Assembly: GCA_013289045.1 (NCBI GenBank)
Contig: JABDAU010000010.1
Coordinates: forward strand, 1 to 64,000
From: Bacteroidota bacterium
GTDB lineage: Bacteria; Bacteroidota; Bacteroidia; Sphingobacteriales; Sphingobacteriaceae
Direction of reading: 5' to 3'
Length of the DNA stretch: 64,000 nt
Shown here piece after piece: positions 1-64,000 of this stretch (its first letter is position 1; every line of letters starts with the position of its first letter). Made by a program: the position numbers and the translations under genes. Under the pieces are notes generated by a model. That model was not told the DNA's origin. It did no database searches and worked only from the letters and a program-made list of their open reading frames with translations.

Positions 1-938
1 ACGGGCCGATCACTTCGCCGCAACTTTTTAAGAAAAAGGTTTTCCCGAAACTGGAAGGTAATAAAGGGCCATTGTTTTTTATCCTGATAGATAATTTAAG
101 GTATGACCAGTTTAAGCTGATCAACCCGATCATTTCGGAATATTTCAGACTGGAAGAAGAAGATACTTATTTCAGCATTTTGCCAACGGCTACACAATAT
201 GCTCGTAATTCCATATTCTCGGGCCTGATGCCGTTGGAAATGGAGAGGCGTTTCCCTCAGATGTGGCAGAATGACGAGGACGAAGGTGGTAAGAATTTGT
301 TTGAGTCAGACTTTTTGACCGACCAGCTGAAACGTGTGCTGCGCAAGGATATCAAGCACTCTTATCACAAAATATTGAATATAGATGAGGGCCGTGCGTT
401 GAATGAGTCTGTTAATAATTTGATGAACAACGAGCTGAACGTGGTGGTTTATAATTTTGTGGATATGCTTTCGCATGCCCGTACAGATATGCAAATGATC
501 CGCGAGCTGGCCAGTGATGATTCGGCTTACCGCTCACTTACCGTATCGTGGTTTGAGCACTCGCCGTTGTTTGACCTGTTAAAATTCCTGGCCTCGAAAA
601 ATGTACGTGTGATCATCACTACCGACCACGGCACTATACGCGTAAAAAAACCAAGCAAAATTATCGGCGACCGTAATACCAATACCAACCTGCGTTATAA
701 ACAGGGCCGCAACCTCAACTTTGCGCCAAAAGAGGTATTCCATATCCGTAACCCGCACGATGCCATGCTGCCCAAGCTGCACGTAAGCTCGAGCTTTGTG
801 TTTGCCAAGGAGGATAGCTACTTTGTTTACCCGAATAACTATAACCACTTTGTGAACTTTTATAATGAGACATTCCAGCATGGCGGGATCTCGCTGGAAG
901 AGATGATCATTCCAATAGTTACTTACGGGCCGAAATAG
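1..938 (+). CDS. porX: PorX-like response regulator with C-terminal PglZ/alkaline-phosphatase-like domain (5' truncated by window)
   Basis: Frame is open from window position 3 (GPITSPQLFKKKVFPKLEGNKGPLFFILIDNLRYDQ...). PglZ-type motifs include ILIDNLRYDQ, VVYNFVDMLSH and ITTDHGTIRVKKPSKIIGDRNTNTNLRYKQG. It is followed by tsaE. Confidence 0.85.
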   Translation, partial: GPITSPQLFKKKVFPKLEGNKGPLFFILIDNLRYDQFKLINPIISEYFRLEEEDTYFSILPTATQYARNSIFSGLMPLEMERRFPQMWQNDEDEGGKNLFESDFLTDQLKRVLRKDIKHSYHKILNIDEGRALNESVNNLMNNELNVVVYNFVDMLSHARTDMQMIRELASDDSAYRSLTVSWFEHSPLFDLLKFLASKNVRVIITTDHGTIRVKKPSKIIGDRNTNTNLRYKQGRNLNFAPKEVFHIRNPHDAMLPKLHVSSSFVFAKEDSYFVYPNNYNHFVNFYNETFQHGGISLEEMIIPIVTYGPK

Positions 939-978
939 GATAATGTTGGTGAGGACACCAGCGGCGGTATAATATCTG

Positions 979-1009
979 TAGCGATGGGTTTCAAACCCAT
1001 CGCTATTTT
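979..1009 (+). terminator. Rho-independent terminator-like hairpin after porX
   Basis: tagcgatgggtt-tcaa-acccatcgcta followed by a T-rich tract. Confidence 0.75.
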
Positions 1010-1025
1010 TTTTGCCTAACGCGTA

Positions 1026-1119
1026 CTTGCGAGTGCAGCGTGGCAATACTAAAGCGATTGGTAAGCGCCATACTTGTACCGCCTGAAAATCAGAGATTGC
1101 CATGCTGCGCTCGCGATGA
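1026..1119. repeat. Imperfect inverted repeat (cttgcgagtgcagcgtggcaat ... attgccatgctgcgctcgcgatgac)
   Basis: Complementary arms about 22-25 nt long seen directly, between porX and tsaE. Confidence 0.65.
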
Positions 1120-1166
1120 CGTGGTGAATATGAATGCGATCATTACAATTTTCTTAATTTTGCCGC

Positions 1167-1583
1167 ATGCAACTCCATCTCAACAGCCTTGATGATCTAA
1201 CCACCGCCGCAAAAAAAATCCTCGACTTTGCCGGTACTGAAAAAATCTTCCTGTTCTACGGTCAAATGGGTGCAGGCAAAACCACGCTGATCAATGCGCT
1301 TTGCCGCGAATTAGGCGTTACCGAAAATACCTCGAGCCCAACATTTGCTATCGTAAATGAATACCGTTCGCCGAAAGGCAATATTTTTCATTTTGATTTT
1401 TACAGGCTGAAAAATCAGACCGAGGCGTTGGATATCGGCTTTGAGGAATACCTGGATTCCGGCAAGTATTGCTTTATCGAATGGCCTGAAAAGATACCTG
1501 ATCTGTTGCCCGAACATCACCTGCGCATCAGCATTACGGTTACCGGCGAACAAACTCGCGCGATAACTGTCGACAAGATTTAA
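1167..1583 (+). CDS. tsaE: tRNA threonylcarbamoyladenosine biosynthesis ATPase TsaE
   Basis: Walker A FYGQMGAGKTTLINALCRELGV, TSSPTFAIVNEY, HFDFYRL, FIEWPEKI. Confidence 0.95.
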   Translation: MQLHLNSLDDLTTAAKKILDFAGTEKIFLFYGQMGAGKTTLINALCRELGVTENTSSPTFAIVNEYRSPKGNIFHFDFYRLKNQTEALDIGFEEYLDSGKYCFIEWPEKIPDLLPEHHLRISITVTGEQTRAITVDKI

Positions 1584-1641
1584 TTTAAAGTTCAAAAGGA
1601 AAAAATTTCGTACCTTCATACCCCGTAAACAACTGCCATAG

Positions 1642-2868
1642 ATGAATTCAGGGAAATTAAGCGGGTTTTCTGACGTAGCCAAGCAGGCCATGATGCAGCC
1701 CCAGGAATCAATGCTGGAGGTGAAGGCCAAAAAGAATAAGCTTTATATAGGGATCCCTAAAGAAGTTTCCTTCCAGGAAAACCGGATAGCGCTTACACCA
1801 TTGTCGGTTGCGCTGTTGATCAACAACGGTCATGATGTAATGCTGGAGCATAACGCCGGTCAGGCCGCCAATTTCTCCGATAAGGATTACAACGACCAGG
1901 GCGCAAAGATCGTTTACGACAATAAATCTGTTTACGAAGCCGATATCATCATTAAGATCGCCCCGCCGACTATGGAGGAGATAGAGCTGATGAAACCGGG
2001 CCAGATCCTCATATCGGCTTTACAGATTTCTACACTAAAACAGGAATGTCTGCAAGCTTTACTACAGAAAAAAGTTACTGCCCTCTGCTTCGAGCATTTA
2101 CGCGACGAGGGCGGTTCGTTAACCGTTGTGCGCGCCATGAGCGAAATTGTAGGCGCCACATCTATACTTATCGCTGCCGAATATTTAAGTAATGTTTTCG
2201 ACGGTAAGGGCCTGATGCTGGGCGGCATAACCGGTGTACCACCTACCGAGATCGTGATATTAGGTGCGGGCACCGTTGGCGAATATGCCGCACGTACCGC
2301 CATATCGCTGGGTGCTGAGGTAAAAGTTTTTGACCCATCCATTTATAAGCTGCGCCGGTTGCAGAACAATATCGGCACACGCATATTTACCTCGGTGGTT
2401 CAGCCTATTGTGCTGGAAAAAGCCGTTACCACCTGCGATGTGGCCATAGGCGCTTTACGTGCCGAAGACGGCCGCAGTCCGTGTATTATCTCTGAAGCTA
2501 CCGTAAGCCGCATGAAGCGCGACTCCGTAATTATCGACGTGAGCATTGACCAGGGCGGCTGTTTCGAAACGTCAGAAATTACCAATCATACCAACCCGGT
2601 ATTCCGCAAATATGACGTGATCCATTATTGCGTACCGAATATCGCTTCACGCGTAGCACGTACAGCCACCTATGCGCTGACCAATATTTTCGCGCCGATC
2701 CTGGTGGATATCGGCGACCAGGGCGGCATCAAAAACGTCATCTGGCAAAAAACCGGCGTACGCAATGCAGTTTACATTTACCAGGGCCATCTCACTAACA
2801 AACATATCGGCGAGCGTTTCAATATCCCGGTAAAAGACCTTGACCTGCTTATTGTATCACATCGTTAA
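1642..2868 (+). CDS. ald: Alanine dehydrogenase
   Basis: IGIPKEVSFQENRIALTP, HLRDEGGSLTVVRAMSEI, ILGAGTVGEYAARTAISLGAEVKVFD. Confidence 0.9.
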   Translation: MNSGKLSGFSDVAKQAMMQPQESMLEVKAKKNKLYIGIPKEVSFQENRIALTPLSVALLINNGHDVMLEHNAGQAANFSDKDYNDQGAKIVYDNKSVYEADIIIKIAPPTMEEIELMKPGQILISALQISTLKQECLQALLQKKVTALCFEHLRDEGGSLTVVRAMSEIVGATSILIAAEYLSNVFDGKGLMLGGITGVPPTEIVILGAGTVGEYAARTAISLGAEVKVFDPSIYKLRRLQNNIGTRIFTSVVQPIVLEKAVTTCDVAIGALRAEDGRSPCIISEATVSRMKRDSVIIDVSIDQGGCFETSEITNHTNPVFRKYDVIHYCVPNIASRVARTATYALTNIFAPILVDIGDQGGIKNVIWQKTGVRNAVYIYQGHLTNKHIGERFNIPVKDLDLLIVSHR

Positions 2869-2870
2869 AT

Positions 2871-3551
2871 ATGCGCTACAGGTTTATCTTTATAATGCTG
2901 ATACTTACTGCTGCGGCAGCAAATGCCCAGCATTATAAATACATCGATAGCAGCAAAATAAGCGGTCCGGCAAAGTACCGAGCCGAGGTAAAGGCTGATC
3001 CTGATAAAAGACTGGTCGAGATCAAAAAGATCATCCCACAGATCCAGCTGGATATCCGCTACGCTACTACCAATAATTTCACACACCATAAAATGTACAA
3101 ACAGGCGAGGGCCTTTGCGCGCTTGCCGGTAGTAACGGCATTGAAAGGTGTGGAAGACGAGTTAAAAACACAAGGCCTCGGCTTAAAGATCTACGACGCC
3201 TATCGCCCATATGCAGTTACCGCCCACTTTTACGAAGTTACCCCCGATACCAACTACGTAGCCGACCCACACAAAGGCTCCAAACATAACCGCGGCTGCG
3301 CTATCGACCTGAGCCTGATCGACCTAAAAACCGGTAAGGAACTGGACATGCCCACCAGCTTCGACAGCTTCAGCAAAAAGGCCTCGGCCAATTACCCCGA
3401 TCTGCCCCCAACCGAGATCGCCAATCGGGAATTGCTCAAAAGCATCATGCAAAAACACGGCTTCCACGTCATCGGCACCGAGTGGTGGCATTATGACTAT
3501 AACGGCTGGCAGAATTACGAGTTGCTGGATGTGCCGTTTGAGGAGTTGTAA
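2871..3551 (+). CDS. D-alanyl-D-alanine dipeptidase (VanX/DdpX family), secreted
   Basis: Signal peptide; IQLDIRYATTNNFTHHKMY, YDAYRP, SKHNRGCAIDLSLID, GTEWWHYDY. Confidence 0.88.
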   Translation: MRYRFIFIMLILTAAAANAQHYKYIDSSKISGPAKYRAEVKADPDKRLVEIKKIIPQIQLDIRYATTNNFTHHKMYKQARAFARLPVVTALKGVEDELKTQGLGLKIYDAYRPYAVTAHFYEVTPDTNYVADPHKGSKHNRGCAIDLSLIDLKTGKELDMPTSFDSFSKKASANYPDLPPTEIANRELLKSIMQKHGFHVIGTEWWHYDYNGWQNYELLDVPFEEL

Positions 3552-3687
3552 ATTGGGTGACAAATGCGTCGAAACTACCTCAAAACTTACTGTTTTCTAC
3601 CATTTTTTAACCAAAAAAGGATAGCGCGAATTTGCACAATTATATTTTTTAATTATCTGTTTATCAACTATTTAAATATTTGTTTAC

Positions 3688-3758
3688 TGTAGCAAAGTGT
3701 AGCATTTCCGTAGCGTTTTATGCATGTTTTTGTAGCGATGGTGCTACATCCTGCTACA
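3688..3758. repeat. Clustered TAGCA/TAGCG and TGCTA motifs forming an inverted arrangement
   Basis: tgTAGCAaagtgTAGCA ... TGCTAcatccTGCTAca, in a convergent intergenic region. Confidence 0.45.
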
Positions 3759-3767
3759 TCAACTCTC

Positions 3768-4307
3768 TTAATCGTCGGTACTCGAAATAGAGGAAAGCAC
3801 TTTGCGCACATCAAATCCGGCTCTTACCCAAATAACATTTTCCTCTGTTAATCTGTTAAATATAAGCACCTCCTCCAACGCTTCAACAATATCCTCATGA
3901 AATGTGTTGTGCTTGTAAGCATTTATGAGCCATTCTTCATCCCTTTCGTCCCCTAAATAGATAAGGCTGGGATACTCATAATAAATCCAAAGTTTATTTA
4001 AAAGACTGCGGTTCAAATGTAAAAAAGCGGGCTTTATCTTGAAGATTATGCGGCGATATTTTTCTTCTATAACGAATACTTCCTCAGCAAGATATTCTAT
4101 TGTTTTTTCAAAATCATCATCAAGAAACTGCGTTCGATCCCCTATAAAGTAAGCCGCTTCAAACACATAATTACAGAAGTCAAATAGTGGAGTCCATTTA
4201 TTCTCAGCTAAATTGATCATAGGTGTGGATGGATCCATGATAGACGCACTACCTCGCTTATGTATATTAATATCCAAACTTTCCATATTGGGTAATTCTT
4301 CCTGCAT
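3768..4307 (-). CDS. Hypothetical protein
   Basis: 179-aa ORF with ordinary amino-acid composition, no overlapping competitor, no family recognised. Confidence 0.6.
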   Translation of the reverse strand: MQEELPNMESLDINIHKRGSASIMDPSTPMINLAENKWTPLFDFCNYVFEAAYFIGDRTQFLDDDFEKTIEYLAEEVFVIEEKYRRIIFKIKPAFLHLNRSLLNKLWIYYEYPSLIYLGDERDEEWLINAYKHNTFHEDIVEALEEVLIFNRLTEENVIWVRAGFDVRKVLSSISSTDD

Positions 4308-4308
4308 A

Positions 4309-4370
4309 GTGCAAAAGATTTCTCTTTCGCTCCTTACACATGCCTGCCCTCCGCTCTATCGAAATGACAG
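4309..4370. repeat. Solo half of repeat family B (gtgcaaaagatttctc ... tcgaaatgac)
   Basis: Matches the right half of the elements at 31079, 34709 and 56299. Confidence 0.6.
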
Positions 4371-4422
4371 CTAACTATTAAAGCCAACTGCCAACTTAAA
4401 ACTGCCAACTCAAAACCGCAAC

Positions 4423-5004
4423 CTACTTCCCTGGCACGCCCGGCTGGAAATTATCCATGATATAGCTTTGCGGGATCTCGTTATCATGGTGTTTTTTACC
4501 ATAATAGCGTACGGCGCTTTCGGCATCGCCGGAGGGCTTGATGGTGATGGTAAATAGCTGGTCGTAGTCATTCTTGCTGAGCTCATCAAAAGGCGAGTCG
4601 GCGCCTAATTCGCTTAACAGGGGGATGATGGTTTTATAATCGGCAATAATAAGCACACTGGTGCCGAGGAAATTATGCTTCAATATCTCGGCGAATTTCT
4701 TCACGCTGTCGGTATAAATGCGGGGCAAGAGCTTTACTTTGGCCGCCAGCGGGTTAGCCGTTTGCTGCGATATGCGGGCGTTGGTGGTATAAATGGTTTG
4801 CACACCGCTATGGCGCAGGGCCTTCATCAGGTCGTCGGCGCGTTCCCGGCCGCTGTCCGAGAGCATGTCGCGGTCTTTAATATTTTCTGCATGGTTTACT
4901 ATCCAGATGGTGGTTTTTTGGGCAAAAGCGTTAAAACTGCATGTTAATAGTAGGGACAGGAATATTAATTTACAAATTCGACCTGAAAAAACTGAACATT
5001 TCAT
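4423..5004 (-). CDS. Secreted histidine-phosphatase-family (phosphoglycerate mutase-like) protein
   Basis: Signal peptide; IWIVNHAENIKDRDMLSDSGRERADDLMKAL resembles the RHAE...L...G..RA region, with RH changed to NH. Confidence 0.75.
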   Translation of the reverse strand: MKCSVFSGRICKLIFLSLLLTCSFNAFAQKTTIWIVNHAENIKDRDMLSDSGRERADDLMKALRHSGVQTIYTTNARISQQTANPLAAKVKLLPRIYTDSVKKFAEILKHNFLGTSVLIIADYKTIIPLLSELGADSPFDELSKNDYDQLFTITIKPSGDAESAVRYYGKKHHDNEIPQSYIMDNFQPGVPGK

Positions 5005-5127
5005 AGCGGCGGCGGTTTAAATGCAAGATGCTAATTATACGCAGGTTATAAAAGCTTGTTTGCAATAAGCTTGGGCTGATAACGGCGTACACAAATATAA
5101 CATGCAGTTACCATATTAATTAAATAT

Positions 5128-6123
5128 ATGAAACTCTTTAGAAAAGGTTACCTGAAACGCTGGTGGAAAATTATAATGGCCACATTTATGGGCTTTATCA
5201 ATGATAACGGCCTTAAGCTAAGCGCCTCACTGGCCTATTATACCATATTTTCTATCGCGCCGCTATTAGTATTGATCCTGGCGCTCATCAGCGTATTTTT
5301 AAAGGACCCCATTCATCGGGACATGATATATACACAGCTGCAGCATTACATGGGGATGCAGGCAAGCAACCAGGTAAAAGATCTTATCACCCACCAGGCG
5401 GTATACAGTAAAAGCGGTGTGGCGCTTGTTGTGGGCAGTATCATTTTGTTATTAGGCGCAAGCAGTATGTTTGTGGAGATACAGGATTCGCTCAATATCA
5501 TCTGGCGCGTGCGGGCAAAACCTAAAAAAAGCTGGCTAAAATTGATCCAGAACCGGTTCTTGTCGTTCTCGCTCATCGCCAGTCTTGGATTTTTACTGCT
5601 GGTATCGCTGGTGATCAATATTTTGGTAAGCGCTTTAAGTAACAGAATACAGCATTTCTTCCCTGGCATTGGTGTAATTATTTTCCTGGTGAATTTGGGC
5701 CTTACCTTTTTGGTTATTGCGGTGTTGTTTGCTATCATATTCAAAGTATTACCGGATGTAAAGATCACCTGGAAGGATGTCCGCTCAGGGGCTGTATTTA
5801 CGGCTATACTATTTATACTGGGGCAATACCTGATCGGCCTGTACCTGCAATATTTCGGCAACAGCTCCACCTATGGCGCAGCGGGGTCGTTAATTGTGAT
5901 ACTAACGTGGATCTATTATACTGCCGCCATATTATATATTGGCGCCGAATTTACGCAGGTATATGCAGAGGCCATCGGCAGTAAAATTGAGCCGGCGGAA
6001 TACGCGGTACACATCAGGCAAAGCGAAGTGGAAGTGGAAGTGAAAAAATTACCGCCGCAAAACCCTGAAATTTCCGGCGAGCTGAAGCCGGAAAATTTGC
6101 CGCCTGAAGAAAAAAAAGCATGA
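5128..6123 (+). CDS. YihY/BrkB family inner membrane protein
   Basis: Several TM segments; NDNGLKLSASLAYYTIFSIAPLLVLIL, STYGAAGSLIVILTWIYYTAAILYIGAEFTQVYA. Confidence 0.9.
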   Translation: MKLFRKGYLKRWWKIIMATFMGFINDNGLKLSASLAYYTIFSIAPLLVLILALISVFLKDPIHRDMIYTQLQHYMGMQASNQVKDLITHQAVYSKSGVALVVGSIILLLGASSMFVEIQDSLNIIWRVRAKPKKSWLKLIQNRFLSFSLIASLGFLLLVSLVINILVSALSNRIQHFFPGIGVIIFLVNLGLTFLVIAVLFAIIFKVLPDVKITWKDVRSGAVFTAILFILGQYLIGLYLQYFGNSSTYGAAGSLIVILTWIYYTAAILYIGAEFTQVYAEAIGSKIEPAEYAVHIRQSEVEVEVKKLPPQNPEISGELKPENLPPEEKKA

Positions 6124-6157
6124 TAATTTTTTGCGACCTATCAATCGGTTATCACGA

Positions 6158-6228
6158 AATGTTCCGATGGAACATAATAGCATGTTAGCAATTTTTTCTA
6201 CCCACGAATTGTTCCTACGGAACAAAAT
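6158..6228. repeat. Outlying copies of the same motif, one in reverse orientation (ttttttctacccacgaattgttcctacggaaca)
   Basis: Reverse complement of the array core is directly visible at about 6193-6224. Confidence 0.75.
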
Positions 6229-6276
6229 CATTTCCATTATTTAGGAATGTTGGGTAGATATTAGCAATGCTTCATC

Positions 6277-7017
6277 AATACAATTGGCGGGTAGAAATGA
6301 ATATATAAGCGACACGCGGTCACCTTTCGTAGCGAAGCCACCTTGTCCTATGGAACAATTGGTGGGTAGAAAAATGAATATATAAGCGACACGCGGTCAC
6401 CTTTCGTAGCGAAGCCACCTTGTTCCTATGGAACAATTGGTGGGTAGAAAAATGAATATATAAGCGATGCGCGAATTACCTTTCGTAATTAAGCTGCCTT
6501 GTCCTTAGGAACAATTTGTAGGTAAAAAAAAGAATATAAGCGATACACGAATTATTCTTCGTAATGAATCTACCTTGTTCCTTAGGAACAATTCGTGGGT
6601 AGAAAAAAAAATAAAAGCGATATGGAATCACCTTTCGTAATGAATCTACCATGTTCCGTAGGAACAATTCGTGGGTAGAAAAAAAATAAAAGCGATATGG
6701 AATCACCTTTCGTAATGAATCTACCATGTTCCGTAGGAACAATTCGTGGGTAGAAAAAAAATAAAAGCGATACACGAATCACCTTATATAATGAATCTAC
6801 CTTGTTCCTTAGGAACAATTCGTGGGTAGAAAAAAAATAAAAGCGATATGGAATCACCTTTCGTAATGAATCTACCATGTTCCGTAGGAACAATTTGTGG
6901 GTAGAAAAAAAATAAAAGCGATACGGAATCACCTTATATAATGAATCTACCATGTTCCGTAGGAACAATTCGTGGGTAGAAAAATGAATCATATAGGCGT
7001 TATGTTCCGTAGGAACA
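6277..7017. repeat. Degenerate tandem array, about 9-10 units with period about 75-79 bp
   Basis: TGTT(C)CNNNGGAACA recurs at about 6344, 6421, 6500, 6576, 6652, 6727, 6803, 6878 and 6953, each followed by aatt(c/t)gtgggtagaaaaa. A shorter terminal copy starts at about 7003. Confidence 0.95.
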
Positions 7018-7057
7018 TTTCGTGAAATGTACGCCTACCCTTTATGCTCGCCTTCCC

Positions 7058-8389
7058 CTAATAATTATCATGTATAAACGTAATAATTTTCACCATTTCG
7101 TTGCGCACCTGTCGCGGTGGTTCGGTAAAGTTGTTGTTCATGAACGAGAAGGCCAGCCGTTTGCCTTTGCGGGTGATAAGGTAGCCGCTTTGATTATAAT
7201 CATACATCAGTGAACCGGTCTTGGCCCAAACAAAAACCTGCCCGTTATCAGTTTTATAAGCGCTTTTAATAGTTCCGGCTACACCGCCTTGCGGCAGCTC
7301 GCTGTGTAATAATTGTTCATCTTTCGTTTGCAGTATTTTTACCAACAATGCAACTATACTCCGCGGCGTAAACATATTATACCGCGAAAGCCCCGAGCCA
7401 TCCACCCATCTCGGCGTATCCGGAAGATCGTTCAGGTAATGCGTTTTGGAATAATTGATCACCGAATCGGTACTCAATACACCAAATTTAACTGACGAGC
7501 ACACCAGCAGCAATTGTTCCGCAATAAAATTATCGCTCGGCTGCAGCAGGTGCCGGTAAACAGTATCGGCATTGGTATTATAGATGGTTTTGGCATCAGC
7601 GCCCATCTTCCGGCGGATAACGCGTACGGGTTGCCTCAGCGTATCCTGCAATAGGTCACGGATTACATCGGCGCTCACCTTCCAGGGTATCTGCTGCGAA
7701 TAATTCTTTGGCGCGGTCATGGCGGGGTACGAAAACGAGTTGGACAGAAAATCCCGCTTTATATAAAAATGCTCCGGTTTAAAATCGCCCATGTATTCAA
7801 AATCCTGCACAAAATAATTTGGCCGGATATCAAAATGTCCTAAAGAATCTGTCGTAAATAAAACCGTATTGTTTTCAACCGGCAGCTCGCTTATCTCCGC
7901 CTGGTAATCATCGTTATAATCATTCCATGCCCAGCCATCGCCAAAAAAATCTCCCTGGTAATTGCCCGAGGCATAAAAAAGCTGCTTGCAGCTGTTCTTC
8001 AAAAAATTAAAAGCATTAACACCTTTCAGGTCGCGGTGTAGGAATGACGGATCGCCCGTGCCCCAAAAAATGAGCGAATCGCCGTGCATTTCGTAACGAA
8101 TGCCGGGTATCGAGTCGCCCAGCATCCGCAGGCAGGTATACCAGGTAAAAAGTTTGGTATTTGATGCCGGGGTGTAATATTTATCATCGTTCAACTCATA
8201 GATCATTTTTTTATTACCCAGGTCGTACAGCGCAAACCCGGTAAAATGATCGTTCAGTAGCTTAGAATGTTTGAAGAGTTTCTTTATTTTATGCTTGCGG
8301 ATCCCCCCGGCATATGCATGTTGTACCCCCTGGAAAAGGAATACCGTAAATAATATAGTGTAAATTATGCGGCGGGCTGTAACTATCAT
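7058..8389 (-). CDS. D-alanyl-D-alanine carboxypeptidase/endopeptidase, PBP4 (DacB) family
   Basis: PASNTKLFTWYTCL (SxxK), SDNFIAEQLLL (SxN), DGSGLSRYNMFTP, VWAKTGSL (KTG). Confidence 0.92.
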   Translation of the reverse strand: MIVTARRIIYTILFTVFLFQGVQHAYAGGIRKHKIKKLFKHSKLLNDHFTGFALYDLGNKKMIYELNDDKYYTPASNTKLFTWYTCLRMLGDSIPGIRYEMHGDSLIFWGTGDPSFLHRDLKGVNAFNFLKNSCKQLFYASGNYQGDFFGDGWAWNDYNDDYQAEISELPVENNTVLFTTDSLGHFDIRPNYFVQDFEYMGDFKPEHFYIKRDFLSNSFSYPAMTAPKNYSQQIPWKVSADVIRDLLQDTLRQPVRVIRRKMGADAKTIYNTNADTVYRHLLQPSDNFIAEQLLLVCSSVKFGVLSTDSVINYSKTHYLNDLPDTPRWVDGSGLSRYNMFTPRSIVALLVKILQTKDEQLLHSELPQGGVAGTIKSAYKTDNGQVFVWAKTGSLMYDYNQSGYLITRKGKRLAFSFMNNNFTEPPRQVRNEMVKIITFIHDNY

Positions 8390-8462
8390 TATATTGCTTC
8401 CGTCAAATTATGTAAATTTATTACTAATTATAAACCCCAGGCCGCCTAAATATACCCATTGC

Positions 8463-9680
8463 GTGAAATTGCTGCGTACAATATGCGTTTTTTGTTTGCT
8501 AAGCTGCTCTTTTTTTACGGCCCATGCACAATCTTTCGATCTTATAAAATATCGTAAGCATATCACCATGCCTTTTCGCATCATCCGTAACATGATTGTT
8601 ATTAAGGTGCGGATAAACGACAAAGGGCCCTTTAATTTTATATTGGACACGGGTGTGGGGATGATGATCATTACAGATCCTACATTGGTTGATTCCATTA
8701 ACATCGCATCCAAACACATTATAAAAATTCCGGGTTTGGGCGAGGGGGATGATGCCGAAGCTTATATTACATCGCCTTTAAGTGTTGAGATGCAGGGCCT
8801 GGTGAGCAATGAAGTGAGCGCTGCCATATTAAAGAAGGATCATTTCAATCTTTCAAATTATGCCGGTATTCCTATCCACGGTTTGCTGGGTTACGAATTT
8901 TTTTCCAGCCTGGCGGTGAAGATTGATTTTGCAGACAGTACATTATCTATTTGCCGGCCCAAAGATCTCCATCCATATGGCAAATCGTTCAAAATACCTT
9001 TATCGATAGAAGACCACAAGCCATATCTCCATGCTAATGTCACGTATCCCAACGGAAAACAGCAGGATTGCAAGCTTGTGGTAGATATTGGCGCCGGTCA
9101 CCCTGTATCCATAGAAGACCTGGTGAAGATAAACGGCCTGCCGCCAAAATACATTGCTGCTAACCTTGGAATAGGTCTTAACGGCCCGATAAACGGCTAT
9201 ATCAGTCGTATAAGGTCTATCAGTATCGGAAAATTTACCATCACCGATGTTTTGGCATCTTTCCCGGATAGTACCGAAAAGATCAACACTTCGGTACCGC
9301 GCGATGGTAACCTGGGCATTGGTATACTCAAGCGGTTTAATGTGATATTTGATTATGCCGACAGTGTGATGTACCTCAAACCCGGACTGTTAAAGGATGA
9401 GCCCTTTGAGCACGACATGAGCGGGCTTGAATATTATGCCACAGGCGACGATTACCAGCACGTGGTGATCAGCCGGGTTGAACCTGGTTCGGCGGGGGAT
9501 GCTGTAGGGCTTGAACGGGGGGACGAGATCATTTCTATTAATTTCAAGCCGGTATCAAAAATGAACCTCGAAGAGATCGATGCCTTATTTAAATCGAGAG
9601 ATAACCGCAGTATCCTGCTGGAGGTTTATCACGATAACAGGTACGACAACGTGATACTCACCTTAAAAAAGCGAATATAA
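8463..9680 (+). CDS. Secreted retropepsin-like aspartyl protease with C-terminal PDZ domain
   Basis: FNFILDTGVGMMIITD, LLGYEFFSSLAVKIDF, LVVDIGAGHP, PDZ region VVISRVEPGSAGDAVGLERGDEIISIN. The listed ORF starts at 8367; GTG at 8463 gives a cleaner signal peptide. Confidence 0.85.
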   Translation: MKLLRTICVFCLLSCSFFTAHAQSFDLIKYRKHITMPFRIIRNMIVIKVRINDKGPFNFILDTGVGMMIITDPTLVDSINIASKHIIKIPGLGEGDDAEAYITSPLSVEMQGLVSNEVSAAILKKDHFNLSNYAGIPIHGLLGYEFFSSLAVKIDFADSTLSICRPKDLHPYGKSFKIPLSIEDHKPYLHANVTYPNGKQQDCKLVVDIGAGHPVSIEDLVKINGLPPKYIAANLGIGLNGPINGYISRIRSISIGKFTITDVLASFPDSTEKINTSVPRDGNLGIGILKRFNVIFDYADSVMYLKPGLLKDEPFEHDMSGLEYYATGDDYQHVVISRVEPGSAGDAVGLERGDEIISINFKPVSKMNLEEIDALFKSRDNRSILLEVYHDNRYDNVILTLKKRI

Positions 9681-9700
9681 TTTGCCGCCGGCATCGCGGG

Positions 9701-9973
9701 TTATTTTAGCTGGCTGATATTTTCGAAAAATGCTGTTTGCAGGTCAAGCAGCGAACGCACATTTATCTTCTCGCCATACATATCAAAACAAAGGAATTGG
9801 GCTTGCCTGGCATCGTTGTTTTTTGCCTGTTCAATAAAATTGAACGTTTCAAAAAAATAATGATTGGTGGTAACGTTAGCTTTCTTGTCGGTTTGCGAAG
9901 CATTAAGCCGGAAACCGATGCTATCCATCCAGCGATGCACCTTTGCGTGCAGGTTAGTTGTTATACTTTTCAT
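9701..9973 (-). CDS. Small hypothetical protein
   Basis: 90-aa ORF; overlaps 9737..10078 on the opposite strand. Composition favours this one. Confidence 0.45.
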   Translation of the reverse strand: MKSITTNLHAKVHRWMDSIGFRLNASQTDKKANVTTNHYFFETFNFIEQAKNNDARQAQFLCFDMYGEKINVRSLLDLQTAFFENISQLK

Positions 9974-10174
9974 ATTGGGGCAGATTTTCTTAACGCTAAC
10001 GAAAAATTAGAATCAAATGTTTCAACCTATACGAAAAAGTTACAAACAGGTGTTTATTATTTAGGTGGAATACTTTAAAGGATGTTAAACCATAGTTAAA
10101 TGCCCCATAAAAATTTAGTTGTAACAAATTTATTTAAGTTTCCGTAGAAGAGCGATAGTTTAAAAAAAGATACC

Positions 10175-10939
10175 ATGATGAAACTTAAACTCTCGCTGTT
10201 AATTGTATTACTATGTGCAATCACGATAAGTGCCTGCAGAAAAGATAAAACGCCCGGCCCAGCCGGCGATAATGGTTCAACCGGCGCCACGGGTTCAACC
10301 GGCTCAACCGGAGATACAGGCCCGCAAGGCGCTACCGGCCCAACAGGCCCTTCAGGTGGCCCGACCGGTGCAACTGGCGCTACAGGAGCCACTGGTGCAA
10401 CCGGAGCTACGGGAAATAACGGAACAAATGGTTCTACCGGCGCTACAGGAAATAACGGAACCAATGGTTCTACCGGTGCAACGGGAAATAATGGTACAAA
10501 TGGTTCTACCGGTGCAACGGGTGCAACAGGCACAGCTGGTTCAACGGGCGCTACAGGCGCAACCGGAGCAGCAGGCCCTGGTGCAGCAAGTTATCTCATC
10601 ACCGACAAGGATATTTCATTGGTGGGTACACGGCTTAACGTGCCGGCCATCACTGCAGATATTGTTAACGAAGGCGTAGTACTGGTTTACTTCAGGCCAA
10701 CCGGAACCACAGGCGTATATTACGCTTTGCCTTACAGTGAGGCAGGCGCTACCATCACTGTTAAAGATATGGGCGTAGGTTATATCGAGATTTCCTCAAG
10801 CCAAAACGAAACCGGCCTTGATTTCAGGATCGTTGTAATAGCAGGCACTTCGCTTACAGACCTTTCAGCGCTTCATCCGAATATCAATTTTAATAACTAT
10901 AGCCAGGTAGCTTCATTGTTCCGCCTTGGTAAATTATAA
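10175..10939 (+). CDS. Collagen-like (Gly-X-Thr/Gly-X-Y) repeat lipoprotein
   Basis: Lipobox-like TISAC at the N-terminus; [28 protein letters not shown]...([12 protein letters not shown])n; globular C-terminal domain. Confidence 0.9.
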
Positions 10940-10977
10940 ATAATAATAAGTACACGACCTCTTATTAATTATATCAT

Positions 10978-11004
10978 GAAAGCCGGCTCAATGTCGGCTT
11001 TTTC
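10978..11004 (+). terminator. Hairpin terminator after the collagen-like gene
   Basis: aaagccggctcaatgtcggctttttcattttt. Confidence 0.7.
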
Positions 11005-11127
11005 ATTTTTAGTAACAATTAAATGATTTGTATGTAACAATGATATGATTGTTAGTCAATTAAGGCCAATAAATGCAACCTTTGCGCATAATTGTTGTTG
11101 CTGCACTAAAACCGCTTTATATATTTT

Positions 11128-14091
11128 ATGAAACCATTTATTTTGACATTATCTGTAATATTAATATCTGTAATACACTCCTTTGGGCAAACCGGGAGGG
11201 ATGTAACAGGCTTGATTATGGATACTACCAAAACAACCATACCCGGCGCTACTGTCATCCTTACTTCTGATATAAAAACCGATAGCACTGCATTAGCAGC
11301 TGATGTTAACGGCAAATTTGCATTTCACAATATCAAAGGCACCAAAATAACCATCTCGGTGGCTTCCGTAGGTTATTCGCCAATTCGCAAACATTTTACA
11401 CTGGCAAACGACGGGCAGAATGCATCCGCCGGTGTGATCGTATTGCATACCGAGTCGAACATGCTTACCCAGGTAACCATACATGATGTTAACGCCATAA
11501 CCTTTAAAGAAGACACTACCGAATACAAGGCAAGCGCCTACCCCGTGCGTGCAAATGCGCCGGTTGAGGACGTGATAAAGAAACTGCCCGGCGTGGATGT
11601 GGACATCAACGGCAACATTACTACACAAGGTAAGCAGGTAACAAAAGTACGTATCAACGGTAAAGACTTTATGGGCGGCGATGTGCAATCCATCACCAAA
11701 AACCTGCCTGCCGACGTAATAGAAAACATCCAGATGATAGATGATTATGGCGATGCGGCAAACCTTACCGGTGTAAAAACAGGCGACCCGAATAAGATCA
11801 TGAATATCACTATCCGCAAGGATAAGAATTATGGCTACAGCCTGCAGGCAACTGGTGGCGATGGCGCCGACCTGCTGCCAAAAGACCAGGGCATAGCCGA
11901 TCAAAACCGTTACCTGGGCACGCTAAACAGCTTCATTTTTAATGGCGACCAGCAAATAGCCGTTTTGGGTAGTTTAAATAATACCAACGTAAATACATTC
12001 TCATACGGGTCGACCGGCGGCGGTGGCGGCGGATTTGCCGGTGGTGGTTTCGGCGGCGCCGGATTTGGCGGCGGCGGCGGCGGTCGTGGTAATGCATCGA
12101 GAGGTGCGGGCAATACCGGTTCGCTCATTACTGCGGCAAACGGTATTACTAATGCACACTCATTAGGCGCCAACTTCCGCGACCAGTGGGGTAAAAACCT
12201 GGTGGTGTATGGCAGTTACAGTTTCTCAGACAACGACGTGTATACCAATAGTACCACACAACAGCAAAACGTTTCCAGTACCACCAACAATCAACAAAGT
12301 AACGAGCACGATGCCAACATGAACCACCGCTTTACCTGGAACATGGAATGGACACCCGATACCAGCAACTATGTAAAGATTACGCCGACATTCAGCTACG
12401 CAAGCACTACCACGCGCGAAACCGAGATCGACTCGATATCAAGCGGTGGTAACTTAGCGAGTTTGGTTAACCAAAATAATTACGCAACCTCAAACTCGCC
12501 AAGTTTTGGGTTGACTGTGATGTATAATCACAAATTCCATAAGCGCCACAATTTTAATGCTACGGTAACGGCCAGCTCCACTACCAGTAATTCATATTCA
12601 AACCCGCTCAGCAACTATATAGTTGGCGCACCCTTAAGTGCTGCCGACCAGGAGATCAGCACCTATAGCCGCACTAACAGTATCGGTACCACCTTATCGT
12701 ACCTTTCGCCATTAAGCCATAATGCATTTTTGGAGTTTAATTATTCCTTCAATTACTCGTCGACCAATAACGATAAAGTAACAGATACCAGCACCAGCAT
12801 ACCGCCGATAGCATACTTCAGTTCGGACAGCGCACTGACCAACCGCTATAATTTTACTTTCATAACCAACCGTTTCGGTGTGAACTATCGCGTAGTGCAT
12901 ACCAAATATAATTATGTGTTAGGTGTTGGCGTACAGCCTTCAGAATTAAACGGTACATCGCTTACAACAGGCAACCAAACACATGTAAACAGTTTCGACT
13001 TTATCCCGACAGCCCGTTTTGTTTACAACTTCTCACGGAGCCATACCTTGATGTTCTATTATAACGGGTCGAATGCCGCGCCGAGTTTCTCGCAATTGCA
13101 GCCGGTTATCGATAAGTCGAACCCCCTATATCCTGTTGAGGGTAACCCCAACCTTAACCCGCAGTTCACCAATAATATAATGCTGCGCTACAACTCGTTT
13201 GATTTTGGTACGGGCAATGCCTTGTTCACCAATATCAGCTACCAGCAAGTGAGCAATTTCATTACTACAAATGCGGTAACCTATAAAAATCAACCGGTCG
13301 GCAGTAATTTTGCTAATAATACCATCCTGACGCAATACCTCAATGTACCGGGCAACGGTTACAGCGATCTTTCCGGCGGTTTTGTTTATTCAAAACCATG
13401 GGATGCACGTAAGTACACCCTGTCATTAACCGGCCAGGTAGCCTACACAAACACGGTTAACTATCTAACAACAGTTAACGGTACCGATTCACTGGCGCAA
13501 CGCAACAACTCAAAAAACCTGCAATTTTCGCCGGGCTTAAAGTTCCGTGTTGATATACAGGATCACGTAGACGTGCAGTTGTGGACACAATACTCCATTA
13601 ACCATACGAATAATACCGTATCCGATTCGTTGCTCACCAGTGCCGACAATACACGTACCTGGAGCATTTTCTTTAATGGTAAAAACTATTTTGGCGATTG
13701 GACATTCAGCTACGATTACGAAAAATATATTTATTACGGTTACGCAAAAAGCTTGAGCGTTACCAATCCGAACATCCTGAACGTATACCTGGAGCGCCGC
13801 TTTATGAAAAACAATATGGCGACCATCCGTTTTGCGGTATACGATTTGTTTAACCAGAACACCGGTTTCTCAGAAACAGCAACACCAAGCTCTATCACCG
13901 AAACACACGTTAACAGGCTTGCCCGTTATTACCTGGCAACGTTAACCATCAGGCTGCAAAAATTTGCGGGCAAAGCGCCGATTGATGACCGTCAGATGCG
14001 CAGAGGTAACCGCAGCGGCGGTGGTTTCCCTGGTCCGGGCGGCGGTGGTGGTCCCGGTGGCGGCGGCGGCCCAGGCCCGGGTGGTATGTAA
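11128..14091 (+). CDS. TonB-dependent receptor-like outer membrane beta-barrel protein with N-terminal carboxypeptidase-regulatory-like domain
   Basis: Signal peptide; VTGLIMDTTKTTIPGATVILTSD...FHNIKGTKITISVASVGY; plug-like APVEDVIKKLPGVDVDINGNITTQGKQVTKVRINGKDF; long beta-barrel; Gly-rich loop and Gly/Pro-rich tail. Confidence 0.88.
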   Translation: MKPFILTLSVILISVIHSFGQTGRDVTGLIMDTTKTTIPGATVILTSDIKTDSTALAADVNGKFAFHNIKGTKITISVASVGYSPIRKHFTLANDGQNASAGVIVLHTESNMLTQVTIHDVNAITFKEDTTEYKASAYPVRANAPVEDVIKKLPGVDVDINGNITTQGKQVTKVRINGKDFMGGDVQSITKNLPADVIENIQMIDDYGDAANLTGVKTGDPNKIMNITIRKDKNYGYSLQATGGDGADLLPKDQGIADQNRYLGTLNSFIFNGDQQIAVLGSLNNTNVNTFSYGSTGGGGGGFAGGGFGGAGFGGGGGGRGNASRGAGNTGSLITAANGITNAHSLGANFRDQWGKNLVVYGSYSFSDNDVYTNSTTQQQNVSSTTNNQQSNEHDANMNHRFTWNMEWTPDTSNYVKITPTFSYASTTTRETEIDSISSGGNLASLVNQNNYATSNSPSFGLTVMYNHKFHKRHNFNATVTASSTTSNSYSNPLSNYIVGAPLSAADQEISTYSRTNSIGTTLSYLSPLSHNAFLEFNYSFNYSSTNNDKVTDTSTSIPPIAYFSSDSALTNRYNFTFITNRFGVNYRVVHTKYNYVLGVGVQPSELNGTSLTTGNQTHVNSFDFIPTARFVYNFSRSHTLMFYYNGSNAAPSFSQLQPVIDKSNPLYPVEGNPNLNPQFTNNIMLRYNSFDFGTGNALFTNISYQQVSNFITTNAVTYKNQPVGSNFANNTILTQYLNVPGNGYSDLSGGFVYSKPWDARKYTLSLTGQVAYTNTVNYLTTVNGTDSLAQRNNSKNLQFSPGLKFRVDIQDHVDVQLWTQYSINHTNNTVSDSLLTSADNTRTWSIFFNGKNYFGDWTFSYDYEKYIYYGYAKSLSVTNPNILNVYLERRFMKNNMATIRFAVYDLFNQNTGFSETATPSSITETHVNRLARYYLATLTIRLQKFAGKAPIDDRQMRRGNRSGGGFPGPGGGGGPGGGGGPGPGGM

Positions 14092-14121
14092 TACCAGGCA
14101 ACAGCAGATCAGCGTATACAG

Positions 14122-14154
14122 AAAAGCCCCCGTTCATTTTGAACGGGGGCTTTT
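14122..14154. terminator. Bidirectional hairpin terminator
   Basis: aaaagcccccgttc-atttt-gaacgggggctttt between convergent genes. Confidence 0.85.
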
Positions 14155-14173
14155 ACATTTTAGCTTTATCGGA

Positions 14174-14545
14174 TTATTTAACGAGTACGTTATTGATCAC
14201 GCGCTCCAATTCTTCAAGATCGAATGGTTTGGCCAGGTAGCTTTCGGCGCCGGCATGGTCTGCCAGCAGTTGGATATCGCTATTGGCCGAAAAATAGATT
14301 ACGGGAATAGTCTTTAATGTTTGATGATTTTTGAGCGCCTGTGTGGCGATGATACCGCCCTCGTCGGGGATCCAGTTATCCATCAAAATCACATCCGGCG
14401 CAACATCGGATACCTTGTCTACAATGTTATTGCAGTTGGTGAAAGTTTTTACATCCCATCCCTGCTCTTCTAAAATATAAGTGCAGATAGATAGAATATC
14501 CTCATCATCATCAAATATGATGATCTTTTTACCTTGGTCGTTCAT
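14174..14545 (-). CDS. Single-domain response regulator (CheY-like receiver)
   Basis: KKIIIFDDDEDILSICTYILEE, PDVILMDNWIPDEGG, PVIYFSAN, YLAKPFDLEEL. Confidence 0.92.
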   Translation of the reverse strand: MNDQGKKIIIFDDDEDILSICTYILEEQGWDVKTFTNCNNIVDKVSDVAPDVILMDNWIPDEGGIIATQALKNHQTLKTIPVIYFSANSDIQLLADHAGAESYLAKPFDLEELERVINNVLVK

Positions 14546-14657
14546 TAGGCAGAGACGGAAATAGTATGTGAATCTATATATTACTTTTCAAATCAGCAAA
14601 CAATTTGCTTGCGAGGATCGGGATATTATATTGAAATTCAATTGGGTATTAAACGAA

Positions 14658-14692
14658 AAAAGCCCGGTGTTTGTTTGCGCCGGGCTTTCTTA
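14658..14692. terminator. Hairpin terminator
   Basis: aaagcccggtgtttgtttgcgccgggctttct. Confidence 0.75.
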
Positions 14693-14720
14693 TTAACAAA
14701 TATTTTACGAAAAGATCATT

Positions 14721-15968
14721 TTATAACTCGATATCGGCGGATTCTTCTTCCATTGCCAACCCAGGCTTCATATTTGTCTGGTTTTTATCCCTGAAAAGCA
14801 ACAGGAACACCAATAATACAACGAACGCTATCGCGCCCGGAATAAGCCATATGCTTTGCCAATCGTGTGATGTAGCTGTTTTGTAGTGATCGACGATAGG
14901 GCCGGATATGGTAAAGCCGATGAGCATACCCACGCCATAAGTTGCCAGCGTAATAAAACCCTGTGCCGAGTTTTTGTAGCGCTCACCGGCCAGGTTATCG
15001 GTATAGATCTGCCCGGCAACAAAGAAGAAATCATAACAAACGCCATGGATAATAATACCGGCTAACAGCATCCAGTAATTGCTGTCGGCATTCCCATAAG
15101 CGAAAAACACATATCGCAGCGCCCATGCGATCATGCCCATGGCCAGCATATATTTAACACCCATCCGTACAAAGAAAAATGGCATAGCGATCATGAAGCC
15201 AAGTTCAGAGTATTGTCCAAGGGTCTGTATACCGGCTGCTGCTTTTACGCCAACTTCGTTTAAAAAGAGATTGGTAAAATTATAGTAAAATGCCAGTGGA
15301 ATACAAATAGCTACAGATGCCAGGAAAAATACCAGGTATGATTTGTTTTTTAACAAACCGATAGCATCCAATCCGATGATGTCACCAACAGATGTTTTTT
15401 GACCACGCTTTGCGGGCGGGGTATCGGGAAGTGAAAATGATAACAATCCCAATAATAGTGAAGCCACTGCAGCTATGGTAAATGTTAATCCCAACGAACC
15501 GCTTTTTTCCCAGCCTAAAATGCCTATAAGCATACCGGCAATGATCCAGCCAATAGTGCCGCAAATGCGTACAGGCGGGAACTCTTTGGCAGGATTAAGC
15601 ATCTGCTTGAACGATATGGTATTTACAAGTGCCAGTGTTGGCATGTATATGATCATGTATGACAATATCAGCGGATAAAAACCAGAAAAATCTGTTGCCC
15701 GGCTGGCGAGAAACATAAGGCCTGCGCCGATAAGGTGCAACACCCCCAATATTTTTTGCGCCGAAAAATATTTGTCAGCTATCAAACCGATAATAAAAGG
15801 GGCAAGGATAGCGCCCAGTGCCTGCGTGGCATAAGCCGTTGCATTTTGCGTGCCTGTAGCATTCAGTGTCTTGCTGAGGTAAGTGCCCATTGTTACAAAC
15901 CATGCACCCCAGATAAAGAACTGGAGAAACATCATGGTTGAAAGTTTAAACCGGATAGCTGCTGTCAT
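14721..15968 (-). CDS. Nucleoside:H+ symporter-type MFS transporter
   Basis: MFLQFFIWGAWFVTMGTYLSKTL, LGAILAPFIIGLIADKYFSAQKILGVLHL, multi-TM protein. Confidence 0.85.
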   Translation of the reverse strand: MTAAIRFKLSTMMFLQFFIWGAWFVTMGTYLSKTLNATGTQNATAYATQALGAILAPFIIGLIADKYFSAQKILGVLHLIGAGLMFLASRATDFSGFYPLILSYMIIYMPTLALVNTISFKQMLNPAKEFPPVRICGTIGWIIAGMLIGILGWEKSGSLGLTFTIAAVASLLLGLLSFSLPDTPPAKRGQKTSVGDIIGLDAIGLLKNKSYLVFFLASVAICIPLAFYYNFTNLFLNEVGVKAAAGIQTLGQYSELGFMIAMPFFFVRMGVKYMLAMGMIAWALRYVFFAYGNADSNYWMLLAGIIIHGVCYDFFFVAGQIYTDNLAGERYKNSAQGFITLATYGVGMLIGFTISGPIVDHYKTATSHDWQSIWLIPGAIAFVVLLVFLLLFRDKNQTNMKPGLAMEEESADIEL

Positions 15969-16094
15969 GATCTGTAAGCGTTTTTGGTTAAGTGTATTTT
16001 TATTCGACTAAAAGGTTTTTTGAATTGGAGTTGCTAATATAAATGTTTGCTTTAATTATGCAACGGCTTATTCCGCGCGAACAGTGCTTGTCGC

Positions 16095-18314
16095 TTATTT
16101 TTTACCAATTGCGTTCAATTCATCCATGGTCCAACTTTTAGTTCGGCCCGCAGTTTGCTCCCTTATCTTTTTCACCATCTCCGCAGTAACAGTAGGCGCT
16201 TTATTGCCCATGGAGTTACGGATATAGCTCAATGCCGATGCAATGTAAGTATCGTCGTTACCATTCAGCGGCGGCATGGTATTGGCATAGGTTTTACCGT
16301 CAACCGGGCCTGTCAACCCATAAAGCAAAATGCGGATGAGCTTATCCGGGTCGGAATTTACATCCTTGTTAGCGGCAAGTGGCGGCGCAGGCAGCATAGC
16401 GGTGCCATTAATTATTCCTTTACCATCCTGCCCGTGGCAACTGGCGCACAGACCTTTAAATATCACTTCGCCGTTGGTGATGAGCAGCCTGTCGGCCTCG
16501 CGCATCATTTGCTCTTTTTTTCGCAGTGCTTCGGCAGCGGCAAGCTCGGCATCATATTTTTTTTGCGATTGAACCAACACAGGATTGTCCGGCCGGTTCA
16601 CCAGGTCGCGGATAATATTTTGTGCTTGTGGGTTTTTAGCGTACCGCATAGAAAGCCCTAACTGTGTACGTACATCCGGGCTCGGGTCGTTTGTCATTGC
16701 TGCCAGGCGGGTAATCAGGCTGCCGTCATCGCCCTGCATCAAATCTTCGCTTGCCCATATCGCATTTTTGCGCACATGCCAGTCCTCATCTTTCAGCGCG
16801 CGGAATAATATTTCTTTATTCAAAGCATGTAAACCATCCAGAGTCCATAAAGCATGTATGCGTCCCAGCGATGGATTCCCCGCCTGCGTTAAATTTTCCA
16901 AAGCCGGCACCACTGATTTATCTCCGCGCAGCACGATCAGCTTTTGTGCATTGTCGCGCCACCAGCCATTTGGGCTGGATAAATACTGTACCAGTTCGGC
17001 GCTGCTTTGCTCCAGCATGTGCGGGCGCTCTTTATTCGGCCTGATATGATCGGCAACGATACGATAGATCCGGCCGCGGCCAACATTCTTCTCCAGGCCT
17101 TTTTTCAATATCTGCGGACGCAGGTAGCTTCCCTGCGGCGTCCAGGCGCTTTCCTGTATAATGCCGTGGTACATATCCACAATATACAGGCAGCCGTCAG
17201 GCCCGGTAACGGTATTCACCGGGCGAAAGTTCATGTCAGACGATGCCAGGAACTCCTGCCTGTCGTAAGCATTGGTGAGCATCGTCATGCCCAAGCTGTC
17301 GCTAACTTTTGCCCTACGGATCAAACGCCCAACCGGCTCGCAGATCAGCAGGTCACCTTCCAGGTCATGGGGTAAACGGTCGCCGCGGTAAACGGACTGC
17401 CCGGTGCATGCGGTGAAATGATTCAGCGTGCTGTCCTTACGCAAACGCATCGGGCCGCCCTGCACATCCGGCGTAGCAATGATGGGCCAGGGCTCCATAA
17501 AATTACCCACCAGCTGGCCCGGCATATCAAAATAGCCGTAATAAGGGTTTTGCTGGAAATTGAGCGCGGGTACTTCACCGCCGGCCGATGAAAAATATAA
17601 ACGGCCATAATCGTCATAGGTCAAACCCCATTGCCCGCCCGGCGACTCGCGCATGGAATCCGGCACCAATTGGTCACCGGTAAATTGATAACGCAGCGGA
17701 TCGACCGTTACATAAATACGGTTATCTATATTCCATATCAAACCGCTTTTTTGGTGTTCGAGATTTTTGTTGTCCTTACTGTCGTTTTTATAAACCAGCT
17801 TTTTCACATCGGCAATGCCATCGCCGTTGGTGTCCTCGTAGCTGTAAATATTGTTGGAATAGGTTTCATTTACCAGGATGCGGTTATCCAGCGGCAATAT
17901 CATGCGCGGCATCACCAGGTCCTTGGCAAAAATGGTGGCCTTGTCCATCACGCCGTCCCCATCGGTATCTTCCATCCGCACGATCTGGCACGAAGGCTTG
18001 CCTTCGCCGGTGCCATCCACATCGCGCATATAGGTGTTCATTTCGGCAACATACAATCGGCCATCCCCATCCCAGGCAATGGCTACCGGCTGGCTCACCA
18101 TCGGCTCGGCTGAAATCAGTTGTAAATGATAGCCTTTGGGCAGGTACATGTGCTTCATGCTCTCCTCGGGCGATAAGGCAACCGACGATGGATGCTCGTT
18201 CACCAAAATGCGGCCATTGGCATCACGCTGCACGGGGTATTGCCGTTCCTTACAGGTATAAATGAATATCGACAAACCGATGGCGCCGATGATCAAAGGT
18301 TTTTTTGCTTTCAT
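16095..18314 (-). CDS. PVC-type heme-binding / membrane-bound dehydrogenase-like c-type cytochrome lipoprotein
   Basis: AIAWDGDGRLYVAEMNTYMRDVDGTGEGKPSCQIVRMEDTDGDGVMDKATIFAKDL; HEAT-like middle; C-terminal heme motif CASCHGQDGKG. Confidence 0.88.
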   Translation of the reverse strand: MKAKKPLIIGAIGLSIFIYTCKERQYPVQRDANGRILVNEHPSSVALSPEESMKHMYLPKGYHLQLISAEPMVSQPVAIAWDGDGRLYVAEMNTYMRDVDGTGEGKPSCQIVRMEDTDGDGVMDKATIFAKDLVMPRMILPLDNRILVNETYSNNIYSYEDTNGDGIADVKKLVYKNDSKDNKNLEHQKSGLIWNIDNRIYVTVDPLRYQFTGDQLVPDSMRESPGGQWGLTYDDYGRLYFSSAGGEVPALNFQQNPYYGYFDMPGQLVGNFMEPWPIIATPDVQGGPMRLRKDSTLNHFTACTGQSVYRGDRLPHDLEGDLLICEPVGRLIRRAKVSDSLGMTMLTNAYDRQEFLASSDMNFRPVNTVTGPDGCLYIVDMYHGIIQESAWTPQGSYLRPQILKKGLEKNVGRGRIYRIVADHIRPNKERPHMLEQSSAELVQYLSSPNGWWRDNAQKLIVLRGDKSVVPALENLTQAGNPSLGRIHALWTLDGLHALNKEILFRALKDEDWHVRKNAIWASEDLMQGDDGSLITRLAAMTNDPSPDVRTQLGLSMRYAKNPQAQNIIRDLVNRPDNPVLVQSQKKYDAELAAAEALRKKEQMMREADRLLITNGEVIFKGLCASCHGQDGKGIINGTAMLPAPPLAANKDVNSDPDKLIRILLYGLTGPVDGKTYANTMPPLNGNDDTYIASALSYIRNSMGNKAPTVTAEMVKKIREQTAGRTKSWTMDELNAIGKK

Positions 18315-18329
18315 GATAAGGGGATTAGC

Positions 18330-19088
18330 TTACATCCTGTGGGGCCTGCCCATCGCATATTCAATACCGGCCAGCAGGTGCCGCAGGTAAAGCGGATCGG
18401 CATATGATTCGTCGGAATGGCCCAGCTCGGTATAAAAAGCGCGACCGCCATCATAAGTATGGTACCAGGCCATCGGGTGATATCCGGCATTTTTACCGCC
18501 TTTATAGCTGTTCTCGTCAATGGTTAACAGCACGTGCAGGTTTGGCGAGATCCATTTAAAGTTGTACCATTCGTCAAAACGTTTCCAATGCCGGGGCAGG
18601 AAGCTGGTGGCAGCGCTGGTTGTGTCCTGTACGTCTATAATGGCGTCCTGTTGCGCCGGGTGACTGTCGAAATAAGCGCCCACCAGGTTGCCGTACCATT
18701 GCCAGCCGTATTCGGTATCGGTAGCGGCATGCACACCGGCAAACCCGCCGCCTGATTCAATGTATTTGATAAATGCTTTTTTCTGTTCGTCGTTCAGTAC
18801 ATCATGCGTGGTGCTCAGGAAGATCACGGCGGCATAACGCTTCAGGTTTTCGTAGGTGAATTTACGGCTGTCGGTGGTGCTGTCCACATCAAAATTATTT
18901 TCAACGCCTAATTTTTCAATAGCTTTTACGCCTGCGGCGATAGAGGCGTGATGAAAGCCCGCTGTTTTGCAGAAGATCAGCACTTTCATTTTTGCATTGG
19001 CCGGGTTGGCTATCCCTAAAAACAGTAAAGCAAAAAAACCGCAGGCAGCCAGCAGGCCCAAGCGGTTAACTTTTCCATGATCGCTCAT
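18330..19088 (-). CDS. ThuA-like domain secreted protein
   Basis: VLIFCKTAGFHHASIAAGVKAIEKLG, AVIFLSTTHDVLNDEQKKAFIKYIESGGGFAGVHAATDTEY, WYHTYDGGRAFYTELGHSDESY. Confidence 0.9.
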   Translation of the reverse strand: MSDHGKVNRLGLLAACGFFALLFLGIANPANAKMKVLIFCKTAGFHHASIAAGVKAIEKLGVENNFDVDSTTDSRKFTYENLKRYAAVIFLSTTHDVLNDEQKKAFIKYIESGGGFAGVHAATDTEYGWQWYGNLVGAYFDSHPAQQDAIIDVQDTTSAATSFLPRHWKRFDEWYNFKWISPNLHVLLTIDENSYKGGKNAGYHPMAWYHTYDGGRAFYTELGHSDESYADPLYLRHLLAGIEYAMGRPHRM

Positions 19089-19150
19089 TTTTGATATTAT
19101 TTAGTGTATAATTCGGTTAAAACGCATACACCAAAGCCGGGCAGCACAGA

Positions 19151-19543
19151 TCAGGATTTTCCCGGTTTCAGCGATAAAATGTATTCTACTATCTTCTTCG
19201 CATCATCATGCGTAAGGGTAGGATGTGGCGCCATGGCCACCTGTCCCCAAACACCGCTTCCCCCGCTGATCACCTTGTTGGCCAACAGCTCGTAATCCGC
19301 TTCCGTTGCGGGGTATTTCTTAGCTACATCATAATACGCCGGACCAACAACTTTTACATCCAGTTTATGGCAGGTAAGGCAATCCGACTTCAGGAACAAG
19401 GCCTTGCCCGCAGCAATATCCGCGGCTGTTGGCTTATGGGCATGTACCACATGCGCCGTATGATGAACCGTTTGCGCCGAAACGAGCGAAGCGGATAAAC
19501 AGATCACAACAAAAAATGCCGGTGCGAATAGTTTTTTAATCAT
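19151..19543 (-). CDS. Small secreted c-type cytochrome
   Basis: Signal peptide; AGKALFLKSDCLTCHKLDVKVVGPAYYDVAKKY; ISGGSGVWGQVAMAPHPTLTHDDAKKIVEYILSLK. Confidence 0.9.
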   Translation of the reverse strand: MIKKLFAPAFFVVICLSASLVSAQTVHHTAHVVHAHKPTAADIAAGKALFLKSDCLTCHKLDVKVVGPAYYDVAKKYPATEADYELLANKVISGGSGVWGQVAMAPHPTLTHDDAKKIVEYILSLKPGKS

Positions 19544-19677
19544 AAAAGGGGAAAGCGGAAATGTCGGTTAATCAATGTCCGAACATATGCAATCGATTGT
19601 TAATTTGCAAATAAATTGGCGGGGAATAGGCAATAAATACTGTAACAAGTTTAATGAAGACGATCTCCCGCCAAAAT

Positions 19678-19700
19678 AAAATACCCCATTGGGGTATTTT
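19678..19700. promoter_or_regulatory. Perfect palindrome AAAATACCCC-ATT-GGGGTATTTT, candidate operator
   Basis: 10-bp perfect inverted arms with 3-nt loop in a divergent intergenic region. Confidence 0.5.
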
Positions 19701-19765
19701 AAAAACCGGGGCAGATTTTGTAATATAGCTAAACAAACCATCAACACTAACCAACACCATAACAC

Positions 19766-20182
19766 ATGAAACCTAAATTATTACTGCGAATAGCATCAAT
19801 AATAATGCTGTTGCATACCCTCGGCCACACCATGGGCGCCCTGACCTGGGATCAGGCGCCAAACAAACCGATAGCCAATGTGCTGCAGGGAATGAAATCC
19901 GACCATTTCGATTTTTTCGGCAGGCAGGTGAGCCTGGCAATGTTTTACCAGGGCTACGGTTATGGAATGATCGGCGTGCTTTTACTGATCGTGGTTGTGC
20001 TATGGCTTTCCGCAAACAATATAACCGATATCATGACACAAAAGCTTCTTCCATGGCTGATTGCGTTCCTGGCATTTTTTGCAATTGACGAATGGATCTG
20101 GTTTTTCCCGATGCCCGCGATAATGAGCTCGGTAGCAGCGGTGTTAGTGTTTGTGGGTTATTTAGGGAGCAGACGGACTTGA
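19766..20182 (+). CDS. Small integral membrane protein, unknown function
   Basis: 138 aa with about 4 hydrophobic segments; LLHTLGHTMGALTWDQAPNKP. Confidence 0.7.
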   Translation: MKPKLLLRIASIIMLLHTLGHTMGALTWDQAPNKPIANVLQGMKSDHFDFFGRQVSLAMFYQGYGYGMIGVLLLIVVVLWLSANNITDIMTQKLLPWLIAFLAFFAIDEWIWFFPMPAIMSSVAAVLVFVGYLGSRRT

Positions 20183-20247
20183 GGGTGGTCTTTACACTTC
20201 GGATGCCTGCCCTTGAATGTTCGAAATATTATATTGGGTTTTTAAAA

Positions 20248-20353
20248 TTCCCTCCTCGGGGAGGGGTGCGGTAGGAACGTGTAGTGGCAGGGAGGGGTTA
20301 TGCGCTATTGCATGGCGACTAAACCCCTCCCTTCACCCTCCCCGTGGGAGGGA
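20248..20353. repeat. G/C-rich nested inverted repeat, variant of family A
   Basis: ttccctcctcggggaggggtg ... caccctccccgtgggagggaa, with inner gcagggaggggtt/aacccctccct. Confidence 0.8.
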
Positions 20354-20427
20354 ATCGCACTTTCCCTTGCTCTTTTAAATCTTTCGAACACTCAAGGTGC
20401 CTACCCCATAGCACGTTATATATTTAG

Positions 20428-20512
20428 TAACTACAGAGGTTTACACAGAGAACACAAAGACCTTTTTCTCTGTGTTCTCCGCGATTTCTCCTCTGTTATC
20501 TCTGTGGTTAAT
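20428..20512. repeat. Inverted repeat family C (aaccacagag... / ctctgtgg...)
   Basis: taactacagaggtttacacagagaacacaaag...ctctgtgttctccgcgatttctcctctgttatctctgtggtta; same words as 36798..36890. Confidence 0.8.
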
Positions 20513-20530
20513 AACCGCCGCTATATCAAA

Positions 20531-21793
20531 TCACGCCACACTCACCGCTTCCTGCTGCACATCCGCAACAGGCTTTATCTCTGCTTTAGCTTTCGCCTTC
20601 CGCAAAAAGCGCATATGCATTAAGCCTATCAATATCGCCACAACGCCCTCGCCAAGCAGCGTATCCATGGTGCCAACGTGTTTGGATATGAAACCTACCA
20701 GCAAGCCGCCTATCGGCTGCATGCCGAAAACCGCCAGCGCGTAAAAACTGATCACGCGCCCGCGCATATTTATATCGGCAGTAGTTTGGATAATGGTGTT
20801 ACTGATCGTGATCTGCGACATCTGGCCAAAGCCTGCCACCGTTGCAAAAACCAATGCCAAAGCGTAGTTATGCTGATGCGAAAACAAGATCAAGCCCGAG
20901 CCAAATATCAGCGTATTTATGGCCAGGATCCGTTTCAGGTTGGTGCCGGTTTTTTGCGACGCTAAAAATATAGCCCCGCATAACGCACCCAAGCCAACCG
21001 CACTATCTATCCAACCGAAAGTAGTTGCAGTACCTTTAAAAACATCACGCGCATAATAAGGGAGCAGCGTAGTATATGGCAGAACAAAAAGACTGATGAG
21101 CCCCAGCATAATAATGATAAAGGCAAGAGAAGGCGTCCGCTTGATATAATTGAAACCGTCGACTAACTCCTCACGGACGTTTTTGTTGGTCCTTTTAGGG
21201 ATGAACTTTGGCAGGCGCATCATGGTCAGCGAAAAGATCACCGCCACAAAACTTGCTGCATTGAGGAAAAAACAAACATCCTCGCCCAGTTTCTCCAGCA
21301 CAAACCCCGCAATCGCCGGACCGATCAGTTTCGATAAATTCACCATCGAGGAGTTCAGCGCCAGGGCATTCGGCAGGTCGCTTTTATCCTCTACCATTTC
21401 ATATACCAGCGATTGCCGTGCCGGTACGTCGAACGCGTTGATAATGCCCAGCACCGCGCTCAGGCTAAGCACTTCCCAAACATTAAAATGCTTGCTCAAA
21501 ACCAATAACGCCAGCAACACGGCCTGTATCATAGATGCCACCTGGGTAATGAGCAACACCTTGTGCCGGTCATACCTATCCGATACCACGCCGCCTATCA
21601 GCGTAAACAAAAAGGAAGGAAACTGGCTGGCAAACAACGAAACCCCAAGCATCAGCGTAGAATGTGTGAGTGCATAAACCACCCAGCTCACCGCCGTCTT
21701 CTGCATCCATGTACCGATCAGCGAGATAGATTGCCCGCTGAAAAATAACCTATAATTTCTACTCTTAAATGCCCTGAAAGTCTCTATCTCCAT
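20531..21793 (-). CDS. MFS transporter (EntS-like)
   Basis: FRAFKSRNYRLFFSGQSISLIGTWMQKTAVSWVVYALTHSTLMLGVSLFASQFPSFLFTLIGGVVSDRYDRHKVL. Confidence 0.9.
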   Translation of the reverse strand: MEIETFRAFKSRNYRLFFSGQSISLIGTWMQKTAVSWVVYALTHSTLMLGVSLFASQFPSFLFTLIGGVVSDRYDRHKVLLITQVASMIQAVLLALLVLSKHFNVWEVLSLSAVLGIINAFDVPARQSLVYEMVEDKSDLPNALALNSSMVNLSKLIGPAIAGFVLEKLGEDVCFFLNAASFVAVIFSLTMMRLPKFIPKRTNKNVREELVDGFNYIKRTPSLAFIIIMLGLISLFVLPYTTLLPYYARDVFKGTATTFGWIDSAVGLGALCGAIFLASQKTGTNLKRILAINTLIFGSGLILFSHQHNYALALVFATVAGFGQMSQITISNTIIQTTADINMRGRVISFYALAVFGMQPIGGLLVGFISKHVGTMDTLLGEGVVAILIGLMHMRFLRKAKAKAEIKPVADVQQEAVSVA

Positions 21794-21811
21794 TTCCTTA
21801 TTTCCCCAATT

Positions 21812-22243
21812 TTATTCAAAATCAATTACCCGGCTTAGCGGACCAAGCACCTTGCGTATGAGCGCCTGCTCCTCATCGGTACAAGTCGCCTCAAGCGCCG
21901 CCGACAGCCATTCGTTCTTTTCACTCTTCACCTGCTGTATCATCTGCTTGCCGGCTTCGGTAAGCGAAATGATCACCTTGCGCTTATCCGTTTCCGAAGC
22001 GGTGCGGAAGATCAGCCCCAGCTCCATCAAATGGCTCAATATCTGCGACATCGACTGGTTGGTGATCTTTTCCGCAGCAGCCAGCTCGCTCGGCAGCATA
22101 TCGCCGCTGTTAAGCAACCCAAGCGTGGTACGCTCAGTAAGTGAAAGCTGCTGCCCCGTTGCCGAGCCTTTACGCAGCTTTTTAACCAACCGTGTTACCA
22201 CGGTGCTCAGTTCCGATGCCAATTCTAAATCTTTCTTACCCAT
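21812..22243 (-). CDS. MarR family transcriptional regulator
   Basis: LSLTERTTLGLLNSGDMLPSELAAAEKITNQSMSQILSHLMELGLIFRTASETDKRKVIISLTEAG. Confidence 0.92.
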   Translation of the reverse strand: MGKKDLELASELSTVVTRLVKKLRKGSATGQQLSLTERTTLGLLNSGDMLPSELAAAEKITNQSMSQILSHLMELGLIFRTASETDKRKVIISLTEAGKQMIQQVKSEKNEWLSAALEATCTDEEQALIRKVLGPLSRVIDFE

Positions 22244-22337
22244 TGTAGTAAATTAAACTAATAAGTTTACCTTACAAATATACGCGTTTATTTTATCAGG
22301 TGAAATATTGGAATATCATATTTGTGTTAAAAATTTG

Positions 22338-22450
22338 AAGAGGGTTTGGGCGTTTCCCTGTCCGTAGGACTCCTACGGAGCGGGCCGGGCTTTTCAGGGC
22401 TCCGCTGCGCTACGGCCCTGCGGGCTAAACCCTTCCAATCCCTAACGCGG
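22338..22450. repeat. Intergenic GC-rich repeat family D
   Basis: agggtttgggcgtttccctgtccgtaggactcctacggagcgggccgggctttt...gggctccgctgcgctacggccctgcgggctaaacccttcc; internal hairpins. Confidence 0.6.
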
Positions 22451-22584
22451 GTTGTCTTGAACCATGATTTATAGGATTTTTCGCAGTTTTTAATTTTTTA
22501 ATGGTGCTCAAGAGGGCTTCGCCGTTAAAAGATTACCCTGATGCTTATATCTCGCTAGCCGGCGGACTCAATTCATCAAATAAA

Positions 22585-22688
22585 CCTGTCATGCTGAACG
22601 CAGTGAAGCACCTATGCTCATGCATCGCGAACTATGCATGGCGTACACCATGTTTCACAGGTTCTTCGCTGCCGCTCAGAATGACAGG
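22585..22688. repeat. Inverted repeat related to family B (cctgtcatgctgaac ... agaatgacagg)
   Basis: Terminal arms cctgtcat / atgacagg, with internal acctatgctcatgcat / atgcatggcgtacaccatgtttcacaggt. Confidence 0.6.
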
Positions 22689-22772
22689 ATTTATTAAGCA
22701 ATGATGACACAGGCTTAACGCCAATTCCATCCCTCACAATTTCTTCCTACCTTTACCCATCAATTATTTACC

Positions 22773-23192
22773 ATGAGCAACACCTTCAACAGGCCAATAC
22801 GTGTTTTAGTAGCGAAGGTAGGCCTCGACGGGCACGACCGCGGGGCACGCATCATTGCCACATCCCTCCGCGACGCGGGTATGGAAGTGATCTACACCGG
22901 CCTGCGGCAAACCCCCGAAATGGTGGTGAATACCGCCCTGCAGGAGGATGTGGATGCGATTGGCGTTTCCATACTTTCCGGCGCACACATGACGGTTTTC
23001 CCAAAGATCATCAGCCTGGTAAAGGAAAAACAAATGGACGATGTGCTCATCACCGGCGGCGGTATTATCCCTGCCGAGGATATGGCCAAACTAAAGGAAA
23101 TAGGCGTGGGCGAACTATTCCCACCGGGTACAACCACTACTGAAATAGTAAAATATATAACCGACTGGGTACACCAGCACAGAAATTTTTAG
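22773..23192 (+). CDS. Stand-alone cobalamin (B12)-binding domain protein, methylmalonyl-CoA mutase C-terminal-like
   Basis: [67 protein letters not shown] (DxHxxG). Confidence 0.93.
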
Positions 23193-23195
23193 GCT

Positions 23196-23978
23196 ATGGC
23201 ATTTGAAAACCTGATCATCGAAGACAAGGGCCGCATCCGCTACATCACCATTAATCGCGAAAGCAAGCTCAACGCACTCAACAAAACCACGCTTGCGGAG
23301 CTGCATGATGCTTTTACACAAGCCTTCCGGGATAAAGCCGTCGGCGGCATCATTATCACCGGCGCCGGGCCGAAAGCATTTGTTGCCGGGGCGGATATCG
23401 CCGAATTTGCATCGCTTGACGCAGAAGGCGGTACGGCGCTTTCACGCAACGGTCATACCAAAGTTTTTGATGTAATAGCCAATGGCAGCAAGCCGGTAAT
23501 CGCGGCGGTAAATGGTTTCGCGTTGGGCGGTGGTTTGGAACTGGCCATGGCCTGCCACATCCGCATCGCATCCGACAATGCCAAAATGGGGCTGCCTGAA
23601 GTTACCCTCGGCTTAATACCAGGCTATGGCGGTACGCAACGACTAACTGCACTCGTAGGCAAAGGCAAAGCGCTCGAAATAATCATGACGGCAGATATGG
23701 TCACCGCTGCCGACGCTTACCAATACGGCTTGGTCAACCACGTAGTCACACAGGGTGAACTGCTGCCAAAAGCCGAAGAGATGATGACGAAAATACTATC
23801 CCGCGCCCCATTGTCCATCGCTGCAGCCATAAAGACGGTAAACGCCGCAAGCGATCCATCAACGAACGGCTTCGAGGTAGAAATTACAGAATTCGGCAAA
23901 TGCTTTGATACCGCTGATATGAAAGAAGGCGTGACGGCATTTTTGGAGAAACGCAAAGCGGATTTTAAGGGGGAATAA
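23196..23978 (+). CDS. Enoyl-CoA hydratase/isomerase (crotonase) family protein
   Basis: ITINRESKLNALNKTTLAEL, GAGPKAFVAGADIAEF, AAVNGFALGGGLELAMACHIRIASDNAKMGLPEVTLGLIPGYGGTQRL. Confidence 0.93.
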   Translation: MAFENLIIEDKGRIRYITINRESKLNALNKTTLAELHDAFTQAFRDKAVGGIIITGAGPKAFVAGADIAEFASLDAEGGTALSRNGHTKVFDVIANGSKPVIAAVNGFALGGGLELAMACHIRIASDNAKMGLPEVTLGLIPGYGGTQRLTALVGKGKALEIIMTADMVTAADAYQYGLVNHVVTQGELLPKAEEMMTKILSRAPLSIAAAIKTVNAASDPSTNGFEVEITEFGKCFDTADMKEGVTAFLEKRKADFKGE

Positions 23979-23998
23979 CTGTATCGTTCAACGCATTG

Positions 23999-24058
23999 CT
24001 GCCGATCCTGATTAATATCCTGAAAATCCGATAAATCCGTTTAATCCTGGTTCAGACT
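23999..24058. repeat. Short periodic AATCC(T/G) repeat
   Basis: gatcctgattaatatcctgaaaatccgataaatccgtttaatcctggttcaga. Confidence 0.6.
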
Positions 24059-26501
24059 ATTCTGAGCGCAAACTCTCCACCGGGTTCGCCAGCGCCGCCC
24101 TCACCGTTTTAAACGCAATGGTACAAAACGCAATAAGCACCCCGCTTGCCAGCGACACCCCAAAGACCCACCAGCTGATATCGATGCGGTAAGCAAAACC
24201 GCGCAGCCAGTTATTCATAAACCACCAGCCAAGCGGCAATGCAAACAGGTTGGCAATAAGCACCAGCCAGAAATACTGTTTGTAAAACAGCATAACGATA
24301 TTCCCCACACCTGCGCCGATCACTTTACGGATACCGATCTCTTTAGCCCGCTGCCCAAGCGTATAAGTGATCAAACCCAACAAACCGAGGCTCGAGATAA
24401 AAATGGCGATAACCGAACAGGCGGTAAGCATGGTTTGCTGGCGCTGGTCCTGGTCGTAATCATAGGCGAAAACCTTGTCCATAAAATCACAGGCGAACGG
24501 CGCATCGGGGTTAAGCTGTTTCCAGGTTTTATTTAAATAACCGATAGCCGCCGAAGCATTGCTGCCCCTGAACTTAGCCACTACAGTAGTAAAACGCTTT
24601 GGGTTAGCCAAAATGATACCGGCCGGCATAATGGGCGAATGCAGCGAGAAAATATTATAATTTTTAAGCACGCCCATAATGCGGTAGTTATAAATTTTGC
24701 CATTGTGCAGGCGTGAAAAGTATTTACCCGGTGCAGTGTACGGATCGAGCCCGTAAACTTTGGCCGCTTGCTCATTGATGATGATCTGCCGGGCAATGTC
24801 GTCGTTTTCCATATCCTCGTGCATATTGGTGTTGGAAAACGTTTGCGGCGTAAAGTTGGTGCCGGAAATGAGTGTTAGACCGAGCGTTTTAATATAGCTC
24901 GTATCGACAAAATCGAGCATAACGCTTTGCTGCTCGTGTACGGTTTTGCCCTGCAGGTAAAGGTTAAAATCTCCCGAAACCAAAGATGCGGTAGCGCCTG
25001 TTACCGTTTTGAACATGGAATTGGCGCTCAGCTCATTGATCAGCGTAGCGGTATTGGCCTGTGCTGCGGGCGTTTGCTCAAAAACGACCAATTCCTGGTC
25101 CTGGTCGAAACCAGGCTTGGTATTACGCATATAGCTGAACTGCTGCCATATTACTATCGTGGCAAAAACCAGCCCGGTAGCCACTACAAATTGAAGTGTC
25201 ACCAATACCTTGCGAATGCTAAACGTACCTTGCTTGTCAGCGATCTTTCCCTTCAACACTTTTACCGGCTTGAATGCCGAAAGATGCAGCGCCGGGTAAA
25301 TACCGGCTAACAAACCTGTAGCTAATGATATCAGGAGCATCCACAGGATGAGCGTATAATTTTCTCTTGCAAAAAATGACAGCGTTTGCCCCGTAAGACT
25401 ATTAAATACAGGCAAGGCCAAAAATGCCAACGCGATAGCCAATACCAAACCCAACAGGCTTACGGCCACTGTCTCTATCAAAAACTGGTAACGTATGGCA
25501 GATTTCCCTGCACCCAATACCCGGCGCACGCCCACCTCACGGGCCCGGTCGATAGCCTGCGCGGTAGACAGGTTCATATAGTTGATACAGCCCAGCAATA
25601 AAATAGCCAATGCTATACTGCCGAGGATATACAGGTAATGGATATTGCCCTGTTTCACTTCCATGTAGCTGTAATATTGGGCAGAGTTAAGATGAACGTC
25701 TTTCAAAGCCTGCAGCCCATTTTCCATAAAATCACCCGTAGCTTTTTTATCCGGACCGGCATGGCGGTCAGTATAGGCTTTTATTTCCTGCAGCACATGC
25801 GGCTCGCTGGCGTTCGGTTTAAGTTTTATGTAGGTATAGTAATTAGGGTTCACCACCCAGCTGGTGTTGGTGGCCATGTCCTCGCGGATGTCGGTGCTGT
25901 TATTGCTGGCGAAAAAATCGGCATTAAAATGGTTTAGGAAATCCTTTTTAAATACGCCTGAAATGGTATAAGTATTACCCGCAGTCTTGACGGTTTTGCC
26001 GATAACAGAAGTATTCGCACCAAACAATTTCTCTGCAAATGATTGCGAAAGCACAATGGTATTCGGCTCGTTAAAAGCAGTAGCGCGGTTTCCCTGCTCG
26101 AAATGGAAGGAGAAAATATCAAAGAATGTGGGGTCTGTCCAATAACCGTTATCAACTGCTATTGGCTCTTTATTGCCCGGGCCGTTTACCTGCACAATAC
26201 AGGTGCATTTGGATGCATCCAGCCGGCTTACCTGGTCAATTTCGGGGATATCATTTTTCAGCATGGTAGCATAAGGCCAGGTTACGGTAGGCGCCGAGCT
26301 GCCTTTGCCGAAATCGCTGGTTACACGGTAAATGTCCTTCGCATCATCAAAACCCTTGTCAAAACTCAACTCATGCTGCACAAACAGGAACACCAGCGCA
26401 CAACACGCCAATCCTACCGAAAGCCCCAATACATTAATAATGGTTGATGTTTTACGCTTCCATAAGTTGCGCAGCGCCAGGGTAAAGTAGCTTTTGAACA
26501 T
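24057..26501 (-). CDS. ABC transporter permease, FtsX/MacB-like
   Basis: MFKSYFTLALRNLWKRKTSTIINVLGLSVGLACC; LLGCINYMNLSTAQAIDRAREVGVRRVLGAGKSAI; LGLLGLITYTLGQRAKEIGIRKVIGAG. Confidence 0.93.
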   Translation of the reverse strand: MFKSYFTLALRNLWKRKTSTIINVLGLSVGLACCALVFLFVQHELSFDKGFDDAKDIYRVTSDFGKGSSAPTVTWPYATMLKNDIPEIDQVSRLDASKCTCIVQVNGPGNKEPIAVDNGYWTDPTFFDIFSFHFEQGNRATAFNEPNTIVLSQSFAEKLFGANTSVIGKTVKTAGNTYTISGVFKKDFLNHFNADFFASNNSTDIREDMATNTSWVVNPNYYTYIKLKPNASEPHVLQEIKAYTDRHAGPDKKATGDFMENGLQALKDVHLNSAQYYSYMEVKQGNIHYLYILGSIALAILLLGCINYMNLSTAQAIDRAREVGVRRVLGAGKSAIRYQFLIETVAVSLLGLVLAIALAFLALPVFNSLTGQTLSFFARENYTLILWMLLISLATGLLAGIYPALHLSAFKPVKVLKGKIADKQGTFSIRKVLVTLQFVVATGLVFATIVIWQQFSYMRNTKPGFDQDQELVVFEQTPAAQANTATLINELSANSMFKTVTGATASLVSGDFNLYLQGKTVHEQQSVMLDFVDTSYIKTLGLTLISGTNFTPQTFSNTNMHEDMENDDIARQIIINEQAAKVYGLDPYTAPGKYFSRLHNGKIYNYRIMGVLKNYNIFSLHSPIMPAGIILANPKRFTTVVAKFRGSNASAAIGYLNKTWKQLNPDAPFACDFMDKVFAYDYDQDQRQQTMLTACSVIAIFISSLGLLGLITYTLGQRAKEIGIRKVIGAGVGNIVMLFYKQYFWLVLIANLFALPLGWWFMNNWLRGFAYRIDISWWVFGVSLASGVLIAFCTIAFKTVRAALANPVESLRSE

Positions 26502-26630
26502 AGCCGTGAGTTAAAGGTTATGCTCAAATTTAACCTACTTTTCTTAAAGCATTAGTAGTGAGGTGGTTTTTTAACAGTTTTTAACGGGGAATTGTTAATT
26601 GAAGATGGAGGTAAATTTCAGATCCCCTCT

Positions 26631-26753
26631 TGAGAGGGGGCGTGCAGGAAAGTGCGGCTGCAGGGGTGTGTTATCAAAGCGACAACAGGCATAGCGCATA
26701 AACACACCCCTCCCAACGCTCACGGCTTACGCGCCCCCTCTCGAGAGGGGATC
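26631..26753. repeat. Nested inverted repeat family A, copy 1
   Basis: gatcccctcttgagagggggcg ... cgcgccccctctcgagaggggatc, with inner caggggtgtgtt/aacacacccct. Confidence 0.92.
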
Positions 26754-26775
26754 CAAAAAAGCACGGCTTTATGAC

Positions 26776-27300
26776 TTACTCCAAATAAATATCCAGCAAA
26801 CCCTCGGGCAAGTCAACATACACTATGTTTTTTACCACGTCTATTCCTTTAATGATCTCCTCATTCAAGGGGAAAAGCACTTCGCAGTCCTTATACCGAA
26901 CCGACGCCACCAGTTGCTGCGGGAATTCGTTTATTTCGTTGATCACGCCCAGTTCGCCTTCGTAATCGTCAATGGCGGTAAAGCCAAGCAGGTCCTTGAG
27001 GGTAAATTCGGCCTTTTTCTTTTTGGGTTTGAGCTTATTGGGCAGGTAAACATCCTTCTTTGCCAGCGGCGTGGCTTTTTCTATCGTATCAATATCCTCA
27101 ACATACAAATAAGCCGTATTGCGTTGCGGGTATTTAATAGACTCTACAAAATAAGGCACCAGCTTGCCGGCCATGTCAATATACACCGCGTTAAACTTGA
27201 TGTTTTCCAGTCCTTCAAAATCAACATACAACTGCAGCTCGCCTTTTAAACCGCGGGTTTTGAGTATGGAGCCTATACGGAAGTGATCGTCTGTTGGCAT
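26776..27300 (-). CDS. rimM: Ribosome maturation factor RimM
   Basis: FRIGSILKTRGLKGELQLYVDF; LLGFTAIDDYEGELGVINEI; LFPLNEEIIKGIDVVKNIVYVDLPEGLLDIY; downstream of rpsP. Confidence 0.93.
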   Translation of the reverse strand: MPTDDHFRIGSILKTRGLKGELQLYVDFEGLENIKFNAVYIDMAGKLVPYFVESIKYPQRNTAYLYVEDIDTIEKATPLAKKDVYLPNKLKPKKKKAEFTLKDLLGFTAIDDYEGELGVINEINEFPQQLVASVRYKDCEVLFPLNEEIIKGIDVVKNIVYVDLPEGLLDIYLE

Positions 27301-27315
27301 ACAAATGTATTTTTA

Positions 27316-27444
27316 GATCCCCTCTTGAGAGGGGGTGTAGTGGACAAGCGCATTGGCAGGGGTGTGTTTATCGAATTGGCATAGGTTGCTAAACACACCC
27401 CTGCCGACGCTCTAACCTTACGCGCCCCCTCTCGAGAGGGGATC
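27316..27444. repeat. Nested inverted repeat family A, copy 2
   Basis: gatcccctcttgagagggggtg...ggcaggggtgtgttt...aaacacacccctgcc...cgcgccccctctcgagaggggatc. Confidence 0.92.
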
Positions 27445-27477
27445 AAAGCGCGTCCACTTTATAATTTCTCCTTAAAC

Positions 27478-27506
27478 AACAAAGGCGAAGAAACTCTTCG
27501 CCTTTA
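27478..27506 (-). terminator. Terminator hairpin downstream of rpsP
   Basis: Minus strand aaaggcgaaga-gttt-cttcgcctttgttgttt. Confidence 0.7.
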
Positions 27507-27527
27507 TCTAAAAAGTCTTTGCTAAAA

Positions 27528-28067
27528 TTATTCAGCGCTTTCTGCTTCTGGTTCAGCTGATGCAGCTTCTTCTTCGGCAGCAGGTGCTTCTTCTTCCACT
27601 TCAGCTACAGGTGCATTTTTAGCAGCTATAGCAGCAGCTTTATCTTCTTTCTTTTTAGCTTCGGCAGCAAGGGCAGCTTTACGGGCTTCTTCTTTAGCAG
27701 ATGTTAAAGTAGATTTTTTACCGGTAATTTTGCCGTCTTTTTGCTCAAGCCATGCATTGAATTTTTCTTCAACCTGTTCTTCGGTCAAAGCGCCTTTTTT
27801 CAAACCGCCCTGTAAATGTTTTTTGTACAGCACGCCTTTGTATGAAAGGATAGCGCGGCAGGTATCAGTTGGCTGTGCGCCATCGTTTACCCAATCCAAA
27901 GTTTTGTCGAAATTGATGTCGATAGTAGCAGGGTTAGTGTTTGGGTTGTACGAACCTAAACGCTCAATAAAGCGACCATCACGTGGTGCTCTTGAGTCCG
28001 CCACTACAATGTAGTAAAAAGGCTTGCCTTTTTTACCGTGTCTTTGCAGTCTGATCTTAGTAGCCAT
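27528..28067 (-). CDS. rpsP: 30S ribosomal protein S16 with acidic/Ala-rich C-terminal extension
   Basis: [46 protein letters not shown]. Confidence 0.97.
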
Positions 28068-28220
28068 TCTTTGTTTTTATGTGTTCAACATTATCCCCGG
28101 AGCCTCTTGCAGCGGGGACGCAAAGGTAAACAAATCTTTTTTATTTAAAAACATTGGGGTTAAATATTTATGTTTCAACAATATCCGCCTGTTTTTGAAA
28201 TAAAACGCAAATTTAGCCGC

Positions 28221-28748
28221 ATGAATAAACAACGCATTGCCATTGATATGGACGAAGTAATGGCCGACACTATACAAAAATTCATCGACCTGTATAAATC
28301 GGCGCATAATATCGAGATCACGATCCCTATGATGTATGGCAAAGAATTCAGGGACGTTTTACCCGAAGAGCTATACAATACCACTCGCAAATATATCAAC
28401 GAACCCGGTTTTTTTCGCGATATACCTGTTATGCCCGACAGCCAAAGGGTGATAAAGGAGCTGAACGAAAAGTACGAGGTGTTTGTGGTATCGGCAGCTA
28501 TGGAATTCCCCAATTCGCTTATTGACAAATATCACTGGCTGGCCGAGCATTTCCCGTTCATCAGCTGGACACATATTATTTTTTGCGGACTGAAGATCGT
28601 TAACGTAGATATTTTTATCGACGACCGCAGCCGCAATTTTGTGGACTTCGATGGGCGCAAGCTACTGTATTCATCGCCCCATAACCTGGAAATAGCCGAG
28701 TTTGAGCGCGTGAACAACTGGCGGGAAGTGGCAGACAAATTATTATAA
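28221..28748 (+). CDS. 5'(3')-deoxyribonucleotidase (NT5C-like HAD)
   Basis: MNKQRIAIDMDEVMADTIQKFIDLYK; VFVVSAAMEFPNSLIDKYHWLAEHFPF; IFIDDRSRNFVDFDG. The ORF call starts at 28170; ATG 28221 looks right. Confidence 0.88.
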   Translation: MNKQRIAIDMDEVMADTIQKFIDLYKSAHNIEITIPMMYGKEFRDVLPEELYNTTRKYINEPGFFRDIPVMPDSQRVIKELNEKYEVFVVSAAMEFPNSLIDKYHWLAEHFPFISWTHIIFCGLKIVNVDIFIDDRSRNFVDFDGRKLLYSSPHNLEIAEFERVNNWREVADKLL

Positions 28749-28796
28749 ATATTATTTAAAAATATTTAACTTTAGCCTGAACAGCTATTGTCCTGA

Positions 28797-30515
28797 ATGT
28801 TAAACCATATCCTCGCCACACTGAATGACTATGTTTTAGCCTTTAACAGGGATGAAAATAAATATTCATTTATTAGCACAAATATTTCCGGGCTTACAGG
28901 ATATAGCCCCGAGGCATTTGAGAAAGACCACAACCTGTGGCACAAGCTTATCGATCAGCGCGATATAAGTAAGATAAAGGATACCGGCCCGCTTACAGAA
29001 GGCAACCATAGCGAGCACACCTACCGCATACAAACCCGGAACGGGAAAATAAGATGGGTTAATGAAAGGCAAAGTTTATTTAATAATGAAAACAGCGAAG
29101 GTAATATAGCTATAAGTATTATTAGGGATATTCAGCGCGAGGACGAAGCCAAATATAACCAGGAAGAATCCATGGCCGGGTACAGCATCCTGTTCGACAA
29201 TAACCCAATTCCGATGCTGATATACGAGTTGGCTACGCTGCGGATATTAAAGATCAATGCCTCGGCTATTGAGACCTATGGTTATACCCGCGAAGAATTC
29301 CTGACCATGACCATGCGCGACCTGCGCACTGAAACAGGCCCTGAAGATGCCGAAGAATATGGCCCTAACGGGATCTTCCATGGTTTTAATAAGTTGCGCA
29401 AGCACTACACCAAAAATGGTGAAAGTATATATGTTGAGATTAACAGCGACAGCATAGAATATAAGAACATCGATTGCCGGATGGTGATCCTGAATAATGT
29501 TACCGAAAAAATTCGCTGGAGGGAAGAAGTTAAATTGCGCGAACAATTTCTTAATTCGCTTATCGACTCACAAACCAACTTCCTTATCCGGATAGATATA
29601 AACGGCAACTTTACATTCGTCAATAAACAGTTTTCTAAGGTGTTTGGTTATCAGAAATACGAGATCATCGGCAAACATTATAGTATTACAACAATACCCG
29701 AAGAGCTGCCTTTATGCGAGGCCGCTTTTATTGATTGTGTGAGCAATCCTAATAAAGTTATCCCGTTGATTCATAGAAAGCCCGACAAATCGGGCAAGCT
29801 GCACGATACGGAATGGGAATTTATAGCCATTAAAAATGAAGAAGGCCAGGTTACAGGCGCCCAGGGAATAGGGCAGGATATTACCGCTAAGGTAAACGCC
29901 CAAAAGGAAAATATCGTTACCAAAAGCAACCTGGAGGCGCTGATCAATAATACTGAAGACCTGATCTGGTCGGTAGACAAGGAATATACCTACTTGTATA
30001 TGAACCAGGCGTATAAAACAGCTATTACCACACATACCGGCCGTATACCCGTAAGGGGTGAAAGCGCATTGCACGAAGTTTTCACACCTGAGCTGTTGGC
30101 TATGTGGGTTAGTTATTACAATCGCGGCATAAGCGGGGAGCGCTACGTGGTGCTAACGGAAAACAAAGAACCGGTAGGAGAAACCAACTATTTTGAAACC
30201 AGCTTTAACCCGATATATAACGAGAAGGGCGAAATAACCGGCGTCGGCTGTTTTGCACGCAACATAACCGAGCATGTAAGGGCAACCCGGTTGATCACCG
30301 AAAAGAACGAACGCCTGCAAAATATCGCCTCTCTCAGCTCGCATGAACTGCGCCGGCCTGTAGCCACTATGCTTGGGCTAATCAACATACTCGATAAAGA
30401 AGATTTTTATAACCCCGACAACAAGCAGATCATAGAACACATACTGGCAGTTGGCCTGGAAATAGACGATGTGATCAGGCTAATCGTTGATAACACATTT
30501 ATAGAGCAGAGATAA
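28797..30515 (+). CDS. Multi-PAS protein ending in a HisKA-like segment, with no HATPase domain
   Basis: Several PAS/PAC segments (NAIRTRNGKIRWVNERQS-type, GIGQDITAKVNAQ, GCFARNITEHVRAT), then LQNIASLSSHELRRPVATMLGLINILD, and stop about 60 aa later. Confidence 0.88.
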   Translation: MLNHILATLNDYVLAFNRDENKYSFISTNISGLTGYSPEAFEKDHNLWHKLIDQRDISKIKDTGPLTEGNHSEHTYRIQTRNGKIRWVNERQSLFNNENSEGNIAISIIRDIQREDEAKYNQEESMAGYSILFDNNPIPMLIYELATLRILKINASAIETYGYTREEFLTMTMRDLRTETGPEDAEEYGPNGIFHGFNKLRKHYTKNGESIYVEINSDSIEYKNIDCRMVILNNVTEKIRWREEVKLREQFLNSLIDSQTNFLIRIDINGNFTFVNKQFSKVFGYQKYEIIGKHYSITTIPEELPLCEAAFIDCVSNPNKVIPLIHRKPDKSGKLHDTEWEFIAIKNEEGQVTGAQGIGQDITAKVNAQKENIVTKSNLEALINNTEDLIWSVDKEYTYLYMNQAYKTAITTHTGRIPVRGESALHEVFTPELLAMWVSYYNRGISGERYVVLTENKEPVGETNYFETSFNPIYNEKGEITGVGCFARNITEHVRATRLITEKNERLQNIASLSSHELRRPVATMLGLINILDKEDFYNPDNKQIIEHILAVGLEIDDVIRLIVDNTFIEQR

Positions 30516-30522
30516 TTGCTGT

Positions 30523-31038
30523 TCAAAACCGGAAAAGGCCCACATCCAACCCTCTTTTTATTCTTTCGGCTATAGCTTTTGCATCGGCTTCGTTTTCTTC
30601 AATTATAAATTGCTGCAGCTCGTCAAATGATTCGTACAGTTTTATGTGTGGTTCAAGATATTCGGGTATTACGCCGTGTACGCGTGTGGCTGCACGTTGT
30701 GCGCATATTTCCATTGATGGCCGTACAACAACATAGTTAAGCAGGATCTTTCTTTTTTTAACCGACTCAGCCGCTTTATTGATATACCATGGCGGTATGC
30801 TAAAGTCCAGCAAAACTTCAAAACCATTACGAGCATAGGCTATGCTTGCCGCCAGCATGGCGCTCATAGTCGCTTTAAAATTTTCAAAGCCCGATTTCTT
30901 GCCGCTTTCTACAATATATTTCCAGAAGCTGTCGCCTTCAATATAGATCATCGCACCTTTATTAAGGCAGATCAACTCTTTCGCAATGGTCGTTTTTCCC
31001 GCCCCGGGCGGCCCTGAAAGTATGGTTATTGCGCTCAT
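30523..31038 (-). CDS. P-loop AAA/zeta-toxin-like kinase family protein
   Basis: ITILSGPPGAGKTTIAKEL Walker A; about 170 aa. Confidence 0.8.
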   Translation of the reverse strand: MSAITILSGPPGAGKTTIAKELICLNKGAMIYIEGDSFWKYIVESGKKSGFENFKATMSAMLAASIAYARNGFEVLLDFSIPPWYINKAAESVKKRKILLNYVVVRPSMEICAQRAATRVHGVIPEYLEPHIKLYESFDELQQFIIEENEADAKAIAERIKRGLDVGLFRF

Positions 31039-31078
31039 GGTTAGCCTTTTGATAAAGATAGGGAAAAGTTAAAAAATT

Positions 31079-31224
31079 GTCATTTCGAACCTGCAAAAGC
31101 ATAGGGTTTGAGTGGCTGGGGCAGGTGAGAAATCTTTTGCACCACGCATAGAAGCAATTCATAACGCAAAAGATTCCTCCTCATGCAGCGCTCAAACCCT
31201 ATGCTTTTGCAGGTTCGGAATGAC
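31079..31224. repeat. Inverted repeat family B, copy 1
   Basis: gtcatttcgaacctgcaaaagcatagggtttgag ... ctcaaaccctatgcttttgcaggttcggaatgac. Confidence 0.93.
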
Positions 31225-31389
31225 ATGGTTTTTAACTTTAAATATTATTATTCAACATCATAAGCGATATTTTTTACATCCGATAAATCAAAAAAGTGAA
31301 TAATATTATCAGAATGTTAAAAACTTAACAGCCATACCTATGGTATATTTTATAATTTTTGCCTTTCGTTTAGCGTAAGATTTTTACCT

Positions 31390-32607
31390 ATGAGATTATT
31401 CTTTAAAAACATTTGTTTGCCTGCTGTTCTTTTTTTAGTGTTTGCTTCCTGCTCCTCTAACCAAAAAAACAAACCTGTTTCGTCTACGCCGGATCTCGGT
31501 AAGCCGTTCGATCCCACAAAATATTTAGAATATAACCCTAAAAAGGCCGATAAACGCATCGACGAGTTTATGAAGCACCTGCACCAGGTGGCCGGTTTCA
31601 ACGGTAATGTACTGGTGGCAAAGAAAGGCAAGATCATTTACGAAAACAGTTTTGGCTGGGCCAATTACCCGCATATGGACAGCCTCACTGTTAACTCGCA
31701 GTTCCAGCTGGCCTCAGTTACCAAAACCATGACGGGCACCGCCATCATGCAGCTTTGGGAGCGCGGAAAACTAAAACTGGACGACGATGTACAAAAGTTC
31801 TTTCCTAATTTTCCCTACCAGGGCGTTACCATCAGGCTGTTGCTTACCCACCGCTCGGGTATGATGAACTATGTTTATTTCATCGACGATATTTACCGTG
31901 CCGAGCATCGCGACCAGCGCAAGGGCATCACCAACCAGGGAGCCATGGACATGATAGCCCAATACAAACCTGCGCCGTTCAATAAGCCCGATAAACGTTT
32001 CCTGTACAATAACTCCAACTTTATGGTATTGGGTTCAATCATCGAAAAGGTGAGCGGCATCAGCTATACCCAATACATGAAGCAGAACATTTTCGACCCT
32101 GCCGGGATGAAAAATACCAACGTGTACTCAAAAGCTGATTACGATAAAATTCCAACCAAAGTACTCGGCCACGACCGTAACAGCTGGAAATACTCGGTAG
32201 CGCCAAACTTTTTGGATGGCCCGGTAGGCGCATACGGCATTTACAGCACTGTTGGCGATCTTTTCCTGTTTGATCGTGCCCTTCGCGCTGGCTACCTGAT
32301 CAAGCCGGCCACGCAGGATTCCGCTTATACCGACCGCAACCCCATGGTCCGTGGTCATTTTAATTATGGCTATGGCTGGCGTTTGTTTGAGGCGCCGGGC
32401 GAAAAGGTGGTTTATCACACCGGTTGGTGGCATGGCTTCAGGCACATCTTTCTGCGCGATATGAAGAACGACGTGACCATCGTACTGCTCGGCAACATGG
32501 TAAACGGCAGCCTGCTGCACCTCGACGACCTGTTTAAAATGACAGGAATGCCTGTAGTACGTAAAAGCGCTTACACAGGTAACGGCGGGGTTGAGGAAGA
32601 CCAGTAG
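31390..32607 (+). CDS. Serine hydrolase, beta-lactamase class C family lipoprotein
   Basis: Lipobox-like FASCSSN; FQLASVTKTMTGTAIMQLWERGKL (SxTK); FLYNNSNFMVLGSIIEKVSG (YNN); YHTGWWHGFRH. Confidence 0.92.
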   Translation: MRLFFKNICLPAVLFLVFASCSSNQKNKPVSSTPDLGKPFDPTKYLEYNPKKADKRIDEFMKHLHQVAGFNGNVLVAKKGKIIYENSFGWANYPHMDSLTVNSQFQLASVTKTMTGTAIMQLWERGKLKLDDDVQKFFPNFPYQGVTIRLLLTHRSGMMNYVYFIDDIYRAEHRDQRKGITNQGAMDMIAQYKPAPFNKPDKRFLYNNSNFMVLGSIIEKVSGISYTQYMKQNIFDPAGMKNTNVYSKADYDKIPTKVLGHDRNSWKYSVAPNFLDGPVGAYGIYSTVGDLFLFDRALRAGYLIKPATQDSAYTDRNPMVRGHFNYGYGWRLFEAPGEKVVYHTGWWHGFRHIFLRDMKNDVTIVLLGNMVNGSLLHLDDLFKMTGMPVVRKSAYTGNGGVEEDQ

Positions 32608-32668
32608 ACGGTGGAAAGTTGGCAGTTAGGAGTTTGCTGTTGGCAGTTATATATTTGAATTTCACGCT

Positions 32669-32859
32669 CTGGTTTAAGAGTTAGCGCAGCGCTCTTAAAT
32701 CCCTCATAAAAAGCAGGACTCCGTCCGGGTTGTTTGAGAACAAGGTCAGTGACGAAGGAAAAAGCCCTTTGCTATTTAAAAACTTTAAATTATTGAGCCG
32801 GACGGAGTCCTTAATCTTCTATGTTAGATTTAAGAGCGCTGCGCTAACTCTTAAACCAG
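32669..32859. repeat. Large nested inverted repeat family E, 33-bp perfect outer arms
   Basis: Outer arms 32669-32701 and 32827-32859 are perfect reverse complements. Inner arms ggactccgtccgg (32716-32728) / ccggacggagtcc (32798-32810). Confidence 0.95.
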
Positions 32860-32891
32860 TAGAAACGTTTAATAATGGTTATCAAAAACAT

Positions 32892-33287
32892 TCAATCCAA
32901 ACCCAGGTAATTCTTCTGCTTACGCCATTTGTTTAGCGGAATATCTTTATCGTTCTTATAATCTTCATACAGGATTTCTCCAGTCCGCGGATCGACAAGG
33001 AAACTGTACCAGGTATGGTAAGCAGCGCCATTGTCCTCGGCTATTTCAATGTTAAAATACTTTTGCCCTTTACCGGGTTTGCCGGCAACCATAGTTAACA
33101 AGTGCTTTTTGCTGTGCGAATGTTTTTGGTAATAGCGGTCGGCCTTTGCCAATTCCGGAAGCTTATCAATCATCGTAAGGGCCTTATCCTCTAATTTATC
33201 TAACCCGCCATTAGCTTTCTGCTGACCAAAGACCCGGAGCGATATAAATAACACCAACAGGACCGATATTTGGAATATTTTTGTCAT
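32892..33287 (-). CDS. Secreted hypothetical protein
   Basis: N-terminal signal peptide; 131 aa; VDPRTGEILYEDYKNDKDIPLNKWRKQ. Confidence 0.7.
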   Translation of the reverse strand: MTKIFQISVLLVLFISLRVFGQQKANGGLDKLEDKALTMIDKLPELAKADRYYQKHSHSKKHLLTMVAGKPGKGQKYFNIEIAEDNGAAYHTWYSFLVDPRTGEILYEDYKNDKDIPLNKWRKQKNYLGLD

Positions 33288-33430
33288 GGCTTAATAAGCT
33301 CAATAATAACTATAAAAATTGCCCTATCCTACGGCAAATTTTACCAATAATTAAAGTCAGCGGTTAATTCTACTTGTATCAACACAAATCCAAATAAAAA
33401 ACGTTCATTAGCTTTGTTTAAACTTCATTT

Positions 33431-33970
33431 ATGAAAAAAGTACTGTTTTTTGTTTTGTTTTTGCCGCTGTTCGTACACGCACAAACCATTCAAAACCTTG
33501 ATATAAAAAATGGCTTCCTGCAATTCCACCTGGGCGATAGCATTTCATCCCACAGCAGCGAAGTTTACATCCCATGGAAGAATCATCCCGACCAGAACGA
33601 GGTAAAAAAGAGCGCTTTAGGCAAATTTCAGAAGTATATCGAAAAAGTTACATTGGTAAATGTCGACGGTTATATAACTGAAATAGATATTTTCCTGGTA
33701 AAGGAAGGTACCATAAATTACATGGATAAACTGCTGGAAGAGTGCTATGGCAAAGGCTATGAAGAACCCAACCTCGACAAGTACCAGGAGGGCTCACACC
33801 TGTCTCACGTGGTCTGGAAGGGCCATCGTGCTACCGCTATGATCATACAAACCAACATTAACCGCCGTGTGAACGGCACCATGACGCATGGCCGTATCCA
33901 ATCCATTGTGTTTACGAAAGTTAGCAACGAACAGGTTGATGGAACATTGCCCGACAACTTCCCGCTATAG
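33431..33970 (+). CDS. Secreted hypothetical protein
   Basis: Signal peptide MKKVLFFVLFLPLFVHAQ; 179 aa. Confidence 0.75.
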   Translation: MKKVLFFVLFLPLFVHAQTIQNLDIKNGFLQFHLGDSISSHSSEVYIPWKNHPDQNEVKKSALGKFQKYIEKVTLVNVDGYITEIDIFLVKEGTINYMDKLLEECYGKGYEEPNLDKYQEGSHLSHVVWKGHRATAMIIQTNINRRVNGTMTHGRIQSIVFTKVSNEQVDGTLPDNFPL

Positions 33971-34054
33971 GAATCCTTAAAACCTATGAGCGTGAGCTAT
34001 TTGTATGGTATTTAAAACATATTACCTTTATATGTTCAACCTACCAAACCAATT

Positions 34055-34582
34055 ATGCAGATCACGATTACGAGGAGCAGGGAGGCCCAAAAAACCATTA
34101 ACAGGTTTAGAAAGCATCTCAAGACCAAAGGGCCACAGCGTAAACTAATTTTCTTTGGAATAGCGGGCGTCGCGCTACTTATTTATGGCAGCAATGGCAT
34201 CACATTCGATTCATTGATTGTTTACACCATGATCGGTGCGCTTTGCCTTGGCGCAGCGCTGATGATCTATCTCGATAATTTCTATCCGAAGGTAACGCCC
34301 GATGCGCGCCTCGCCATGAAGGGCTACCACGAAATGGAAAATCCATTAAATTTTAAGATGGAACTGACCGACGAGTATTTCGCAAACGAGGCCGGGGATT
34401 ATTATACCCGGTTGGGTTGGGGCGCTTTCCACGCATTTAAGATAGAGAACCAGTGCATACTGTTATACACGGGCAACAGTAACCATAGCGGCGTAGTCAT
34501 CATCAGGCAAAAGGAGCTTACCTCGAAGGAATTTGAAGAGTTGTGCTCTTTTTTGAAGAAAAAAATGGCTGAATTGAGGTAG
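34055..34582 (+). CDS. YcxB-like membrane protein
   Basis: Two TM helices followed by a domain with YTRLGWGAFHAFKIENQCILLYTGN...IIRQKELTSKEFEELCSFLKKK. Confidence 0.65.
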   Translation: MQITITRSREAQKTINRFRKHLKTKGPQRKLIFFGIAGVALLIYGSNGITFDSLIVYTMIGALCLGAALMIYLDNFYPKVTPDARLAMKGYHEMENPLNFKMELTDEYFANEAGDYYTRLGWGAFHAFKIENQCILLYTGNSNHSGVVIIRQKELTSKEFEELCSFLKKKMAELR

Positions 34583-34708
34583 AAAGTAATATCCATCCGT
34601 CATCCCGAACTTGTTTCGGGATATCATCCAGAAGGCGGGTCACATGTATTGCACATACCTAAAAGCGAGATACTGAAACGAGTTACCCATGACAAGCCTA
34701 TCAAAAAT

Positions 34709-34848
34709 GTCATTTCGACGAACCAAGGGCTGGGTTGAGCGGTGGCGTGAGGAGAAATCTTTTGCGCGGGATAGTCCCTCGAGTATGGTGCAAAAGATTT
34801 CTCACCTGCCCACTTTCACTGTCCCTGCGCACGCAGGTTCGAAATGAC
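34709..34848. repeat. Inverted repeat family B, copy 2
   Basis: gtcatttcgacgaacc...aggagaaatcttttgcgc...gcaaaagatttctcacctgcc...gcaggttcgaaatgac. Confidence 0.88.
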
Positions 34849-34944
34849 ATGGTTTTTTATTTGTCATTTTAACTTCTCCATAGAGTCCTTTGGACAAAGG
34901 CCCGGGTTTTACATCTCGGTAACGACGGTACTAAAATACTATTA

Positions 34945-35964
34945 TTACGAAACCGTTATTTCACCACGCAGATCAGTTTCCAGCATTTCCTTCACTATCC
35001 ACGGGTTGTCATACTGGCCCAGCAGGAACATCATTTTGGTTACGGCAGATTCAAAGGTCATGTCATAACCGTTTGCCACGCCAATATCTTTTAACAAGCG
35101 GCTGGTTTCATATCGGCCCAGCTCCACTGTACCTACTTTACATTGCGAAATATCCAGTATCACTTTGCCGCTGTCTATCGCTTTTTTCAGCAGGTCAACA
35201 AACCATTGGTCGGTAGTGGTATTGCCTGCACCAAAGGTTTCCATCACAATACCCCGCACATCGGCATCCAGGATATTTTCAACAACCTTAGGGCTGATGC
35301 CGGGGTAAAGCTTCAGCACACCTATGTCACTAATTAATTTTTTATGAACAACCATAGGGCCTTCGCCGGGCTGGCGGATGTCATTTACGCTAAAGCGTAG
35401 GTGCACGCCGGATTCAGCCAATACAGGGTAATTCGGTGAGCGAAATGCCTCAAATTTGGATGAGTTATATTTAAACGAACGGTTTCCACGGAACAGTTTA
35501 TAATCAAAATAAATACAAACCTCGGGCACACGCGCATGGTCGTTCTTTTTGGCATTGGCGATCTCGATGGCTGTCATCAGGTTTTCCTTTGCATCCGTGC
35601 GGATAGCGCTGATGGGTAGCTGTGAGCCGGTAAATATCACCGGTTTGCCCAGGTTCTCCAGCATAAAGCTCATTACCGATGCGGTAAACGACATAGTGTC
35701 CGAGCCATGCAGGATCACGAAACCATCCACCTTATCGTAATTCGCTTCGATCAGCCCGGCCAGTTCGCTCCAGATCTCCGGGTTCATGTTGGATGAGTCG
35801 ATGATCTTATCGAAGGAATGTACCTTAATTTTGCAGTTCAGGCGGTCCAATTCAGGAACGTTATCCATGATCTGTTCAAAATTTATGGGCTTGAGCACCT
35901 TGGTAGCTGGGTCGCTCATCATACCTATTGTCCCTCCGGTATAGATGATCAGGATTTGGCTCAT
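34945..35964 (-). CDS. ansA: Type I L-asparaginase
   Basis: ILIIYTGGTIGMM; GFVILHGSDTMSFTASVMSFMLENLGKPVIFTGSQLPI. Confidence 0.93.
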   Translation of the reverse strand: MSQILIIYTGGTIGMMSDPATKVLKPINFEQIMDNVPELDRLNCKIKVHSFDKIIDSSNMNPEIWSELAGLIEANYDKVDGFVILHGSDTMSFTASVMSFMLENLGKPVIFTGSQLPISAIRTDAKENLMTAIEIANAKKNDHARVPEVCIYFDYKLFRGNRSFKYNSSKFEAFRSPNYPVLAESGVHLRFSVNDIRQPGEGPMVVHKKLISDIGVLKLYPGISPKVVENILDADVRGIVMETFGAGNTTTDQWFVDLLKKAIDSGKVILDISQCKVGTVELGRYETSRLLKDIGVANGYDMTFESAVTKMMFLLGQYDNPWIVKEMLETDLRGEITVS

Positions 35965-36006
35965 GAATGTATTAAGGCTTTTTTAAGAGATCAATAATTA
36001 AAACGA

Positions 36007-36774
36007 TTATACGCCAAATACCTGTCTGGAGTTCTCCGTTGTTATTTCGGCGACTTTTTCAATGGGTAGCTGGTAGAGTTCCGCCAGCTTTTGGGCCACG
36101 TAAATAAGGTATGAGCTTTCGTTACGTTTGCCCCTGTGCGGAACGGGCGTAAGGTACGGAGAATCAGTTTCTAAAACCACATGTTTCAGATCAATTTCGG
36201 GTAAAAATTTGTCGATGCCGCCATTTTTATAGGTAACAACACCGCCAATACCCAAATAAAAACCTAATTCTATAGCTTTTAGCGCCTGCTCATGCGTGCC
36301 GGTAAAACAATGCAGGATGCCAAAAAGATCGTCGTCTTTTTCCTCTTCCAGCACCTGGAAAACCTCGTCAAAAGCCTCACGGCAGTGAATAACGATAGGC
36401 AACTTTTTTGATTTTGCTATCGCGATCTGTTTTTTGAATGCTTCAACCTGCATAGCCAGCGTGGTCTTGTCCCAATACAGGTCGATACCAATCTCGCCGA
36501 TGGCATATATTTTACGGTCGCCCTGCGCGTTCATGATCGCGTCCAGTTCCTCTTCCCAGCCTTCTTTTACAGAACAGGGGTGCATCCCCAGCATCGGGTA
36601 ACAAATATCCGGATAAGCAGCGGTAAGATCAAAAACCTGCTGCACCGATTCCAGATCGACATTAGGCAGAAAAAGACGGTTTATACTATTATCAGCACAG
36701 CGCTGCATCAGCTCAACGCGCTTTACAGGGTCGGTTTCGTAATATTGATGGGTATGGGTATCCGTAAGCAACAT
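36007..36774 (-). CDS. TatD family hydrolase
   Basis: MLLTDTHTHQYYETD; MLGMHPCSVKEGW; AIGEIGIDLYWDKT; VIHCREAFDEV; ILHCFTGTHEQA; LETDSPYLTPVPHRGKRNESSY. The listed ORF extends to 36897 through repeat DNA; the start at 36774 is preferred. Confidence 0.92.
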   Translation of the reverse strand: MLLTDTHTHQYYETDPVKRVELMQRCADNSINRLFLPNVDLESVQQVFDLTAAYPDICYPMLGMHPCSVKEGWEEELDAIMNAQGDRKIYAIGEIGIDLYWDKTTLAMQVEAFKKQIAIAKSKKLPIVIHCREAFDEVFQVLEEEKDDDLFGILHCFTGTHEQALKAIELGFYLGIGGVVTYKNGGIDKFLPEIDLKHVVLETDSPYLTPVPHRGKRNESSYLIYVAQKLAELYQLPIEKVAEITTENSRQVFGV

Positions 36775-36797
36775 GGCGCAAAAGTAAGGTCTTTTTT

Positions 36798-36890
36798 TAC
36801 CGCAGAGAACACAGAGGTAAAAAAACACAGAGAGCGCAGAGATTTTAACCTCTGCGCTCTCTGTGTAAATCTCCGTGTCCTCTGTGGTTA
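36798..36890. repeat. Inverted repeat family C, copy 2
   Basis: taccgcagagaacacagagg...cacagagagcgcagagattttaacctctgcgctctctgtg...cctctgtggtta. Confidence 0.9.
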
Positions 36891-36912
36891 AATTCACAGA
36901 AGACGAATGTTT

Positions 36913-37857
36913 TTATGCGGTTTTCTTTTTCGTCAGAGGATGCTTTTTCGGCAATGTTTTTGGCGCAGCTGCGGGCGCATGTTTTATACGCTTTACGCTC
37001 ACCAGCTCCACATTAAACACTAACGGGGTAGCAGGCGGTATAGAGCCATAACCCTGATCGCCGTAAGCAATGCTTGAAGGCACGATAAGTATTGCACTCG
37101 AGCCTTCATTCATCAATTGCAGGCCTTCATCCCAGCCGGCAATCACCTCCTGGTGGCCTACCGGGAATTTCAACGGCTCGAAAGTACGGCCGGGTTCATT
37201 CAAACCTGCGCTTTGTGCTACCGACTGTATGCTGGTATCAAACACCTGCCCGGTAAGGAATTTACCGGTATAGTTTACGTGTACCGTATCGCCCGCAAGC
37301 GGTTTCGGTTTCAGTCCGGTTTTGGTGATCACATATTTCAGGCCCGAAGGGGTGGTTTTTACTACCAGCTTGTTATCGGCAATATATTTATCGATAGCAG
37401 TTTTTTCGGCGGCTTTCATTTTTTCCACTTCGGCATTTCTTTCTGCCATGGCCTGGTCAAGCGTTTCGGCTTTAACAACCTTCACATAAAAGTTAAAGTT
37501 GCTGCCATGCGGGAATATAGGGGGCCTTTTATCCTCATGGTCTTTATAAACCGAATCGGCCGGAACTTTTATCAGCACACTATCACCAACGGCAAGCAGC
37601 GGGAATACATCCATCATGTCGGTAACATTTTGCGATGGCTGCACCTGTACCTGCATCGGCTGATTGGATAGCACGGAGTCCTTATCGGTCTTTAGTGTTA
37701 TGTTCATGGATATTACATCGTTTACCTTTATCCGGTCGCCGGTATTATGGGTAAACATGCTGTATTGCGTTCCGTTAGGGCTTTTTTGCATGGTTTGCGC
37801 CGATGCAGCAGAAGCAAACGCGCAAAGCGCCATCACACTATAAACAAATCTCTTCAT
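36913..37857 (-). CDS. Secreted FKBP-type peptidyl-prolyl isomerase
   Basis: GDTVHVNYTGKFLTGQVFDTSI; PVGHQEVIAGWDEGLQLMNEGSSAILIVPSSIAYGDQGYGSIPPATPLVFNVELVSV. Confidence 0.93.
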   Translation of the reverse strand: MKRFVYSVMALCAFASAASAQTMQKSPNGTQYSMFTHNTGDRIKVNDVISMNITLKTDKDSVLSNQPMQVQVQPSQNVTDMMDVFPLLAVGDSVLIKVPADSVYKDHEDKRPPIFPHGSNFNFYVKVVKAETLDQAMAERNAEVEKMKAAEKTAIDKYIADNKLVVKTTPSGLKYVITKTGLKPKPLAGDTVHVNYTGKFLTGQVFDTSIQSVAQSAGLNEPGRTFEPLKFPVGHQEVIAGWDEGLQLMNEGSSAILIVPSSIAYGDQGYGSIPPATPLVFNVELVSVKRIKHAPAAAPKTLPKKHPLTKKKTA

Positions 37858-37865
37858 ATCAAAAA

Positions 37866-37897
37866 CAAAAAAGCCTCCCCTGAAGACAGGGGAGGCA
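37866..37897 (-). terminator. Terminator between tandem FKBP genes
   Basis: Minus strand gcctcccctgtcttcaggggaggcttttttgttttt. Confidence 0.85.
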
Positions 37898-37907
37898 TTA
37901 GCAAAAA

Positions 37908-38903
37908 TTATTTCGTTGGCGCAGGTCCTGATGGCGCGCCCTGCCTTGGCATCAGCGGGTTAACCTGTACCGGTTTTGGTGCGTTAGGGTTTGGATGGAT
38001 GATATCCACAATTTCCAGCGTAAACGATATCGGCGTGTATGGGCCAATGATCTGCATGCCGTTAGCGCCGTAAGCCAATTTTGACGGCACTACCACGGTA
38101 GCTTTTGATCCTTTGTTCAAAAGCATCAGGGCTTCGTCCCATCCCGGGATAACCATATGTGCGCCGGCTACAATGTGTAATGGTTTGTATGGGTGCATCG
38201 GGTCATATTTCTTAGCTTTCACAGCAGAATCTTTTATAGAAGTATCAAAGATCTTACCATTAAAGAAACGGCCTACATAGTTGATCACAACGGTATCGCC
38301 AGCAGCAGGGTTCGGGCCGCTGCCTGGTTGATCGATATGATATAACAAGCTATCAGGTGTTTGTTGCAAAGTCAACTTTTCGTGTGCTATGTAATTTTTG
38401 ATCTTACCGGCTTCCAGTTTCTGAACGCCAGCCAGCATTTGTTTACCATATGCGTTTACACGGTCTTCAAATATCTGCTCACTCAGTTTGCCTTTAGATA
38501 TTACTTTCTCAACCTTGATATCATATACCAGGAAGTTGCCTTTAAAGCTTGGCGGCCTTTGCTGAGGTTTTTTAAACACTGAATCAGCAGGGATCTTTAT
38601 CGTAGCGCTGTCACCTTCTGCAAGCAGTTGTAATGCAGAAAATATATCAGCCTTTGATTGCGGTTTCTGAATAGGCAGATGTATTTCCTGACCCGAGTCG
38701 TATGTGCTGAACAATACAGAATCACCATCAGTTTTGGCAACCAGGTTCATGAACACGTAGTCGCCGGTTTGGATGGTTGGGTTATTTTTAGTGGTGTGTA
38801 TATCATACAGCAGGCCACCTTGCGTTTGTTTAAATCCGCCATTGCAACTTGCCAATCCTATTCCGACTGATGCAAGAGCTAAAAACATGAATTGTTTTTT
38901 CAT
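37908..38903 (-). CDS. FKBP-type peptidyl-prolyl isomerase lipoprotein
   Basis: Lipobox-like GLASC; GDTVVINYVGRFFNGKIFDTSI; GAHMVIPGWDEALMLLNKGSKATVVVPSKLAYGANG. Confidence 0.92.
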   Translation of the reverse strand: MKKQFMFLALASVGIGLASCNGGFKQTQGGLLYDIHTTKNNPTIQTGDYVFMNLVAKTDGDSVLFSTYDSGQEIHLPIQKPQSKADIFSALQLLAEGDSATIKIPADSVFKKPQQRPPSFKGNFLVYDIKVEKVISKGKLSEQIFEDRVNAYGKQMLAGVQKLEAGKIKNYIAHEKLTLQQTPDSLLYHIDQPGSGPNPAAGDTVVINYVGRFFNGKIFDTSIKDSAVKAKKYDPMHPYKPLHIVAGAHMVIPGWDEALMLLNKGSKATVVVPSKLAYGANGMQIIGPYTPISFTLEIVDIIHPNPNAPKPVQVNPLMPRQGAPSGPAPTK

Positions 38904-38921
38904 TTAATTAATGTGCTTTAC

Positions 38922-39932
38922 TTATTGTACTAATAGATTTTTATATTCAGGTAATATTGATTTGAACTTTTCAATAACATCCGGGAAACTCTCTGTTGAT
39001 GTGCCGCCCGCTGCATTGCGGTGCCCGCCACCATTGAAATATTTTTTACAGATATCATTTGCCGGAAAATCGCCTTTCGAACGTAACGACAGTTTCACTT
39101 TATCATTCCGCTCCACAATAAACGCAGCTAAGCGCACATTGCTTATAGACAGGGCATAATTTACTACGCCTTCCGTATCACCGGTTATTACATTATATCT
39201 TTCCAGGTCGTGTTTATCAACCGCGATAACTGCCGTGTTAAAATCATTATAAACTTCCAGGCGGTTTACCAGGCAATGGCCCAGGAAACGCAGGCGGTCT
39301 TCGGACGAGTCGTTATAAACCAGCTCATGTATGCGCCAGTTCACCGCGCCAAGATCGATCAGATCGGCAACGATGCGGTGCACTTCAGAAGTAGTATTTG
39401 GCAAACGGAAGGATGCCGAATCGGTCATGATGCCTGTATAAAGACAGGTAGCCACATCGGCATTGATCAATTGCGGGTTGCCCAGCTCGCTCGCTATAAA
39501 TTTATATACCAGCTGAGCGGTGGCGCAGGCGTTGATATCCCAAAAACGGTAATCATCAAAATCTGCCGGCTCCAGGTGGTGGTCTATCATTACCTTTAAG
39601 GCTTTGCTTTCGCCAACACGTTCGCCCATTTCATTTATACGGCCAAGCGCATTAAAATCAAGGCAGAAGATCAGGTCGGCATCTGCTATCAGCCTGTCGC
39701 ATTCGGCAATTTTATCGGTGTAGATGGTAACATCGCCATTTCCCGGCATCCAGTTCAAAAAGGCTGGATAATCGGTAGGTGTGATCACCCTGGCATGATG
39801 CCCCTGCTGTATCAGGTAATTATATAAGCCTAATGACGAGCCCATAGCATCACCATCAGGTTTATGATGGGTGGTGATAACTATCTTTTTTGGCTGAGCT
39901 AAAAGCTTAATAAGCTGTGCAGTATCTAACAT
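38922..39932 (-). CDS. DHH/DHHA1 phosphoesterase (NrnA-like nanoRNase/pAp phosphatase)
   Basis: VITTHHKPDGDAMGSSLGLYNYL; DLIFCLDFNALGRI; MIDHHLEPADF; FPANDICKKYFNGGGHRNAAGG. Confidence 0.93.
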   Translation of the reverse strand: MLDTAQLIKLLAQPKKIVITTHHKPDGDAMGSSLGLYNYLIQQGHHARVITPTDYPAFLNWMPGNGDVTIYTDKIAECDRLIADADLIFCLDFNALGRINEMGERVGESKALKVMIDHHLEPADFDDYRFWDINACATAQLVYKFIASELGNPQLINADVATCLYTGIMTDSASFRLPNTTSEVHRIVADLIDLGAVNWRIHELVYNDSSEDRLRFLGHCLVNRLEVYNDFNTAVIAVDKHDLERYNVITGDTEGVVNYALSISNVRLAAFIVERNDKVKLSLRSKGDFPANDICKKYFNGGGHRNAAGGTSTESFPDVIEKFKSILPEYKNLLVQ

Positions 39933-40069
39933 CCTTTTTTTAAAGAGTTGCAAAGCTAAATAAATTTCCAACTCATTGATATATAACTAAAACATTTTTT
40001 AGGCAGGCTTATTGTAAATGTAACACAATAATTAATAAGCAGATAACACAAGATTTTATAGGAAAAGCT

Positions 40070-40077
40070 TACCTTTG
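40070..40077 (+). promoter_or_regulatory. TAnnTTTG -7-like element (TACCTTTG) upstream of ndk
   Basis: Matches the Bacteroidota -7 consensus TAnnTTTG, about 20 nt upstream of the ndk ATG. No clear -33 seen. Confidence 0.4.
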
Positions 40078-40097
40078 CAGCAAATTTAAAAACGACT

Positions 40098-40517
40098 ATG
40101 GCAGGTAACAAAACTTTTACAATGATTAAGCCTGATGCTGTTGCAGCGGGCCATATCGGCGGTATTTTAGATCAGATATTAAAAAGCGGCTTTAAACTGG
40201 TAGCCATGAAATACACCTATTTAACCCCGGAAAAAGCAGGTGAATTTTATGCCGTTCATAAAGAGCGCCCTTTTTATGCAGGTCTGTGCGCTTTCATGTC
40301 ATCGGGCCCGATCATTGCAGCAATATTGGAAAAAGATAATGCGATCGAAGATTTTCGTAAGCTGATCGGCGCTACCGATCCTAAAAAAGCAGACGAAGGT
40401 ACTATCCGTCAGCGATTCGCTAATTCAATAGAGGCAAACGCTATCCACGGTTCCGATTCGGATGAAAATGCACAGATAGAAGGTAATTTCTTCTTCTCGG
40501 CTTTCGAAAGGTTCTAA
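40098..40517 (+). CDS. ndk: Nucleoside diphosphate kinase
   Basis: [36 protein letters not shown]. Confidence 0.96.
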
Positions 40518-40678
40518 CAGGATATTTGAGGTTTTGAGGTGACGGTTCTCACCTCAAAACTTTCCTTTTACGAGAGTTTCGAAAAAAGGTTTGGTTTTCT
40601 GAAACAAATTTTATACTTTTACTATTCCTATTGGAAACAATCTGAATATTAAAGGGTTTTATACTTAAAACTTGTGTT

Positions 40679-40879
40679 ATGAATTTACTATTCAAAATAT
40701 TAATTTTTGCAGCTGTGATAGTGGTATTGATCATTGCATCGTTAACGCTGTTCAAAAACCATCCCGAAGTTCAGTTGGCTTTCCTGTTGCCTGGTGTATT
40801 TATATTGGTGTATTCTATCATCAGGGATCAGGTTTATGTAAGCGCGGTTACCCGTTTACGTATGGCCAGGGGTAAATAA
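40679..40879 (+). CDS. Small two-TM membrane protein
   Basis: 66-aa hydrophobic ORF; the overlapping 40672 ORF is less plausible. Confidence 0.5.
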   Translation: MNLLFKILIFAAVIVVLIIASLTLFKNHPEVQLAFLLPGVFILVYSIIRDQVYVSAVTRLRMARGK

Positions 40880-40907
40880 GCCTTAATTTATTTCATAAAA
40901 TATATAG

Positions 40908-40937
40908 AAGCCGTCCCTTTAAGGGTGCGGCTTTTTT
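40908..40937. terminator. Hairpin terminator
   Basis: aagccgtccctttaagggtgcggctttttt. Confidence 0.75.
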
Positions 40938-40965
40938 GTTTGTATACTGCTTTACCTCGGGTAAT

Positions 40966-41256
40966 TTATAAGAAGACCACATCTTCCACCAATATCTCCC
41001 TGGCTTTCTCATTTATTTTATCGATGATCTGTCGCCGCATCAGCACCAGCTCATTTTTTATTACGGATGACTCTATACGGAGGAACAGCTTTTTGTCGTG
41101 GATATATATTTCTTTTGTACGGTTAGCTACTGATTTTCCCACTAGTTCCGGCCAATGCGCTACCACGCCGGTTTCTTCATACCGCTTTTTGATCTTATAA
41201 ACCTGCAGCATCTGCTCAATGGCATCCTTTAGCGATTTGTCGTTGGCTTTACGCAT
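40966..41256 (-). CDS. DUF721/DciA-like domain protein
   Basis: MRKANDKSLKDAIEQMLQVYKIKKRYEETGVVAHWPELVGKSVANRTKEIYIHDKKLFLRIESSVIKNELVLMR; overlaps the recF end. Confidence 0.87.
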   Translation of the reverse strand: MRKANDKSLKDAIEQMLQVYKIKKRYEETGVVAHWPELVGKSVANRTKEIYIHDKKLFLRIESSVIKNELVLMRRQIIDKINEKAREILVEDVVFL

Positions 41257-42349
41257 CTATTTCACCTCCTGTAACTTTAAACAGTTTAATTTCCACCCCC
41301 ATTTTACTGAAAATATCTTCAACACGGCTCGCGCTGGTATCAGTAATAAACACCTGACCGAAATCATGTTCCGAAACCATCTGCATTAGTTTAGCCACGC
41401 GCTTATCATCCAGCTTATCAAAAATATCATCGAGCAGCAGCAATGGCTTAAATCCTTTTTCATCGGTAAGAAAAGTATACTGCGCCAGCTTAAGCGCGAT
41501 CAAAAACGACTTCTGCTGCCCCTGCGAGCCGAACTTTTTAACCGGCATGCCGTGAATAACAAATTGCAGGTCGTCCTTATGGATGCCGGATGTTGTGCGC
41601 TCCAGCGCCCTGTCCTTTTCCACCGTCTTTTTTAGCAGCGAAGCAAATTCGTCTTCCAAAAGCTGCGACTCATAGATCAGCTCCACCTGTTCGGCATCTT
41701 CCGTTATAAACTGGTAATGCGTATTAAATATAGGTGTAAATGTTTCCATAAACGCCTTACGCTTTTTAAAGATGTTGTTGCCCGATGCGATCAGTTGCTC
41801 ATCCATCACTTCCAGCAGGTGCGGGTCATAACGCCCCGTATCGGCTATCAGTTTTAAAAATGCATTACGGTTATTCAGGATCTTATTATAGGCGATCACC
41901 TCGTCGAGGTAACCATTGTCTGTTTGCGATAACACATTATCTATAAAGCGGCGGCGCTCTTCGCTGCCCTCTGTTATAATAGAGGTATCATATGGCGATA
42001 CCATCACCAGCGGGAACAACCCGATATGATCGGCCAGGCGCTGGTAATCCTTTTTATTGCGCTTAAATTGTTTCTTTTGGTTGCGCTTTACTGCGCAGGC
42101 TATTTTCTCTTCATGGCTGTTCTTATTAAAGACGCCGTTGATGATAAAGAAATCAGCGCCCTGCTTGATCTGCTGGCTGTCGATAGGATTAAAATAGCTT
42201 TTACACAGCGACAGGTAATGGATCGCATCCAGCAAATTGGTTTTGCCGGCCCCGTTATCACCCGTAAAAGCATTCACCCCTTCGCTGAACGTGAGTCCCG
42301 CTTCGGCGTAGTTTTTAAAGTTGATAACGGACAGTTGTTCGAGGTACAT
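41249..42349 (-). CDS. recF: DNA replication/repair protein RecF
   Basis: LEQLSVINFKNYAEAGLTFSEGVNAFTGDNGAGKTNLLDAIHYLSLCKS; FGSQGQQKSFLIALKLAQ; LLLDDIFDKLDDKR. Confidence 0.96.
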   Translation of the reverse strand: MYLEQLSVINFKNYAEAGLTFSEGVNAFTGDNGAGKTNLLDAIHYLSLCKSYFNPIDSQQIKQGADFFIINGVFNKNSHEEKIACAVKRNQKKQFKRNKKDYQRLADHIGLFPLVMVSPYDTSIITEGSEERRRFIDNVLSQTDNGYLDEVIAYNKILNNRNAFLKLIADTGRYDPHLLEVMDEQLIASGNNIFKKRKAFMETFTPIFNTHYQFITEDAEQVELIYESQLLEDEFASLLKKTVEKDRALERTTSGIHKDDLQFVIHGMPVKKFGSQGQQKSFLIALKLAQYTFLTDEKGFKPLLLLDDIFDKLDDKRVAKLMQMVSEHDFGQVFITDTSASRVEDIFSKMGVEIKLFKVTGGEIDA

Positions 42350-42422
42350 AATGTGGTTTCAAAGGTAGTGAAATTAGTGGTTAGTGGGTTTGTGATCGGT
42401 GATTTGGAGCGGAAGCTTTTAG

Positions 42423-42555
42423 GATCCCCTCTTGAGAGGGGGTGTGTTGAATTGCGCGCAAAGGCAGGGGTGTGTTTGACAGACTATGCAATAAACGCGT
42501 ACCAAACACACCCCTGCAGCCGCACCGTCAACGCGCCCCCTCTCAAGAGGGGATC
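42423..42555. repeat. Nested inverted repeat family A, copy 3
   Basis: gatcccctcttgagagggggtg...ggcaggggtgtgttt...aaacacacccctgc...cgcgccccctctcaagaggggatc. Confidence 0.92.
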
Positions 42556-42629
42556 AATTATTTCGTCCCACCACCCCTAACTCATTTATATCTAATTCAA
42601 TAAGCGCCCACAAAAAACACGGTTTGCTA

Positions 42630-42659
42630 TTGCGGGAAAAATTTAAAAACGTACTTTTG
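42630..42659 (+). promoter_or_regulatory. Candidate Bacteroidota promoter (TTG - 19 nt - TACTTTTG)
   Basis: TTG at 42630-42632 and TACTTTTG at 42652-42659; ATG of the TPR gene at 42682. Confidence 0.55.
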
Positions 42660-42681
42660 CAAACTTAATTTTAAAATAGAA

Positions 42682-43365
42682 ATGGCTAAAACCCAGGCGA
42701 AGGCGGAGACCAATGTTGTGGTTGAGAATAACAACTTAGGCAAAACAGGCAGTTTTGTGCGTGAAAACCAGAAAAGTCTATTATTTATAGGCGGCGCTAT
42801 TTTAGTGCTGGCCGTAGGTTATTTAATATATTTAAAAGTGTACCTCGCCCCTCGTGAGGTAACTGCCACCAACCAGATGTATGTGGCGCAAAACTTTTTT
42901 GAGCAAAAGAACTGGGACAAAGCCATCAATGGCGATGCCGGTTACCCCGGCTTTAAAAAGATCATTGACGATTACGGCAGCACAAAGGCGGCTAACCTGG
43001 CTTATTTCTACTTAGGCATTGCTTACCTGAACAAAGGCGAGTACCAAAAAGCCATCGATAACCTGACCAGCTACCACGGCGACGACAGCATGGTTGCTGC
43101 AGAAGCTTTAGGCGGCGCAGGCGATGCTTATGTTGAGCTGAAAAACTACAGCCAGGCAGAAACCTATTTCAAAAAAGCATCTGATAAGGCAAACAACAAA
43201 TTCTTATCACCATTCTACCTGAAAAAATTAGGCTTGGTTTACGAGGCCGAAAACGATTACAAATCGGCCGACGAAACCTACAAAAAAATAAAAAGCGACT
43301 ACGTTAGCAGCGCCGAAGCGCAGAATATAGACGAGTATATCTCGCGCGCAGAAGCTCGTTTGTAG
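42682..43365 (+). CDS. Membrane-anchored tetratricopeptide repeat protein
   Basis: One TM helix, then ANLAYFYLGIAYLNKGEYQKAIDNL and YVELKNYSQAETYFKKA TPR-like repeats. Confidence 0.85.
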   Translation: MAKTQAKAETNVVVENNNLGKTGSFVRENQKSLLFIGGAILVLAVGYLIYLKVYLAPREVTATNQMYVAQNFFEQKNWDKAINGDAGYPGFKKIIDDYGSTKAANLAYFYLGIAYLNKGEYQKAIDNLTSYHGDDSMVAAEALGGAGDAYVELKNYSQAETYFKKASDKANNKFLSPFYLKKLGLVYEAENDYKSADETYKKIKSDYVSSAEAQNIDEYISRAEARL

Positions 43366-43370
43366 TTAAT

Positions 43371-43441
43371 TAGAGATTAGAGATCAGAGGTTAGGGAAAG
43401 CCCACAGCCTCTAATCTCTAATCTCCAACCTCTAATCTCTA
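43371..43441. repeat. Simple-sequence inverted repeat immediately upstream of ribH
   Basis: tagagattagagatcagaggttag ... cctctaatctctaatctccaacctctaatctcta. Confidence 0.88.
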
Positions 43442-43447
43442 CCCACC

Positions 43448-43942
43448 ATGTCTTCCCAACACAAAAACCTTAGTGATTTTTCAGGCGCTGAGATACCATC
43501 GGCAGAAAAGTACCGTTTTGGCATTGTTGTAGCCGAATGGAATACCGAGATCACCGGCGCTTTATACCAGGGCGCGTATGATCACCTGGTAAAATACGGT
43601 GCGAAGGAAGAAAATATTTTCACCTACCAGGTTCCGGGCAGTTTTGAATTAACATCAGGCGCCGACTTATTGCTTAAAAAAGGCGGCCTTGATGCGGTGA
43701 TAGTGCTCGGTTGCGTAATACAGGGCGAAACCCGCCATTTCGATTTTATTTGCGATGCAGTAGCAAATGGCGTAAGTAATGTTGCAATAAAATATTCAAA
43801 ACCTGTTATATTTGGTGTATTAACAACCAACAACCACCAGCAGGCGTTTGACCGCGCCGGGGGTAAATACGGCAACAAGGGCGATGAAGCAGCAATTACT
43901 GCTATAAAAATGGCCCACCTTGCCGAAACTTTAAATGGCTAA
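43448..43942 (+). CDS. ribH: 6,7-dimethyl-8-ribityllumazine synthase
   Basis: RFGIVVAEWNTEITGALYQGA; VPGSFELTSGADLLLKKGGLDAVIVLGCVIQGETRHFDFICDAVANGV; VIFGVLTTNNHQQAFDRAGG. Confidence 0.96.
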   Translation: MSSQHKNLSDFSGAEIPSAEKYRFGIVVAEWNTEITGALYQGAYDHLVKYGAKEENIFTYQVPGSFELTSGADLLLKKGGLDAVIVLGCVIQGETRHFDFICDAVANGVSNVAIKYSKPVIFGVLTTNNHQQAFDRAGGKYGNKGDEAAITAIKMAHLAETLNG

Positions 43943-43973
43943 AATCCGTTAAAAGCAGGTAGAAGATAAAGAC

Positions 43974-44084
43974 ATGAAAAAAATATTGTACATCGCGGCA
44001 TTCGTAGCAGTTTTGGGTAGTTTGGCATCATGCTCAAACAAATTATGCCCTGCTTACGGTACATATCCTCACGGTGGACGCTAA
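43974..44084 (+). CDS. Un-called 36-aa candidate lipoprotein (MKKILYIAAFVAVLGSLASCSNKLCPAYGTYPHGGR)
   Basis: ATG 43974 to TAA 44084, read from sequence. Signal peptide with lipobox-like LASC; below the ORF-track size cutoff. Confidence 0.7.
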   Translation: MKKILYIAAFVAVLGSLASCSNKLCPAYGTYPHGGR

Positions 44085-44176
44085 TTAGTGTCATCCCACC
44101 ATCACATGCTAAAACAAAACACAGCAAATAGCTGTGTAATACCTATTTTTGGCATAAAATCTGCATTTAATATTTT

Positions 44177-44506
44177 ATGAACTGGACTACATTAGACTCG
44201 GCGAACCAAGTGGACGCGATAAAGAGCAAACCGGGCTATAGTTTAATATTTAAACACAGCACCCGCTGCTCCATCAGCATGATGGCTAAAAGGCGTTTTG
44301 AAATGGACATGGATAAACTGCCGGCCGACATGACATTATATTTTCTCGACCTGATCAAATACCGCGACCTGTCAAACCAGGTGGCCAACGATTTCCAGGT
44401 TTACCACGAATCACCACAAATGCTGGTAATAAAAGACGGCGAGTGTATACTTGATCAATCGCACGGCGCAATCTCTGTGGAAGAGGCGTTGAGCGTGGTG
44501 GCGTAG
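44177..44506 (+). CDS. YtxJ-like (BrxC-type) bacilliredoxin family protein
   Basis: MNWTTLDSANQVDAIKSKPGYSLIFKHSTRCSISMMAKRRFE; VYHESPQMLVIKDGECILDQSHGAIS. Confidence 0.85.
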   Translation: MNWTTLDSANQVDAIKSKPGYSLIFKHSTRCSISMMAKRRFEMDMDKLPADMTLYFLDLIKYRDLSNQVANDFQVYHESPQMLVIKDGECILDQSHGAISVEEALSVVA

Positions 44507-44589
44507 CCCCCTCTAAATCTCCCCCGGTAGGGGAGACTTTAATGAGTGCTTTTTAAGCCCTCACTACCGGGGAGGGTTTGGGTGGGGCT
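44505..44589. repeat. G/C-rich inverted repeat between convergent genes, overlapping both stop codons
   Basis: agccccctctaaatctcccccggtag ... ctaccggggagggtttgggtggggct. Confidence 0.88.
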
Positions 44590-44995
44590 AATCCCCCCAA
44601 CCAAAATCCACCGTCTTCGTCAGATCAGGATGCAGGCTAACGATCACGGGGCAGCCTAAAGCAGCGCCTTCCAGTATCTTTCTATCCTTCTCATCATATT
44701 CCTGCGGGAATTTCAGCTTTATTTTTACCTCGGCAACGCGGCGTGGGTTTGGCGCCATGATCTTGGTCACCTCGCATTGGGTATTGTCCATATTGATGCC
44801 GTGTGTGCGCGCGGCAATGCCCATGGTGGTTAGCATACAGCCGGCTAATGATTCGGCCAATAAGTCGGTTGGTGAAAATGCTTCGCCTTTTCCCTGGTTG
44901 TCGGTTGGCGCGTCGGTAATAATTTTTGTGCCCGATTGCAGGTGTGTTGCTTCGGTACGCAGGTCGCCTAAATAGGTAGTGGATATAGTTGCCAT
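44588..44995 (-). CDS. OsmC family protein
   Basis: FSPTDLLAESLAGCMLTTMGIAARTHGINM; LEGAALGCPVIVSLHPDL. Confidence 0.92.
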   Translation of the reverse strand: MATISTTYLGDLRTEATHLQSGTKIITDAPTDNQGKGEAFSPTDLLAESLAGCMLTTMGIAARTHGINMDNTQCEVTKIMAPNPRRVAEVKIKLKFPQEYDEKDRKILEGAALGCPVIVSLHPDLTKTVDFGWGD

Positions 44996-45175
44996 TTGCC
45001 CCCCAGCCCCCTAAAGGGGGAGCATGAGGATAGGGCAAATTTAAGACTAGAAATTAAATATCGAATAATGAATTTTGAATATCGGATGTCGATGCCGCAT
45101 TTCATCATTCGATATTATTTATCTTTGTATGTAACCCTTCTGTAATTACTCCCCCTTTAGGGGATAGGGGGGCAA
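44996..45175. repeat. Nested inverted repeat filling the osmC-lipA divergent region
   Basis: Outer ttgccccccagccccctaaagggggag / ctccccctttaggggataggggggcaa; inner aatatcgaataatgaa / ttcatcattcgatatt. Confidence 0.9.
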
Positions 45176-45197
45176 ATTTTTTATTTACATTTGTATC

Positions 45198-46076
45198 ATG
45201 ATCGAATTGCCTGTAGTACCCGCAGCACCGGTAAACCGTAAGCCAGACTGGCTGCGTGTAAAACTGCCTGTGGGTAAGGAGTATGCGCACGTACGCGGAC
45301 TGGTTGATACGCATAAGCTGCATACCATTTGTGAGAGTGGAAATTGCCCTAACATGGGCGAGTGCTGGGGTGCCGGTACGGCAACGTTTATGATTTTGGG
45401 CAACATCTGTACACGTTCATGCTCGTTCTGCGCGGTGGCTACCGGTCGCCCGCTGGCTGTGGACATGGATGAGCCTAACCGCGTAGCCGCATCGGTAAAG
45501 CTGATGCAGGTAAAACATTGCGTGATCACTTCTGTTGATCGCGACGATCTGAAAGATGGCGGCTCGATCATCTGGGCCGAAACCATCAACGCCATCCGCC
45601 GCGAAAGCCCGGAAACTACGCTCGAAACTTTGGTGCCTGATTTCAGGGGTGTATGGGAAAACCTCGACAGGGTTATAGCCGTTCGCCCGGAGGTGTTGTC
45701 GCATAATCTGGAAACTGTTCGCCGCCTTACCCGAGAAGTGCGCATCCAGGCCAAATACGACCGCAGCCTTGAAGCTTTGAAACGAATATCACAGTCCGGC
45801 CTGCGTACAAAATCGGGCATTATGCTGGGTTTGGGCGAAAAAGAAGAAGATGTATTGGAAGCGATGGGCGATCTGCTGAATGCCGGCGTTCACATCCTTA
45901 CATTGGGTCAATATTTACAGCCAACACGCAATCACCACCCGGTGATAGACTGGATACATCCGGATCAATTTAATTATTACAAACAAATTGGCCTCGATAT
46001 GGGTTTCAGGTATGTAGAGAGCGGTCCACTTGTCCGTTCTTCATATCATGCCGAAAAACACCTGTTTGAAATCTGA
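45198..46076 (+). CDS. lipA: Lipoyl synthase
   Basis: [55 protein letters not shown]. Confidence 0.97.
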
Positions 46077-46103
46077 TTATTCCTTTCTATATTCACCAGC
46101 ATA

Positions 46104-46661
46104 TTGACTAAAAGAGGTAAAATATCGCTCTCTGAGGAGGAACTGGTACATGCTTTGCGCCATAAGGAAAAGGTGGCTGCCGAGGCATTGTATGATATGT
46201 ACTCTGCGTCGTTGTATGGTGTTATCGTGCGCATCATTACCGATACCCCCACAGCCGAAGATGTTTTACAGGAAACTTTCGTGAAGATCTGGCATTCCTT
46301 TGCCAGCTACAGTACAGACAAAGGCCGTTTATTTACGTGGATGGTAAACATTGCGCGTAACCTGGCCATCGATAAAATAAGATCCAAAGATTTTAAGAAC
46401 CAGAACAAAAACCAAGAGCTCGAAAATAACGTAACTTTTATAGACGAGCAAAGAAACACGGTTTACAAACCGGAGCTGCTTGGGATTAAAGATTTGGTTA
46501 ATACATTAAAACCCGAGCAAAAATCAATTCTGGAGCTGGTGTATTTTAAAGGTTACACTCACGTGGAGGCTGCCGATGAGCTTGCTATTCCGTTGGGTAC
46601 CGTAAAAACGCGCTTAAGAATGGGCTTAATTGAGCTCCGGAAGTATTTTAATGAAAGTTGA
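46104..46661 (+). CDS. ECF-type RNA polymerase sigma factor
   Basis: ALYDMYSASLYGVIVRIITDTPTAEDVLQETFVKIWHSFASYSTDKGRLFTWMVNIARNLAIDKIR; region 4 VEAADELAIPLGTVKTRLRMGL. Confidence 0.94.
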   Translation: MTKRGKISLSEEELVHALRHKEKVAAEALYDMYSASLYGVIVRIITDTPTAEDVLQETFVKIWHSFASYSTDKGRLFTWMVNIARNLAIDKIRSKDFKNQNKNQELENNVTFIDEQRNTVYKPELLGIKDLVNTLKPEQKSILELVYFKGYTHVEAADELAIPLGTVKTRLRMGLIELRKYFNES

Positions 46662-47488
46662 TAGAAGTGGAAGACGTTAAAGCATATATTGAATCAGGCA
46701 TATTGGAACTTTACGTTCTGGGCGATCTGAGCCCGGAAGAAAGGTTGCAGGTGCAGGATATGGCTTCAAAACACCCGGCTGTGAAATCAGAACTGGGCGA
46801 AATTGAGAAGTCCATGGTATTGTATGCCGAAGAAAATGCCATTGAACCCGCAGAAGAGCTCCGTCACAAAATATTAAACAGCCTGGTTACCAACCTGGCC
46901 GACGACAGGATCTTCTCATCCCAACCCGAGCCGGTTAAAGATAACGTAGTACAGATGACCGCGCCAAAGCAAAACAATTTCTATAAATATGCTTTTGCGG
47001 CCTGCCTTGCCTTATTGCTGGCCAGTGTAGTTGTACTGATGAATGTTTATAGTAAACTGCAAACAGCCAATACACAGCTGATAGCCATGAACAATCAAAA
47101 CGCACAATACGCGAAAACGGTTAGCTTCATGAACGATCAGCTTGGCGTATATCGTGATACTACTTTTAAGATCATCAAACTTAAAGGAATGGCGAAGCAT
47201 ACTTCTTCTTCAATGCTCGTAGCATTCAGCCATTCCAAAAAGAAAGTGATGATCGATATGGCTGATCTTGCACTGCCGGAAAATGACCAAACACATCAAT
47301 ACCAGTTGTGGGCAATTGTAGATAAGAAACCTGTTAGCTTGGGCGTATTTGATAAATCAAGTTCAGATACTTCAGAAATGAAGGTAATGGCTGCTGTAAG
47401 CGAACCCCAGGCATTCGCAGTTACTATTGAACCCCGTGGTGGCAGCGCCAGTCCGCATCTTGATCAGTTGGTTGTAAGTAATCTCTAA
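46658..47488 (+). CDS. Anti-sigma factor (RskA-like, single TM), translationally overlapping the sigma gene
   Basis: VKAYIESGILELYVLGDLSPEERLQVQDMA; TM segment; LWAIVDKKPVSLGVFD; TTG or nearby GTG start overlapping the sigma stop. Confidence 0.88.
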   Translation: MIEVEDVKAYIESGILELYVLGDLSPEERLQVQDMASKHPAVKSELGEIEKSMVLYAEENAIEPAEELRHKILNSLVTNLADDRIFSSQPEPVKDNVVQMTAPKQNNFYKYAFAACLALLLASVVVLMNVYSKLQTANTQLIAMNNQNAQYAKTVSFMNDQLGVYRDTTFKIIKLKGMAKHTSSSMLVAFSHSKKKVMIDMADLALPENDQTHQYQLWAIVDKKPVSLGVFDKSSSDTSEMKVMAAVSEPQAFAVTIEPRGGSASPHLDQLVVSNL

Positions 47489-47673
47489 TAGCTACTCTTT
47501 TTCCCATAATTGTTAAAAAACGTTAAAGACGCCATCTCTAATAAGATAAGTGCGTGTACACAAAACAATTTATTTCTTCGTTCGTTTGTAACTATTAAAA
47601 CGCAGAAGCGTCTTATATGTAAATTTAGTTTTGAGTATTTCGTTCTTTATAAGATCAGTTAATAGTTAATTAA

Positions 47674-47707
47674 AAAACGGCTGTGTAATACTCACAGCCG
47701 TTTTTTG
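47674..47707. terminator. Bidirectional hairpin terminator
   Basis: aaaaaacggctgtgtaatactcacagccgttttttg. Confidence 0.85.
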
Positions 47708-47710
47708 TTT

Positions 47711-49213
47711 TTAAGCCATCAACTTTGCCATGGTTACCGGCAATTGCGCCGCAAGTTTGCCCGGCAAAACTACATTCATCCGGTTGGGCAATGCCAGCTC
47801 GTCACCGGCTTTTCCGTGAACATAATTCCCGATAATACAGGCTTCTTCAGGCGAATATTTTTGTGCGAGCAATGCAGAAATGATGCCGGTTAATATATCG
47901 CCCATACCGCCGCTTGCCATAGCAGGATTGCTGGTGGAGTTAAAATAAGCTTTCCCTTCAGGCGTGGCCGTTATGGTATAATCGTTTTTAAGTACGATAC
48001 ATAGCTTCAATTCTTTTGCTTTTGCTATAGCAGTTTGCAGGCGTTGCCACCAGTTAGCGTGCTCGCCAAACAGGCGGTCGAACTCTTTCATGTGCGGGGT
48101 TAGCACACTGCCTTCCGGTATCAGTTCCCACAACTGTTTATGGGTAGATAGCACATTCAGCGCATCGGCATCAATAACAACCGGGTTTTTATAATTGGTA
48201 AAGATATAAGTAAGCAAGGCCAGGGTATTCTCATCATCCCCCAATCCCGGACCGATCCCCATCGAGGTAAATTTATCCCATCCGATCTCCGGAAGGTCAT
48301 TCCTCTGCCTGATGATAGCCATAATTTCCGGCATATAGCTGTTTAAAGCCACCAGGCCGCTTTCGGGCACACAAGCAGTAGTTAGCCCTGCCCCCGCCTG
48401 CGCGCAGGCTGAGGCGCTTAATAAAGCCGCTCCCATGGTTTTGGATTGCCCCGCAACAATGAGCGCATGGCCATAAGTACCTTTATTGCTAAAGCGATGC
48501 CGCGGTTTCAGCATCTTTCGGATATCTTTTTCCTGTACAAACTGGTAAGATGAATCAAACGATTGGATGAATTTTTCGTCGATGCCAATATTTACTACCT
48601 CGCAACATTTAATATATGGCCCGGCTTCAGGCAACAGGAAATTGATCCTGGGTTGCTGAAAGGTGATCACCAGGTCGGTTTTTAGTACAGTTGCATCTGG
48701 GTTGATCTCGCCCTCGGTAAAAAATCCGGTAGGTACATCAACAGCTACAACGGTTTTGTGCAGATCGTTAAGATAATTTACCAGTTTTTCGTAATCCCCG
48801 CTTAATGGTTTATTGATGCCGCTGCCCAGCATGGCATCAATGATGATGTCGCTTTCTTCGGCAGCGATCTCATCGCCTTTTTTGATCTCGGTTTGATGAA
48901 TTCTGCCGGGCAGACGAGCAAGATTGACATTAAAATCTTCTGTCGATTTATCCGAAAAGCGGGTGATTATTACATTGGTCTTTTTATACTGATGCTCGAA
49001 TAAGATGCGGGCAATAGCTAAACCATCGCCGCCATTATTTCCGGTTCCGCAATAAATGGAGATAGATTGATTTCTATCAGGAAACCGATTAATAAACCAG
49101 CCCACAAAAGCCTTTGAGGCGCGCTCCATCAGATCTACAGAACTGATCGGTTCGTGTTCAATAGTATATTTGTCGCCTTCGTGGATCTGGGCGGAAGTAA
49201 GCAATGGCAGCAT
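47711..49213 (-). CDS. nnr: Bifunctional NAD(P)H-hydrate epimerase / ADP-dependent dehydratase
   Basis: ISIYCGTGNNGGDGLAIARIL; VVAVDVPTGFFTEGE; YGHALIVAGQSKTMGAALLSASACAQAGAGL; VVIDADALNVL; LTPHMKEFDRL; NSTSNPAMASGGMGDILTGIISALLAQ. Confidence 0.95.
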   Translation of the reverse strand: MLPLLTSAQIHEGDKYTIEHEPISSVDLMERASKAFVGWFINRFPDRNQSISIYCGTGNNGGDGLAIARILFEHQYKKTNVIITRFSDKSTEDFNVNLARLPGRIHQTEIKKGDEIAAEESDIIIDAMLGSGINKPLSGDYEKLVNYLNDLHKTVVAVDVPTGFFTEGEINPDATVLKTDLVITFQQPRINFLLPEAGPYIKCCEVVNIGIDEKFIQSFDSSYQFVQEKDIRKMLKPRHRFSNKGTYGHALIVAGQSKTMGAALLSASACAQAGAGLTTACVPESGLVALNSYMPEIMAIIRQRNDLPEIGWDKFTSMGIGPGLGDDENTLALLTYIFTNYKNPVVIDADALNVLSTHKQLWELIPEGSVLTPHMKEFDRLFGEHANWWQRLQTAIAKAKELKLCIVLKNDYTITATPEGKAYFNSTSNPAMASGGMGDILTGIISALLAQKYSPEEACIIGNYVHGKAGDELALPNRMNVVLPGKLAAQLPVTMAKLMA

Positions 49214-49261
49214 ATAGGGTAAAGGTAGGAATTAGGGATTTTGTTTGGCGAAAGAAATGGC

Positions 49262-49981
49262 TCATTTTAATTTTGCCTGCATCCCTAAAATCAAATCTCT
49301 TATTGTATCATAACCACCGATAACTTCCTTTTTGGGTTTGAAACGGCGACCAATAATCAACAATATTATACCCGCTGGAAGTGGTAGTAGCAGAAACCAA
49401 TAGAAATGGCTAGCCAACGCTATGAATAAAAAGAATATCCCGGTTAATGTTAAACCTAATCCCCATTTTGTTATCCTGTTTTCCTCATACTCAAATTTTG
49501 TAAACGACCCTGGCGCTAACTTGCTTACCTCATCTAATAGCGTGCCGGCATGCTTATTAAAGATAGGGACAATTCCCGAACTGGGTTGAATGCCGCTGGT
49601 ATCAATCCCTTTTTGTTTTAGGTTATTAATGAGTGATTTAAATATCCCGGCACTCATGCAGTTTGTGCCCATAATATTTACCGGCAAAACTTCTTGTCTT
49701 ACAGCATTATCAGCTATATAATTACAAAAATCGGATAGTGTGTTTTTACTGTAAGAAAGCAATATCTCTAATTCGGATACCAGTGTGTTCAGTTTAAATG
49801 AATCGTGATAACACTTTGCTAACTTCTTTGGTTCGATAAGATCGCAAATGTCTCTCCATTCGAAAATGGTTGTTTGGAATGATAAATGATGACCTGGTTC
49901 AACTTCCGGATCAAATGCCGCCTGGCAATTGTAGAAGTCAATTAAGATTTGAAGGATATCTTGTGGGGTATATCTTTCCAT
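49262..49981 (-). CDS. Hypothetical protein with two C-terminal TM helices
   Basis: 239-aa ORF; no family recognised. Confidence 0.65.
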   Translation of the reverse strand: MERYTPQDILQILIDFYNCQAAFDPEVEPGHHLSFQTTIFEWRDICDLIEPKKLAKCYHDSFKLNTLVSELEILLSYSKNTLSDFCNYIADNAVRQEVLPVNIMGTNCMSAGIFKSLINNLKQKGIDTSGIQPSSGIVPIFNKHAGTLLDEVSKLAPGSFTKFEYEENRITKWGLGLTLTGIFFLFIALASHFYWFLLLPLPAGIILLIIGRRFKPKKEVIGGYDTIRDLILGMQAKLK

Positions 49982-50071
49982 TTCTGTTCGGATCGTTATG
50001 CGAAGGTATGATTTTTCACAATTTTTAATAATGATACCTGCACTGAAATATCACCATCTGTAAACTGGCGG

Positions 50072-50411
50072 TTATCCAAAAAGAACCTCTTTAACTTTTT
50101 CTTTTAATTTTTCAAATGCTGCATTTTTTAATGTGGCGCCTGTTCGTGTAACTATATCTTCAGGGTAAAATTGCTGTATCATGTGGCATACAGCATAACC
50201 ATTTTTTTTTATTTCTCGGCGAATTGATCATTTCAGGAATTATTTCTATGGTAAACTCCGGGAACAAATTTTTAGTTGAAAGAAGGATAGCGTAAAAAAA
50301 GCCTTCAATTTCGAATATTTCATTGTTGGAAATAACTACGGCAGGGTGAAGTTCTGGCTTATTTCCGGTATAGAAGGCTATTTCAACAATATCGCGCTGC
50401 TTTACTATCAT
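50072..50411 (-). pseudogene. MazF/PemK-like toxin gene interrupted by a +1 frameshift in an A9 tract (ORF as read: 50160..50411)
   Basis: MIVKQRDIVEIAFYTGNKPELHPAVVISNNEIFEIEGFFYAILLS...EFTIEIIPEMINSPRN. Removing one A restores ...NKKNGYAVCHMIQQFYPEDIVTRTGATLKNAAFEKLKEKVKEVLFG*, ending at 50072. Confidence 0.78.
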
Positions 50412-50596
50412 AGGTATTTAAGCAGGTTGTTTCTATTTGATTTAGCTTGATTTTTAAAATGTTTCTGATAATCTTCGCGTGTAAGTTCATCTAACTTATT
50501 AAAGTTAGACTTGCGTACTTTAACACCCTGTTTTTTTAATTGAGCAATTATCTCACTGGTGTGATCATCAGGAATATCAATGGTGTACGTTGTCAT
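50408..50596 (-). CDS. Putative antitoxin upstream of, and overlapping by 4 nt, the MazF/PemK-like toxin
   Basis: 62-aa ORF MTTYTIDIPDDHTSEIIAQLKKQGVKVRKSNFNKLDELTREDYQKHFKNQAKSNRNNLLKYL; ATGA overlap with the toxin start. Confidence 0.7.
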   Translation of the reverse strand: MTTYTIDIPDDHTSEIIAQLKKQGVKVRKSNFNKLDELTREDYQKHFKNQAKSNRNNLLKYL

Positions 50597-50632
50597 TTCT
50601 TTATCGTTATACTCAAATATACAATCTTATCA

Positions 50633-53479
50633 TCATTTTACCCCCATCTCTTTCTTCAAAAACATCCCTGTAAAACTTTCCTTCACCTTACACAAACCCT
50701 CAGGTGTGCCACTAAACAATATCTTACCACCACCTGAGCCACCTTCAGGGCCAAGGTCTATCACATGGTCCACAACTTTTATCACGTCCAGGTTATGCTC
50801 AATTACCAATACGGTATTGCCTTTGTCAACTAGTTGGTTCAGTACACCGAGCAGTACATTGATGTCTTCAAAATGCAAACCTGTGGTTGGTTCGTCGAGG
50901 ATATAGAAGGTGTTGCCGGTATCTTTTTTAGAAAGCTCGGTTGCCAGTTTTACACGCTGCGCTTCACCGCCGGATAGGGTGGTTGATGCCTGCCCAAGCC
51001 TGATGTAGCCTAAGCCAACATCTAACAGCGTTTTTACCTTGCGGTATATCGGTGGAATATGCTCAAAAAATGGCGTAGCATCTTCAATGCTCATATCCAG
51101 CACATCGCTGATGGATTTTCCGCGATAACGTACTTCCAGCGTTTCGCGGTTGTAGCGCCTGCCGCCACATTCCTCGCAGGGTACCTGTACATCGGGCAGG
51201 AAATTCATTTCTATCACCTTCATACCGGCGCCCTGGCAGGTTTCGCAGCGGCCACCTTTTACGTTGAACGAGAAGCGACCGGGTTTGTAACCACGGATCT
51301 TCGATTCGGGCAGCTGCACATACAGGTTACGGATATCCGAAAACACACCGGTATAAGTAGCCGGGTTTGAGCGCGGCGTACGACCGATCGGTGTCTGATC
51401 GATCTCGATCACTTTATCTACATTTTCCAGGCCTTCTATCTTCTCATAAGGCAAAGGCTGTTTCTTAGCCCTGAAAAAATGATGGTTCAGTATCGGGTAT
51501 AACGTTTCGGTGATCAGGCTGGATTTTCCGCTGCCTGACACGCCGGTTATACCGATCATTTTGCCAAGCGGAAATTCAACGCTAACCTTTTTGAGGTTAT
51601 GGCCGGTGGCGTTTTTGAGCTTTAATGATTTCTCGTTACCGGCGCGGCGCTTTTTAGGTATTGCGATCTCCCGCTCGCCGTTGATGTACGATGTGGTGAG
51701 CGTATGTTTCTTCATCAGCTCTGCAGGTGTGCCTTCAGCAACCACTTCGCCGCCATGAACACCTGCTGCCGGGCCCATGTCTATTACATAGTCGGCCTCG
51801 AGGATCATGTCCTTATCGTGCTCTACAACCAATACGGAATTGCCGAGGTCGCGCAGGTTTTTGAGTGCTTTTATCAAGCGCTCATTGTCACGTTGGTGCA
51901 ATCCTATGCTCGGTTCGTCGAGGATGTACATCACGTTCATCAATTGCGAGCCGATCTGCGTGGCCAAACGGATACGCTGCGCTTCGCCGCCGGATAAAGT
52001 CCTTGCGGTTCTGTCAAGCGTTAAATAACTTAAGCCAACATCCAGCAGGAATACAATCCGCGCACGAATCTCCTTCAATATTTCTTTAGCGATAACGTTT
52101 TGGCGCTCGTTCAGCCTGTCCTCTATGTTATTAAACCAATCCTGCAGCACATTAATATCCATACAGGCCAGCTCGAAGATGTTTTTGTTATCAACCTTAA
52201 AGTGCAATGATTCCTTTTTCAGGCGCGCGCCGTCGCAAACCGGGCAGGTTTTTAGTACGCGGTAGTTCTCCATGTCGTCCATGTCATCATCGCTGCGGCG
52301 TTCCTGCTGCTCTTCCAGCATACGAATAATACCATCGAAGGTAATCTGATAGCTTTGTACGTTCCATTTGTTGTATTCAACAGCTACGGTCAGCATTTCG
52401 GTTGTGCCGTTCAGGATGATGTCGAGTTTTTCGCGTTCCAGCTTTTCTATCGGGGTAGAAAGACTGAACTCATATTTCTTCGCCAGCGCTTTCAACACCT
52501 GGAAGATCCACGTCTCGCGGTATTCGCCCAAAGGCGCTAAACCGCCGTTTAAAATGCTCAGTTTTGGGTTGGGGATAACAGATGCTTCATCCACCTCGAA
52601 GATATAACCCAGGCCATTGCATTTTTCGCAGGCGCCGTATGGTGAGTTGAAAGAGAACGTATTTGGCTGCGGCTCGTCGTAGGAGATGCCCGAAACCGGG
52701 TCCATCAAATACTTGCTGAAATAGAACACATTATTGTCCTTATCCGCAATCCTGATAATACCTTTTGCTGTTTTTAGTGCCGATTGTATGGAAGTATGCA
52801 AACGCTTGGCATCCTGTGAACTTACCTGCAGACGGTCGACCACAATATCAATGTCGTGGATCTTATAACGGTCCACCTGCATTTTGGGCTCAACATCCAT
52901 AATAGCGCCATCTACCCAAACTTTCAGGAAGCCCTGTTTACGGATCTGCTCGAATAATTCGCGGTAGTGACCCTTGCGCGCTTTTACCACCGGCGCAAGG
53001 ATGTTGATGGGCTGGCCGTCAAACCGGTCGAAAATGGTTTTCAGGATCTGGTCTTCAGACATGCGCTCCATTTTCTCGCCCGTCTCGTATGAATACGCTT
53101 CACCGATACGGGCAAACAACAAACGCATAAAATCGTAGATCTCCGTAATGGTACCTACGGTAGAGCGGGGATTCTTGCTGGTGGTTTTTTGCTCTATGGC
53201 AATCACCGGGCTCAAACCGCTCACTTTGTCAACATCCGGGCGTTCCATGCCACCCATGAATTGTCGGGAGTAGGCCGAAAATGTTTCCATGTAGCGGCGC
53301 TGTCCTTCTGCATAAATGGTGTCAAACGCTAATGACGATTTCCCGCTGCCACTCAAACCAGTGATCACCACCAGCTGGTTACGCGGAAAGGAAACGTCTA
53401 TATTTTTTAAGTTATGCACCCGGGCTCCGAACACTTCCACTTCGCTTTGCTCGCCAAGGTCAACAGGTTTATTGATCAT
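50633..53479 (-). CDS. uvrA: Excinuclease ABC subunit A
   Basis: EVFGARVHNLKNIDVSFPRNQLVVITGLSGSGKSSLAFDTIYAEGQRRYMETFSAYSRQFMGGMERPDVD; RTLSGGEAQRIRLATQIGS; two ABC modules. Confidence 0.98.
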   Translation of the reverse strand: MINKPVDLGEQSEVEVFGARVHNLKNIDVSFPRNQLVVITGLSGSGKSSLAFDTIYAEGQRRYMETFSAYSRQFMGGMERPDVDKVSGLSPVIAIEQKTTSKNPRSTVGTITEIYDFMRLLFARIGEAYSYETGEKMERMSEDQILKTIFDRFDGQPINILAPVVKARKGHYRELFEQIRKQGFLKVWVDGAIMDVEPKMQVDRYKIHDIDIVVDRLQVSSQDAKRLHTSIQSALKTAKGIIRIADKDNNVFYFSKYLMDPVSGISYDEPQPNTFSFNSPYGACEKCNGLGYIFEVDEASVIPNPKLSILNGGLAPLGEYRETWIFQVLKALAKKYEFSLSTPIEKLEREKLDIILNGTTEMLTVAVEYNKWNVQSYQITFDGIIRMLEEQQERRSDDDMDDMENYRVLKTCPVCDGARLKKESLHFKVDNKNIFELACMDINVLQDWFNNIEDRLNERQNVIAKEILKEIRARIVFLLDVGLSYLTLDRTARTLSGGEAQRIRLATQIGSQLMNVMYILDEPSIGLHQRDNERLIKALKNLRDLGNSVLVVEHDKDMILEADYVIDMGPAAGVHGGEVVAEGTPAELMKKHTLTTSYINGEREIAIPKKRRAGNEKSLKLKNATGHNLKKVSVEFPLGKMIGITGVSGSGKSSLITETLYPILNHHFFRAKKQPLPYEKIEGLENVDKVIEIDQTPIGRTPRSNPATYTGVFSDIRNLYVQLPESKIRGYKPGRFSFNVKGGRCETCQGAGMKVIEMNFLPDVQVPCEECGGRRYNRETLEVRYRGKSISDVLDMSIEDATPFFEHIPPIYRKVKTLLDVGLGYIRLGQASTTLSGGEAQRVKLATELSKKDTGNTFYILDEPTTGLHFEDINVLLGVLNQLVDKGNTVLVIEHNLDVIKVVDHVIDLGPEGGSGGGKILFSGTPEGLCKVKESFTGMFLKKEMGVK

Positions 53480-53490
53480 GTTTATTTAGT

Positions 53491-53565
53491 GATGGAGTGA
53501 ATTAGCGAATGAGTGAATAGAAGGCTTTGCCAAAATCACTCATTCACTCAATCAATAATTCACAC
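53491..53565. repeat. Simple-sequence inverted repeat immediately upstream of uvrA
   Basis: gagtgaattagcgaatgagtgaatag ... cactcattcactcaatcaataattcac. Confidence 0.8.
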
Positions 53566-53589
53566 ATTGATTTTGCTACAAATATACGC

Positions 53590-53627
53590 AAAAAAGGCCG
53601 GTCTGCCATTTGGCAAACAGGCCTTTA
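53590..53627. terminator. Hairpin terminator
   Basis: aaaaaggcc-ggtctgccatttggcaaaca-ggccttta. Confidence 0.6.
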
Positions 53628-53654
53628 TCCGTGCTCGTCGGTAATTTTTACAAA

Positions 53655-54449
53655 TCAATTATAGGCCAGCAATTGCGTCGATGGCCTGGAATAAATTGAA
53701 GCCATTTTATAGCCATACTTTGTCGGCTTGCTGAGGATTTCCTTCATCGCAATGATGCTATATACATACGCACCCGTTTCGCGATTAAGATGCATACGGA
53801 AATAGTTGTCCTCGTTCTGCTTATTAATGGCCCTGGCCAGCTGTATCTCGCCATTGTTATAGGCAGCGGCAGCCAGTGTCCAGCTTTTGAAAATGCCGTG
53901 CAGCTCGAGGATATATTTGCAAGCCGCAAGGGTTGATTTACGCAGGTCCATTCGCTCGTCCCTGCCATGGCCTACTTTCAGGCCATAGGTGCGTGCCGTA
54001 CCGGGCATAAATTGCCAGATACCGGCAGCGCCGCGCGGCGAAATGCTCACGCAAAAGCCTGATTCAACCAATGGGATATACTTAAAATCCTCAGGAATAC
54101 CATGCGCCTTTAGTATCGGCACGATAATTGGAAACCATTTCTCGGCATTGCGTTGCAGTATGTAAGATTGTATGCAGGCAAAGTTGAGTTTGTTAAGCGT
54201 ATGGCTCATTTTGTGGTCAACTTTTTTATCGTTAACCGGCATAGCTTCGTTCGCGAAATTGAGCGTATTGTTTTCTGTTGTGTTACGTGTTACGTAGGTG
54301 AATTTTAAGGGATGTGAAGACATCGCAGGACTTTCAGTAACAGGGGGTTTTGAGATTGGACTGTTATTGATGACCCTTGAAAAAACAACCAACAGAGCGA
54401 TTACAGAGCACGTGATCAGGTGGACTTTTATCACTTCGTTTCTATTCAT
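53655..54449 (-). CDS. Lytic transglycosylase (SLT domain)
   Basis: GIPEDFKYIPLVESGFCVSISPRGAAGIWQFMPGTARTYGLKV; WTLAAAAYNNGEIQLARAINKQ. Confidence 0.92.
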   Translation of the reverse strand: MNRNEVIKVHLITCSVIALLVVFSRVINNSPISKPPVTESPAMSSHPLKFTYVTRNTTENNTLNFANEAMPVNDKKVDHKMSHTLNKLNFACIQSYILQRNAEKWFPIIVPILKAHGIPEDFKYIPLVESGFCVSISPRGAAGIWQFMPGTARTYGLKVGHGRDERMDLRKSTLAACKYILELHGIFKSWTLAAAAYNNGEIQLARAINKQNEDNYFRMHLNRETGAYVYSIIAMKEILSKPTKYGYKMASIYSRPSTQLLAYN

Positions 54450-54671
54450 ATTTTAACATTAAGTAAAAAACTTGCGGCAAAGGTAAGTTATATAAAGCAC
54501 ATTATCAAATACTTACCAATTGCTTAGTGTTTATGACGATTACACTAAGGCGAAAAATCGCGGTTTAAAGCAGTTTAAACGGTGATTTCAGGGTAGAACA
54601 AAAAAATGAAAAAAGTGTTTTATTTTTCGTACTTTTGTCCTCTCACGCTGGGAAGTGTTAATTGAAAAACT

Positions 54672-56258
54672 ATGGTATTTAAAAGACCAGGAAACGGCCG
54701 GAACGAAAGATCGGGCAACTCCTCAAACCGGGGCAACAGCTCCAACAACGGGCCAAAAAGATCAACCTCTTCGAGAGGTAAATCAGAAAACAGTTCTGAC
54801 AGGCCGAACAAAAATCAATCAAGTTTTAGTGGCGAACGTACCGGCAGCAGGCGGCCATCATCGGCAGCGGGCAGCAAACCGTATTCGGGCAGACCGACCG
54901 GTAGCAGCGACGAACGCCCGGCCAGGAAAAGTTTTTCAAGGGGCCCTGCTAACGAAGGCGGAGAAAAGCGCCCATATTCATCACCACGCAGCAGGCCAGC
55001 CGGTGACGGCGAACGCCCGGTCAGGAAAAGTTTTTCAAAAGGCCCAGGTAGCGAAGGCGGCGAAAAACGCCCTTACTCGTCACCACGCAGCAAACCGTAT
55101 ACGGGCAGACCGACCAGTGGCGATGATCGCCCGGCCAGGAAAAGTTTTTCAAGAGGCCCGGGTAGTGAAGGCGGCGAAAAAAGACCATACTCACCACAGC
55201 GCAGCAGGCCTTATTCCGGCAGACATGCAGCTGACGAGAACAAACCAAAACGCGAATATAATAGCCGCGATGACCGTGAAGGCGGCGAAAACAGGCCAAA
55301 ACGTGAGTTTAGCAGCCCCCGCGGCGATCGTGAAGGCGGCGAACGAAAAACCGGTAATTCAAGGCCGGCAGGTTCGCGCACACCACGCCCTACCGGAGAC
55401 CGTAAGTTTACCGGCAAACGCGACGGCGATTATAAAGCAAAACCATTCCGCAAGGAAAGAGATACAAATTCTGAATTCCGCGAACGCCCGGAAGCGCCTG
55501 CAAAATCAATGCGCGGCCGTAAGGAAAAGGCTGGTAAAGATGATCACCTGATCCGTCTTAACCGTTACATCGCCAACGCAGGGATCTGCTCACGCCGTAA
55601 AGCTGATGAGCTGATAGAAGCAGGCGTAGTATCGGTAAATGGCAATGTAATATCAGAACTCGGCTTTAAAGTAGACCCAACCAAAGACGAGATCCGCTAC
55701 AATGGCGAACTATTGAAGCGCGAAAAAAATGTTTATGTGCTTTTAAACAAGCCAAAAGATTATATCACTACAACCGATGATCCGCAGGAGCGCCGCACAG
55801 TGATGCATTTGGTGGAAAAAGCCAGTCGTGAGCGGATCTACCCGATAGGTCGCCTTGACAGGAACACTACCGGATTACTATTAATGACCAACGACGGCGA
55901 CCTTGCCGAAAAATTATCGCACCCGCGCAGCAACGTTACCAAATTATACCAGGTTGAATTAAGCAAAAGCCTTACCCAGGGCGATTTGAACAAGATCTCT
56001 TTCGGCGTTGAGCTGGAAGATGGTTTGATAAAACCTGATGCGGTATCCTATGTACAAGGCGGCACCAAACGCGAAGTCGGCATACAGATCCATAGCGGCA
56101 AAAACCGCATCGTACGCCGTATTTTCGAACATCTTGGCTACGAAGTGGTAAAGCTTGACCGCGTAGTTTACGCCAACCTTACCAAAAAGGATCTGCCTCG
56201 CGGCAGGTGGCGTTACCTGGATGAGAAAGAAGTCATCCAGCTGAAGCATTTGATTTAA
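54672..56258 (+). CDS. rRNA pseudouridine synthase (RluB/RsuA-like, S4 domain) with about 280-aa repetitive disordered N-terminal arm
   Basis: LIRLNRYIANAGICSRRKADELIEAGVVSVNG (S4); YPIGRLDRNTTGLLLMTNDGDLAEKLSHPRS; NRIVRRIFEHLGYEVVKLDRV; N-terminal (RKSFSRGPGSEGGEKRPYSSPRS) repeats. Confidence 0.93.
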   Translation: MVFKRPGNGRNERSGNSSNRGNSSNNGPKRSTSSRGKSENSSDRPNKNQSSFSGERTGSRRPSSAAGSKPYSGRPTGSSDERPARKSFSRGPANEGGEKRPYSSPRSRPAGDGERPVRKSFSKGPGSEGGEKRPYSSPRSKPYTGRPTSGDDRPARKSFSRGPGSEGGEKRPYSPQRSRPYSGRHAADENKPKREYNSRDDREGGENRPKREFSSPRGDREGGERKTGNSRPAGSRTPRPTGDRKFTGKRDGDYKAKPFRKERDTNSEFRERPEAPAKSMRGRKEKAGKDDHLIRLNRYIANAGICSRRKADELIEAGVVSVNGNVISELGFKVDPTKDEIRYNGELLKREKNVYVLLNKPKDYITTTDDPQERRTVMHLVEKASRERIYPIGRLDRNTTGLLLMTNDGDLAEKLSHPRSNVTKLYQVELSKSLTQGDLNKISFGVELEDGLIKPDAVSYVQGGTKREVGIQIHSGKNRIVRRIFEHLGYEVVKLDRVVYANLTKKDLPRGRWRYLDEKEVIQLKHLI

Positions 56259-56298
56259 TCATCACCCAGCCTGTTATCTGGCTTTTACTATCAAATAT

Positions 56299-56444
56299 GT
56301 CATTCCGACGAACAAGCATAAGGCTTGTGTGCGGGAGTGAGGAGGAATCTTTTGCGCTATGCATATAGCAAACATGTATGGTGCATAAGATCTCTCACCT
56401 GCCCCGAGCCGCAATGCCTATTGCTCGTGCAGGTTCGAGATGAC
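56299..56444. repeat. Inverted repeat family B, copy 3
   Basis: gtcattccgacgaac...aggaggaatcttttgcgc...gcataagatctctcacctgcc...gcaggttcgagatgac. Confidence 0.85.
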
Positions 56445-56604
56445 ATGGTTTGTTATTTGTCGTTTCACCTTTATAACTGCCTGCCGGTTTTATAAGTCAG
56501 CATCAGCCCACATAAAATAACCCTGATGACAGTATCGGGCGGTGCAGTAATAACTGCACCGCCGTCAACATATCATACTTATAGTTAGGGGTATTAGCTT
56601 CGGG

Positions 56605-59600
56605 TTATAATCTTCCTACGTCGCCGCTTTCTACGCGTTTGCGGTATGACCAGTAGAAAGCTATAGGGAAGATGAAAAGATTGAAAATGGTATTGGTGAT
56701 CAAACCACCGATCACTACAATAGCCAGCGGTTTTGATGCCTCGGAACCGATACCGTGCGACATGGCCGCTGGCAACAAGCCGATTGCCGCCATCATGGCT
56801 GTCATCACAATCGGGCGCAAACGGTCCTGCACACCGGCGTACAGCGCATCGGGGAATGATTTCCAGCTGGCGTGATGTTTCAGATCTTTAATATTGGCCT
56901 TGAAACGGCTGATGAGGATCACGCCATTCTGCACGCAGATCCCAAACAGCGCGATGAAACCTATACCTGCCGAAATATTAAAATTCACACCCGTTATCAG
57001 TAACGCCAATATGCCGCCCATAATGGCGAATGGTACGTTGTTCAATACCAGCAACGAATCGCGGAAAGTACCGAACAGGATAAACAGGATAAAGAAGATA
57101 ATGAGCAAGCTGATCGGCACCACCTGCGAAAGCCGTTTGGTAGCGCGTTGCTGGTTCTCAAAGTCACCGGCCCATTGCAGGCGGTAGGCTTTGGGCAGTT
57201 TGATCTGTGCATTTACTTTGTCCTGCGCCTCTTTTATGGTGCTGCCCATATCGCGGCCACGGATAGAGAATTTAATAGCGCCATAACGCTCATTCTCATC
57301 ACGGAAAATAATGCTTAGGCCTGTGATCTTCCGGATATCGGCAATTTCACGCAACGGAACGTTTGTGCCGCTTAAGGTCGGTACACGCAAATCGCCGATG
57401 GAGGCCTCGTTATTCCTGAATTCTTCCGGGTAGCGTATGCGCAGGTCGAACTTTTTATCGCCTTCATATATTTGTGTAGCCGCTTTACCGCCGATGGCCA
57501 TTTCTATCGTCGCGTTAGCATCTGCTGCCACCACGCCATATTGCGCCATCTTGGCCTGGTTAAGGTCTATCTGTAATTCAGGCTGGCCCATGTTGCGCAG
57601 GATGCCAAGGTCTTCAATGCCTTTTACACCTTTTAATATATTCTGTATCCTGTCTTCCTGGCTTTCGATGTATTTGTAATCATCGCCAAACATTTTTACC
57701 ACTATCGAGCCTTTTACACCCGAAACGGCTTCCTCCACGTTATCCGAAATCGGCTGCGAAAAGTTAAGGTCAATACCGGGGAAATTCTTCAGTTTTTCCT
57801 GCATCCGCTGGATAAGCTCTTGCTTAGTCTCATGGCGTTTCCATTGGTCCTCGGGATAAATGTCTACGTGGAATTCTATATTATAGAACCCCGTCGCATC
57901 GGTACCGTCGTTAGGACGCCCTGTTTGCGACATAACCTGTTTTACCTCGTCGAAACTCAGGAAGATCTTTCGCATCTCGTTGGCCAGTGTAACCGACTGA
58001 TCAAGCGAAGTACTCAGCGGACCTGTAGCGCGCACATAAATAGCGCCTTCGTTCAGTTCCGGTAAAAATTCCGTACCCAACAAGGTGAAACAGAAGAGAC
58101 TTATCACCAAAGCAATAATGGCGACCGGGAAAACGATCTTGCGGCCTTTGAAACAGAAGTTGTAAAAGCGCATGGAGTTGCGCGTTACAAACTCTACAAA
58201 TACATTGTGCCGTTCCCTTACATTTTTATTGAGCAGCACACTGGCAAAAGCAGGCACGAACGTAAAGGTCATAATGAGCGCGCCGAGCAGGGCGAAACCC
58301 AGCGTCCATGCCAGCGGCGAGAACATCTTGCCTTCCACTTTCTCGAAGCTGAAGATCGGCAACAAACCGGTAATGATGATGAGCTTAGCAAAGAGAATAC
58401 CTTTACCGTTAACCATACATGCCTGCTTGATCATCCCAAGCTTGCTCAACTTGTTATAATTCTCCATGCCCACCTGTTTGGCCCGGTGGTCCAGCACCAC
58501 GAAGATCCCCTCCACCATGACGACGGCCCCATCTATGATGATACCAAAGTCGATAGCGCCCATAGAAAGCAGGTTGGCCGACATCCCCTTCAATTTCAAA
58601 CAGATAAAGGCAAACAGCAATGCCAGCGGGATGATGAGCGCTACAATAAGTGTAGTACGCCAATCGGCCATAAAGATCAAAACGATACAGGTCACGAAAA
58701 ATATACCCTCGGCCATATTGTGCAATACGGTACCAGTGGCAAAATCAACCAGGTCGCTGCGGTCGTAAAACTCCTTGATCTTCACATCGTCCGGAAGAAT
58801 TTTGTTATTAAGGTCCTCAATTTTTTGCTTAAGGGCCTTAATCACTACGCTCGGGTTTTCGCCCTTGCGCATCACCACAATGCCTTCAACCACGTCAGGA
58901 TCTTTGTCGCGGCCTACTTGTCCAAGGCGCGGCAGGGATGATTCGGTTACTTCAGCAATGGTCTTTACATATATAGGGGTACCTTTTATGTTATTAATTA
59001 CGATGTTCTTGATCTCGCCTATATCATTCAGCAAACCTACGCCACGCACAACATATGCCTGCCCGGCCTGCTGTATAATATCGCCGCCAACATTCACGTT
59101 GCTTTTGCTTACGGCATCATAGATCTGCAGCGGGGTTACATTGTATTGCACCGCTTTTTTAGGGTCGACGGTGATCTGGTAAGTTTTTACCTCGCCGCCA
59201 AAGCTGTTCAGATCGGCTATGCCGGGCACCGAGCGGATCTCGCGGTCAACCACCCAGTTCTCGATAGTAGTCAGTTCCTTTACGGATTTTTTGTTGCTGG
59301 TGAGTGTAAAGCGATAGATCTCGCCGGTCGGGCCGTATGGTGGCTCAATGTCCTGATCTGTGCCATCGGGCAGGTTGGCATCCGCAATGTGGTTATTTAC
59401 CTGCAAACGGGCGAATGCGTAATCCACATCATCGTCAAAAGAGATCTTTACTACCGAAAGCCCGAACAGTGACGATGAACGCACGCTGGTTTTGCGCTCC
59501 ACCGGGTTCATGGCGATCTCGATAGGGCGGGTAACAAATTTCTCAACCTCCTCGGCACTGCGGCCCGGCCATTGGGTAATGATGGTAACTTCGGTATTCG

Positions 59601-59736
59601 TTACATCCGGGAAGGCATCGATACTGAGGTTTTTAAAGCTGATATAGCCTGCAACAGCCAGTAAAGCCGTAACAAAGAATATGAAATACTTATTCTTTAG
59701 GGCAAACGATATAATATTGTTAATGAATTTGTTCAT
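56605..59736 (-). CDS. CzcA/CusA-type heavy-metal efflux RND transporter
   Basis: VDAFPDVTNTEVTIITQWPGRSAEEVEKFVTRPIEIAMNPV; MGAIDFGIIIDGAVVMVEGIFVVL; GTEFLPELNEGAIYVRATGP. Confidence 0.95.
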   Translation of the reverse strand: MNKFINNIISFALKNKYFIFFVTALLAVAGYISFKNLSIDAFPDVTNTEVTIITQWPGRSAEEVEKFVTRPIEIAMNPVERKTSVRSSSLFGLSVVKISFDDDVDYAFARLQVNNHIADANLPDGTDQDIEPPYGPTGEIYRFTLTSNKKSVKELTTIENWVVDREIRSVPGIADLNSFGGEVKTYQITVDPKKAVQYNVTPLQIYDAVSKSNVNVGGDIIQQAGQAYVVRGVGLLNDIGEIKNIVINNIKGTPIYVKTIAEVTESSLPRLGQVGRDKDPDVVEGIVVMRKGENPSVVIKALKQKIEDLNNKILPDDVKIKEFYDRSDLVDFATGTVLHNMAEGIFFVTCIVLIFMADWRTTLIVALIIPLALLFAFICLKLKGMSANLLSMGAIDFGIIIDGAVVMVEGIFVVLDHRAKQVGMENYNKLSKLGMIKQACMVNGKGILFAKLIIITGLLPIFSFEKVEGKMFSPLAWTLGFALLGALIMTFTFVPAFASVLLNKNVRERHNVFVEFVTRNSMRFYNFCFKGRKIVFPVAIIALVISLFCFTLLGTEFLPELNEGAIYVRATGPLSTSLDQSVTLANEMRKIFLSFDEVKQVMSQTGRPNDGTDATGFYNIEFHVDIYPEDQWKRHETKQELIQRMQEKLKNFPGIDLNFSQPISDNVEEAVSGVKGSIVVKMFGDDYKYIESQEDRIQNILKGVKGIEDLGILRNMGQPELQIDLNQAKMAQYGVVAADANATIEMAIGGKAATQIYEGDKKFDLRIRYPEEFRNNEASIGDLRVPTLSGTNVPLREIADIRKITGLSIIFRDENERYGAIKFSIRGRDMGSTIKEAQDKVNAQIKLPKAYRLQWAGDFENQQRATKRLSQVVPISLLIIFFILFILFGTFRDSLLVLNNVPFAIMGGILALLITGVNFNISAGIGFIALFGICVQNGVILISRFKANIKDLKHHASWKSFPDALYAGVQDRLRPIVMTAMMAAIGLLPAAMSHGIGSEASKPLAIVVIGGLITNTIFNLFIFPIAFYWSYRKRVESGDVGRL

Positions 59737-59759
59737 TTTCCTGGTATCAGTATCAGCAC

Positions 59760-60854
59760 TTAATCTTTTAACGATTCATACAAAAACAGCTGCCTCGAGG
59801 CCACAATAATGTCGCCGGGCTTTATGCCGCTGCTGATATAGGCGCGGTCCTCCACTTTTTTGGCGATGGTAACCGGCTGTATGCGCACATGCGCTTTACC
59901 GTCAACTATCAGTACATAATATTTGTCGTTATCAAAAATTAAGGCGTTTGCATTTACAAAGGGCAGGTCGGCACCTGATGTGCCTTTAATGCTGACATTG
60001 GCAAACATATCCGGCTTAAGCATATTGCCCGGGTTGGCTATCTTCACCCTTGCATGGATCACTTTGCTGTCCGGGTCGAGGATGTTATCGATCTTGTCGA
60101 TCTTGCCATCAAAAACTTTATCCGGGTAGGACAGGGTGGTGATCTTCACCGGGTCGCCAACTTTTACGTTGGATATGTCCGACTCGTAGATATTGATGAG
60201 CACATACACATCGGCCAGGTCGGCAATGGTAAACAGGTTCTGACCATTGTCCGCCCTGACCTCCGTGTTATCCGTCACATTCTTATCCACCACAAATCCT
60301 CCTATCGGCGCTTTGATTACATAGCCCTCGCCGTTGCCGGTATTGATCTGCGTAACTACGCCTGCACGTTTATTTTCTGCTTCTGCTTTATCGTAATCAG
60401 CCTGTGCTTCTTCCAGATCCTTCTGCGAAGCGAGGCCGCCCTTGTACATATCTTTGGTGGATTCCAGGGTACGACGGGCGCTTCTCAGATCCGCTTGTGA
60501 TGAAACCAGGTCTTTATTGAAAGTTGCCATTTCGGCGCTTTTCAAAACGCCAAGTGTTTGGCCTTTTTGCACCACATCGCCAAGCTGCACATGTACGCCC
60601 TGTACTATACCGCTCACCATCGGGAATACTTTTACCATTTTGTTTTCATCCGGCGCGATAGAACCTGTCAGCGTAAGTTCCGAAACCGCGTTAGCTTCCT
60701 GCACGGTATCCATCAGCAGGCTTTTCAGCAGCGTGTCGGTTACCTCGAACTTGGCATCCTTTTCGGGTGTTTCGGCGTGATGGCAGCTTTGCATGAGTAA
60801 ACCGGCCATGCAAAAGGCAGCTGTAATCGGTAATATTTTATGTAGATGACGCAT
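59760..60854 (-). CDS. RND efflux periplasmic adaptor (membrane fusion) lipoprotein
   Basis: Lipobox-like LLMQSC; VFPMVSGIVQGVHVQLGDVVQKGQTLGVL; YVIKAPIGGFVVDKNVTDNTEV. Confidence 0.93.
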   Translation of the reverse strand: MRHLHKILPITAAFCMAGLLMQSCHHAETPEKDAKFEVTDTLLKSLLMDTVQEANAVSELTLTGSIAPDENKMVKVFPMVSGIVQGVHVQLGDVVQKGQTLGVLKSAEMATFNKDLVSSQADLRSARRTLESTKDMYKGGLASQKDLEEAQADYDKAEAENKRAGVVTQINTGNGEGYVIKAPIGGFVVDKNVTDNTEVRADNGQNLFTIADLADVYVLINIYESDISNVKVGDPVKITTLSYPDKVFDGKIDKIDNILDPDSKVIHARVKIANPGNMLKPDMFANVSIKGTSGADLPFVNANALIFDNDKYYVLIVDGKAHVRIQPVTIAKKVEDRAYISSGIKPGDIIVASRQLFLYESLKD

Positions 60855-62143
60855 TATTGTTGATTAAAAAATGGTGTACCGGTAACGTAGTTCAATTGCT
60901 CAAGCGACAATACCCTGTTCAGTTGTATGGTGTTCAGTTGTATGGTGTTGATTTTGTATGAGTCGTAAAAATCAAGGAACTCCAGCAGGCTGATGTTGCG
61001 TTTCTGGTAGTTGAGGAAAACGGCCTGTATCAGTTTGGTGAAATCATCCTTAAACGCAGGATCGAAGCTGTTATACAGTCTTTCCAGGCGCAGTGCATTG
61101 GTATAGTTGGTGGTTACGTCACTCTCTACCTGGTCGTGCTGGCTTTGCAACTGCACATTGCTTTGGTCGATGGCGATACGCGCCTGTTTGATATTGCCCT
61201 GGTTGCGGTTGAAGAAAGGCAGGTTAAACTCGATACCACCGCCAAGGTAGTTATTACCGTAGGCGCCCAACCGGTCGTAATTTACAGACAAGGAGAAGTC
61301 AGGTATAGCCGTGGCTTTTTGAACGCGCAGGTTCATATTGCTATAAGCCACATTGGTTTGGGCCAGCTTCAGGTCGTAACGATTGGTATAAGCAGAATCA
61401 AGCAAGCGCTGATAGGCCGTACCTGCAACTATGTTTTTTCCGGCTATCAGGCTGTCATCAACCAAAGGCTTAATATAAACATGGGCCGATGCTTTGATCA
61501 ACAGCTTAAACTCACCCTGTACTGTATCGATGCTGTTTTGCATGGTGCTGTATTCCGCCTGCAGCGAGTAAAGCTGCGATTGGATGCGCAGCACCTCCTT
61601 CTCGGCGATATTGCCATGCTGGTATTGCTGTTTAAACAGTTTTAATGTTTGCGCAAGCGAGTTGATCTCCTTGTCGTAAACCAAGGCTGATTGTTCCTGG
61701 TAGTAAATATTGTAGAAATCGCTGCGGAGCGTAAATTTCAACGTTCGCAGCATGTCGAAAAACTGGTACTTGGCCTGGTCGACGCCAAGTTTCGCAAGCT
61801 GGATATTTTTATTGCGCTTACCCGCAGTATTGAATAATTGCGACAGGCTGAAAGATTGTTCCTTATACGCCGGACCTTCGCTTACATCGCTGGCGTAGAT
61901 ACCGTTTGAAAAACTGAAATCGGGATTGTTGAACAGTTTGGCGGTAATTACCTGCGCGCTGGCGTTATCGATATTGTAACGCTGGGCGATAAGCTTGAGG
62001 TTATTTTTGATAAACTGGTCTTCGGCCTGTTTGATGGTCAGTTTCACAGTGTCCACAGGGATATCCTGCGCATGGGCTTTGAGCGCCATAGCGGGTATCG
62101 CTATCAAAAAAAGAAACAAAACGCGAATAGCTGTAGAACGCAT
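60854..62143 (-). CDS. TolC family outer membrane protein
   Basis: LTIKQAEDQFIKNNLKLIAQRYNIDNASAQVITAKLFNNPDFSFSNG; LPFFNRNQGNIKQARIAIDQS. Confidence 0.92.
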   Translation of the reverse strand: MRSTAIRVLFLFLIAIPAMALKAHAQDIPVDTVKLTIKQAEDQFIKNNLKLIAQRYNIDNASAQVITAKLFNNPDFSFSNGIYASDVSEGPAYKEQSFSLSQLFNTAGKRNKNIQLAKLGVDQAKYQFFDMLRTLKFTLRSDFYNIYYQEQSALVYDKEINSLAQTLKLFKQQYQHGNIAEKEVLRIQSQLYSLQAEYSTMQNSIDTVQGEFKLLIKASAHVYIKPLVDDSLIAGKNIVAGTAYQRLLDSAYTNRYDLKLAQTNVAYSNMNLRVQKATAIPDFSLSVNYDRLGAYGNNYLGGGIEFNLPFFNRNQGNIKQARIAIDQSNVQLQSQHDQVESDVTTNYTNALRLERLYNSFDPAFKDDFTKLIQAVFLNYQKRNISLLEFLDFYDSYKINTIQLNTIQLNRVLSLEQLNYVTGTPFFNQQ

Positions 62144-62216
62144 AATTATTTATTTATGCAAAGCTATTGGGCAGCGATTAGAGGAGTATTAAAGAGGGAT
62201 TAGAACGGGATTAGAA

Positions 62217-63575
62217 TTACTTTTTAAATGTAACGATAATATGCGTCCCCTGCTCCGGAGCAGATTCTATACTGATAGTGCCATTAAACAGGGAGATAAT
62301 TTTCCCCGTTACGTAAAGCCCGATACCGCTGCCCATGTAATCCTTCACATTGGCGCCGCGGTAAAAAGACTGGAAAACCTTTTCGAGCTCATCAGCCGGG
62401 ATGCCGATGCCAATGTCATTAATGGTAATGGTTATGCGAGAATTGTCAGCATAAAGGTCACATGCCACGCGCTTGTTGCCCGAAAATTTGTAGGCATTGC
62501 CGATAATGTTATTCAAAGCGATATTAAGCAGCTGTTTATGGGCGGTGATAAGTAGCTTATCGGGATCATCAGGCAGGTGAAGAATATTCACCACAAACAT
62601 GCCTTTGCCCATTTTGCTGTTCCAGTAATCGCTCAGTTCCCATACCAGCTCATCCACCGATACGGGTTTAAAAGCAGGCTGGGTATAGTTCATATCCACA
62701 TGCGCCAGCTCGAGCAAACTGGTAACGGTATCTTTAAGCCGTTCGGCATCGATGAAAACAGAACTCAATACTTTTTCATATTCTTCGTTAGTACGGGCTT
62801 TGGCAAGCGCCAGCTCAATTTCACCGATCATGCTGGTGATCGGCGTGCGCAATTCGTGCGAGGCATTGATCACAAAAGTCTCCTGCATCTCAAAGGCATT
62901 TTCCAAATGCTCGAGCAAGCGGTTAAAATTATAAGCCAGCGCGCTGATCTCATCCTTGCCCGAACCCTCGTCCACCCGCAGGCTTAGGTTGCCCACCCTT
63001 ACCCGGCGCATTTGGTCTATTACTTTGTCTATCGGTTCAAGCGTTTTTTGAGCGAACCAGCGGCTGCTGAGAAATAAAGCTATGGTCACAATAACTGATA
63101 AGGCAATGAGTGATCGTAGCAGATCAGCCATTCGCTTGCTTCCGGTATGATCAATGGCGGATACCAGTATCACAAAATTCCCCTGATTGTCGTTATAATA
63201 GATGCCTACTGTTTGGCGCTCGCCTTCCGAAAATTCAAGTCGTTTAAGTTTGCGCACCTGGTTAATGACCGGGGCGGGCCAGTATTGGTTCCGGTCTTTT
63301 ATAAACGATGCAGCATCTTTATCATCATAAAAACGCACTACTTCATCGGGCAGGTGCAGCAGGTAACGCTCGCGCACATGGCTTAATGAATCAGCGGATA
63401 TTTCGTCGGCCTCAAGGTAAACCTGGGCGGCAACCGTGGCCCGGTCCATCAAATGGCTGTAGAAATCGTTTGTAGTGATGGAATTGACGGTAATAGAAAT
63501 AACTATCTCCACTATCAGCAAAACGAATACGCTGGTAGCCGTAAAGTAAAGCGATAGCCGGTTCTTTATCTTCAT
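62217..63575 (-). CDS. HAMP sensor histidine kinase
   Basis: Two TMs, HAMP (EPIDKVIDQMRRVRVGNLSLRVDEGSGKDEISALAYNFNRLL), FVINASHELRTPITSMIGEIEL, NNIIGNAYKFSGNK, GSGIGLYVTGKII. Confidence 0.95.
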   Translation of the reverse strand: MKIKNRLSLYFTATSVFVLLIVEIVISITVNSITTNDFYSHLMDRATVAAQVYLEADEISADSLSHVRERYLLHLPDEVVRFYDDKDAASFIKDRNQYWPAPVINQVRKLKRLEFSEGERQTVGIYYNDNQGNFVILVSAIDHTGSKRMADLLRSLIALSVIVTIALFLSSRWFAQKTLEPIDKVIDQMRRVRVGNLSLRVDEGSGKDEISALAYNFNRLLEHLENAFEMQETFVINASHELRTPITSMIGEIELALAKARTNEEYEKVLSSVFIDAERLKDTVTSLLELAHVDMNYTQPAFKPVSVDELVWELSDYWNSKMGKGMFVVNILHLPDDPDKLLITAHKQLLNIALNNIIGNAYKFSGNKRVACDLYADNSRITITINDIGIGIPADELEKVFQSFYRGANVKDYMGSGIGLYVTGKIISLFNGTISIESAPEQGTHIIVTFKK

Positions 63576-63580
63576 TTTTT

Positions 63581-63667
63581 AGTTGATTAAGTGAATAGTT
63601 GATTAAGTAAGTGGTTGTTGTTATTCGTCATATAACTGCTCACTTAATCAACCATTCACTATTCACC
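63581..63667. repeat. Simple-sequence inverted repeat between response regulator and kinase genes
   Basis: agttgattaagtgaatagttgattaagtaagtgg ... cacttaatcaaccattcactattcacc. Confidence 0.82.
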
Positions 63668-63668
63668 T

Positions 63669-64000
63669 CTACCTGTCATTTCGCATTGTATAGCCCATGC
63701 CGATAACCGTATGGATAAGTTTCTTCTGGAAGCCTTTTTCTATCTTTTTGCGCAGGTAGTTTACATACACATCAATAAAATTGGTGCCCGTATCAAAGTC
63801 GATCCCCCAAACCTGCTCGGCAATATATTCCCGCGAAAGTACTTTGTTGGGATTGCGCATAAAAAGTTCCAATAGCGTATATTCTTTTGCGGTGAGCGTG
63901 ATCTGCTGCCCGCCGCGTTCGGCCAGATTGCTCCAGGTGTCCAGTTTCAGATCGTCGAATACAATGATGTGGTCTTCTTTCGGTGTGATCTTTTGGCGGC
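63669..64000 (-). CDS. OmpR/PhoB-family response regulator, C-terminal part (5' end outside window)
   Basis: Reading upstream of the listed ORF gives RQKITPKEDHIIVFDDLKLDTWSNLAERGGQQITLTAKEYTLLELFMRNPNKVLSREYIAEQVWGIDFDTGTNFIDVYVNYLRKKIEKG, a winged-helix output domain. Confidence 0.93.
   Translation of the reverse strand, partial: RQKITPKEDHIIVFDDLKLDTWSNLAERGGQQITLTAKEYTLLELFMRNPNKVLSREYIAEQVWGIDFDTGTNFIDVYVNYLRKKIEKGFQKKLIHTVIGMGYTMRNDR

Follow-up and report, generated by a model that had tools for sequence, protein, structure and literature searches.

A tandem hairpin array between brkB and PBP4 genes in a Bacteroidota genome is one arm of a REP-like four-hairpin module associated with Y1 transposases

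Why is a gap between two convergent genes of a Sphingobacteriaceae genome filled with hairpins repeated head to tail, and where did they come from? The gap lies in the first part of the window (the whole 64,000-nucleotide stretch of DNA analysed here), and an earlier note, made from its letters alone, had described in it a tandem array of 9–10 units of about 76 bp. Here we set out the anatomy of the array, its relatives in other genomes and its association with a transposase. We favour, with a probability of roughly 0.7, a reading from sequence comparison in which it is a REP/REPIN-like non-autonomous element, moved in trans by a TnpA of subclass 1.2, that inserted between brkB and PBP4 and had one of its arms expanded in tandem.

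The array and its neighbours

The array is bounded on the left by a gene for a brkB/YihY-family membrane protein (5128–6123, plus strand; TIGR00765, 99.3 bits against a cut-off of 73.15) and on the right by a convergent gene for a PBP4-like D-alanyl-D-alanine carboxypeptidase (7058–8389, minus strand; TIGR00666, E value 1.9e-25, below the curated cut-off), both outside the element; gene calls and profile matches agree with the placement given in the earlier note. TRF, run on the window, finds a period of 75 with 9.3 copies at 6280–6984, and this resolves into nine complete plus-strand units (6297–6981, 75–78 bp), each formed by one hairpin, TGTTCC-n3-GGAACA, and a tail, ATT(C/G/T)GTGGGTAGAA. 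Successive hairpin anchors are spaced by 78, 78, 77, 76, 75, 76, 75 and 75 bp, and the nine aligned units have a mean column identity of 87%. The palindrome is intact in seven units and lacks one stem T in the other two; all nine run on into ATT-N-GTGGGTAGAA or a near variant. The sequence TGTTCCNNNGGAACA occurs ten times in the window with at most one mismatch, against 0.14 expected. The tandem-hairpin feature is real and far above chance, and the array reported earlier stands.

Directly 5′ of the hairpin, the window units (6297–6981) carry TCTACC, which is complementary to the GGTAGA of the tail and so gives each unit a longer interrupted stem; no such extension was seen in the other arrays read. 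Other repeats in the window include the collagen-type G-x-y (GATGATG) tandem repeats of a lipoprotein-like gene (10175–10939) and, at 54911–55224, a 99-bp and a 114-bp tandem repeat that overlap, each with about 1.9 copies and a unit length divisible by 3.

Regular 47–48-bp arrays in some relatives, and a 136-aa minus-strand ORF that crosses the window array, might suggest a CRISPR-like array or a coding tandem repeat. We give this reading almost no weight: what lies between the hairpins is itself repeated sequence, where a CRISPR array has unique spacers between identical repeats, inverted copies are present, no CRISPR family reaches its cut-off, and no reading frame survives unit lengths of 75, 76, 77 and 78.

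One arm of a four-hairpin module

The tandem units, copies of an inner hairpin, HPa, make up one arm of a larger, symmetric module, HPb′-HPa′-[HPa]n-HPb, that spans 6153–7024. On the left the module opens with the outer hairpin and its tag on the minus strand (HPb′, 6153–6175; CACGAAA-TGTTCC-gat-GGAACAT), a copy additional to those listed earlier, which is identified by its sequence, a palindrome match at 6160–6174 and a position and orientation as in dispersed modules. It is followed by the inverted inner hairpin with its tag (HPa′, 6195–6225, minus strand; TTTCTACCCACGAA-TTGTTCC-tac-GGAACAA), an exact minus-strand pattern match. Between this and the array, the sequence at 6230–6296 (plus strand), CATTTCC..GGAATG-TTGGGTAGA and then a hairpin-less tail ACAATTGGCGGGTAGAAA, reads as probably decayed HPa units. 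On the right, the outer hairpin closes the module on the plus strand (HPb, 7002–7024; ATGTTCC-gta-GGAACAT-TTCGTG; palindrome match 7003–7017) and fits the HPb consensus CGTTCC-n3-GGAACG-ttTgGTG, whose offset is fixed in 61 of 65 cases. The inverted copy at about 6193–6224, described earlier as an outlier, and the short terminal copy at about 7003 therefore exist as regular module parts, HPa′ and HPb.

The same grammar holds beyond the window. In 101 of 113 hairpins the distance from the stem to GGTAG on its 3′ side is a constant 7 nt; the 5′ side shows no conservation. The two kinds of hairpin keep their order (a+b+ 18 times against 3 for b+a+; b−a− 22 against 2 for a−b−), and inverted neighbours, leaving out pairs that enclose the transposase gene, are a−a+ in 16 cases and a+a− in none. 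Sharing of tags between HPa and HPb of the same locus is suggestive (seen in 13 of 46, where 4.9 would be expected; p = 2e-4 with loci counted as independent). The unexpanded form, HPb′-HPa′-HPa-HPb, is present in eight copies in the same genome, one of them without the centre, and in about a dozen in another (G285). Head-to-tail HPa arrays with periods of 46–55 or 69 occur at 10 of the 80 transposase loci considered below, which makes arm expansion a habit of the family; the window array has the longest unit of those compared.

Probable insertion between brkB and PBP4

The same convergent brkB–PBP4 pair was found in six relatives with a gap of about 125 bp or less that holds no palindromes, and in a seventh whose gap holds about 800 bp of unrelated sequence. 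From these element-free gaps, the element was probably inserted in the window lineage, loss in all other relatives being less likely.

The hairpins accompany a subclass 1.2 transposase

Genome G210 has, amid a cluster of the same hairpins, a gene for a 153-aa protein (Pfam Y1_Tnp, E value 5e-30) that scores 82.4 bits against the NCBIfam IS200/IS605 model NF033573 (cut-off 55); the homologue reaches 31.7 bits with the RAYT model NF047646, well short of its cut-off of 80. The genome of the window likewise carries a transposase gene beside hairpins, on contig C133, the sole full-length one in an assembly that is 63.5% complete. Its flanking hairpins belong to a related, non-identical subtype (CACCTGGTGGGTAG, against CAATTCGTGGGTAG in the window), and the protein, also of 153 aa, has the motifs DHIH, WQ and YIQNQEKHH. 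The Y...Q..HH motif is present in 71 of 80 homologues, and the transposase resembles the solved TnpA of IS608 and ISDra2. TnpA(Y1) of subclass 1.2 is described as having DH[IV]H, WQ and Y---Q--HH, a length of about 148 aa and hosts among the Bacteroidota or Cyanobacteria (PMC6006769); on motifs, length and host group, the transposase is assigned to this subclass.

The 80 homologues come from Bacteroidota and relatives (Mucilaginibacter, Pedobacter, Flavobacterium, Dyadobacter, Chitinophagales, Algoriphagus, Balneolaceae and others). Tagged hairpins lie within 700 bp of the transposase gene at 64 of these loci. The 109 kb near the gene hold 198 matches, against 9 for the 423 kb far from it and 0 for shuffled sequence. 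Among the 16 loci without matches, 10 are Flavobacterium-type or other homologues whose hairpins perhaps fall outside the motif used. At the level of the genus, GGTAG-tagged hairpins accompany the gene at 28 of 30 loci, in organisms partly shared with the larger set. Neither a class-2-type Y1 gene of the same genome (L088, motif YIHENP) nor a weaker Y1 match (L089) has GGTAG-tagged hairpins.

Repeat and transposase also occur together. GTTCCn3GGAAC-GGTAG is carried by all 17 genus genomes with a transposase at least 72% identical and by 15 of 133 others (150 genomes, Fisher p = 5e-14, counting genomes as independent of kinship); some of these matches are the ones beside the gene, so that this test and that of proximity are not fully independent. 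A narrower pattern, GTGGGTAGAAA, had found the repeat in 2 of 301 genomes, proved too strict and was replaced by the broader one. Many of the 15 genomes that carry the repeat without a close transposase have more distant ones, and more distant transposases go with other stems (TGCTCC, TGCCCC, GGCCCC) that retain the CC-n3-GG core and the GGTAG tag. Mapped on the transposase tree, stem type requires 21 changes, against a mean of 31.7 and a minimum of 26 when shuffled. Stem sequence thus follows the transposase tree: hairpin and transposase diversify together.

Pairing is conserved between copies, not within the array

The earlier note had proposed that the palindrome arms vary in a compensatory manner within the array, around a changing centre. 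The nine aligned units do not bear this out. None of the 17 proposed pairs (main hairpin, outer stem and mini-palindrome) shows a two-sided change, and 236 of 500 shuffles score as high for covariation; RNAalifold, left to find its own structure, reports a single two-sided pair, which belongs to another, weak stem. The varying centre is the unpaired loop, the mini-palindrome TTCG-TAG-CGAA, said to change in concert, changes on one side only, and other changes are one-sided or mismatching (ATGTTCC...GGAACAA is a mismatch and not a compensation).

Between copies the picture is different. We counted pairing in 139 hairpin instances from the 80 transposase loci, picked solely by CC-n3-GG and GGTAG. 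Stem positions 3–7 are Watson–Crick in 94, 94, 88, 78 and 59% of instances; when partners are shuffled, the figures are 50, 80, 71, 51 and 39%. T-A and C-G pairs predominate at position 3, and position 8 falls below expectation. The hairpin is a 7-bp stem, and its copies at different loci and in different species do show compensatory change. A hand-picked alignment also gives strong covariation but was chosen for diversity; we rely on the 139-instance count because it involves no selection on the outer pairs. The suggestion that structure, as opposed to coding, is under selection thus survives through comparison of copies, although not through the array itself.

A role for this structure in RNA, with the array kept as a terminator or 3′-end stabilizer of the convergent brkB and PBP4 transcripts, is improbable. 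It would suit the position between convergent gene ends and the strong folding of the array (z −8.4 with DNA parameters), but no terminator-like site, intrinsic terminators included, was found in 5900–7300, no Rfam family reaches its gathering score (all cmscan matches are sub-threshold; RAGATH-30 gives 20.8 bits against 59.5), the element is absent from the orthologous gaps of relatives and the repeats go with a transposase. The array may still serve secondarily as an mRNA end.

Still less probable is that the hairpins are binding sites of a nucleoid or regulatory protein of the host, the link to the transposase being one of hitchhiking. The palindrome is indeed short and strongly conserved, with sites away from the gene; yet the stems change in pairs and stay complementary as their sequence diverges, which points to a role of pairing, and within the genus the sites are rare and concentrated in transposase-bearing genomes. 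Most likely, the hairpin is read as single-stranded DNA by the Y1 transposase and not as RNA.

Dispersed modules and their outer repeats

An inventory built on pattern and BLAST searches lists 41 palindromes on 15 contigs of the window's own genome. The earlier proposal of expansion from a mobile single-copy element holds as to mobile origin, given these copies elsewhere; what expanded is one arm of a four-hairpin module and not a single-copy unit.

Eight modules of this genome (L045–L052, on contigs C11, C25, C29, C44, C79, C81, C101 and C112) lie inside a larger repeat, at least some 300 bp long and bounded by terminal inverted repeats of about 21 bp, GGTTTAAGTTAACCCATAAAAT...ATTTTATGGGTTAACTTAAACC; no transposase was identified for the GGTTTAAGTTAACCCATAAAAT ends in this genome. 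Several of these copies sit within C-/G-rich palindromes (CCCTCCC..GGGAGGG), which may be the target of the terminal-repeat elements. A palindrome of this kind, CCCTCCCC..GGGAGGG, also occurs in the window at 20341–20379, with no hairpin module there. In genome G285, about a dozen dispersed copies (L250–L261) of a repeat of about 235 bp enclose the module between different terminal repeats, GTAATAGCCCATCATAAGACAG...CTGTCTTATGATGGGCTATTAC, often within CCCCTCTTGAGAGGGG-like palindromes. A second, different mover may therefore be involved in these dispersed modules.

The shared outer repeats of the two genomes are what one would expect if the module were cargo of classical MITEs, spread by DDE-type transposases that act on the outer terminal inverted repeats, with the hairpins having no role in movement. 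We regard this as unlikely, if the strongest of the alternatives. Comparison by eye of the flanks of 6153–7024 showed no terminal inverted repeats, and each of the two genomes has terminal repeats of its own whereas the hairpin module is conserved. Nor would such transport explain why hairpins flank Y1 transposase genes and track their phylogeny. Since some dispersed copies do lie within MITEs that have their own terminal repeats, the mover is not proven.

A model for the window element

In the reading that we prefer, the enzyme would be the subclass 1.2 HUH/Y1 transposase, of IS200 type and specific for single strands, whose gene lies on another contig of the genome (C133). It would recognize the hairpins and their GGTAG and T(G/C)GTG tags where the DNA is transiently single-stranded, cut the module and move it in trans. 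The module would have landed in the short convergent brkB–PBP4 gap of the window lineage, where the HPa arm would then have been amplified head to tail to nine units by replication slippage, recombination or the transposase. The element is most likely a genomic parasite without host function.

More broadly, these elements may constitute a widespread REP-like class of the Bacteroidota, with a tag on the opposite side and a four-hairpin module, recognized and mobilized by IS200-type (subclass 1.2) TnpA; on present sequence evidence we put this wider claim at even odds. If it is true, systems of REPs and transposases arose a second time, independently of RAYTs, offering an independent case of a transposase becoming the maintainer of REP-like repeats. 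Earlier work presented the HUH transposases of subclass 1.2 as IS200 relatives that lack both IS properties and REPs, with no known substrate; the tagged hairpins, which stand beside most of the genes examined, are a candidate for that substrate and would account for a family of intergenic palindromes that lack annotation in Bacteroidota. We found no earlier description of these repeats in the open-access literature, and one elsewhere is possible.

Comparison with known systems

The closest comparison is with REP, REPIN and BIME sequences and their RAYT (TnpA-REP) transposases, such as the REPtron of E. coli and the REPINs of Pseudomonas (PMC2817692, PMC3116915, PMC6006769). In both, a single Y1 transposase gene has short tagged hairpins at its flanks and more are scattered over the genome, with inverted pairs whose tags point outwards, clusters, and stems specific to each transposase lineage. 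Here, however, GGTAG stands 7 nt 3′ of the stem (CTACC 5′ on the other strand) in place of GT[AG]G 0–2 nt 5′ of the hairpin. The motif of the transposase is Y...Q..HH, of class 1, and not Y...NP, and hairpins of two kinds form a four-hairpin module and head-to-tail arrays. The system appears to work like REP/REPIN but departs from RAYT-type REPs in two defining features, tag side and transposase class.

IS200/IS605 elements (IS608, ISDra2) share the HUH/Y1 transposase, as the NF033573 match reflects, and hairpins near both gene ends; they differ from the present system, in which each side of the gene has two hairpins, a genome holds few gene copies, divergent from one another, and there is a population of hairpin modules without a gene. 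Some dispersed copies resemble MITEs in forming short repeats with terminal inverted repeats, unlike the window element. The best fit on the side of the enzyme is TnpA(Y1) of subclass 1.2, with which the transposase shares DHIH, WQ, Y...Q..HH, a length of about 150 aa, Bacteroidota hosts and low copy number. That subclass was published with REP as 'no' and generally without terminal structures (Quentin et al. 2018, PMC6006769), whereas we find tagged hairpins at most loci (the 64 of 80 and 28 of 30 above); the program used there required GTAG or GTGG 0–2 nt 5′ of the hairpin and would presumably have missed elements without it. The elements described here are best filed as a REP-like system of subclass 1.2 TnpA.
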